Origin: a virus
IMG/VR virus record: IMGVR_UViG_3300046167_000209
Coordinates: 1-34,892 of that record
DNA length: 34,892 nucleotides
Reading direction: 5' to 3' (one strand)
The notes below the pieces were generated by a model. That model ran no database searches and was not told the DNA's origin. It saw only the letters and a program-made list of their open reading frames with translations. Numbering within the stretch: the stretch's first letter is position 1; the number at the start of each line of letters is the position of its first letter. The position numbers and the translations under genes were made by a program. This document shows positions 1-34,892 of the stretch, one piece after another.

Positions 1-320
1 GTGGTTTCTATAGCTCCTTCAGGAGTAACCTGTGTTCCTAGACCAGCACCAGTAGCAGTAGTCACAGTAAAAGGTCTAAACTGCGTCTGCTCCATTTGCG
101 TAGCAGCAAGTTCTTCAGCCCCTGTCCTAGCTTGTCTACCTATGTCGCTAAGGCGCCCGTAAGCTTCTCCCGTTAGCAAACCGCCAACAACGCCCGGAAG
201 CAAGACATCAGGACGACTCAGGTACGAGCCGAGACCTCCTAACATGTCTAAGAAGCCTCCGCTAACACTGTCTGTTGCCATGTCCATTATATCATCTGTA
301 TCGTAAACAGCATCTACCAT
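1..320 (-). CDS. N-terminal part of a 315-residue virion-type protein cut by the window ends
   Basis: The frame starts at ATG 318-320 and runs off the left edge after 106 codons plus two bases. Adding the complement of base 34892 completes a Thr codon, and the frame then enters the 34265-34891 reading frame without a stop. This half is Gly/Leu-rich (GVVGGLLTG near residues 43-51) and then Thr/Gly-rich. It follows the last tail and ejection genes of the late block and precedes the tail-tube B-like gene by 12 bases. Function is not recognised. A structural or internal virion role is inferred from position and Ala/Gln-rich composition. Confidence 0.8.
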   Translation of the reverse strand, partial: MVDAVYDTDDIMDMATDSVSGGFLDMLGGLGSYLSRPDVLLPGVVGGLLTGEAYGRLSDIGRQARTGAEELAATQMEQTQFRPFTVTTATGAGLGTQVTPEGAIET

Positions 321-332
321 GTCTTACTCCCG

Positions 333-1856
333 TTAAAGCAGCTTTCCTATCAAAGCCATCACGTTAATCTCCTGTAGTGACAAGGCAAAACCGTCAATTT
401 CTGACTCTAGCCCTACCTGTACACTTGTTCCGTACCCTGTTGTATTAAGTACCCTAGCGTTGGTCAACTGACCTGCTGTAAATTCTACGGTGGTGTACTC
501 ACTCTCACCATAAAAACCAGTAATTTGGTTACCTACTGTAAACTCTGCAGTAGCGTAAGTTGTTTCAAAGTCGTAAGCCCACTTAAGAAAAACTGTTGCG
601 TTGTTCGCACCAACTAGTGTCGGCTTCAACTTCTTCAAAATCTTAACTCTAGAGCTATCTCCAAATGTCAAGCTAGGGCTGTAATATTTGAATCTGTATC
701 CACTACCGTTGTCACTGTAGCCTGTGTACGTACTAATGCCGTTAGTTGTGCCTATATGTAACGTACCGTCTTCTAAACGTGTAAACGACGTAAACTTAGT
801 AGAAGGCCAGCGTGTTACACGGTACGACCCATTTTCTAGTGTACTACGTACGTCAAAACAGTACGTTACGTCCTGACCAGTAAAACTTAGCAGGTAAAAA
901 CCTTCTTCTGGACTGTACACCGATCTAAAGAACTCTGTCTCATTCTGTAGTGCAGCAATGATGTCCTTAGTAATGTTACCGGATAAACTGCTAATAGGCA
1001 TTGACTTTTCTTGTATTGTTCTACCAAAGCTCTTTAGGCCCGTGTGTGACAAAAACAACACGTCTGTACCAGTGTACTGCACAGTGTCTCTGTTGACACA
1101 ACCAATGCCTGCTACAGTATCTGACAAAGTCATAGAAGCAGGAGAAGTAGCGCCTTCGTACACAATTATGCTGTGCTTACCGAAGATAATCAACAGACCG
1201 TTGTGTGCAGCTAATGCAACAATTTCGTCGTAACCATCAGGCCATACCTTGGATATATCAATGTTACCACTAGAGCCGCCTGACCATGCTGCTCCGTCTA
1301 ACAAATCAGACCAATAGATAGTAGACTTGTTAGTGCTAAAGTCTGCAGTCCACAAACGACCATACGCTGCTAACACTTCATGACCATACATAGTACTAGC
1401 AACGCCAGTAGCATGAGGATGACTTGACAGTGCTTCTACAGATCCTACATGGTTTGAGTAAATCAAAGGCTCATATCCACGTTGGAAGAAAAACATGTGG
1501 TCATTAAAGTTTACAATCTTCCAGTCGTTAGCACTAATTGAGTAACCGCCGGGAGTCTCGTCTACTAGTGTAGCTGTACCGCTAATAATCTTGTTGTTAC
1601 CAACAGAGAATATCTTGGTGTTTCCTGCGTTGTCCTTGTATTCCTTGATAGCCCGCAACGAGTCAGTACCAAGGACAGTCTTGTTTGTTGTTACGACAGT
1701 GTGGCCCTTACGTGCAGCAATACGACCACGTTTGTCAATCACAGCGTTGTCTGCAATCTCTGCAAACGACGGGTCTTGAGCCAACGGCGAGTCTTCGGTG
1801 TTAACACCTTTAAACGCCGGAGCTACAAGATTGATACTTTGCAGTTGTTGAGCCAT
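333..1856 (-). CDS. Tail tubular protein B-like / tail nozzle protein
   Basis: 507 residues, rich in beta strands and aromatic residues, with repeated blade-like segments (for example GRLWTADF, HNGLLIIFGKHSIIVYEG and GTDVLFLSHTGLKSFG). This fits the beta-propeller nozzle proteins of podoviruses (T7 gp12 and P22 gp10 families). The N-terminus, with PLAQDPSFAEIADNAVIDKRG, is the usual opening of this family, where the first segment anchors the chain to the adaptor. In the virion it would form the distal tube through which DNA passes. It sits one base downstream of the adaptor gene, as in T7-like tail cassettes. Assignment rests on architecture and neighbours, so confidence is good but not absolute. 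Confidence 0.75.
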   Translation of the reverse strand: MAQQLQSINLVAPAFKGVNTEDSPLAQDPSFAEIADNAVIDKRGRIAARKGHTVVTTNKTVLGTDSLRAIKEYKDNAGNTKIFSVGNNKIISGTATLVDETPGGYSISANDWKIVNFNDHMFFFQRGYEPLIYSNHVGSVEALSSHPHATGVASTMYGHEVLAAYGRLWTADFSTNKSTIYWSDLLDGAAWSGGSSGNIDISKVWPDGYDEIVALAAHNGLLIIFGKHSIIVYEGATSPASMTLSDTVAGIGCVNRDTVQYTGTDVLFLSHTGLKSFGRTIQEKSMPISSLSGNITKDIIAALQNETEFFRSVYSPEEGFYLLSFTGQDVTYCFDVRSTLENGSYRVTRWPSTKFTSFTRLEDGTLHIGTTNGISTYTGYSDNGSGYRFKYYSPSLTFGDSSRVKILKKLKPTLVGANNATVFLKWAYDFETTYATAEFTVGNQITGFYGESEYTTVEFTAGQLTNARVLNTTGYGTSVQVGLESEIDGFALSLQEINVMALIGKLL

Positions 1857-1857
1857 A

Positions 1858-2505
1858 TCAAATAGTCCTAAATACCATCTCTTCAGGGTGTTTTGCTGCG
1901 TCTATAGCAATAGCGTCAGACAAAAACTTATCAGCAATACTAAAGTATTCAGCAGCAGACGTGCCTCCTGTTTCACCACGTTCACGAGCCAAGAGAGCTA
2001 CAGCATAGTGTACAACAGGCATAGCAGGAACAAGTAGAGAGTCTGTTGCGTTGCTTAAGTCTGCCTGACGTTTGATTACGTCAAACCGAAGGCTATACAC
2101 ACCGTCTGGTGTTGGGCCTACGAGAACTTCTGTGTCTCCACTAGAGTCCAAACCGTTGTACGTGTAGTACCGTGGTGCTCCTTCTGCTGCGTTGCTTATG
2201 TACAGTTGTTCATTAAACCAGTCTTTTGTCTGGTAGTCCATAAAGAGGTTTCTAGTGTTGTTTATTACACACATGACTTTTACATTGTCACCCCCTCCGG
2301 TCAATGAGTAACTGTTGTCGGAAGCAGTAGTAGTTACAACAATGGTTTCACGCAAAGCAGACCAGTCGTTAGCTTCTTCTACTATCTTCTTAGCGTCATT
2401 AATAAAGTCACCCACCATTTTGACGTAAGTAGTACTAGTGACTGACGTGGTTTCTTCTTCACGCAACCGACGCAGTACATTATTCATAAGGTTAAGATAC
2501 GTCAT
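1858..2505 (-). CDS. Tail tubular protein A-like / head-tail adaptor
   Basis: 215 residues. The N-terminal helices (TYLNLMNNVLRRLREEE, then an FINDAKKIVEEANDWSALR segment), a beta-rich middle (YYTYNGLDSSGDTEVLVGPTPDG) and a C-terminal helical stretch with RERGETGG are the recognisable pattern of the podovirus adaptor family that includes T7 gp11. It would form the ring between portal and nozzle. The start overlaps the preceding stop as ATGA, implying coupled translation with the 1296-residue gene. Family membership is recognised from memory of similar marine podovirus proteins, and the function is inferred by analogy. Confidence 0.75.
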   Translation of the reverse strand: MTYLNLMNNVLRRLREEETTSVTSTTYVKMVGDFINDAKKIVEEANDWSALRETIVVTTTASDNSYSLTGGGDNVKVMCVINNTRNLFMDYQTKDWFNEQLYISNAAEGAPRYYTYNGLDSSGDTEVLVGPTPDGVYSLRFDVIKRQADLSNATDSLLVPAMPVVHYAVALLARERGETGGTSAAEYFSIADKFLSDAIAIDAAKHPEEMVFRTI

Positions 2506-5500
2506 ACCAACATTCCTCGTCTGCGGGTCCGCATTAATAATTGTTGTGCTTCTTCATTGTAGTCTACTGCTGGGGTTTTAATAGCAAGTTGTGGTGCCTC
2601 TCTAGGACGGTACGTAATTCCTTTCATAAACTCTTCATAAGGTGCTCTAGTAGGAGCAGCAGGAGCAGCAAACATGCCCCCAGCAGCTAGGGCAGTTAGT
2701 ACGTTACCACCCATGATCTGTTGTTGTAACGCCTGTTGTTCTTCGCCGTACACTCTTTCAAACTCAGCTTGACGCGTTAGAATTTCTTCACGTTCTTCTT
2801 CTGCCAAGCCTAGTCGTGTAGTAACACTGTCTCTAAACTGACCAAACGCTTCAGCCTGACTAATCTGACCCTGTTGTAGACCCAATAGGTTTACATTAAA
2901 TTCTTCTTGCAGGTCAGAAAGGGACAAACCCAATTCAGCAAACCGTTGTTGACTATCTGCACTTAAAGCTTCTACTTGACCACCAACACTAATTATTTCC
3001 TGAGCTAGTGCTAAACGGTCTTGCTGTGCTTGACCAAACTGCTCTGTTGTGTACTGCTGGTAAGCGTCAAAAGCTTCTTGTTGCGTTATTTGTCCTTGAC
3101 GCAGTGCCTCAATGTTTACGTTAGTACCAGCAAACAACTCTTCTATACTCTGGTCCTGTTGTTGGAACCGAAGCATCATGTCGTCACTAAGCTGAGTTAC
3201 GTCACCACCAACAGCTATGATTGCCTGTTGTAGCTCCTGACGCTCTTCTGATGCAGTAGCAAGCTGTTGACCTAATGATGTACGCAGTTGATCTAGTGCT
3301 TCCTGCTGCGTTATCTGACCTGCTTGTAGTGCTTCAATGTCAACACCTACGCCAGCAAACAGGTCAGTAATAGTGCCACCAAAGTCTGCAAACATCTGCT
3401 GCATGTCAACACTTAACTGTGTAATGTCACCGTTAGCCGCAATAATAGCTTGCTGTAGTTGTTGACGCTCGTCTGCAGCAAACGCAAACTGTTCTGTTGT
3501 AAACTCTCTGTACTCATCAAAACGATTAGCTACGTCTTCTTGTAGAGAAATAATGTCAGTGTTTAACATCTCTAGTTCAGCACTGAGTCCACCTTCTACT
3601 GCTGCAAGAGACTGAATCAAAGAAGCCTCAAGTCCTGTAATACCAGCTAAGAACTCTGCTTCTTGGTCGCTAAACTGTGTAGCAATACCGTTGATAGCGT
3701 CGTCAAACCTCTGGTTAAGATCGGCAAACTGTCCACTAACGTCTGTTTGGAAGGCAGCAAAGGTGTCTGCAAAGTCATCAAAACGCCCTGAGAAGTCTGC
3801 TCTAATGTCGTCTAGATCTTCACCCAAACCTAACAGTTCGTCTCTCAGAGCGCCTTCTGTAGCGGCTAACTGTTGAAATACAGAGGTTTCTAGCCCAAGT
3901 AGGTTAGCAGCAAACTCAGCTTCCTGTTCTGTAAACTGTGTAGCTACTCCGTTAAGTACGTTGTCAATCTTGTCATTAAGATCAGCAAAGCCAGCCTGTA
4001 CGTCAGCAGAAGTAGCAAAACCAAAGCTGTCTACAATACCTCTTACGTCGTCTCCAGACAGTCCTTCGGGGAACTCTATGTTAGCTATAGCTTCATTAAC
4101 TATACCACCGATGTCGTCAAGAGATATGCCTTCAGGCAAACCATCAAGAGCTTCTTGAATTAATTGACGTACTTCCTCAGTAGTAGCTCCTTCAGGAAAC
4201 TGAATGTTAGCAATGGCTGTATTTACTATGTCCTGTACGTTTTCAGTAGTAGCAAACCCAAAGCTGTCTACTATGCCTCTAACGTCGTCTCCGGACAAAC
4301 CCTCAGGAAAATCAATGTTAGCTATGGCTTCATTAACTACGTTGCCTACGTCGTCCAGAGATATGCCCGCTGGTATACCGTCGATAGCCTCTTGGATTAG
4401 CTGTCGTACTTCTTCTGCGGTAGCGCCTTCGGGTATAACAATATTAGAAACAGCGTTGTCAACTATTTCTCGTACTTGCTCAGGCGTGGCATACCCAGCT
4501 TCTGCCAGAGCTTGCAACATACGGTCTTCTGTAACAAACCCTGAGTTAGCAAATGCAGTAGTAATGTCTTCTGGAGTAGCGTAACCTGCTTCTGCTAAAT
4601 ACTGTAGTACTTGCTCTGGTGTAGCAAAGCCAGCACCTTGTATCGCTTCATTGACTTGTTCTGTTGTAGCAACACCAGACAGTGCTTCTGTTAACTGGTC
4701 CTGTGTTAGATAACCAGCATTGGCTAACTCTTGTTGTATACGATCAAAGTTTTGTTGTGACAGTGTAACGCCATTAGTTTCAAAGTACTCAGCAATGTCT
4801 TCCATTGTAGGCATTGCGTCGTAGTCAGGTAGTGTCTCAACAAAGTTCTGAATAATCTGATTAATCTGCTCTTGCTGACCTGTAAACTCTTCGTCCATCT
4901 GTGCCAAGAAGTCAGCAAACAAACCTTCGATTACTGACGTGTCTGTAGGGTCTGGCTCAGGTTGTGGCTCAGGTTCAGGAGTTGGCTCTGGTTCAGGCTG
5001 AGGATCGGGCTGAGGTTCTGGCTCAGGTTCAGGCTCAGGTTGTTCAATAGGTGCTTGTTTGACTGGAGTAGGTTCAAAAAACTCACCAATGAAGAAGTCG
5101 TATTGAGACTGCTCATCCATTAGATTAAAGTCTCCGGGAATTATTCCTCCTTCTTCTTCAAATCTTTGTGCTAACGCCTTAATAGAATACTGATAAATAT
5201 CTTCTTCTAGTGCGTGAAACGACAGGTCATCCAACAATGACTGATACGTACCAGAGTTGATTGTTTCTAAACCAGTGTTTTCTAGTTGCTCTCTGGTGTA
5301 CTGCCCGTTAAGCTCAAAGTCAATGTCTTCGCTTTCAGCTAACTGGAAGTATTCGTCTGTTTCACTGTTGACAAAATAGTTGTTACCTCTGTTAGTAAAC
5401 ATAAGGGAAGGGTCTTGCTCTGGTGTTTCTTGAGTAAGTGGAAGCTGTTCTTCTGTTGCTGTGCCTGAGTTAACCAAAACATTACGAGCGGCCCCATACA

Positions 5501-6392
5501 CAGCGCCGCCTATGTTTTCTGCAAGAATACCGCCTAACCAATCAGGAATACCTGAAGGAAAACTACCAGCTAAAACACCGCCAATAATAGTTCCTGCTTG
5601 TGTTGGATCTGCTACTGCTCCTTGGATTTGGCCAAGAATTTTATTTATTTGACCCTCTACTTCACTAACAAGCTCTCCACCAGCGCCGACAATAATAGTG
5701 CCAATGTCGTTTAATATTTCGCCAATATCGCCTTCTTCGATGGCGTCAGTGATGTCTGTTTCAGAAATAATATTGCCAATATTTTCTATGGCTTTACCAA
5801 CTGAAGGCAAGAAAATTACACCAGCAGTAGGCATCCAACTAGGCAGCGATATTCCGGGAATGTAAGGAACTACGGCGTCTAAAATGCCGTTTTCACCAAA
5901 AACCCGACCACCAGCGTCTATGACTTGTTTTATATCTACGGTAACACCAGCGCCGCCACGAAGAACAACTTTATTATTACCTACAGTTGCAATCGGTGTA
6001 GTAGGTGTAGATCCGGCAAAAGTTAAAGCACCGTTTTCTACATACTCACTTGTTTTTGTTCCTGTAGGCGAAGGAAGATACTGTAACCCATTAGGGTTAT
6101 CTTCCATTGTTTCAATAATTCTATCTGCTTCTACAATAGAAACAGTCTGGTCCCACCAGTCAGCGACACCGTCTATGTCTTTTAAAAAGTCAAGCTCAAA
6201 CGCAATTAACTCGTCAGCAGAAGCTTGACCGTCAGCATATCGAGTAAACAACTCTTTTAGTTCTTGAGCCTCGTCACGTCTATAGATCCTATCTATATCG
6301 TCTGTGTCTTGACCACGCAAGTACTCAAAGAGTAGCTCAAGCCACTCATTAGGAGTTAATTCGTTGTCTTCAAACCAACCTCGTAATGCCAT
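2502..6392 (-). CDS. Giant repeat-rich coiled-coil virion protein
   Basis: 1296 residues in four visible parts. Residues 1 to about 445 are a mixed N-terminal region with a Gly-rich hydrophobic stretch near 230-310. About 448-482 is a Pro-Glu/Pro-Gln rod. About 490-811 holds repeats of the AGYATPEQV type and an 81-residue unit present twice. About 815-1230 holds long heptad-like repeats with GQITQQEA and ERQELQQAI units. The C-terminus has a hydrophobic LTALAAGGMFAAPAA stretch and a basic end (MRTRRRG). It lies between the lysis genes and the tail-tube genes, so a tail, fibre-base or ejection-channel protein is likely. No enzymatic domain is visible. Confidence 0.7.
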   Translation of the reverse strand: MALRGWFEDNELTPNEWLELLFEYLRGQDTDDIDRIYRRDEAQELKELFTRYADGQASADELIAFELDFLKDIDGVADWWDQTVSIVEADRIIETMEDNPNGLQYLPSPTGTKTSEYVENGALTFAGSTPTTPIATVGNNKVVLRGGAGVTVDIKQVIDAGGRVFGENGILDAVVPYIPGISLPSWMPTAGVIFLPSVGKAIENIGNIISETDITDAIEEGDIGEILNDIGTIIVGAGGELVSEVEGQINKILGQIQGAVADPTQAGTIIGGVLAGSFPSGIPDWLGGILAENIGGAVYGAARNVLVNSGTATEEQLPLTQETPEQDPSLMFTNRGNNYFVNSETDEYFQLAESEDIDFELNGQYTREQLENTGLETINSGTYQSLLDDLSFHALEEDIYQYSIKALAQRFEEEGGIIPGDFNLMDEQSQYDFFIGEFFEPTPVKQAPIEQPEPEPEPEPQPDPQPEPEPTPEPEPQPEPDPTDTSVIEGLFADFLAQMDEEFTGQQEQINQIIQNFVETLPDYDAMPTMEDIAEYFETNGVTLSQQNFDRIQQELANAGYLTQDQLTEALSGVATTEQVNEAIQGAGFATPEQVLQYLAEAGYATPEDITTAFANSGFVTEDRMLQALAEAGYATPEQVREIVDNAVSNIVIPEGATAEEVRQLIQEAIDGIPAGISLDDVGNVVNEAIANIDFPEGLSGDDVRGIVDSFGFATTENVQDIVNTAIANIQFPEGATTEEVRQLIQEALDGLPEGISLDDIGGIVNEAIANIEFPEGLSGDDVRGIVDSFGFATSADVQAGFADLNDKIDNVLNGVATQFTEQEAEFAANLLGLETSVFQQLAATEGALRDELLGLGEDLDDIRADFSGRFDDFADTFAAFQTDVSGQFADLNQRFDDAINGIATQFSDQEAEFLAGITGLEASLIQSLAAVEGGLSAELEMLNTDIISLQEDVANRFDEYREFTTEQFAFAADERQQLQQAIIAANGDITQLSVDMQQMFADFGGTITDLFAGVGVDIEALQAGQITQQEALDQLRTSLGQQLATASEERQELQQAIIAVGGDVTQLSDDMMLRFQQQDQSIEELFAGTNVNIEALRQGQITQQEAFDAYQQYTTEQFGQAQQDRLALAQEIISVGGQVEALSADSQQRFAELGLSLSDLQEEFNVNLLGLQQGQISQAEAFGQFRDSVTTRLGLAEEEREEILTRQAEFERVYGEEQQALQQQIMGGNVLTALAAGGMFAAPAAPTRAPYEEFMKGITYRPREAPQLAIKTPAVDYNEEAQQLLMRTRRRGMLV
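2850..3560 (-). repeat. About 76-residue coding repeats with GQITQQEA motifs
   Basis: Three related units carry an IEAL-x-x-GQITQQEA core followed by ERQ-LQQAII and LS-DMQ-F segments. They form a probable long coiled coil. They are diverged at DNA level. Confidence 0.75.
3960..4435 (-). repeat. 81-residue tandem coding repeat in the coiled-coil virion protein
   Basis: Two copies of a unit containing EEVRQLIQEA, GISLDD, NEAIANI and GLSGDDVRGIVDSFGFAT. The DNA copies are clearly related but differ at many third positions, so this is an old duplication kept under protein-level selection rather than a recent assembly artefact. Confidence 0.8.
4950..5043 (-). repeat. Degenerate hexanucleotide repeat coding for a Pro-Glu/Pro-Gln rod
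   Basis: Repeating ggttcaggctca-like hexamers encode about 30 alternating Pro and Glu/Gln/Asp residues in the 1296-residue protein. Such runs form stiff extended linkers, as in TonB. Short in-frame repeats of this kind can change length by slippage without breaking the frame. Confidence 0.8.
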
Positions 6393-6791
6393 TTACTTTT
6401 CCCTCGATACGCCCTTGGTTTTTTCATAAGAGCGCATAGCACCAAGACCAAGCATACCCATTAGTACAGGCATCATAGTCTCTAGGTCAATGAGTGGTAT
6501 AGTGACTTCAATAGCCAACAGAGCTAGTACAAAGTTGGTAAACGGTATAACCATAAAGTTACCCATCATACCCAAGACACAACACCAGCCAACAGCAGGT
6601 CTCCAACCAGAGACAAACAAAGACTTGTGTGCTGCTTCTACTTTGTTAACTTCTAGCTGCGCCTTAGCAAGCTCCTGAGCGTGTCTCTGAGCCATTGTAG
6701 CGACTTCATGCGCCAACTTAGCCTTCTGGTCCTTGTCCTGCACAAACTTGTCTAGAAGCCCTGTGACAGGCCCTATGAGCGACTCAATCAT
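6393..6791 (-). CDS. Three-TM holin (gene-transfer-agent holin type)
   Basis: 132 residues: an amphipathic charged N-terminal helix (about 15-55, rich in Lys, Gln and Glu), then SGWRPAVGWCC leading into the first membrane segment (about 62-80), a second hydrophobic segment (about 83-101) and a third (about 106-120), ending in a basic tail. The SGWRPxxGW signature before the first membrane helix is characteristic of the 3TM holins seen in GTAs and many marine phages. It would make the inner-membrane lesion that triggers lysis. The start overlaps the upstream stop as ATGA. The matching endolysin is far away, in the packaging cluster at 18045-18395. Confidence 0.85.
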   Translation of the reverse strand: MIESLIGPVTGLLDKFVQDKDQKAKLAHEVATMAQRHAQELAKAQLEVNKVEAAHKSLFVSGWRPAVGWCCVLGMMGNFMVIPFTNFVLALLAIEVTIPLIDLETMMPVLMGMLGLGAMRSYEKTKGVSREK

Positions 6792-6985
6792 CTAGCAAAC
6801 TCCAAGATAGCAATAGCCATGGTGACAATAATAGCAATAGAAGCAAAACCACCTGTCATCATCTTCTCAAGCTTATCAAAGCGTTGATTGTGTGCGTCCA
6901 GTTGCATCTGAATCATTTCATAACGAATACTACACTCACGCTCATGAGCTTCTAACCGACTTAATGCTTGCTCTAGATCTGACAT
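6788..6985 (-). CDS. Small coiled-coil protein with C-terminal membrane anchor (XhlA-like)
   Basis: 65 residues. The first 45 form a charged helix with heptad character (LEQALSRLEAHE, FDKLEKMM), and the last 20 (GFASIAIIVTMAIAILEF) form a single membrane segment. This shape matches XhlA-like holin accessory proteins and tail-anchored lysis regulators. It is translationally coupled to the holin (ATGA overlap), supporting a lysis role. Sequence family membership is not certain. Confidence 0.7.
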   Translation of the reverse strand: MSDLEQALSRLEAHERECSIRYEMIQMQLDAHNQRFDKLEKMMTGGFASIAIIVTMAIAILEFAR

Positions 6986-6987
6986 GA

Positions 6988-7356
6988 CTATTCCTTACCA
7001 CTCTGATGATCCACAGTCACCTGTGCATTCAGTTTACCTATCTCTACTTCTATCTTATTTAGCTGCCTGCGTAACTCGTGTATCTCTACGTTGCGTTCTT
7101 CCAAAGCCATGATCTTAGCGTTCTGTATAAGATCGTCTGGTAACGCACCACGTAGACCTAGAGGCCATTCACGAACAAACGCAGAGTTTTCCAGTATGTT
7201 CATGTTCTGTATTTCTTGACCGTGTTCAATAGAGATGATACGAGTGTCAAGAGTTACGTAAGCAGTAGTAGCCATAACGATGCCAGCACCAAGAGCAACT
7301 AAGTTCCTTAGCGGTATAGATACCTTGGTGTTGTCATCAATCTCAGGCATTACCAA
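6988..7356 (-). CDS. Small membrane-anchored coiled-coil protein of the lysis/tail region
   Basis: 122 residues with a single hydrophobic segment near 16-38 (RNLVALGAGIVMATTAYVTL) after a short N-terminus with EIDDNTKVSIPL, and a C-terminal helix (about 80-112) containing EERNVEIHELRRQL. It resembles small proteins often placed beside holins in marine podoviruses, whose function is unknown. A spanin-like or holin-modulating role is possible but not shown; no lipobox is seen. The start overlaps the upstream gene by 7 bases. Confidence 0.65.
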   Translation of the reverse strand: MVMPEIDDNTKVSIPLRNLVALGAGIVMATTAYVTLDTRIISIEHGQEIQNMNILENSAFVREWPLGLRGALPDDLIQNAKIMALEERNVEIHELRRQLNKIEVEIGKLNAQVTVDHQSGKE

Positions 7357-7655
7357 GGCATTCCCGATCCAGATACAGGATTCTTCTGCGCTTCGATGTT
7401 AGCCGTCAGTGCCGCTTCAGTAGCGTCCTGATCTACCTCTGCGTGTACCCAGCCCATAACTACTTCTTCTGTCAGACTGTCGTAAGCAACAAAGCCGTCA
7501 GCGTCAGCGTCAGGTGTAAAGCCTACAGTGCCGTAGCTAGAGGCTGTGAATGTGTCGTCACCAACAGTTTCAGATTCAGTAACACGCCAGTGTGCAACGG
7601 TTACGCCGCCGTCTGCCACGTTACGCTCAAGGTTTGCGATAGTCCATGTAGCCAT
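7350..7655 (-). CDS. Fibre-adjacent small conserved phage protein
   Basis: 101 residues beginning ATWTIANLERNVADGGVTVA, with GFTPDADADGFVAYDSLTEE and a C-terminal helix (about 76-91) ending in KNPVSGSGMPW. Very similar small proteins lie next to tail-fibre genes in marine myo- and podoviruses (recalled from family knowledge, function unknown). The beta-rich body suggests a virion or fibre-associated role. Its start codon shares its first base with the last base of the upstream stop (TAATG). Confidence 0.7.
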   Translation of the reverse strand: MATWTIANLERNVADGGVTVAHWRVTESETVGDDTFTASSYGTVGFTPDADADGFVAYDSLTEEVVMGWVHAEVDQDATEAALTANIEAQKNPVSGSGMPW

Positions 7656-7936
7656 TAGTTAATCTCCTGTGCGTCCATTGCGTTTTGGTAAGCAGTGCGT
7701 ACAGCGTCAGTCCATGCCGCATTGCAGATACCTTGAATCTCTGTGCTTTCGCCTGAGATGTCTGTGTTTGACCATGTGTCACCTGACTTGGTAGATGGGT
7801 GCAACACACGTCGTGAAAAGCTACGACTAATCTCTGAACCGTCGTCATAGATGACTCGTGCAGTGCGAATCTGTACTGCTTTGTGTTCGCCTACTACTTC
7901 GATTTTGTCGTCGATGTTTGCTTCTGTTAATGCCAT
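7655..7936 (-). CDS. Fibre-adjacent small conserved phage protein
   Basis: 93 residues beginning ALTEANIDDKIEVVGEHKAV. A beta-rich first half has QIRTARVIYDDGSEISRSF, and a helical C-terminus has CNAAWTDAVRTAYQNAM. Proteins with the pattern VQ-RTA-VI-DDG-E-SRSF recur beside tail fibres in marine phages, but I know no function. An AAAGGAG ribosome site lies 9 bases before the ATG (minus-strand reading). A perfect hairpin separates it from the fibre gene. Confidence 0.7.
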   Translation of the reverse strand: MALTEANIDDKIEVVGEHKAVQIRTARVIYDDGSEISRSFSRRVLHPSTKSGDTWSNTDISGESTEIQGICNAAWTDAVRTAYQNAMDAQEIN

Positions 7937-7956
7937 TGTCTTTCTCCTTTAGTCCG

Positions 7957-7976
7957 TCTCAAGAATCCACTTGAGA
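7957..7976 (-). other. Perfect 7-bp stem-loop between fibre gene and next ORF
   Basis: On the minus strand TCTCAAG, loop TGGATT, CTTGAGA, directly after the fibre stop codon. No U-tract follows, so it is more likely a processing, stabilising or attenuating hairpin than a classical terminator. Confidence 0.55.
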
Positions 7977-7979
7977 TAA

Positions 7980-9911
7980 TTAAGCTGTCCTATAAACACC
8001 GTAGAAATAACCCCAAGTATCATTGTCAAAATGATTTGCAATGTCTCCTGTGTATTCAGTAGAGTCCCAAACCTTGTCTAAAACTATAGCCGTTGACGTG
8101 TTTTCTTTAAAATAAAATACAGGCACACCACTCAATGTTCCTGTAATTGCATTCATAGTAAACAACTGCATTCCTCTGTTTTCGTTGTTGTTTTCGACAG
8201 CAAAGGGCAGTCCCGAAATAGTTATTTCTCCAGTTGGTGATGTAACATTATTTGTATAAAGCCTTGCATGGACGTGAACAATATTTCCTATTTTTGTGTA
8301 TGAGCCGCCAGAAAATGATGTGTTTGTAACTATAGTTCCTGATTCTGGAGACCAAACAGGAGTCCACGTCCCTTCTTCATAGTCATCCAGCTTGTTAGCC
8401 GCCGCAGTACCGCCAAGGTATGCACCGCCTGACAGGTAAAGGTCGGTATAACGATAGTTTGCGTTGCCTAACTTAACGGTCGCATCAGCCGCTACACCAT
8501 TAGAGCTGGGTATTACCGCATTAGTGCCAAACTCAACACCGCCATGACCTGAACCGCCACTGATATATAAGTTGTCGCTGTTGTCTACACCAATACTACC
8601 GACAACAGCCGTCCCTTTTTGGAACTGCAAAAGCGTCCCGTCTGAGCTAAGTCTGTTTACATAAAGTGGCGGATTGCCATCACGAGTTATAGTTGTAGAG
8701 CCTGAGTTTCTTGCTCTAAATCCTTTAGCTGACTCCCATGTTGATTCTGACGTAGTCCCAACCAACAAGCTGGCAGAAGCATCAAACCTAGCGGCTTCAC
8801 CACCAGCAATATCAAAGCTAATGTGTGTATTGTTGTTGACTTGAATATTTGACGTTCCTGCCTTCATGCGAACAGGATTACCAGAGCCGTCTAATTCAAA
8901 ACGACTTGAGTTAGTTGCAATACTACCGACTGTTAAGCCGTCTTTTCGTAACTCAATTATACTTCCATCGCTGCCCTCTCTGTCAGCATAGATAGCAGGT
9001 ATGCCTGTGTTTGTTCTAGGTTGGATATAGCCACTCGAATGTAAAGTAACGCCATTACTTGCACCTGCTGACGTACACCCAACCAGCAAGTTGCCGCTAG
9101 AGTCGAGACGCATGGCTTCAGATGGCGTGCCGCCTGCTCTAAAACTTAACTGATAACCGCTTAATGTAGGGCCAACACCAGACTTATTGTAAAAGTACGC
9201 ATTGGTCGTTGTAGGGTCTGACGTGATGCTGGTTACAGCTTGGATTAGGCCGCTAGAGTCGATACGCATGCGTTCTGTGGCTGACGAACCAGTCTGAACA
9301 ATAAAATTATTACCTGTTGCGCCTACGGCTGGTGCGTTAGTCGTGGAGTTGTCTTTAAACTCAATTAAAGAATCTGCATCGCCACTTTCTATTAAAGCTG
9401 GTCTATTTGTTGTGCCGTTATAGACATGCAGGTTTTTACTAGGGTCATCTGTACCAATTCCAACATTGCCGCTTGCGTCGATGGTCATGCGTGTATCATA
9501 AGTACCAGAACCAGTGGTCTTAAATGCTAACCCTGTATTCGTAGAGCCTTCACGGACTAAAGTAACGCCTGAGTAATAATTATTAATTGTCTTAGCTTTC
9601 AAAATATCTACAGAGCCTTCTGTAGAGCTAATGTTGGTATCAATGTCTATTGGCACAGTTCCAGCGGTTACGTCCATAGATAGACCACCGCCAGTTAGTG
9701 TTAAAGACTCCGCAGAACTATCCCAGAAGAACTTCGCAGTCGTGCCAGTGTCTTCGTAGAAGCTGATGTCGCCTGTTGAAGCGATGTTTAAGCGTTCGTT
9801 GTTATTAGTAGTAAACTTCAGATAATCAGCACCACTGGCGTTGCCTTGAATGCCTACTGACGAGCTACCAAAAGTAATGTCTGAAGCTGAAGCTAAATAA
9901 ATCCAGACCAT
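7980..9911 (-). CDS. Tail fibre, distal/C-terminal part (frame-split from 9865-11247)
   Basis: 643 residues rich in Ser, Gly, Asn and Thr with repeated beta modules: MRIDSSG, MRLDSSGNLLVG and ARFDASASLLVG cores spaced along the chain, alternating with DGSIIEL/DGTLLQF segments. The C-terminal domain from about residue 505 begins LDDYEEGTWTP and contains GSYTKIGNIVHVHA, a receptor-tip type seen in marine phage fibres. The only start, ATG 9909-9911, has no clear ribosome site. Codons just after it restore the natural continuation of the upstream fibre ORF, so this is best read as the second half of one fibre gene broken by a 4-bp duplication. Confidence 0.8.
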   Translation of the reverse strand: MVWIYLASASDITFGSSSVGIQGNASGADYLKFTTNNNERLNIASTGDISFYEDTGTTAKFFWDSSAESLTLTGGGLSMDVTAGTVPIDIDTNISSTEGSVDILKAKTINNYYSGVTLVREGSTNTGLAFKTTGSGTYDTRMTIDASGNVGIGTDDPSKNLHVYNGTTNRPALIESGDADSLIEFKDNSTTNAPAVGATGNNFIVQTGSSATERMRIDSSGLIQAVTSITSDPTTTNAYFYNKSGVGPTLSGYQLSFRAGGTPSEAMRLDSSGNLLVGCTSAGASNGVTLHSSGYIQPRTNTGIPAIYADREGSDGSIIELRKDGLTVGSIATNSSRFELDGSGNPVRMKAGTSNIQVNNNTHISFDIAGGEAARFDASASLLVGTTSESTWESAKGFRARNSGSTTITRDGNPPLYVNRLSSDGTLLQFQKGTAVVGSIGVDNSDNLYISGGSGHGGVEFGTNAVIPSSNGVAADATVKLGNANYRYTDLYLSGGAYLGGTAAANKLDDYEEGTWTPVWSPESGTIVTNTSFSGGSYTKIGNIVHVHARLYTNNVTSPTGEITISGLPFAVENNNENRGMQLFTMNAITGTLSGVPVFYFKENTSTAIVLDKVWDSTEYTGDIANHFDNDTWGYFYGVYRTA

Positions 9912-11247
9912 CAGCCGTCACAGTACCCGTTACGTCGATGCCTGTAGAGGTTGTGGCTAGTTTTTCGGCGCTGTCGTGATACAAACGAGTAGCGTCATTA
10001 TTTGTTGCTACTAAATAATTTTCTCCTGCGGTGTTTTGCAGTTTTAAATTTTCACCTCTGACAAGTAAATCGCCAGTTCCAAAATCACCAATAATTGAGG
10101 CAGAGCCTGAGTGATAAATCTGTAGGTCAGAGCCAGCACCGAAGATAGCCTTGTCGTTGTCACCGAATGACACGTCTGCTGTAGTCGTAAGGCCTGTAAA
10201 GGTTGGAGTGTCAGTAGTAGCAACGCCTTGGTCTAGAGACTTAACAGCAGTAAGGTTAGTTAGCTCTGAGTCCATCAAGGCACCAGCAGCAGTAACATTG
10301 GTTGTGTCTGTAACGTCTGCTAAGGCTTCAATGCCATCAAGCTTAGTGTGGTCAGCATCGGTAAATACATTGGAATCCGTAGCGGCTTCTACTGCGGCTC
10401 TAATCTCAGCATCTGTTTGATCTGCTGTAGCGTTAGCCTCAATACCATCAAGCTTCGTATGGTCTGCGTCAGTAAAGACGTTAGAGTCAGTAGCAGCTTC
10501 TACGGCTGCTCTGATTTCAGCATCAGTTTGATCTGCCGTTGCGCTGGCTTCAATACCGTCTAACTTTGTATGATCTGCATCTGTAAATACATTGGAGTCT
10601 GTTGCTGCTTCTACAGCGGCTCTAATTTCAGCGTCGGTCTGGTCTGCCGTAGCGCCTGCCTCAATACCATCTAACTTAGCACCGTCAGTAGCTACATCAC
10701 GGCCATCAATGTTTCCGTCTGTTGTTAGGTTGCCAGAGATAGTCGGAGCAGTAAGAGTCTTGTTAGTAAGTGTCTGAGTGCCTGTCAGTGTGGCTACTGT
10801 GCTGTCGATAGCAAAGGTAACTTCATTCAGCGCACCAGTTGTGTCAATACCAGTACCACCAGTAAACGTTATGGTTTCAGTGTCTAGATCAATGCTTAAC
10901 GCACCACCAGAGTCTGCCTGGAAGTCTAGGTCTTGAGCGTTTAGCTCTGTAGTTACAGAGTCAACGTAAGCTTTTACGGACTGCTGTGTAGGAACTAAAG
11001 TTGCACTGTCAGACGCCATGTTGTCTTCATCGACAAAAGCAGTAACACCAATGGTTCCGTCAGAAATAGTTTCAAAGGTCAGGGTTCCGGTAAACGTAGG
11101 CCCTGCTGTGTCAGCTTTGGTTGCAATAGCAGTGGAGATTGCATCAAACTCAGTTTCAAATTCAGCGCCACGGATAATCTTTCCTGAGTCGCCTGTAGGT
11201 AACGAGTCCTTAGCTTCAAAGTCTGTTGTCTTAGAATAGTTCGACAT
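9865..11247 (-). CDS. Tail fibre, proximal/N-terminal part
   Basis: 460 residues. The N-terminus (SNYSKTTDFEAKDSLPTGD, then IIRGAEFETEFDAI) is the usual virion-attachment start of marine podovirus fibres. It is followed by PTQQSVKAYVDS (about 84-95), a TGTQTLTNKTLTAPTISG segment (about 158-175) and four starts of a 37-residue repeat. It ends in an odd aromatic tail (FSFSFRHYFW) that is out of character with the rest. That tail is the product of a frame change at TTTATTTA; in the other frame the Ser/Gly-rich fibre continues for another 640 residues. It follows the capsid gene and a terminator-like hairpin. Confidence 0.85.
   Translation of the reverse strand: MSNYSKTTDFEAKDSLPTGDSGKIIRGAEFETEFDAISTAIATKADTAGPTFTGTLTFETISDGTIGVTAFVDEDNMASDSATLVPTQQSVKAYVDSVTTELNAQDLDFQADSGGALSIDLDTETITFTGGTGIDTTGALNEVTFAIDSTVATLTGTQTLTNKTLTAPTISGNLTTDGNIDGRDVATDGAKLDGIEAGATADQTDAEIRAAVEAATDSNVFTDADHTKLDGIEASATADQTDAEIRAAVEAATDSNVFTDADHTKLDGIEANATADQTDAEIRAAVEAATDSNVFTDADHTKLDGIEALADVTDTTNVTAAGALMDSELTNLTAVKSLDQGVATTDTPTFTGLTTTADVSFGDNDKAIFGAGSDLQIYHSGSASIIGDFGTGDLLVRGENLKLQNTAGENYLVATNNDATRLYHDSAEKLATTSTGIDVTGTVTADGLDLFSFSFRHYFW
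9882..9901 (-). repeat. Adjacent tandem repeats at the fibre frame break
   Basis: Plus-strand (TGAAGC)x2 followed directly by (TAAA)x2, reading as TTTATTTA then GCTTCAGCTTCA in the coding sense. Removing one 4-base copy joins the two fibre frames as GLDL-ASASDITFG. Confidence 0.8.
10328..10680 (-). repeat. 111-bp (37-residue) tandem repeats in the fibre gene
   Basis: Four starts at exact 111-bp spacing (tcaatrcc at 10328, 10439, 10550 and 10661). Three full units code for KLDGIEA-ATADQTD, AEIRAAVEAATDSNVF and TDADHT. The protein copies are nearly identical while many third positions differ, so the copies are old and selected at protein level. Confidence 0.9.
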
Positions 11248-11284
11248 TGGAAAGTCCTATTGCAGAGAAGAAGGAGGAGGTAGG

Positions 11285-11309
11285 AAAAGGGGCCATTGCT
11301 GACCCCCTA
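11285..11309 (-). terminator. Terminator-like hairpin after the capsid gene
   Basis: Minus-strand reading: AGGGG, an 11-base loop, CCCCT, then TTT. It sits 6 bases past the capsid stop and before the fibre gene. It would reduce read-through and give excess capsid message. Confidence 0.6.
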
Positions 11310-11315
11310 GTAGAC

Positions 11316-12308
11316 TTACTCGTCGCAAACTGCGAGGATGAAGCCTGCTTCTGGACGGTATACTTCAACACCGTACAGAGTGTCCGAAGTGAACAGTGTT
11401 GACAGGTATTCCTGCTTGTACTGTGTCTGCGAACGTACAGCCATCTGCTCTGCCATAACAAGAGCGTCAGCGTGGAAGAACAAACAACCACGAGTGTCAT
11501 CAGAAGAAGCACTGTTTTGACCTGCTGCTTCGATTACTGGAGCGTTGCTTGAAACGTAGATGTCTACGCCGTAGAGGTTACCAATAAGGCCTGACTCTAC
11601 ACCACGACCACCAACAAAGTCAGAAGACACGTAACGCTCAATGCCCATCAAAGACTTACGTACTGCGGGTGGGACTACGAGACAACGACCTTCCATAGGT
11701 ACATCAGCGTCGTCCATCAGCTTGATAGCTTCACGGAAACCAAGGTCAGTGAAGTTGTCACCTGAAGTTACAGTATCAGCAGCATAAGCAGAAAGGCCAG
11801 TAGCGGCATTAAAGTAATAGCTGTTGCTGTTAACCCAGTTAGCACCAGTGTTAGCTGGAGTCTGAGTACGAGTACCGTCACCAAAGCCAGTAGCAGCATT
11901 GATAAGATCAGTGTCTACCTTAAGAGCAAGCTGGTAGCCAGCATCTTCAGTGTAGAACTGACGTAGGCTGTTGAGAGCCTGTACTTCTACAATGTCTTCG
12001 ATCAGACGTGAGTACTCAAAGTGACGGTCAACAGTAACAGTCAACTCTGACTCAAGGTTCGCTTGGATTGTTACCGCAGTAGATTCTGCCTTAGCAGAAG
12101 CCGCACCACGAGTAGGCTTAGGAATGTGAATAACGTCGCCCTTCTTGCCAGACATTTGAATGCGCTTGACAAGGGGAGCCATCTTCAGATTCTTTTGGTA
12201 TGCAGCAATAATCTCATCACTCCAGATTTCTGGGATGAAAGTACCTGCTGCTGTTTTATCTACCACAGCGTTTGCTGTGAAGTAAGTTCCGGAAGTTTCG
12301 CCAGCCAT
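11316..12308 (-). CDS. Major capsid protein (HK97-fold)
   Basis: 330 residues. The pattern is that of tailed-phage coat proteins in marine podoviruses: a short N-arm (ETSGTYFTANAVVDKTAAG), a FIPEIWSDEIIAAYQKNLKM segment, IQMSGKKGDVIHIPKP (about 46-61), VDRHFEYSRLIED (about 92-104), the LKVDTDLINAATGFGDG core (about 129-145), and a C-terminal region with LFTSDTLYGVEVYRPEAG. It lies directly after the scaffold gene (17-base gap with an AAAGGAG site), the standard order. A consensus promoter at 13656-13684 and a terminator at 11285-11309 bracket the zinc ribbon-scaffold-capsid group, which suits high expression. Confidence 0.92.
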   Translation of the reverse strand: MAGETSGTYFTANAVVDKTAAGTFIPEIWSDEIIAAYQKNLKMAPLVKRIQMSGKKGDVIHIPKPTRGAASAKAESTAVTIQANLESELTVTVDRHFEYSRLIEDIVEVQALNSLRQFYTEDAGYQLALKVDTDLINAATGFGDGTRTQTPANTGANWVNSNSYYFNAATGLSAYAADTVTSGDNFTDLGFREAIKLMDDADVPMEGRCLVVPPAVRKSLMGIERYVSSDFVGGRGVESGLIGNLYGVDIYVSSNAPVIEAAGQNSASSDDTRGCLFFHADALVMAEQMAVRSQTQYKQEYLSTLFTSDTLYGVEVYRPEAGFILAVCDE

Positions 12309-12325
12309 GATTAATCTCCTTTAGA

Positions 12326-13129
12326 TTATTTGACCCGACCCTCCGCATAAGCTGTCAATATCTCATTTGACAATGCTTGATAACGCTCGGGGTCTGTTTT
12401 CATTAGTTTAATAATGTCGGACCTGCGATATACTTTCTTACGTGAACCCTCACCAGTGCCTCGTGCGTTACCTGTATTAGCTGCCTTGAGTGTCTGCTTA
12501 CGTGCCTGTTTTTCAACTTTGGCAGTCTGCTGTGCTACTGTTTTACGTTCTTTCCAGAGTGTAAACAGTTCGTCAGCAGATTCAGCGTCGTACTGTTGGT
12601 CAGCCGCTACGAATAACTGAGTCCTAATCTTAGATGCCTTAATCCACTCAGCAAACTTAGGATCACCAAGGATCGTTTGCATGTCTGGGTGTTTAGCCTG
12701 AAGCGTTGCAAGTGACGACTGCTTTTTGTACTGCTCAGTGTACTGCTGCGCTTCTCTAATCTTAGGGTGATTCTCAATAGCACGATTGACGGCTGCTTGA
12801 GGATCTGTAAAATAGTCAATATCATCTTCAGGCTCAACGTGTTGCTGTTGAGGTGCTGTAGGTTGTGTCTGAGTACTTATGTAGTCATCCACAACTTTAC
12901 GAAGCTCGCCTACTTCAGAAGACTGACGACCTAAAAGCTTTTCAGCTTCTTGGTGCATTTGTACTACTTCTTCTAAAGACTTACCTTGGTACTTTTCTGG
13001 TACTTTGGTTTCTTCTGGCTGAGGTTGCTCAACTTCTGTTTCTTGTTGAATCTCATTAACTTCGTTTTGTTCGATTTGATCAGCGTTACCTTCTTCAGGG
13101 GCTTGATCTATAATCGTTGCTCTAGACAT
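12326..13129 (-). CDS. Capsid scaffolding (assembly) protein
   Basis: 267 residues. The acidic, Gln/Glu-rich disordered N-terminus (about 1-45) is followed by the family signature KYQGKSLEEVVQMHQEAEKL (about 46-65) and GRQSSEVGELRKVVDDYI, then a helical middle. The basic C-terminus has SRKKVYRRSDIIKLM and YAEGRVK, which in this family binds the coat protein. It acts inside the procapsid and is removed on packaging. It is immediately upstream of the capsid gene. The KYQGKS signature is widespread in podovirus scaffolds. Confidence 0.9.
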   Translation of the reverse strand: MSRATIIDQAPEEGNADQIEQNEVNEIQQETEVEQPQPEETKVPEKYQGKSLEEVVQMHQEAEKLLGRQSSEVGELRKVVDDYISTQTQPTAPQQQHVEPEDDIDYFTDPQAAVNRAIENHPKIREAQQYTEQYKKQSSLATLQAKHPDMQTILGDPKFAEWIKASKIRTQLFVAADQQYDAESADELFTLWKERKTVAQQTAKVEKQARKQTLKAANTGNARGTGEGSRKKVYRRSDIIKLMKTDPERYQALSNEILTAYAEGRVK

Positions 13130-13164
13130 GATTAAACTCCGTGATCGTTATCATTGTGGAGATA

Positions 13165-13380
13165 TTACTGTTTATTACCTGCTTTTTCGTGCTCTTTGAC
13201 CCACTTCATGTGCGCTCCGGGGAATGAACCATCAGCGCCATTTAAGTGAAAGGACGGGGCAGATACCATACGTGTAGCATTCGCGCCACAACCGCACCTA
13301 CTGGTTGTAACGTTACTCTCTACCATTTCTTCAAAGACGTGTCCGTTAGTACAACGGAAGTCATAGATTTTATACATCAA
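13165..13380 (-). CDS. FmdB-like zinc-ribbon protein
   Basis: 71 residues. The N-terminus (YKIYDFRCTNGH, then CGCGANATRMVSAPSFHLNG) resembles FmdB-family zinc ribbons. Cys10 is followed by Asn-Gly-His, with a CGC pair about 20 residues later, so one ligand may be His rather than Cys. The C-terminus (GSFPGAHMKWVKEHEKA) is typical of the phage version. The role is unknown; position before the scaffold is conserved in related phages from memory. It overlaps the upstream ORF by 11 bases. Two adjacent ATGs (13380 and 13377) are possible starts. Confidence 0.75.
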   Translation of the reverse strand: MMYKIYDFRCTNGHVFEEMVESNVTTSRCGCGANATRMVSAPSFHLNGADGSFPGAHMKWVKEHEKAGNKQ

Positions 13381-13624
13381 CAGGACCTTCTTCTTCTACT
13401 TCTGCTTGCTCTCTAGCAACTTCAATAGTAGACTGTAAATTAATTACAGTAGCAAAGGCAGCTACTTGACCCTTACGAAAGTAAAGATCTTCAGAGTCTT
13501 TTACGGTCTGAATGTCAGCCAACTGTTGTGCATTATTAGATAACTCTTGTAAGAGTTGTTTGAAACCTTCGTGATTGAAGAGTTCGTTGTAGTTGTCGAA
13601 GTAGGTTTCAAGCTCAGGAGTCAT
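13370..13624 (-). CDS. Small acidic helical protein, first gene of the capsid transcript
   Basis: 84 residues, predicted mostly helical (ETYFDNYNELF, KQLLQELSNNAQQLADIQ), with a very acidic C-terminus (EQAEVEEEGP). An AGAGGAAACTATG arrangement gives a good ribosome site, and it is the first gene after the consensus promoter at 13656-13684. Homologues of this shape sit between portal and scaffold in marine podoviruses. Function is not known to me. Confidence 0.7.
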   Translation of the reverse strand: MTPELETYFDNYNELFNHEGFKQLLQELSNNAQQLADIQTVKDSEDLYFRKGQVAAFATVINLQSTIEVAREQAEVEEEGPVDV

Positions 13625-13655
13625 AGTTTCCTCTAATGTTGTTAACTATAGTTTT

Positions 13656-13684
13656 ATTATACCATACTTTTTAGCAGTTGTCAA
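13656..13684 (-). promoter_or_regulatory. Perfect sigma70 promoter for the capsid group
   Basis: Minus-strand TTGACA (13679-13684), 17-bp spacer, TATAAT (13656-13661), with an extended TGG before the -10. Both hexamers match consensus 6/6. The predicted start of transcription is about 13649, some 25 bases before the first gene. The -35 overlaps the stop codon of the preceding ORF. Confidence 0.92.
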
Positions 13685-13953
13685 GCATTTCTTGTAGATT
13701 TCCTACGTTTGCCTGAAGCAGTAACTGCATGTGCTATACGTTTAGGTCCTGTCTTACGTCGTGCAGAAGAAGCCTTTTCAGCTTTTGTCATCTTAGCCGC
13801 AACAGCCTTAGGACGACAAGAGGGGTACGGACGTTTAGACTCACCCTTTTTTGCAGACTTACGTCCACAGGGTTTACCTGTCTTAACGTCTACCCACTCC
13901 TCCTTAAACCACTTCTTAAGGGCAGCACCTTTCTTACTTTTTTTTACGGCCAC
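13681..13953 (-). CDS. Lys-rich small protein (WFKEEWVDVKTGKPCGR family)
   Basis: 90 residues, strongly basic. It contains LKKWFKEEWVDVKTGKPCGR (about 12-31), RPYPSCRPKAVAAKMTKAE (about 41-59) and a Lys/Arg tail. This motif family is widespread in marine phages and large algal viruses and carries a DUF name (possibly DUF5872; the number is from memory). The two Cys and the high charge suggest nucleic-acid contact, perhaps as a packaged DNA-binding protein. That role is inference. It overlaps the next upstream ORF by 20 bases. Confidence 0.75.
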   Translation of the reverse strand: MAVKKSKKGAALKKWFKEEWVDVKTGKPCGRKSAKKGESKRPYPSCRPKAVAAKMTKAEKASSARRKTGPKRIAHAVTASGKRRKSTRNA

Positions 13954-14095
13954 TTTTGTTACCCCAGTTCTTAGCGCCGACTTTGCGGCATTTGGCTACA
14001 GCACCAGAGGCGTATGCAGAAGGCCAGACCTTGTATCTGGACTTGACCTTTTTTGCACAAGCGTCGTTCGCTTTTTTACTTTTTGCTTTTGCCAT
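13934..14095 (-). CDS. Small basic protein (KVWPSAYASGAVAKCRKVG family)
   Basis: 53 residues starting at ATG 14093-14095, preceded by AGAAGG. A farther in-frame ATG exists at 14131, but the nearer one has the ribosome site. The core VWPSAYASGAVAKCRKVGAK (about 22-41) is a well-known motif of short Lys-rich proteins in marine phages and giant viruses. Two Cys flank the motif. Its neighbours on both sides have the same Lys-rich character, suggesting a set of condensing or virion-packaged basic proteins. Confidence 0.75.
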   Translation of the reverse strand: MAKAKSKKANDACAKKVKSRYKVWPSAYASGAVAKCRKVGAKNWGNKSGRKKK

Positions 14096-14189
14096 AACTA
14101 ACCTTCTTACCTGTTTTTTTAGCGGCTGCATTAGCTTTCTTCTTACCTGCTGTTGTATATGCGTACTTCTTACCGTTTACCATTGGCAT
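14076..14189 (-). CDS. 37-residue Lys-rich protein
   Basis: Starts at ATG 14187-14189 after AGGAGTTAATT, a strong ribosome site, and ends at TAA 14076-14078, overlapping the next gene by 20 bases. The protein (MPMVNGKKYAYTTAGKKKAN, then repeated AAKKTGKK) has about 14 Lys in 37 residues. Similar MPMVNGKK micro-proteins occur at this place in marine podoviruses. It has no enzymatic features and is probably DNA- or RNA-binding. Confidence 0.7.
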   Translation of the reverse strand: MPMVNGKKYAYTTAGKKKANAAAKKTGKKVSYGKSKK

Positions 14190-14191
14190 AA

Positions 14192-14425
14192 TTAACTCCT
14201 TACTTGATAGTAGTCTTCAATTGTACACCGGACTTGTCGCCCTTGGTGATTCATATATATTGGTGCGCCTACTCTAAGCCACCGTAGTGATACTTGAGTT
14301 ACGTCTTCAGATACTGCACAGTCCGGGACTACTACGTACTGCTGATCTGCTTTCTCAACGAGAATCTTGGTATTAGCTGATGCCTGTAACGACAGCAGCA
14401 TTACCGCTACTAATAACTTTCGCAT
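14192..14425 (-). CDS. Small exported protein with signal peptide
   Basis: 77 residues with a classical signal peptide: MRKLL, hydrophobic VAVMLLSLQ, and a likely cut after ASA (about residue 17). The mature part is about 60 residues with two Cys (about 36 and 67) that could form a disulfide in the periplasm, and a beta-rich pattern (QQYVVVPDC, VSLRWLRVG). AGGAGAACACAATG is a strong start. It is odd among cytoplasmic head-assembly genes. It could be a superinfection-exclusion or envelope-modifying factor, but no family is recognised. Confidence 0.65.
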   Translation of the reverse strand: MRKLLVAVMLLSLQASANTKILVEKADQQYVVVPDCAVSEDVTQVSLRWLRVGAPIYMNHQGRQVRCTIEDYYQVRS

Positions 14426-14472
14426 TGTGTTCTCCTAACGTCATCTCGACGTGCAATAGCCTCACGGCTGTT

Positions 14473-14739
14473 TTACCACTTCTTACAAGACCAGTACCTC
14501 GCCGTGAGTTTGCTGGGTGGGTTTGTGTCACACTTGTGACGTGCTCTAAACGACTTCCGTCGTGCAGGCTGGTCTTTCTTAATAGTCATCTTAGCATCGC
14601 CAAAACGAATAGTCTTAGTCTTGTCACCTTCCTTGGCTACTACTACAAACTTCTTAGTCGGGTGACTAGGCGTTCGCTTTGGTTTGTTGTACCCGCTTAC
14701 GCCCGCTCGTGCTAGTTTTGGGTCCTTGGACTTTGGCAT
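14473..14739 (-). CDS. Basic conserved phage protein (KSKDPKLARAGVSGYNKPKR family)
   Basis: 88 residues, about a third Lys/Arg. The opening PKSKDPKLARAGVSGYNKPK, the middle KKFVVVAKEGDKTKTIRFGD and the end RARHKCDTNPPSKLTARYW are a recognisable conserved pattern in marine and other phages, where such proteins often follow the portal. Function is unknown. The start shares a base with the portal stop (TAATG), implying coupled translation. Confidence 0.75.
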   Translation of the reverse strand: MPKSKDPKLARAGVSGYNKPKRTPSHPTKKFVVVAKEGDKTKTIRFGDAKMTIKKDQPARRKSFRARHKCDTNPPSKLTARYWSCKKW

Positions 14740-14872
14740 TAGATAATTCCTCCACCTTGGTTTCCAGTTGGCTCACTTGGTCCTCTAGGTCCTGCAGGCG
14801 TTGGAATGTTCCTTGGAAGTGGCTGTTGACTTGGTCCAGCAGGGACTGCATTTCCTTTTGCGTTATTAACAT
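14666..14872 (-). CDS. Possible overprinted coiled-coil ORF across the portal/next-gene junction
   Basis: 68 residues in a different frame, overlapping the last 134 bases of the portal gene and the first 74 bases of the next. The protein is a convincing coiled coil: LLDQVNSHFQGTFQRLQDLE then QVSQLETKVEELSNAK with leucines in heptad register, followed by a basic tail (SGRKRVQQTKANA). An AGAAGGT site precedes the ATG by 9 bases. The overlapped portal tail is low-complexity Pro/Gly/Asn sequence, which could tolerate a second frame. Alternatively it is a chance ORF. Confidence 0.45.
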   Translation of the reverse strand: MLITQKEMQSLLDQVNSHFQGTFQRLQDLEDQVSQLETKVEELSNAKVQGPKTSTSGRKRVQQTKANA

Positions 14873-16793
14873 TTGTTTTACCTTCTATTTGTTTCTCTTT
14901 GAGGAGAGTATCAGCCACTTTCATGCGGCGTTCAAACTCTTTATCTTCAGCGTCCCCTTCACGAAGGTTACGAGTAACAGCATTAATTCTATCAATCTCA
15001 AGTTCCTGAGGCACTGCTTGAGCTTCTGCAGCCAGCTTAGTAGCTCGTGCTTGTGATTCTTGAGCTTGAGCAGATAGTGCTGCTGTTTGTGATTGCTGGA
15101 ACTGCATTTGTAACTGTTGTGCTTGTTGCTGCATTTGTTGTGCTTGCGGATTAGGTTGCATTGCTTGTTGCATAGCCGCAAGAAGTTCTTCACGGTTAGA
15201 CAAGTTCATGTTGTCAATAATACTTTGGATCAACGTGTTGTACAACGGAGAGTCTTTTTGCATAGTCTGTAGTAGTTGTACAAGCTGAGTAACTTCATAC
15301 TCACGAGCAATAATGCCTAGAGTAGAACTAGCGTTGAACTTATAGTCAGCAACAGGGTAGTTTTCAGGGTCAAACTGCATGTACCTATAGGCTGCTTTCT
15401 TGACAAACGGAATTAAGAAAGACTGCTGGAAGTTAATTAGTGTACGCTTATGACGTTTAATAATAGCGCCAAGAGACATACTAATGCCAGCGGCAGTACT
15501 CTCGCCATTAACTTGACCTGCAATTCCTGCTGAGTCCACTGCTCCTGTTGCTTGCTGTACCATCTGCTGCAGTGCTCCGGCTTGAGCAAAAGTAATTTGA
15601 TTAACTTGACCAAAGTTGAACGGCTGAAGGACTTCACGAGGATCTCCACTGGTTAGAATCATCTTACCGGGACGTATTTCTGGTTTAGCGCCACGAGGTA
15701 ACCTAGTTGCGTCAACAGCCATCATTGGATGGATAGTAAGACTTAAGGCGTCAATTCTGGCTCTTAATTCAGTATCCAAAGCTTTCTGAGAGTTATAGCC
15801 CTTTTCACATACGCCACGGCCCCAGAAGCGTCCGGGCACTACGTCCCAAGGGAAAGCAACGACAGGGCGATCAGTCATCATATAAGGATTAGCTTCGGCC
15901 TTAAGAAGAATACCCCCGTTAGCGACCACTACAACGGCTTCTACGTACTTTGACTCAGACCTTTCCTCTGGTATTGCTTCTTCGTCTTCTTCGCTTGTAG
16001 CGGCATTCAGAAGCTCTCGTGGGACAAGACCATAGTACTTAGTCAAACGTACCTTGTCGTCATTGTAAATTGTTATGTCTTGGTCAGGTTCAAGATCCGT
16101 GTCAGGAGCAGCAGGACCAACATAAACGTCACGGTAGACGCCTTGTTCCTGCAAAAGCTCTACTTGATGCAAACTTACGAACTCGTCTATTGCTACGCCT
16201 AAAGCATCATCAACAGAAGTTGCTACGGGGTCAATTAGAAAGTTCTGAGGCAGTACAGGCTTAAGTTTAACCTTAACACGTTCAGTAATGTTTACTCCTA
16301 CTGCTTGCAAATCTCCACCCATAATAGGTTGAGTAGCAGGAGCCATCTCCTTCATTTCTTCAATAACTACTTCACCGACGCCTGTGCCAAAGACTGCTGC
16401 GTTAATCAAACACTCTGCTACGGCTTTACGTACCATACACTCTTCAAAGTCTTCCGTAAGCTTGTTACGTAGAAACTGTACGTCTTGGGGTTGTGTGTCA
16501 CCCATGTTGTCACTAACGTCAAACCACTTACCACGACCAAACGTAGCTTCTTCTAGTTCCGCTACATTAGACTCAACTGCTTGCTGAAGTGCAGGAGAAA
16601 TAATACGGGAACGCTCAGACCGACGCTCACTGTCAGCAGGGTCCCACTGACCACGCCAAAGTCGATAATATTCTTCAAATTTACTTTCATAGTTGCTTTC
16701 GTAGTAATCCCTCCAGTCTTCACATTTAGTTATAACCCAGTCTTCTAGGGCTTCTTGGATCATCAGAGGGTCTTGTTCGTATAAATCACTCAT
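14739..16793 (-). CDS. Portal (head-tail connector) protein
   Basis: 684 residues, close to P22-type portals (about 725). N-terminal helices contain RDYYESNYESKFEEYYRLWR (about 28-47) and SRIISPALQQAVESNVAELE. A central region has PVVAFPWDVVPGRFWGRGVC and LDTELRARIDAL, typical of this portal family. The C-terminal third is Gln-rich coiled helix (about 545-600, QQMQQQAQQLQMQFQQ), then charged helix, then a Pro/Gly-rich tail. It forms the dodecameric ring through which TerL pumps DNA. It follows TerL by one base. Confidence 0.9.
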   Translation of the reverse strand: MSDLYEQDPLMIQEALEDWVITKCEDWRDYYESNYESKFEEYYRLWRGQWDPADSERRSERSRIISPALQQAVESNVAELEEATFGRGKWFDVSDNMGDTQPQDVQFLRNKLTEDFEECMVRKAVAECLINAAVFGTGVGEVVIEEMKEMAPATQPIMGGDLQAVGVNITERVKVKLKPVLPQNFLIDPVATSVDDALGVAIDEFVSLHQVELLQEQGVYRDVYVGPAAPDTDLEPDQDITIYNDDKVRLTKYYGLVPRELLNAATSEEDEEAIPEERSESKYVEAVVVVANGGILLKAEANPYMMTDRPVVAFPWDVVPGRFWGRGVCEKGYNSQKALDTELRARIDALSLTIHPMMAVDATRLPRGAKPEIRPGKMILTSGDPREVLQPFNFGQVNQITFAQAGALQQMVQQATGAVDSAGIAGQVNGESTAAGISMSLGAIIKRHKRTLINFQQSFLIPFVKKAAYRYMQFDPENYPVADYKFNASSTLGIIAREYEVTQLVQLLQTMQKDSPLYNTLIQSIIDNMNLSNREELLAAMQQAMQPNPQAQQMQQQAQQLQMQFQQSQTAALSAQAQESQARATKLAAEAQAVPQELEIDRINAVTRNLREGDAEDKEFERRMKVADTLLKEKQIEGKTNVNNAKGNAVPAGPSQQPLPRNIPTPAGPRGPSEPTGNQGGGII

Positions 16794-16794
16794 A

Positions 16795-18048
16795 TTAGTA
16801 TCCTGCTACTACGTCTAAGATTTCGTGGTCTTCGATTTCGTATTCGTAGTCGTAAGCCACATTTGCTAACTGGTCAATGTACGCCAAAGCGTCAACCAAG
16901 TCATCGTGGGTTAATGGGTCAGGAAACTGAAACAGTTGGTCAAGAAACCTTGAGTTCCACTCTCCTTTGTTTAGCGTTATGTATCCGTTTTCAAATCGTC
17001 CTTGTAACGCCCACATTACACGATCTGTTTTCTTTTTGTTACCGTGGGTTAACTCTTCTACTCTAAAGAACATACCGTATCGCTTTTGCATGTCCATTAA
17101 AGGAGACATCACGGCTTGTTTAGCAATACCTCTTTCGATACCAACCGACAAGGGACGGTAATCTCTAACGGCCTGAAATATCTTAGCTGCTGTTTCGTCA
17201 AGTGACCATCTACCGTATATGATATTGTCAACAAACCAACCATGCTCATTGACCTTAACCACGGCAATCGCTGTGTCGTCAAGCTTGGAATTCTTTGTCT
17301 TTTTCTTGTTGACTTCTTCAAAGCCTGCCAAGTCAACAGCAATGTAGTAATCTCCTACTTCCGGCTCATCTTCACTAAACTTAACCCAGTCTTCCTTAAA
17401 CATCTCTGACCCACGGGCTTCAAACGACGCCATAAACTCCTGACGAAACGCATAAGAAGACATAGACTTTTTAGCAATGTCGATTTCACTGGGGTCCAAC
17501 AACGGGTTATCATAGCTCGTAAAGTGCCAAGCTTTGTACGTAGGGTCATCGTCTAGTTCCGCATATTTGTAAAGTTCGTAAAAGTGGTTCCTTCCCATTG
17601 GTGTGCCTATGAACATCGCACACCCCTTTTGATCCGCCAAGGCAGGCCTCAAGATCTGCTCAAACACCTCTGGTTTCATGTCAGCGTACTCGTCCATGAC
17701 TAGAAACTTAAGGCTGACACCTCGCATGGTCTCTGGTCTATCCGCACCTTTGAGACTGATTGTGGCTCCGTTGACCAGCTTAATTTGCAAATTATTAATG
17801 TGGCTACCACTAATAACAGGATGTCCCAGTTCCAAAAGGGTTTGCCACATGATGTCTCTGGCTTGTCCTTGAGTAGGTGCGACGTAAAATACATGGCCTC
17901 TGTCCGCCTGAAGTGCGTTAACTATTAACATCCACGCTGCTAACCTAGACTTACCCGTGCGTCGCCCAGCAGCTACTATTTTAAATCTTGTGTCGTCTGC
18001 CCAAACGTCTTGTTGCCAAGGCAGTAACTCTATATTAAGGTCCATCAA
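16795..18048 (-). CDS. terL: Terminase large subunit (ATPase-nuclease)
   Basis: 417 residues. Walker A is GRRTGKS at 28-34. Walker B is FLVMDEY with acidic pair D119-E120. The C-terminal nuclease domain opens with YYIAVDLAG (about 232-241), whose Asp is the first metal ligand of the RNase H-like fold, and later has SVGIERG and a terminal DDLVDALAY motif with catalytic Asp residues. It powers DNA translocation and cuts packaged DNA. Its start overlaps the endolysin stop as ATGA, and it is the third gene behind the late promoter. Confidence 0.95.
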   Translation of the reverse strand: MMDLNIELLPWQQDVWADDTRFKIVAAGRRTGKSRLAAWMLIVNALQADRGHVFYVAPTQGQARDIMWQTLLELGHPVISGSHINNLQIKLVNGATISLKGADRPETMRGVSLKFLVMDEYADMKPEVFEQILRPALADQKGCAMFIGTPMGRNHFYELYKYAELDDDPTYKAWHFTSYDNPLLDPSEIDIAKKSMSSYAFRQEFMASFEARGSEMFKEDWVKFSEDEPEVGDYYIAVDLAGFEEVNKKKTKNSKLDDTAIAVVKVNEHGWFVDNIIYGRWSLDETAAKIFQAVRDYRPLSVGIERGIAKQAVMSPLMDMQKRYGMFFRVEELTHGNKKKTDRVMWALQGRFENGYITLNKGEWNSRFLDQLFQFPDPLTHDDLVDALAYIDQLANVAYDYEYEIEDHEILDVVAGY

Positions 18049-18395
18049 TACAACCAGATAACCGGAGTAGTTCCACGGGTATCTACGTGAACAAATGTAT
18101 CAGCAATGCCTATACCAGTAAAACCAAGGTTTAACGCATTAGCTGCAATAGTGTAGCGGTGGGCGGCATTTGTTATTTTTATGTCAGCCGCAATCCCCTG
18201 TGCATGTGTTCCCGGCACTTCCTTTTTTCTTTCAATAGGGTGCTGAGTTGGATGACGGTAACCACTCGTCACCTCAAAGGGGAAGCCACACGCACCCCGC
18301 AATTGGTCTAACTTCTCTAGGAACTCTTGTTCCATATTGTTAGTACCAGTGACCTGACAGTCGAACTCTTCTCTAGTAAAGTGCTTAAGAGTCAT
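18045..18395 (-). CDS. Peptidoglycan peptidase of the M15 type (endolysin)
   Basis: 116 residues, the usual size of the short M15_3 family. SGYRHP (44-49), the GTHAQGIAADI zinc motif and FVHVD give predicted zinc ligands His64, Asp71 and His103. It would cut peptide cross-links in peptidoglycan after the holin opens the membrane, or act as a virion lysin. There is no signal peptide, so release depends on the holin at 6393-6791. It overlaps both neighbours (11 and 4 bases), placing a lysis enzyme between the two terminase-type genes. Confidence 0.88.
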   Translation of the reverse strand: MTLKHFTREEFDCQVTGTNNMEQEFLEKLDQLRGACGFPFEVTSGYRHPTQHPIERKKEVPGTHAQGIAADIKITNAAHRYTIAANALNLGFTGIGIADTFVHVDTRGTTPVIWLY

Positions 18396-18771
18396 CTTCT
18401 ACTACTTCTCCTTCGATGATTTCAGGAGTGCCCACGTCAACAGCACCAACACCAGAAATATTAATTTGTATAGCGTTTCGACCAGCATCTTTTACTACGT
18501 CCTTCTCAAAGGCACCCACTGGTAGTATACGGTCCATCACAAGTTTCCAAGCAGCAGCCTGATTCTTATGGTCATGGTCCAAAGCAGCGTCAAATATTGT
18601 CTCTAGGACCTTACGTGACTTAGGACTAGCCAACATCCTAGCCTTGTACTCATTGATTATCGCTGCGTCACCCTTTGGTCGGCCTACTACACCCTTGTTA
18701 CCGGGCTTTACAGCGGCTACTTCTGACTTCCGGGGTCTGCCACGACCTCTTTTTTTAACAACGTCGGTCAT
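18385..18771 (-). CDS. Probable terminase small subunit with AT-hook-like N-terminus
   Basis: 128 residues. KKRGRGRPRK (about 6-15) is a textbook AT-hook (GRP core flanked by basic residues), and a second weaker one is VVGRPKG. A helical middle (AAIINEYKARMLASPKSRKV, then LETIFDAALDHDHKNQAAAW) and an acidic C-terminus follow (GEVVEDD). First gene of the late block, near TerL, small, and with a DNA-binding N-terminus: all fit a small terminase that recognises packaging DNA. No family signature is certain, so this rests on position and composition. Confidence 0.65.
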   Translation of the reverse strand: MTDVVKKRGRGRPRKSEVAAVKPGNKGVVGRPKGDAAIINEYKARMLASPKSRKVLETIFDAALDHDHKNQAAAWKLVMDRILPVGAFEKDVVKDAGRNAIQINISGVGAVDVGTPEIIEGEVVEDDS

Positions 18772-18799
18772 AACATAAATTATCCCTGATTACAACAAT

Positions 18800-18828
18800 A
18801 GTATACCATAAGTTTACACAAAAGTCAA
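18800..18828 (-). promoter_or_regulatory. Strong sigma70 promoter of the late block
   Basis: Minus-strand TTGACT (18823-18828), 17-bp spacer, TATACT (18800-18805), with an extended TGG before the -10. Each hexamer is 5/6. Predicted transcription start is about 18793, roughly 20 bases before the first late gene. The TATGGTATA core is shared with the capsid promoter. Confidence 0.85.
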
Positions 18829-18900
18829 GCTATTTTAGAGGTAAAAGCAGTAGAAGTACAAACATGAGTATAATCAACGGCTTACACATGTTTAATTTAG

Positions 18901-18923
18901 GGGTAATTTTCCTAATTTTACCC
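18901..18923. repeat. A+T-rich inverted repeat in the divergent control region
   Basis: GGGTAA and TTACCC arms (6 bp each) separated by 11 bases that also contain the second half of a TAATTTT direct repeat. It has no U-tract. It could be an operator or part of a replication origin; nothing in the sequence decides. It is the most A+T-rich stretch of the control region. Confidence 0.45.
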
Positions 18924-19045
18924 TATTTTGTGCCTAGGTGGCTACTACAAAAATCTAACACATGTCAACCCCTCCCCCGCCCCTAGTTTCTACGCGGGTT
19001 TCAACAAAAGTTGACACAGGACGCGGCCTATGGTAGCGACCAGAG

Positions 19046-19062
19046 TTGGCACGGGTCTTGCA
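19046..19062 (+). promoter_or_regulatory. Sigma54-type -24/-12 element, copy 1
   Basis: TTGGCACGGGTCTTGCA. GG at 19048-19049 and GC at 19060-19061 are separated by exactly 10 bases, matching the RpoN consensus TGGCACG-N4-TTGCW at every defined position. It faces the early genes. A start near 19073 is predicted if it is active. Confidence 0.7.
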
Positions 19063-19071
19063 TGGGGTAAC

Positions 19072-19088
19072 TTGGCACAGGATTTGCA
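19072..19088 (+). promoter_or_regulatory. Sigma54-type -24/-12 element, copy 2
   Basis: TTGGCACAGGATTTGCA. GG at 19074-19075 and GC at 19086-19087 with exact N10 spacing; one difference from consensus (A instead of G after TGGCAC). It lies 26 bp downstream of copy 1 in the same orientation. Confidence 0.7.
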
Positions 19089-19148
19089 TGAGTTGACAAG
19101 TGTGTGGGCTTATGTTGGTCCCTCTGGCTACATCACGAGCTGATAAGG

Positions 19149-19165
19149 TTGGCACGGTTATTGCT
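19149..19165 (+). promoter_or_regulatory. Sigma54-type -24/-12 element, copy 3
   Basis: TTGGCACGGTTATTGCT. GG at 19151-19152 and GC at 19163-19164, N10 spacing, full consensus match. It is the copy nearest the early genes, with a predicted start at about 19175. An ACACGCG direct repeat follows at 19182-19196. Confidence 0.7.
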
Positions 19166-19312
19166 ACGCGAGCTATTTATTACACGCGCACACGCGATTA
19201 GCATGGAACAACACTGGCAGTCAATAGTCTATTTATGTGAAATATTTACCCTTGTTTCTCAACTGGGTTTCTGGCTTACTACACACATGGCGAGACGGGG
19301 ACCCAAGCCACC

Positions 19313-19331
19313 CCAAATGAGAATCATTATC
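19313..19331. promoter_or_regulatory. Fur-box-like palindrome over the first early start codon
   Basis: CCAAATGAGAATCATTATC matches the 19-bp Fur consensus GATAATGATAATCATTATC at 15 positions and ends immediately before ATG 19332. One such match in a genome this size is only mildly unlikely by chance. Confidence 0.35.
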
Positions 19332-19655
19332 ATGACTAAGCAAGTTAACTACGGTCTCCACGAGACACTTGAGAACAGCCACCGCACACTGTCTACCGCT
19401 GTTGAGATGTACGCCATTTACTATAGCGACTGGTCAGAGATTCTAGAGGAGCTGTCACAGTACTACGCCAGCGACGAATGGATCAACGGTGACTCGTTCA
19501 GCGACAAGCACAGGGAGTTGATCGAGCGACGCAACATGATTATCGGTCAGGTTCAAGAGATCGGCGCGGAGTTGCGATCAGTAGGTCTAGACGTTGACCT
19601 GTGCGAATGGGCAACACGGGACGATATGTTCGACGACGTAGAAACAGCGGCATAA
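19332..19655 (+). CDS. First early gene, unrecognised acidic helical protein
   Basis: 107 residues from ATG 19332: acidic, mostly helical (VNYGLHETLENSHRTLSTAV, ELIERRNMIIGQVQEIGAEL), C-terminus DDMFDDVETAA. The frame is open farther upstream with ATGs at 19317, 19287 and 19203. None has a good ribosome site, and the 19203 start would add a hydrophobic segment followed by MARRGPKP. I prefer 19332 because the protein-like helical region begins there, but the start is uncertain. As the first gene after the sigma54-type elements it could be a host-takeover protein. No family is recognised. Confidence 0.6.
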   Translation: MTKQVNYGLHETLENSHRTLSTAVEMYAIYYSDWSEILEELSQYYASDEWINGDSFSDKHRELIERRNMIIGQVQEIGAELRSVGLDVDLCEWATRDDMFDDVETAA

Positions 19656-19659
19656 GGAG

Positions 19660-19707
19660 GTTGACTAATCGTTGGGCATTCACTAGAGTGTCCAACTGTG
19701 AGTCAAC
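19660..19707 (+). other. Elongated interrupted stem-loop between the first two early genes
   Basis: GTTGACT (19660-19666) pairs with AGTCAAC (19701-19707), and inside it GTTGG (19671-19675) pairs with CCAAC (19692-19696), both symmetric about 19683.5, with 4-base internal loops. There is no U-tract. The shape resembles RNase III processing hairpins of T7-type early messages. Confidence 0.5.
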
Positions 19708-19731
19708 ACACGAGCCACTGGAGGCATTGAC

Positions 19732-20013
19732 ATGAGACAGATAGAAAAGCAGATGATAGCGGCCATCAACCGCAACGAGAACTGGTCACTAGCAAACACT
19801 ATGGTGACGTACCTGCGTGAGGACGACACTTCACGGGTGTACCTACACGGGCACCTAATCGCCACAGTGGACGATTTTGGTATAGCTAGGCCTGTCCTAT
19901 CAACCTTGATCGCATGGCCCACACGTACCACTATGAGCCGCCTGAGAGCTTTGGGTGTGGACGTGTGTACACGCAAGGGTGACGTATATCTTGACGGGGA
20001 GAAACTAGCATGA
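19732..20013 (+). CDS. Early small protein with YLHGHLIATVDD-type fold
   Basis: 93 residues with a GGAGGCATTGAC ribosome region before the ATG. The second half has a repeated beta pattern: SRVYLHGHLIATVDDF (about 34-49), WPTRTTMSRLRALGVDVCTR (about 62-81), then KGDVYLDGEKLA. The pairing of two VYL-hG motifs around WPTRTT-SRLRALG recurs in small phage proteins, function unknown to me. Its stop overlaps the next start (ATGA), beginning a chain of coupled genes. Confidence 0.7.
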   Translation: MRQIEKQMIAAINRNENWSLANTMVTYLREDDTSRVYLHGHLIATVDDFGIARPVLSTLIAWPTRTTMSRLRALGVDVCTRKGDVYLDGEKLA

Positions 20014-20219
20014 GAGACATGCGAGCAGAAGCAGTAGCGCACCTGCAGGAAAAGTACAACGCAGGGGAGTACGCTGAACAGGTTTTGGACTGGTTTATTG
20101 ACATGGCTATATTCAAGCCCATGAGTACAGGGTACTACTACAACACCGAACATTTTGACATTGACCAAGACGTGATAGACAATATCATCAACATAGTCAA
20201 ACAGGAGGCCACAGCATGA
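20010..20219 (+). CDS. Early small hypothetical protein
   Basis: 69 residues, helical, moderately acidic: MRAEAVAHLQEKYNAG, YAEQVLDWFIDMAIF, then DIDQDVIDNIINIVKQ. It overlaps both neighbours by ATGA. No family is recognised. It is supported by coupling and by absence of stops in a compact operon. Confidence 0.65.
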   Translation: MRDMRAEAVAHLQEKYNAGEYAEQVLDWFIDMAIFKPMSTGYYYNTEHFDIDQDVIDNIINIVKQEATA

Positions 20220-20440
20220 ACTTTGGACACTGGACAATCTGGTACAACCACGAGGACCACGTCTGGGACATCTACGACGGACGAAAGGGCTTCATGTACC
20301 CAGAGTACACCATCAACAACTACTCACGGCTCCTATGCGGTCTACGGGACCGCTTGGGATTCCTAGACACTGATAAGAATCACCGGAGATTCTGGAGAGT
20401 CCTCCGATGGTGGGACCGACTACGACACGGGAGGCGCTAG
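20216..20440 (+). CDS. Early small Trp/Tyr-rich basic protein
   Basis: 74 residues, unusually aromatic (about 6 Trp and 5 Tyr): WTIWYNHEDHVWDIYDGRKG at 6-25, and a basic C-terminus (RRFWRVLRWWDRLRHGRR). The first half looks like a beta hairpin that could bind a partner; the second is an amphipathic basic helix. ATGA overlap with the preceding gene. Function unknown. Confidence 0.65.
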   Translation: MNFGHWTIWYNHEDHVWDIYDGRKGFMYPEYTINNYSRLLCGLRDRLGFLDTDKNHRRFWRVLRWWDRLRHGRR

Positions 20441-20442
20441 AG

Positions 20443-20619
20443 ATGAAACGCACGTATCAAGTGATTATGACCAAGGTATACGAGGTCAAAGTAGAAGCAG
20501 AGTCCAGAGAACAGGCGGAGGAGATCTTCGACAACTTCGGAGACTGGGAAGAACTCTTGCGGGTTCATGCGTTGGGCATAGAACCAGCGGACTACCTTAC
20601 ACTTCGAGAGGAGGACTAG
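20443..20619 (+). CDS. Early small beta-alpha protein (paralogue of 21730-21897)
   Basis: 58 residues from ATG 20443, with GGGAGG upstream as ribosome site. KRTYQVIMTKVYEVKVEAES forms two beta strands, REQAEEIFDNF a helix, and the acidic C-terminus ends REED. The YEVKVEAES-xxQAEEIF pattern is a common phage micro-fold of unknown function. The 55-residue protein at 21730 has the same layout. Confidence 0.7.
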   Translation: MKRTYQVIMTKVYEVKVEAESREQAEEIFDNFGDWEELLRVHALGIEPADYLTLREED

Positions 20620-20621
20620 AG

Positions 20622-20723
20622 ATGTTTGAGAGCTGGCAACCATTTTGGGACGTGTTGTTATTACTAGCGGCATCCGGTATAATCACCCTCTGGTTATACA
20701 TAAAAGGAGACATAGACGAATGA
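20622..20723 (+). CDS. 33-residue single-TM micro-protein
   Basis: ATG 20622 is preceded by GAGGAGGACTAGAG, a strong ribosome site. The protein is MFESWQPFWDVLLLLAASGI then ITLWLYIKGDIDE: one membrane helix (about 10-28) with an acidic tail, likely Nin/Cout by charge. It overlaps the next membrane micro-protein by ATGA. Possible roles are host-membrane interference or superinfection exclusion; nothing proves this. Confidence 0.6.
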   Translation: MFESWQPFWDVLLLLAASGIITLWLYIKGDIDE

Positions 20724-20839
20724 TAAACGATGTTTTATTCTGGGGCTTCTATGCTCTAGTGTTTGGGTGGGTATTGGGTATCCCCCTGCTCTCCCTCTGG
20801 ATAGCTGTTCACGTACTAGGAGAAACAAAAGATGCCTAG
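20720..20839 (+). CDS. 39-residue membrane micro-protein
   Basis: MINDVLFWGFYALVFGWVLG then IPLLSLWIAVHVLGETKDA. Two short hydrophobic stretches are separated by Gly-Ile-Pro, so one long or two short membrane spans. The start overlaps the stop of the preceding TM micro-protein, with AAAGGAG 13 bases upstream, so the two are probably made together. No family recognised. Confidence 0.6.
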   Translation: MINDVLFWGFYALVFGWVLGIPLLSLWIAVHVLGETKDA

Positions 20840-20993
20840 AGAATCATGGGAAGAAGCGCATGACTACTACTACGACACCCTAGAGGCTGAGGACTACGAA
20901 GGCCTAGACGATATTGAGGAGTGGAAGGAGGAGGAGCAGAAGATCATCGACGAGCTTATACAACGGATGCAAGGGGCCTATAATGACGTTTGA
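20832..20993 (+). CDS. 53-residue very acidic protein
   Basis: Starts at ATG 20832 inside the end of the previous gene and overlaps the next by 11 bases. Nearly half the residues are Asp, Glu or Tyr (AHDYYYDTLEAEDYEGLDDI, EEWKEEEQKIIDELIQRM). Such acidic phage proteins often mimic DNA or occupy host enzymes; that is inference only. No ribosome site stronger than AGGAG at the -14 region is seen. Confidence 0.6.
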   Translation: MPRESWEEAHDYYYDTLEAEDYEGLDDIEEWKEEEQKIIDELIQRMQGAYNDV

Positions 20994-21207
20994 GGAATAC
21001 GAAAGGGGTTACTATGGGGAGGACTCTGGGGACATCCCAGAGCCTTCCAGAGACCCAGAGGAACAAGCCATGGTGGACCACATAGTCGAGTTTGAAACTG
21101 AGATGTTTCGCTTGGACTGTCTACGGAAATACTCTAGGCTCAACACTAGACACCTAGAGCGTATGATGATTGAAATACATGGGGAGGACTGGAGAGATGC
21201 GTTGTAA
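20983..21207 (+). CDS. Early small hypothetical protein
   Basis: 74 residues from ATG 20983 (AAGGGG upstream): TFEEYERGYYGEDSGDIPEP, then PEEQAMVDHIVEFETEMFRL and a basic helix (RKYSRLNTRHLERMM). Acidic first half, helical second half. It overlaps both neighbours by about 11 bases. A start further upstream in this frame is possible but would overlap the previous gene more. Function unknown. Confidence 0.65.
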   Translation: MTFEEYERGYYGEDSGDIPEPSRDPEEQAMVDHIVEFETEMFRLDCLRKYSRLNTRHLERMMIEIHGEDWRDAL

Positions 21208-21388
21208 GGCCTGTAATCGAATACTAGAGGAATCAGAATTAACTAAAAAGGACGCACATGGTAACTTTATTGATATTTGCGGTATTTGCCTTTCTGCTAG
21301 TGCTAGCGCGGGAGTAGACTCAGAAACTATGGAATATTACCAATATGAGATATTTACAGAAGACGAAAACTATGATACCCTCTACTAA
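21197..21388 (+). CDS. Small zinc-ribbon protein
   Basis: 63 residues from ATG 21197 with GGAG upstream. MRCKACNRILEESELTKKD gives Cys3 and Cys6, and IDICGICL gives Cys28 and Cys31: a four-Cys zinc ribbon. The remainder is acidic (EIFTEDENYDTLY). Proteins opening MRCK-CN--LE--EL are found in many marine podo- and myoviruses; their role is not known. The acidic tail plus zinc ribbon could bind RNA polymerase, which is speculation. Confidence 0.75.
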   Translation: MRCKACNRILEESELTKKDAHGNFIDICGICLSASASAGVDSETMEYYQYEIFTEDENYDTLY

Positions 21389-21389
21389 G

Positions 21390-21448
21390 GTATACTTAGG
21401 TATATATACTAAAGTAGAAGCAGTAGTAGTTAACTACAGTAGTACTAC
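21390..21448. repeat. Row of four palindromes upstream of 21461
   Basis: GTATAC (21390-21395), GTATATATAC (21400-21409), GTAGTTAACTAC (21426-21437) and GTAGTACTAC (21439-21448), all perfect. They fill most of the 72-base gap between two early genes. Could be operator sites or a small origin. No good -35 pairs with the TATACT-like boxes. Confidence 0.55.
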
Positions 21449-21460
21449 AGGAGTAAACTT

Positions 21461-21733
21461 ATGTTTATAGACGAAAAGAGCATCTACGTTGTCGACGGTG
21501 GCGACTACAGTGTGTACTGCTTCGGCTACACACAAGCCCGCACAGTGACAAACGACATCATGAGGCGTGACCCTTGGGGTGGCATACCCTTTGTACTACG
21601 CAAGGACCTAGAGCTGTCTCTGGACGACCGTGGCAATGTGGTGATGTCCAAGAACACACTAGACAAGATCTTGTTCCTAGCCAGTGACGAACTACCGGAG
21701 TCGCAGACTACGTCTACGGAGGGTGAATCATGA
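21461..21733 (+). CDS. Early hypothetical protein
   Basis: 90 residues; CAGGAG lies 7 bases before the ATG. N-terminal beta-rich part (MFIDEKSIYVVDGGDYSVYC), middle helix (ARTVTNDIMRRD), then strands LELSLDDRGNVVMS and an acidic C-terminus. It is the first gene after the palindrome cluster, so it may be separately controlled. No family is recognised. Confidence 0.65.
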   Translation: MFIDEKSIYVVDGGDYSVYCFGYTQARTVTNDIMRRDPWGGIPFVLRKDLELSLDDRGNVVMSKNTLDKILFLASDELPESQTTSTEGES

Positions 21734-21897
21734 GTACATATTGTATTAAGACTATCGAAACAATAGAGCATGTCTACCGTATCTCTGCAGAAACAGAGGA
21801 CGAAGCGTTGGCACTACTGAAGACAGAAATTCATGATTCAGAGTACAACTACATAGACGAAGAGTTCCAAAGCATAGAACTAGAGGGTGACCAGTGA
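21730..21897 (+). CDS. Small beta-alpha protein (paralogue of 20443-20619)
   Basis: 55 residues, ATG 21730 overlapping the upstream stop (ATGA): MSTYCIKTIETIEHVYRISA, ETEDEALALLKTEI, then acidic strands ending LEGDQ. The order of two strands, the turn residues AET/AES and the following helix match the 58-residue protein at 20443. Similarity is weak but the layout is the same. Function unknown. Confidence 0.65.
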   Translation: MSTYCIKTIETIEHVYRISAETEDEALALLKTEIHDSEYNYIDEEFQSIELEGDQ

Positions 21898-22172
21898 AAC
21901 AGCCAGAGAACGACCACACGAAGCACTTTGGCAATGACGGCCCCATTGGTAACGACGCTGAGATCATTGTGTACTATGAGGAACGTGGGCCAGCAGAGCC
22001 TGTCCTACGTATACCCTTTTGGTACTACAAAGAGGAACTAGGGATGTTCGAACACTTTGAGGCCTCAGTACGTAGGACAGCCAAGGCACTCGCAGAGTCC
22101 TACACGTACTGGCCCGAAGGGTACGTACATGTGCAGACAATCATTAACGAGGAGTATGTGAATATAGTATGA
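21894..22172 (+). CDS. Early hypothetical protein with GTG start
   Basis: 92 residues; GTG 21894 overlaps the preceding TGA as GTGA, with GAGGGTGACC upstream. Contains DAEIIVYYEERGPAEPVLRI, FWYYKEELGMFEHFEASVRR and YVHVQTIINEEYVNIV: alternating strands and one helix. Unknown family. Coupled at both ends (next gene starts inside its stop). Confidence 0.65.
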   Translation: MKQPENDHTKHFGNDGPIGNDAEIIVYYEERGPAEPVLRIPFWYYKEELGMFEHFEASVRRTAKALAESYTYWPEGYVHVQTIINEEYVNIV

Positions 22173-22321
22173 TGACGGAACAGCAGTTAGAGCAGTGGAT
22201 ACGGGACAACCCGTGGAAAGCCAATGTGATCTGTCCTGCTGGGGGTATAGGGTTTATGATGTTCATTATGTACACTTGTGTGCAGATCATAGATTCTTTT
22301 TTGACAGGTAAATTCATTTAG
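22169..22321 (+). CDS. 50-residue membrane micro-protein
   Basis: ATG 22169 overlaps the previous stop (ATGA). The first 19 residues are charged (MMTEQQLEQWIRDNPWKAN) and residues 21-45 are hydrophobic with a Gly-Gly turn (CPAGGIGFMMFIMYTCVQII), then a short tail. It contains the -35 region of the replication promoter inside its last codons. Role unknown. Confidence 0.6.
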   Translation: MMTEQQLEQWIRDNPWKANVICPAGGIGFMMFIMYTCVQIIDSFLTGKFI

Positions 22322-22329
22322 TGTATACT
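22301..22329 (+). promoter_or_regulatory. Consensus sigma70 promoter of the replication genes
   Basis: TTGACA (22301-22306), 17-bp spacer, TATACT (22324-22329). Predicted start is about 22336, giving a leader of about 70 bases before the ssDNA-binding gene. It lets the replication genes be transcribed apart from the small early genes. Confidence 0.9.
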
Positions 22330-22372
22330 ATTAGTATGTTCTGGGGAAAACCAGAGCTAAAACCAAAACCAA

Positions 22373-22390
22373 CGTAGACGCAAGTCTACG
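22373..22390 (+). other. Leader hairpin with GNRA tetraloop
   Basis: CGTAGAC, loop GCAA, GTCTACG: a perfect 7-bp stem closed by a GNRA loop, 6 bases before the GGAG ribosome site of the ssDNA-binding gene. Likely stabilises the message or tunes translation. Confidence 0.6.
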
Positions 22391-22408
22391 ACTTACGGAG
22401 ATTATTCC

Positions 22409-22786
22409 ATGACAGCAACAACAGTAGAAGGCGTAGTTAACTTCAGCAACCTGACCGCACATGACGTGTTCAATGGTCAGTCAACTGGAGCCTACTCCAT
22501 GACCATCACAATGTCAGAAGACGATGCTGCAGAGCTTGCGGCCAACGGTGTCAAGATCAAGGACTACCAAGGCAACAAGCAACGCAAGTTTAAATCAAAG
22601 TACGAGATCAAGGTCTTTGACGCAGAGGGTACACCCTATACCGGAGAAGTCCCATACAACTCCACAGTCCGCCTGAAGTACAAGCTGGGTCAGCCTCACC
22701 CAGTGCATGGCGTAGCAACCTACCTTGAGGCGGTCAAAGTACTAGAGGAAGCAGAGATTGCCGTAGGCGATGCCGCAGACTTCTAA
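22409..22786 (+). CDS. Single-stranded DNA-binding protein (T7 gp2.5-like role)
   Basis: 125 residues with a beta-rich body suited to an OB fold (VVNFSNLTAHDVFNGQSTGA, YSMTITMSEDDAAEL, KYEIKVFDAEGTPYTGEVPY, VRLKYKLGQPHPVHG) and a C-terminus that ends acidic with a final Phe (GDAADF). The acidic tail plus last Phe is the polymerase/helicase contact seen in T7 gp2.5. It protects single strands and organises the replisome. First gene behind the sigma70 promoter; overlaps the primase-helicase by 17 bases. Confidence 0.8.
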   Translation: MTATTVEGVVNFSNLTAHDVFNGQSTGAYSMTITMSEDDAAELAANGVKIKDYQGNKQRKFKSKYEIKVFDAEGTPYTGEVPYNSTVRLKYKLGQPHPVHGVATYLEAVKVLEEAEIAVGDAADF

Positions 22787-24377
22787 GTTCCTAAGACACG
22801 AGAGTTGTCCGGAGTGTGGTTCTTCGGACGCTCTCGCTATCTACAGCGACGGCGGTCAACACTGCTTTAGCTGTCAGCATCACGTTCACGGTGGAGACCA
22901 AGGCATGACCTCAGAATTACCCAAGGCCAAGCCCCTTAATTTCAGGGGAGTGGTCTCAAGCATACCCCAACGTCGTATCTCTCAGGACACCTGTGGGCGC
23001 TACGGGGTCACCGTTGAGTACACATCCACGGGTGAAATAGAGAAACACTACTACCCCTACTACGACATGTCCACGGGAGACCTGTGCGCGGCAAAGGTAC
23101 GCGAGGTCAAGACCAAAGGGTTCATGTCAATGGGGGACGTAAGCAACGTCGGCTTCTTCGGACAACAACAGTGCAATAGAGACACCTACATAACGATTAC
23201 TGAGGGCGAATTGGACGCCTTGGCAATTTATGAGATGTCAGGTAAGCAGTGGGACGTTGTGTCTCTACGGTCAGGCGCAGGTAATGCCGCCAAGGAGATC
23301 AAGGCCCAGCTAGAGTGGCTCGAAGGGTACGACACAGTAGTCCTCTGCTTTGACAATGACAAGGCAGGAGAAGAAGCAGTAGAGCAGGTCAAGGACCTCT
23401 TCAGTCCCGACAAGCTTAAGATCTGCAAGCTACCCCTGAAGGACGCCGGTGACATGCTCATGGCGAACAGGGTCAAGGACTTTACGCAACACTGGTGGAA
23501 TGCGAAGGTCTACAGGCCCGATGGCATCATAGCTGGCACCGACACATGGGACAAGCTAGTAGAAAAGAGAAACGTGAAGTCCATCCCGTACCCTTGGGAA
23601 GGCCTCAATCACATAACCAGAGGACATAGACCCTATGAACTCGTCACGATCACTAGCGGCAGTGGTATGGGAAAGTCCCAATTTATCAGAGAAATTGAGT
23701 ACGATCTTCTACGCCGATGCGAAGGCAATATTGGAGTCTTGGCGCTTGAGGAAGATTTGGCCCGAACAACGCTTGGTATCATGTCGGTGGCGGCAAACAG
23801 GCCTCTACACTTGGAAGAGGACACGCCTGTGGACCAACTACGACCGTTTTGGGAGAGCACACTGGGAACAGGACGTTACTACCTATTCGACCATTGGGGG
23901 TCAACTTCAGCAGATAACCTCCTCGCCCGTGTTCGCTATATGGCAAAAGCGCTTGACTGCCGGTACGTCATATTGGACCACTTGTCAATCGTCGTGTCTT
24001 CCCAAGAGTCAGGAGACGAAAGAAAAGCCATAGACGAGATTATGACCAAGCTACGGACCTTAGTGGCAGAGACAGGCATTTGTCTGTTCCTCGTGTCGCA
24101 CCTCCGACGATCCCAAGGTAAGGCACACGAGGACGGTGCTCAGATCAGCTTGGGTGAACTACGGGGTTCTCAGGCAATCGCTCAGTTGTCCGACATTGTC
24201 ATAGGTATGGAACGGGACCAACAGAACACCAACGAAGACATAAGGAACACCACGACTGTTCGAGTGTTGAAGAACAGGTACACCGGAGAAACTGGACCTG
24301 CCTGTTGGTTGGCCTATGACCGCACCACGGGTAGACTGTCTGAAGTCGCTAATCCACACATAGGGGACGACTTTTGA
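22770..24377 (+). CDS. Primase-helicase (T7 gp4-like)
   Basis: 535 residues. An N-terminal zinc finger has Cys13, Cys16, Cys32 and Cys35. TOPRIM primase domain: EGE at 145-147 and DND at 195-197. Hexameric helicase: Walker A GSGMGKS at 297-303, Walker B ILDH at 401-404, then LVSHLRR. The tail ends GDDF, the acidic-Phe ending used to hold the polymerase. It makes RNA primers and unwinds the fork. A second start at Met46 with its own ribosome site could yield a helicase without the zinc finger. The stop overlaps the TTG start of the polymerase. Confidence 0.95.
   Translation: MPQTSKFLRHESCPECGSSDALAIYSDGGQHCFSCQHHVHGGDQGMTSELPKAKPLNFRGVVSSIPQRRISQDTCGRYGVTVEYTSTGEIEKHYYPYYDMSTGDLCAAKVREVKTKGFMSMGDVSNVGFFGQQQCNRDTYITITEGELDALAIYEMSGKQWDVVSLRSGAGNAAKEIKAQLEWLEGYDTVVLCFDNDKAGEEAVEQVKDLFSPDKLKICKLPLKDAGDMLMANRVKDFTQHWWNAKVYRPDGIIAGTDTWDKLVEKRNVKSIPYPWEGLNHITRGHRPYELVTITSGSGMGKSQFIREIEYDLLRRCEGNIGVLALEEDLARTTLGIMSVAANRPLHLEEDTPVDQLRPFWESTLGTGRYYLFDHWGSTSADNLLARVRYMAKALDCRYVILDHLSIVVSSQESGDERKAIDEIMTKLRTLVAETGICLFLVSHLRRSQGKAHEDGAQISLGELRGSQAIAQLSDIVIGMERDQQNTNEDIRNTTTVRVLKNRYTGETGPACWLAYDRTTGRLSEVANPHIGDDF
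22892..22907 (+). promoter_or_regulatory. Internal ribosome site and start (4B-like) in the primase-helicase gene
   Basis: TGGAG (22892-22896), 8-base gap, ATG 22905-22907 = Met46. It would make a 490-residue form lacking the zinc finger, as T7 makes gp4B from an internal start. Confidence 0.5.
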
Positions 24378-26005
24378 TCTACCTTGACTTGGAAGCCAAC
24401 GGCCTGACTCCCGACACCATTTGGTGCGTTGTAACACGGGAAAACGGAGAAACTGAGGTACACCTAGACCAAAGGTCGCTCAGAAAGGCTCTAGAAGGCT
24501 CTGTGAGCGTTTGTGGACACAACCTGATAGGTTATGACCTCCCAGTGCTAGAACGTCTCTGGGGGCTTTCTGTGGCTCCTGAGCGCATAGTGGACACACT
24601 GGTGTTGTCACGCCTGTTTGACCCTAGCAGACAGGGTGGACACTCTCTGCGGTCATGGGGTGAAACCTTGGGCTTCCCAAAGGGTGACCATAGTGATTGG
24701 TCTAGGTTGTCTGAGGAGATGATCGACTACTGCATACAGGACGTAGCAGTCACAGAAGCAGTGCACAAGAGTCTGACCAGAGACATGTCTGGGTTTGACC
24801 CTGAGTCAATCAAGCTGGAACACAAGGTGCAGTACATAGTCCAGCAACAGGAGCGCAACGGGTGGGTCTTGGACCAGCAACTGGCGCGTGAATTATTAGC
24901 AACATTTAAGGAGAGAATGAATGAAATTGAAGAGGAACTACAAGAGAAGTTTCCTCCGATTGTACATGAGAGGTGGTCTGAGAAAACTGGTAAGCGTCTC
25001 AAGGACAAAGTTGAGATCTTCAATGTCGGATCTAGACAACAGATTGCGCGTAGGCTATCGACGCTTGGTGTGGTCTTTGACAAAGTTACGGAGAAAGGCA
25101 ACCCCATCGTTGATGAGGCTGTACTAGACACCATTGACCTGCCAGAGGCTCGTTCCGTTAGTGAATACTTGATGCTACAAAAGAGATACGCACAGGTACA
25201 CTCATGGTTAGAACACTTGCAGGACGACGGTAGAGTTCATGGTCGTGTCATTAGCAACGGCGCAGTCACTGGACGTATGACCCACCAGAGTCCCAACATG
25301 GCCCAAGTCCCAGCAAGCTACAGCCCCTACGGGCACGAGTGTCGCTCCTGCTGGACTGTGCCTGAAGGGAAGAAGCTAGTAGGTTTCGACGCTAGTGGCC
25401 TTGAGCTACGAATGTTGGCACATTACATGGACGATAAGGAGTTTACTAATGTCCTCCTCACCGAAGACATACACACCAGAAACCAAATGGCTGCAGGGCT
25501 TGAAACAAGACCTCAAGCTAAGACTTTCATCTACGCTTTCCTCTACGGAGCAGGAGATGCAAAGATCGGAACTATCGTTGGCGGAAGCGCAAAAGACGGC
25601 GCATATCTTAAGCGACGATTTCTATCAAATACACCTGCTCTTGAAAGTCTACGAGAACGCGTTGCTAGAGCTTCTGGGAGAGGCTATCTCACAGGACTTG
25701 ACGGTCGAAGACTTAGAGTTAGATCTGAACATGCTGCATTGAACACCCTGTTACAGGCGGCAGGAGCCATCGTAATGAAGAAGGCCTTAGTCATACTGGA
25801 CGACTACGCAACGCAGTGGAAACTAGACTACAACTTTATAGGAAACATACATGATGAGGTACAATCGGAGGTGGTTGCAGACCAAGCAGAGAAGTACGGT
25901 TGGCTTGCAGTCGAATGCCTCAAGGCGGCAGGGGTTCACTTTAACCTCAGATGCCCCCTTGACGGAGAATTCCAAATTGGAACAACGTGGGCAGAAACTC
26001 ACTGA
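24374..26005 (+). CDS. DNA polymerase, family A, with proofreading
   Basis: 543 residues. Proofreading exonuclease: Asp5/Glu7 (DLEANG), Asp55 (GYDLP) and Tyr119/Asp123 (YCIQD). Polymerase motif A is DASGLELR (Asp339), motif B is AKTFIYAFLYG with Lys383, Tyr387 and Tyr391, and motif C is HDE at 493-495. The motif B residue equivalent to E. coli 762 is Tyr387, the T7 state. The T7 thioredoxin-binding thumb insertion is not present (only a short linker before IFNVGSR), explaining the length of 543 against 704. Start is TTG, the first base overlapping the helicase stop region. Confidence 0.95.
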   Translation: MIYLDLEANGLTPDTIWCVVTRENGETEVHLDQRSLRKALEGSVSVCGHNLIGYDLPVLERLWGLSVAPERIVDTLVLSRLFDPSRQGGHSLRSWGETLGFPKGDHSDWSRLSEEMIDYCIQDVAVTEAVHKSLTRDMSGFDPESIKLEHKVQYIVQQQERNGWVLDQQLARELLATFKERMNEIEEELQEKFPPIVHERWSEKTGKRLKDKVEIFNVGSRQQIARRLSTLGVVFDKVTEKGNPIVDEAVLDTIDLPEARSVSEYLMLQKRYAQVHSWLEHLQDDGRVHGRVISNGAVTGRMTHQSPNMAQVPASYSPYGHECRSCWTVPEGKKLVGFDASGLELRMLAHYMDDKEFTNVLLTEDIHTRNQMAAGLETRPQAKTFIYAFLYGAGDAKIGTIVGGSAKDGAYLKRRFLSNTPALESLRERVARASGRGYLTGLDGRRLRVRSEHAALNTLLQAAGAIVMKKALVILDDYATQWKLDYNFIGNIHDEVQSEVVADQAEKYGWLAVECLKAAGVHFNLRCPLDGEFQIGTTWAETH

Positions 26006-26014
26006 GGCTAACGT

Positions 26015-26881
26015 ATGAAGAACGTGTACACACTGGTGTCGGACATCTACAAACTGATGGAGACGAAAGAAGTAGCAGAAGGCGTGGACCTAGAGTCTGC
26101 TATTGATCTCTTTGGAGAGAACGTCAAGGACCTCATGCGTAACGAGTTTGGTGGTCGTAAGCGTGACGGACGTAAGCTACGCATGTCCAACATTGGACGC
26201 GAGGACCGCTACTTGTGGAACGTCTACAACGACGTAGAAAAGTCCGATGAGATCCAAGGCCACACCTATGTCAAGTTCCTCTACGGTCACCTCATTGAGG
26301 AGATGCTACTGTTTCTAACTAGAGCCGCAGGTCATGAGGTAACGGATGAACAAAAGAAGTGTGAGGTTAACGGTATTACAGGTTCGATGGACTGTAAAAT
26401 CAACGGTATTGTTACTGACGTTAAAAGCACTTCAACTTATGGGTTTAGGAAATTCAAAGACGGTACACTGGCTTATGACGACCCATTTGGATACGTGGCT
26501 CAAATTAAAGGATACGCGTATTCAGAAGGTGCTACTAAATTTGGATGGTTAGCAATGGACAAGCAGAATGGTCACCTCACGTACCTCATGTACGACGAGG
26601 AGGACACTCAGGCTCCTGTCTATGACCTCATAAGTTACGACATCAAGGAGCGCATTGAACACGTAAAAAAGCTAGTGGAGCATCCAACCCCGCCCGACGT
26701 ATGCTACGGTACTATCGACGATGGAAAGAGTGGGAACCAGAAACTCGCCGTCGGATGCTCCTACTGCTCCTACAAAAAGGTTTGCTGGCCTACCGTTCGC
26801 GCCTTCGCCTATTCTTCAGGTCCCCGTTATTTAACAGAGGTACATAATGAGCCGAAAGTCCAAGAAATCACGATTTCGTAG
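26015..26881 (+). CDS. PD-(D/E)XK exonuclease with Cys cluster (Cas4/RecB-like)
   Basis: 288 residues. Nuclease signature: Glu95/Glu96 (GHLIEEML), Asp126 (GSMDC), Asp135-x-Lys137 (TDVKS) and Q163-x3-Y167 (AQIKGYAY). The C-terminal Cys230, Cys248, Cys251 and Cys257 (C-x17-C-x2-C-x5-C) could hold a 4Fe-4S cluster, as in Cas4 and AddB. In T7-like phages the gene at this place (gp6) degrades host DNA and removes primers; this is a non-homologous replacement inferred to do the same. It overlaps the next gene by 35 bases. Confidence 0.85.
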   Translation: MKNVYTLVSDIYKLMETKEVAEGVDLESAIDLFGENVKDLMRNEFGGRKRDGRKLRMSNIGREDRYLWNVYNDVEKSDEIQGHTYVKFLYGHLIEEMLLFLTRAAGHEVTDEQKKCEVNGITGSMDCKINGIVTDVKSTSTYGFRKFKDGTLAYDDPFGYVAQIKGYAYSEGATKFGWLAMDKQNGHLTYLMYDEEDTQAPVYDLISYDIKERIEHVKKLVEHPTPPDVCYGTIDDGKSGNQKLAVGCSYCSYKKVCWPTVRAFAYSSGPRYLTEVHNEPKVQEITIS

Positions 26882-27236
26882 CACGTTCGAAGACGATGTT
26901 AGCAAAGTACTAAAGGAGTTTGACTATGAACCTTTCACTGTCCCCTACACTATTTCTAGGTCTTATCGTCCTGATTTTGTCGATAGCAGCGGTCTATCTC
27001 TTGTTGAATGCAAAGGATATTTCAGAGACGGAGATACGAAAAAATATACGAGCATCAGGGATTCACTCCCAGAAGAACAAGAGTTAATTTTTGTTCTTAT
27101 GCAACCGAACAAGAAGATTCGGAAGGGGGCTAAGATGACTATGTCAGAATGGTGTGACAAAGAGAACATTTTATGGTATACTATAGAGACACTACAGGAG
27201 TTGATTGACCATGTCGCTAACACTAGAGGAAGTTAA
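26847..27236 (+). CDS. Endonuclease I / Holliday-junction resolvase (T7 gp3-like)
   Basis: 129 residues, near T7 gp3 (149). The catalytic set is in place: Glu15 (FEDD), Asp43 (YRPDF), and Glu54-x-Lys56 (VECKG), matching T7 Glu20, Asp55, Glu65 and Lys67. It cuts branched DNA during packaging-linked recombination and host-DNA breakdown. AGAGG lies before the ATG at 26847 within the exonuclease gene. Confidence 0.9.
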   Translation: MSRKSKKSRFRSTFEDDVSKVLKEFDYEPFTVPYTISRSYRPDFVDSSGLSLVECKGYFRDGDTKKYTSIRDSLPEEQELIFVLMQPNKKIRKGAKMTMSEWCDKENILWYTIETLQELIDHVANTRGS

Positions 27237-27387
27237 GGAACGCCTCTTGAAAACCTTTGACCCAGACGACCTGCTGGAGGCCCTACAGATAACCTCAGAA
27301 GAGATGCTGGACAGGTTTGAGGACAAGTTAATCAACAGACTAGACGTGTTTGAACAAGAGCTAGAGGAGGAAGAAAATGAGTATTGA
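27211..27387 (+). CDS. Small acidic helical protein
   Basis: 58 residues from ATG 27211. TTG 27205 two codons earlier is another possible start, but GGAG (27197-27200) suits the ATG better. It is one long charged helix: LEEVKERLLKTFDPDDLLEA, then DRFEDKLINRLDVFEQELEE. Overlaps the upstream gene's end and the DUF3310 start. Small proteins with the FDPDDLLEAL pattern are common in T7-like phages; function unknown. Confidence 0.7.
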   Translation: MSLTLEEVKERLLKTFDPDDLLEALQITSEEMLDRFEDKLINRLDVFEQELEEEENEY

Positions 27388-27655
27388 TGATGCGACTCCT
27401 GCAGAGTGGGACGGGATTTCTATACTGAAGAAGACGAAGAAGGTAGACCCTGTGGAACAGCCTGACCACTACAACAAAGGAGCAATCGAAGCCATCGAAG
27501 CAATTAAAGCGTCCATGCCTGAACATGAGTTCAATGGTTATCTCAAGGGTAACGCACTAAAGTACCTCTGGCGCTACGACTACAAAGGTAAACCAGTGGA
27601 AGACTTACGTAAATGCCGCTGGTACATCGAACGACTAATTAAGGAACTAACATGA
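27377..27655 (+). CDS. DUF3310 (SaV-like) protein
   Basis: 92 residues. The signature is complete: PDHYNKGAIEAIEAIKASMP (about 28-47), GYLKGNALKYLWRYDYKGKP and EDLRKCRWYIERLI. The family is common in phages. Lactococcal SaV, linked to AbiV sensitivity, is named for it, and T7 gp1.7, a nucleotide kinase, has a related segment (from memory). A nucleotide-metabolism role fits its place before the ribonucleotide reductase, but no catalytic site is evident. ATGA overlap with the next micro-gene. Confidence 0.85.
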   Translation: MSIDDATPAEWDGISILKKTKKVDPVEQPDHYNKGAIEAIEAIKASMPEHEFNGYLKGNALKYLWRYDYKGKPVEDLRKCRWYIERLIKELT

Positions 27656-27726
27656 TAGCAAGGTACGAAATTGAGAGGATACTAGAAGAACTTTTTAAGT
27701 TGTCGTTGAAGGAGAAGCAGGACTAA
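27652..27726 (+). CDS. 24-residue coupled micro-ORF before the ribonucleotide reductase
   Basis: MIARYEIERILEELFKLSLK then EKQD. The start overlaps the DUF3310 stop (ATGA), and its stop TAATG overlaps the reductase start, so ribosomes could pass through all three. The GAAGGAGAAGCAGG at its end is the reductase ribosome site. It may be a true micro-protein (amphipathic helix) or only a coupling device. Confidence 0.45.
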   Translation: MIARYEIERILEELFKLSLKEKQD

Positions 27727-29597
27727 TGGACGCATATCAACAGTACATACACAAGTCCCGCTACGCTCGTTACCTGCCAGAGGAACAGCGACGGGAGACT
27801 TGGGAAGAAACTATAGACAGGTACTTAAACTTCTGGATTGAGAAGGGTAAGTTGAGCCTTGAAGAAGCTAACGGTATCTTTGCAGACATTCACGACATGA
27901 ACGTAATGCCCTCCATGCGAGCACTCATGACTGCTGGAGAGGCCTTAGACCGTGACAATGTAGCTGGGTTTAACTGCTCCTACATGCCTATCGACCACCC
28001 TAAAGCATTTGACGAAATGATGTACGTCCTAATGTGTGGCACTGGTGTGGGCTTCAGTGTGGAGCGTCAGTACGTAACTAAATTACCAGAAGTAGCAGAG
28101 GAATTTCATGATACCGATTCAGTTATACACGTCGCCGATAGCAAAATTGGATGGGCTAAAGCTTACCGGGAACTTATTAGCTTGTTGTATTCAGGCCAAC
28201 TTCCAAAATGGGACGTGTCTGGAGTACGACTTGCAGGGGCAACCCTTAAGACCTTCGGAGGTAGAGCATCTGGTCCAGAGCCTCTTGTCGATCTGTTCAA
28301 CTTCACAGTCAGCGTCTTTCGGGAGGCTGCTGGACGTAAACTTAGCTCCATCGAATGTCATGATCTCTGCTGTAAGATTGCACAGATCGTCGTTGTCGGA
28401 GGTGTACGCAGGTCCGCTCTCATCAGTCTGTCTAACCTCACTGACGATAGACTCCGACGATGCAAGTCAGGCCAGTGGTGGAACGACAACCCTCAACGGG
28501 GACTAGCCAACAATAGCGCGTGTTATACAGAAAAGCCAGACTTTGAGGCATTCCTAAATGAGTGGAAAAGTTTATACGAGTCCCGCTCCGGAGAACGAGG
28601 TATGTTCTCTAGAGTCGCAAGTCAAAAGCAAGCTGCAAAGAACGAGCGACGAGATGCTACCTATGATTTTGGAACTAATCCATGCTCAGAGATCATCCTC
28701 CGGCCCTACCAGTTCTGTAATCTTTCGGAAGTTGTTGTCAGGGCAGGAGATACGTTGTCAGACCTCAAGCGAAAAGTACGTGTTGCAACTATCCTTGGGT
28801 CTCTTCAGGCTACGCTAACCGACTTCCGCTACCTCCGCAAGGTGTGGCAGAAGAATACAGAAGAAGAAGCACTTCTTGGTGTATCACTAACAGGCATCAT
28901 GGACCACGCTGTGTTGTCAGGGAGGGACGATCGTGAAAAACTTAAGGATTGGCTCGTGGCTCTCAAAGAGGAATCAATTAGTACTAATGCGGAATGGGCT
29001 GGCAAGCTTGGTATTAATCTTAGCGCTGCCATTACTGCTGTTAAACCTTCCGGTACTGTTAGTCAGTTGGTTGATTCTGCTTCTGGCATCCACCCTAGAT
29101 ACTCAGATCAATACATTAGACGAGTTAGAGCGGACGCAAGAGACCCCCTCTGTACCGTCCTTGAGGCAGCAGGAATCCCCGTAGAAGACGACGTAATGTC
29201 ACCCACTACCAAGGTATTCTCCTTCCCCATAAAGTCCCCTGAAGGGGCTGTGGTGGCCTCTGAGATGGGTGCTATGGAGCAACTTGAGCTTTGGGAGATC
29301 TATCAGGACTTCTGGTGTGAACATAAGCCGTCAATGACGTGTTACTATCGTGACGACGAGTTCCTTGAGGTGGGTCAGTGGTTGTACAACAAGTTCGACA
29401 AGATCAGTGGCGTAAGCTTCCTGCCTTACTCAGAACATACGTACCAACAGGCTCCTTATGAACCTATTGATCTGGAGACGTTTGAGAAGTTGAAGGAGGC
29501 GTTCCCTGAGACTATCGACTGGAACATCTCTGAGAACTCTGACATGACTGAAGGGTCACAACAGTTGGCTTGTACAGGTAATAACTGCGAGTTGTAA
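27726..29597 (+). CDS. Class II (adenosylcobalamin-dependent) monomeric ribonucleotide reductase
   Basis: 623 residues, aligning by eye along the length of Lactobacillus leichmannii RTPR (739). Thiyl radical Cys320 and Glu322 lie in NPCSE, with Asn318. The active-site redox pair is Cys84 (FNCSYM) and Cys331 (FCNLSEV), the latter 11 residues after Cys320 as in RTPR. The C-terminal shuttle pair Cys616/Cys621 lies in CTGNNCEL. It makes deoxynucleotides from ribonucleotides without oxygen dependence, using host or environmental B12. The shorter length falls mainly after Cys84, where RTPR has its allosteric insertion. Last large gene of the replication block; followed by a terminator. Confidence 0.93.
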   Translation: MDAYQQYIHKSRYARYLPEEQRRETWEETIDRYLNFWIEKGKLSLEEANGIFADIHDMNVMPSMRALMTAGEALDRDNVAGFNCSYMPIDHPKAFDEMMYVLMCGTGVGFSVERQYVTKLPEVAEEFHDTDSVIHVADSKIGWAKAYRELISLLYSGQLPKWDVSGVRLAGATLKTFGGRASGPEPLVDLFNFTVSVFREAAGRKLSSIECHDLCCKIAQIVVVGGVRRSALISLSNLTDDRLRRCKSGQWWNDNPQRGLANNSACYTEKPDFEAFLNEWKSLYESRSGERGMFSRVASQKQAAKNERRDATYDFGTNPCSEIILRPYQFCNLSEVVVRAGDTLSDLKRKVRVATILGSLQATLTDFRYLRKVWQKNTEEEALLGVSLTGIMDHAVLSGRDDREKLKDWLVALKEESISTNAEWAGKLGINLSAAITAVKPSGTVSQLVDSASGIHPRYSDQYIRRVRADARDPLCTVLEAAGIPVEDDVMSPTTKVFSFPIKSPEGAVVASEMGAMEQLELWEIYQDFWCEHKPSMTCYYRDDEFLEVGQWLYNKFDKISGVSFLPYSEHTYQQAPYEPIDLETFEKLKEAFPETIDWNISENSDMTEGSQQLACTGNNCEL

Positions 29598-29603
29598 ACA
29601 AAA

Positions 29604-29621
29604 GGGGGCCTTAGTGCCCCC
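29604..29621. terminator. Bidirectional terminator between the converging blocks
   Basis: GGGGGC, loop CTTAGT, GCCCCC. On the minus strand it is followed by TTTTGTTT, a good U-tract for late transcripts. On the plus strand by GTATTTACTT, a weaker one for the replication transcript. Confidence 0.75.
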
Positions 29622-29641
29622 GTATTTACTTAGGTGAAACC

Positions 29642-29776
29642 ATGAACATCAAACGTGACATCGAAGTACGCATTAGAGTACTTGAGAACAAACTAACCAA
29701 GTCTATACCTGCTGCTCGCAACAACGAGATTAGAGGTGAGATCATGGGTTTAAAGTGGGTGCTAGAGCGCCTCTAG
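29642..29776 (+). CDS. 44-residue small protein after the terminator
   Basis: MNIKRDIEVRIRVLENKLTK then SIPAARNNEIRGEIMGLKWV and LERL. AGGTG lies before ATG 29642. A charged helical protein of the type IRGEIMGLKWVLERL occurs in phage genomes as a conserved hypothetical. Its stop overlaps the stop of the opposing late gene by 4 bases. It would be transcribed only if the terminator leaks. Confidence 0.6.
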   Translation: MNIKRDIEVRIRVLENKLTKSIPAARNNEIRGEIMGLKWVLERL

Positions 29777-31401
29777 TCTTCTTCTTGTTGTCCTCTAGCC
29801 AAAAGACCGCCACCTGTAGTCAGCATACCAGCAGACCTTAGGCGTTCACCCTTGACAACTTGAGGGTCTGCTTTTATGTCTGCTACTGCTTCTACAAGCT
29901 CTTGATACGATTGCGTCATTTCCTCTTTTGCAGGAACTTCAATTTTTCTAGCAAGCTTCATTGCGTCTTCACTAGCTGCGTTAAAAATCATAGGGGGCGT
30001 AGCATTTACAATACGGTTAGGCAGTGCTTTTTCTACCGCTTTACCCACGACAGGTACGTTTTCAAGGAAGTTATTTTCGTCGGATACAACAGCCGTAATC
30101 CTACCCCTAGGCGTTATTTTACCTACGTAGTTTACACCACCTTCAGTGATTGCTGAACCTTGCATTGACCCAGTAAAGTAGAAACCTCCGTTTTCTTTTG
30201 CGTAGGCTAATATCTCTTTATCTGTCTTGCCCATTTTAGGGTGTAACGTGATTTTAGAGCTAGACTTAAACTTCTCAAGCATTTCTTCGTTACTAACATT
30301 CTTCTTGTTTTTAAACAGGCTAGCAAACGTACGTACAGGTCCTTTGTGGGCAAAGTCAAACGCATGGTTTCCTGTTTGATAAGTAGTAGGAGTTTTTACA
30401 TTGATTACTGGAGACGCTGAATCAGCGAACCGTTCTGTTTTTTCTCCTTTACCTACCTGCCAGACGTTACCCATGTGTTCTTCAAAGAAATCAAGGTCTT
30501 TCTGAGGCGTGTTGTTTCTTGCGCCAATTTGCTTTACCAAGTCAGAGTAAACACCGGGTCGAAAGGGAACAGTGTCCGACATGTAACTGATTCGGTCTAC
30601 GGTATCAAGCGTAGGGTCAACAGGACCTTGTCTTCCGCGTCGAACATTTGTTACTACATTTTGTTGACCTTGAGAAATAGCCTTTGATAAGTCTCTCTGT
30701 GTGCCGCCAGCTAACTCTTGTGCTACGTCTCTGGTTGTTGGGTTGACGCCTGTGCTGTAGTATAAGGCACGACTGTCAGGGTCCATTAAGTTAAATAAAC
30801 CCTTCTTCGTACCTTCTCCAGCCCATTTAAGGAAGTCTTGTCCTCTCATTCGGCCTTGCATCACTTCTTCAGCATTTTTAGCGTCTTTAACAGTATTTGC
30901 TACCATGGGGCCGACTTTAGGTATTCTTCTGACTTTATTAGCAAACGCTTGTGGATCTCTAGCTACATAGTTATCCAGCCTGTTGGGTTTGGCATCCTTT
31001 GGAATATCAGTAGGACCATAGAAGTTAGGGATGTAATTCCTAGGGGAACTCAAGAACAAACCCGCGTTTTCCTGCGCTCTGTTTAGATTAGGCAGAGCCT
31101 CTTGTGTAATTTGAGCGCCCCTACGCATCATCCCAAGACCACCTAAGGGAATGTAGCTGGCAGGAGTCAGTGCTTCTTCAGCAATAAAGTTAGCAGGGGC
31201 CATAGCGTCAACTGTGGTTGTTTCTACAGGACCAAAAGCATTAGGACCTCCTCTCATTCGTTCTACGCGAACAGGAGCAGTTCCAAAGGGTTTCTCAACA
31301 ACAGGATTGACCACAGCAGAAGTAGCTTGTTTTCTGTACTGTCGTGCCTTAGGTCCTACTCTAGAAGCCGCCTTGCGCAGCTCTAAGTAATCATTGCTCA
31401 T
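29773..31401 (-). CDS. Internal/ejection-type virion protein, last late gene
   Basis: 542 residues, basic in the first half (LRKAASRVGPKARQYRKQA) with mixed globular segments and Pro-rich stretches (NYIPNFYGPTDIPKDAKP). It has no membrane segment and no catalytic motif that I recognise. The third of three large genes after the tail-tube genes, matching the place of podovirus ejection proteins (T7 gp14-16, P22 gp7/16/20). A variable cargo or receptor-like role is possible. Overlaps the preceding gene by 11 bases and meets the plus-strand block at its stop. Confidence 0.65.
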   Translation of the reverse strand: MSNDYLELRKAASRVGPKARQYRKQATSAVVNPVVEKPFGTAPVRVERMRGGPNAFGPVETTTVDAMAPANFIAEEALTPASYIPLGGLGMMRRGAQITQEALPNLNRAQENAGLFLSSPRNYIPNFYGPTDIPKDAKPNRLDNYVARDPQAFANKVRRIPKVGPMVANTVKDAKNAEEVMQGRMRGQDFLKWAGEGTKKGLFNLMDPDSRALYYSTGVNPTTRDVAQELAGGTQRDLSKAISQGQQNVVTNVRRGRQGPVDPTLDTVDRISYMSDTVPFRPGVYSDLVKQIGARNNTPQKDLDFFEEHMGNVWQVGKGEKTERFADSASPVINVKTPTTYQTGNHAFDFAHKGPVRTFASLFKNKKNVSNEEMLEKFKSSSKITLHPKMGKTDKEILAYAKENGGFYFTGSMQGSAITEGGVNYVGKITPRGRITAVVSDENNFLENVPVVGKAVEKALPNRIVNATPPMIFNAASEDAMKLARKIEVPAKEEMTQSYQELVEAVADIKADPQVVKGERLRSAGMLTTGGGLLARGQQEED

Positions 31402-32998
31402 TCTCAGGCTCCTGATTTACTTCACTTAACATCTGCGCCAGCATGACTTTGTCAGCACGTAGGGTTGCCATGGTCTCTGCGGTCACGTTAGCGCCTTGGA
31501 TCATACGGTCAGTAGTCTTAATTAACTCCCGAAGAATCTCCGCACGTCTGCGCTTACGTGACAAACGGGCCAAACCTACGCCTACAGCGGCTCCTCCAGC
31601 AATAGAGGCAACCACGGGCATACCACCTACCGCAGCAGTACCAGCAGCAGCAGTAGCACCAAGGGCCAACGGTGTAGTCGGGAAGCGGAGACCAGAGAAG
31701 TCTTCGACACCCTTGACCGTACGTCCCAACATGGTCTGGTTTATGGCCTTACCTGCCTTAACGTCCAGTAGGTTCTTAGCTCTGAACAACATAGCCATGC
31801 CGTTGATAAGACGATAGGCTTCGTCATCAGGCATCAGCTTCAGGAACGCTTGATTCAACTCGTCCCTTACGTACTTACCTGCTACTTCTTTTGCTCCTGC
31901 TAGGTCAGGGTTCTCAAGACCTGCTGAGGGCTTCTTACGGAAGATCTGTTTGTCAAGGGCTCGTCGGACTTCAAGGATGTCTCTGGCAGTGATTTTACCG
32001 CCTTTGGACGCCTTGTCGTTGAGTCTTTTGATAGCCGTGTCGATCAACAGGTCTACCTTCTTTTGTGCGTCAGGCATTAACTCAACGTAGTCATCAAGGT
32101 CATGGAAGCCAGCCTTGAGTTCTTCCAGAGTACTAGAGAGGTTAGCTACGTCGGTCTTGGGGTTCTTAGACCGCTTGATGTACGACTGTAGGTCTGCCTC
32201 GTGTTTAGCCAACTGACCGTCTACAACCTTAGCGTTGACAGCGGGGTTTCGGTCACCTTTGTACTCAGGGAGTTTTGCCAAGTAGTCAATCACGTTGTCT
32301 TCGGAAGGCGACGGTACGTACACGTTACGATTCATTGTCCCTGTAGGCTCTACAGTTCCCGGAGCTTTGACGTAGTCTTCAGGTAGTAGACTATCTGCTA
32401 CCGCCTTACGTTCTTCCTCTAGGACAGCCTGTGTTGCTCTTCCTGAGGCCATACGTACTGAAGCACTAGGTCTAGGGATGGACGGGAGTGCCATCTTGGG
32501 GCCAGCACCAGCAATGTTGAGGAGGGCTTCAGCAGTAGTAGCCTCCTCTGGGTATGCCTGTGCTAACTCACCGACCTTTTCCATTCCACGCTGAAGCATA
32601 GAACCTTCGTACGCCTCTGAGACGCCACGTTGGACAGCCTCAGGAGTGTACCTACGGTAGGCTTCTCCTGCTACTTCTCCTAATGTCTCTCCAGCGGCCC
32701 CAACACCAGCAGCAAGCGTAGTGCCTACTCTGAACTTACCGGGCAGTCTTTCGACATCCCCAGCAATAGTAGTTCTGTAACGCTCACGGGTCTCCTCAAA
32801 ACGCTCAGGTGTTTCCGCAATCATCTCTCGCATACTCTCAGGTTCACGAGGGCGAGGAGGAGTTATAGTAAATGTTTCTCCCTCAACAATACCAATGACT
32901 TCTCCTGTCTGTTTGTTAGTGGCAGTCTTGAGCGGCAACCATTGTTCACCGTCCCAGTATATTTTCTGTCCTGTCTGTGGATGAGTCGCTGTCTTCAT
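31391..32998 (-). CDS. Internal/ejection-type virion protein with membrane segment
   Basis: 535 residues. N-terminus beta-like with a repeated THPQTGQKIYWDGEQW / TNKQTGEVI pattern; long charged helices from about 210 to 400 (DLQSYIKRSKNPKTDVANLS, KVDLLIDTAIKRLNDKASKG); a Gly/Ala-rich hydrophobic stretch near 445-480 (LALGATAAAGTAAVGGMPVV) that could cross a membrane; then a helical tail. This plan suits a protein ejected with DNA that spans the host envelope. Family not recognised; role inferred. Confidence 0.65.
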   Translation of the reverse strand: MKTATHPQTGQKIYWDGEQWLPLKTATNKQTGEVIGIVEGETFTITPPRPREPESMREMIAETPERFEETRERYRTTIAGDVERLPGKFRVGTTLAAGVGAAGETLGEVAGEAYRRYTPEAVQRGVSEAYEGSMLQRGMEKVGELAQAYPEEATTAEALLNIAGAGPKMALPSIPRPSASVRMASGRATQAVLEEERKAVADSLLPEDYVKAPGTVEPTGTMNRNVYVPSPSEDNVIDYLAKLPEYKGDRNPAVNAKVVDGQLAKHEADLQSYIKRSKNPKTDVANLSSTLEELKAGFHDLDDYVELMPDAQKKVDLLIDTAIKRLNDKASKGGKITARDILEVRRALDKQIFRKKPSAGLENPDLAGAKEVAGKYVRDELNQAFLKLMPDDEAYRLINGMAMLFRAKNLLDVKAGKAINQTMLGRTVKGVEDFSGLRFPTTPLALGATAAAGTAAVGGMPVVASIAGGAAVGVGLARLSRKRRRAEILRELIKTTDRMIQGANVTAETMATLRADKVMLAQMLSEVNQEPENEQ

Positions 32999-33001
32999 GT
33001 T

Positions 33002-34261
33002 TTAGTCGTCCAATTCAAAACCTTCGGGAAGTACTGCTGCTGCTTCTTCTGGCTCCTCTGGCATAGTTATGCTTGGGAAGCTGGTCATGTTATCTTCGCC
33101 TACACGTTTTGCAGTATCAGTTCTGACCTTGTTAAAGCTATTCACAGTCTCCACCATAGCACGTCGTCGGATCTTCAAAAGGGAGAGCAAAGCTTCTTGC
33201 TGTGTAGTAATGTCAGCAGCAGCAATCAACTTGGCGTACTCTCTATCCGCGTCTGACAAACCAGTGCCTGAACCAAAGTCCTTGATCTGGTCAGCAACAA
33301 TCTTACCTGCTTCTGAGATAAAAGTTTCAGCATTGGTAACCGCAGGGTCATAAGGTAGTCCAATGAGTTCACCAAAGCGTCTGAGGTTTAGCTCTACGTT
33401 AGCCGCAAGACCCGTAGGCATGCCGCCTTCTAAACGTCCTGTTTGTCTGTCGATCAACTCAATCATATCACGAGCGTCTTGGGCCTTAGTATTTAACTCA
33501 ACAAAGTTATTGACGTTGGCTTCTGCCATCTTTTCTGCACCAACTTCTTGACCTTTGTCAATGACTTCTTGAACCTGCGGAGCCTTACGTACCAACCCTA
33601 GCTCACTGGCCTTGACGTATGTGTTAGTCTGGTCATTGTAGACTAAACCAAAGTCGTTGACATTGACGGCCTGAATTTTACCTTCTGAGTTCTGCCAAGC
33701 CTCTAGTTTACCTGTTCGTCCCTTAAGTAGGTCGTTGGCTTCGTCAGCCGACAGCGTACCCATAGCAGTAATCTGAGCAGGAGTAAACCCAGCCATCTTT
33801 AGACGTGCTTTGATTACCTGTGGGTTGTCCAAAGGCAGTTGCTCAATCTGAAACGCCCGTACGTCCTTACTAATCCCACGTAGTTCGTCCATGTCTGTAG
33901 TAGCTCGTGCAGTTGCTGCTTGTTCCGTAAGGCCCGCCGCTTCTGCTGCTACTGCTACTTGCTCTTGAAAAGCACTAAGCTGGGCCTGTGCTGCTCCTTG
34001 TGCTTGTAGCTTACGTGCTGCTTCTTCGTACTTCACAGCGTTAGGAACGTCACCCTGTTGTCGATAAAACTGAGCTAACTTAAGCAAACCCTCAGGTGAG
34101 TTAGTGTCTATCTGAGCTAGCTGCTGACGCTGTTGTTGCATCTGCTGTTGCTGTCTAAGTTGTGCAGGAAGCTGTGCCGCTTGTTTTGCAGCAGTAAACA
34201 ACCCCTGTCCCATTGCAGGAGTAGCCATCTGTCTTAAAAACTCTTGTGAAAACTTAGCCAT
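33002..34261 (-). CDS. Internal/ejection-type virion protein
   Basis: 419 residues. Gln/Ala-rich helical N-terminus (LPAQLRQQQQMQQQRQQLAQ), TPR-like LLKLAQFYRQQGDVPNAVKY near 60-79, and a conserved-looking C-terminal part with DFGSGTGLSDADREYAKLIA (about 335-354), a segment frequent in marine podovirus internal proteins. Lies directly after the circular-join gene. Probably part of the internal core. Confidence 0.7.
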   Translation of the reverse strand: MAKFSQEFLRQMATPAMGQGLFTAAKQAAQLPAQLRQQQQMQQQRQQLAQIDTNSPEGLLKLAQFYRQQGDVPNAVKYEEAARKLQAQGAAQAQLSAFQEQVAVAAEAAGLTEQAATARATTDMDELRGISKDVRAFQIEQLPLDNPQVIKARLKMAGFTPAQITAMGTLSADEANDLLKGRTGKLEAWQNSEGKIQAVNVNDFGLVYNDQTNTYVKASELGLVRKAPQVQEVIDKGQEVGAEKMAEANVNNFVELNTKAQDARDMIELIDRQTGRLEGGMPTGLAANVELNLRRFGELIGLPYDPAVTNAETFISEAGKIVADQIKDFGSGTGLSDADREYAKLIAAADITTQQEALLSLLKIRRRAMVETVNSFNKVRTDTAKRVGEDNMTSFPSITMPEEPEEAAAVLPEGFELDD

Positions 34262-34264
34262 GAC

Positions 34265-34892
34265 TTAGTCGCCTCCTTTACCAAATATACTACCTAGTGC
34301 TGATATCAAGCTAGAGTTTCCTGTTGACCTAGGTGTCAACGCCCCTGACAAAAGACCCGCACCTGTTTGACCCAACAGGTTAGCCCTTGCTTGTTCTGCA
34401 ACCAACTGAGCCTCAAGGCCTGACATAGTCGCTTCACCGAACAACCCAGCGCCTTGTAGTTGTGCCTGTTGTTGCAACGCCGCCAACTGCTGTGCAGGTT
34501 GAGTAGCCGCCAGAAGCTGTTGCTGTGGTAGGTAACCAGCGCCTAAGAATTGCTGACCCAAAGCCGCTTGCTGCATCTGTTCAGCCTGAGCTTGCTGCAT
34601 AGCGCCTAACATGGCTCTATTACGTGCTTCTTCTTGCGCCGTAGACATAGCCAGCATTTCAGGAGTCGCACCACCGTATGCCGCTGAGGACGTGCCTAAT
34701 CGCCCCTGAGCCGCTAAACGCTCTTCTAGTGCCAGACGTTGCCGTTGCTCCTCAGGGCGCTGTGCTGCTCTCATACGCTCAAAGATAGCCTGCTCACGTT
34801 CTACTGTAGGTTGCACAGCCTGACCAAAGAAGCCTCCTGCTCCTCCCATCAACTGTCTTTGCAACGCTTGTTCTTCAGGAGACAGGCCCATA
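34265..34892 (-). CDS. C-terminal part of the 315-residue virion-type protein (continues from position 1)
   Basis: About 209 codons on the minus strand, open to the right edge. An ATG at 34889-34891 could be read as a start but has no visible ribosome site inside the window. The in-frame join to 1-320 makes it an internal Met at about residue 108. The protein is very rich in Ala, Gln and Glu, with helical stretches such as LALEERLAAQ and QQAQAEQMQQ, and ends in a Gly/Ser tail. It lies directly upstream of the 419-residue ejection-type gene (3-base gap). Such Ala/Gln-rich helical proteins are typical of podovirus internal cores. The specific role is inferred. Confidence 0.8.
   Translation of the reverse strand, partial: MGLSPEEQALQRQLMGGAGGFFGQAVQPTVEREQAIFERMRAAQRPEEQRQRLALEERLAAQGRLGTSSAAYGGATPEMLAMSTAQEEARNRAMLGAMQQAQAEQMQQAALGQQFLGAGYLPQQQLLAATQPAQQLAALQQQAQLQGAGLFGEATMSGLEAQLVAEQARANLLGQTGAGLLSGALTPRSTGNSSLISALGSIFGKGGD

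Follow-up and report, generated by a model that had tools for sequence, protein, structure and literature searches.

Arrays of putative sigma54 recognition elements in the early control region of a podovirus-like marine phage and its relatives, and their interchange with DnaA-box arrays

The control region of a podovirus-like marine phage carries three sites that fit the specificity of sigma54 (RpoN), and comparison with other phages indicates that such sites are strongly selected with their exact spacing and that they swap or mix with DnaA boxes at the same position. We consider it slightly favoured (probability of about 0.55) that the array is a group of high-affinity sites for the host sigma54, which would serve in cis as a protein-DNA platform for the early control region. 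An earlier note on this DNA had proposed three tandem sigma54-dependent early promoters; a phage-specific array for host sigma54 that is exchanged for DnaA-box arrays, as the sequence comparisons suggest, would be a stronger finding than that.

The sigma54 elements and other elements of the window

The window, i.e. the whole stretch of DNA that was analysed, is a 34.9-kb viral record (IMG/VR; 34,892 bases), in which no end repeats were found. Leftward it bears the late genes (terS, terL, portal, capsid) and rightward the early genes and T7-like replication genes, and no phage RNA polymerase is present among the genes annotated in it. The features of concern are the following.

18385..18771, minus strand: terS-like gene (128 aa), which opens the leftward late operon and was the anchor for comparing relatives
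18800..18828, minus strand: late (terS) sigma70 promoter TTGACTTTTGTGTAAACTTATGGTATACT, TTGACT-N17-TATACT, score 15.6, divergent from the array
19046..19062, plus strand: predicted sigma54 element 1, TTGGCACGGGTCTTGCA, TTGGCAC-gggtc-TTGCA, PSSM score 18.5, rank 3 when compared with 50 E. coli ChIP sites, kept in relatives
19072..19088, plus strand: predicted sigma54 element 2, TTGGCACAGGATTTGCA, TTGGCAC-aggat-TTGCA, 26 bp downstream of element 1, PSSM score 17.6, rank 11
19093..19121, plus strand: TTGACAAGTGTGTGG-N-CTTATGTTGGTCC element, with a -35-like hexamer TTGACA at 19093 and no canonical -10, conserved
19149..19165, plus strand: predicted sigma54 element 3, TTGGCACGGTTATTGCT, TTGGCAC-ggtta-TTGCT, PSSM score 19.5, rank 2
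19318..19332, no strand assigned: inverted repeat TGAGAATCATTATCA, similar to a Fur box, across the start of the first early gene
19332..19655, plus strand: first early gene (107 aa), ATG start at 19332
22301..22329, plus strand: strong sigma70 promoter TTGACA-N17-TATACT, before the ssb, primase and polymerase genes

As the earlier note had described, the three elements lie on the plus strand, with three different spacers and the exact GG-N10-GC spacing in every case; together with the TGGCAY..TTGCW core that all of them contain, this spacing is what distinguishes a sigma54 recognition element. No other exact match occurs in the 34,892 bases, where about 0.01 would be expected from base composition. 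A scoring matrix was built from 50 intergenic sigma54 motifs of E. coli determined by ChIP-seq (PMC4591121, Table 1). Scanning the window with this matrix placed the elements second, third and eleventh against those 50 sites, within the range of experimentally mapped sigma54 sites, and the next-best score in the window was 13.8, so that the claim that no comparable element exists elsewhere in it was borne out. The free positions of the phage arrays also track the preferences of the E. coli ChIP sites (r=0.76, reached in 0 of 5000 permutations), a value that is somewhat generous because two of these positions are partly fixed by the search pattern. The exact spacing, the agreement with the ChIP data and the conservation of cores with variable spacers in relatives (see below) strongly support the prediction that the three elements are sigma54 (RpoN) recognition elements. 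In the core TTGGCAY-R-N4-TTGCW, the exact spacing and the free-position preferences they are like bacterial -24/-12 promoters such as those of E. coli glnA, pspA and hypA; unlike these, they occur in a phage as three copies within 120 bp, and the arrays of other phages ignore orientation and stand upstream of sigma70 promoters.

That the early genes lack a good sigma70 promoter, as likewise pointed out previously, was corroborated between terS and the first early gene, where the best plus-strand score, 8.6, is roughly what shuffled sequence gives, versus 15.6 for the late promoter, whose TTGACT-N17-TATACT is unchanged in the 13 family members scanned (13/13). Sigma70-type promoters do occur elsewhere in this genome, as indicated by the strong promoter at 22301..22329. 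The TTGACA hexamer at 19093, which sits between elements 2 and 3, carries a conserved AGTGTGTGG..TTATGTTGGWCC tail, and the element to which it belongs is common to relatives with sigma54 arrays and relatives with DnaA arrays. This early-side TTGACAAGTGTGTGGGCTTATGTTGGTCC (19093-19121) resembles the late terS promoter but for its lack of a -10, and the AGTGTGWG..ACCC part of it is still present in distant family members.

Distribution of the arrays and interchange with DnaA boxes

When 2.9 million viral contigs were searched for pairs of exact elements separated by 1-30 bp, such tandem pairs turned up in at least 120 of them, compared with 3 contigs when each element contained one extra base, which indicates that the exact sigma54 spacing is selected. 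Exact triples were found in 30 viral contigs and only once among 84,980 genomes of bacteria and archaea (257 Gb), in a chance-like case located within a 943-aa ORF of Paenibacillus. Since the arrays recur in phages and are virtually absent from bacterial genomes, their use is probably phage-specific, and not that of three ordinary promoters. Among the array contigs listed, about half belong to the family of the window or have genes in common with it, and the remaining ones are other phages with G+C contents of 0.29-0.64. In 50 array-bearing records nearly all elements are confined to one or a few regions, and a reversed control pattern gave two matches in total in these same records. The 5-bp spacers differ in 185 of 230 distinct element pairs, so the spacer is not copied along with the element, and simple tandem duplication, already doubted in the earlier note, was rejected. 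The most regular array seen, in L277 (8144-8423), is composed of eleven sigma54 elements, nine of them exact and two degenerate, at intervals of 26-27 bp, directly upstream of TTGACA-N16/17-TATAAT. Phage early control is usually described through sigma70 promoters, and a search of the open-access literature yielded no account of phage sigma54 arrays.

Relatives of the window phage (80) were collected by a primase search free of the element pattern. No close relative is cultured, identity to cultured phages being at most about 42% for the terminase and at most 48% for the primase; sigma54 elements are absent from seven distant cultured or reference phages, and no relative of the window primase was found in the bacterial genomes searched for host identification. 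Close relatives have the elements in the corresponding position, in the gap from terS to the early genes; the cores are identical, the 5-bp spacers differ, and the distances vary, with values of 26, 36-37, 56-57, 67 and 77-79 bp. In two relatives five to six copies point forward and three are reversed, and in some relatives reversed copies stand back to back only 2-5 bp apart. The family set comprises 98 distinct control regions (terL 68-100% identical where measured). At least two sigma54 elements are present in 86 of them, 27 of which have DnaA boxes too, while 11 have DnaA boxes only and one has neither type of array; these proportions are biased, since most of the regions were retrieved through the pattern itself, and the same alternatives appear in the pattern-free primase sample. 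The great majority of the family elements are directed towards the early genes (317 of 376, with 59 opposite), 52 regions being forward-only, 34 mixed and none reverse-only.

The DnaA-type sister phages, with terminases up to 98% identical and without sigma54 elements, have 6-9 boxes of the TTATCCACA type in the same slot between terS and the early genes, with the same flanks, on both strands and often 11 bp apart; no DnaA box was found in the window. Such arrays, mostly of TTATCCACA, are located at L051:6018-6202, L056:5839-6009 and L043:1919-2071, and in other sisters. Another sister phage (L077:5000-5140) lacks both sigma54 elements and a DnaA array at this place. It has instead 12-bp repeats with CACGAG at their end, which may be yet another type of array.

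Spacing and surroundings of the arrays

Distances between elements on the same strand have an abrupt lower limit of 25-26 bp and fall into clusters around 26-29, 36-38, 46-48, 54, 65-66 and 74-75 bp, about one helical turn apart; the clustering and the minimum distance suggest proteins placed side by side. A clean helical phasing of 10.5 bp was considered and not adopted, as periods of 9.4 bp (family) and 12 bp (other phages) fit at least as well.

In unrelated phages, sigma70 scores of at least 9 in the outward direction were obtained for 81 of 126 arrays, compared with 35 for shuffled flanks. Relative to the sigma70 promoter, the elements point in the same direction in 28 arrays, in the opposite one in 33 and in both in 27. 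This position upstream of sigma70 promoters irrespective of orientation differs from the behaviour of -24/-12 promoters and argues for cis-acting binding sites. In L094 and L222, each of several early operons is preceded by two or three elements directed away from the genes, and near-consensus sigma70 promoters stand between array and gene. The successive early operons of L094 (1757-6045) are also each preceded by two palindromes CTGCCAAAATGGCAG, in a repeated promoter cassette made up of the CTGCCAAAATGGCAG pair, a sigma70 promoter and, in most cases, two reversed sigma54 elements.

Of the other regulator motifs sought near the arrays, only three were clearly enriched: DnaA boxes (78 vs 5-8 in random windows), IHF-like sites (34 vs 9-12) and a TGCCA-N3-TGGCA palindrome (12 regions).

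Possible roles of the array

The protein that would bind the array is likely to be the sigma54 (RpoN) of the host: the motif is constant across unrelated phages, and no match to a sigma54 DNA-binding domain was obtained in the 50 array-bearing records or in the window. By analogy, the DnaA boxes would point to the host DnaA. A sigma54 activator domain was found above the cut-off in none of the 50 array-bearing viral records, a set that does not include the window, with one match below threshold. It is very improbable that a different phage or host DNA-binding protein happens to recognise the same sequence; copies standing back to back 2-5 bp apart would be crowded for a full holoenzyme, as such a protein would explain, but core, spacing and free positions all coincide with ChIP-mapped sigma54 sites, and both the constancy of the motif across unrelated phages and the lack of a sigma54-like DNA-binding domain in the 50 array phages speak against it.

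Sigma54 has been described to bind mostly as transcriptionally inactive holoenzyme and to be able to repress overlapping promoters (PMC4591121), and RpoN sites may act positively or negatively (PMC7657599). The silent sites, at which the holoenzyme waits in a closed complex, have been proposed to be a store of RpoN-polymerase (PMC4591121; PMC7657599). This silent binding provides a plausible basis for a platform. The host, assumed to have rpoN, would supply the protein that binds the three 17-bp elements, most likely as RNA polymerase holoenzyme parked in a silent closed complex; the array, located between the divergent early and late operons where sister phages carry DnaA boxes, would act in cis on the early control region, and bound RpoN could help, delay or directly drive early transcription. 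The phage arrays would resemble the silent or intragenic sites of E. coli (PMC4591121) and Yersinia (PMC7657599) in being of high affinity, on both strands and not tied to transcription, although those bacterial sites are scattered in a chromosome and the phage sites are clustered in viral control regions. They are also like DnaA-box arrays and origin iterons, in that repeated sites which a conserved host protein would bind are grouped together, in the slot taken by DnaA boxes in sisters, and differ from them in sequence, in their variable spacers and in the absence of a DnaA box from the window. Counting against a platform are that the window array has no adjacent sigma70 promoter except the odd TTGACA at 19093, that the late promoter is about 220 bp away, and that the helical periodicity is not clean. 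For unrelated phages, the chances seem evenly balanced that arrays of RpoN sites, alone or mixed with DnaA boxes, are built as a phage-specific and largely orientation-independent early control element, so that silent complexes of the host RNA polymerase would repeatedly be put to a use which bacteria themselves do not show.

The earlier interpretation was sustained in part, namely as to sigma54 recognition; three tandem early promoters, where host E-sigma54 bound at one or more elements would be opened by a host enhancer-binding protein (e.g. PspF or an NtrC-like activator), are only possible. The -24/-12 elements are perfect and all of them face the early genes, the window and its close relatives have no competing sigma70 promoter for the first early operon, and no family region is reverse-only, so that promoter use is possible in the clade of the window; transcription dependent on an activator could then start from element 3 near 19176, as deduced from its -12 at 19164. 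The forward bias in the family (317 to 59) would suit a promoter, but the forward copies could also be mere tandem duplicates. Several points speak against promoters: orientation is random relative to the sigma70 promoters of other phages, reversed copies are found 2-5 bp apart, sister phages with terminases up to 98% identical lack the elements and have DnaA boxes instead, strong sigma70 promoters occur 80-190 bp downstream in many family members, and no activator site was identified, there being no consensus for one unless the activator is known. Promoter function seems rather unlikely, though it is the foremost of the alternatives. The other suggestion of the earlier note, iteron-like sites, comes closer in so far as it is an array of binding sites, but iterons consisting of the whole 17-mers are excluded, because the spacers vary within and between genomes and only the sigma54 core is kept. 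It is accordingly improbable that the region is a replication origin, which could also use DnaA, in spite of the DnaA boxes, 11 bp apart, that sister phages carry there, the mixed arrays, the IHF-like sites and an AT-rich GTGTGAATATTTAC nearby: one motif shared by unrelated phages with G+C of 0.29-0.64 cannot follow a phage-specific initiator, several phages, such as L094 and L222, have many distinct arrays that each precede a different operon, and the window lacks a DnaA box. An equally doubtful role would be that of a sponge, titrating host RpoN (DnaA in sister phages) as the phage DNA multiplies. Multiple high-affinity sites, tolerance of either orientation and absence from bacterial genomes would suit it, but a location upstream of early promoters and preferred spacings would not be needed, and three sites per genome are few early in infection.

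Sigma54 is the only sigma factor with which the polymerase stays silent until an activator arrives. If such arrays do bind it in phages, early phage regulation could be tied to the nitrogen, envelope-stress or motility state of the host or, alternatively, silent polymerase could have a structural role. That DnaA boxes can stand in for the sigma54 sites hints at a strategy common among phages, in which host DNA-binding proteins of wide conservation are docked beside early promoters.

Downstream of the array, the first early gene (19332..19655) has no PHROGs match, and the inverted repeat overlapping its start codon, TGAGAATCATTATCA (19318-19332), differs from the 7-1-7 Fur box by one change. 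The Fur-like repeats found near arrays come from 8 regions only; repeats resembling TGAGAATCATTATCA are present in close relatives, and several lie near the arrays of L222.
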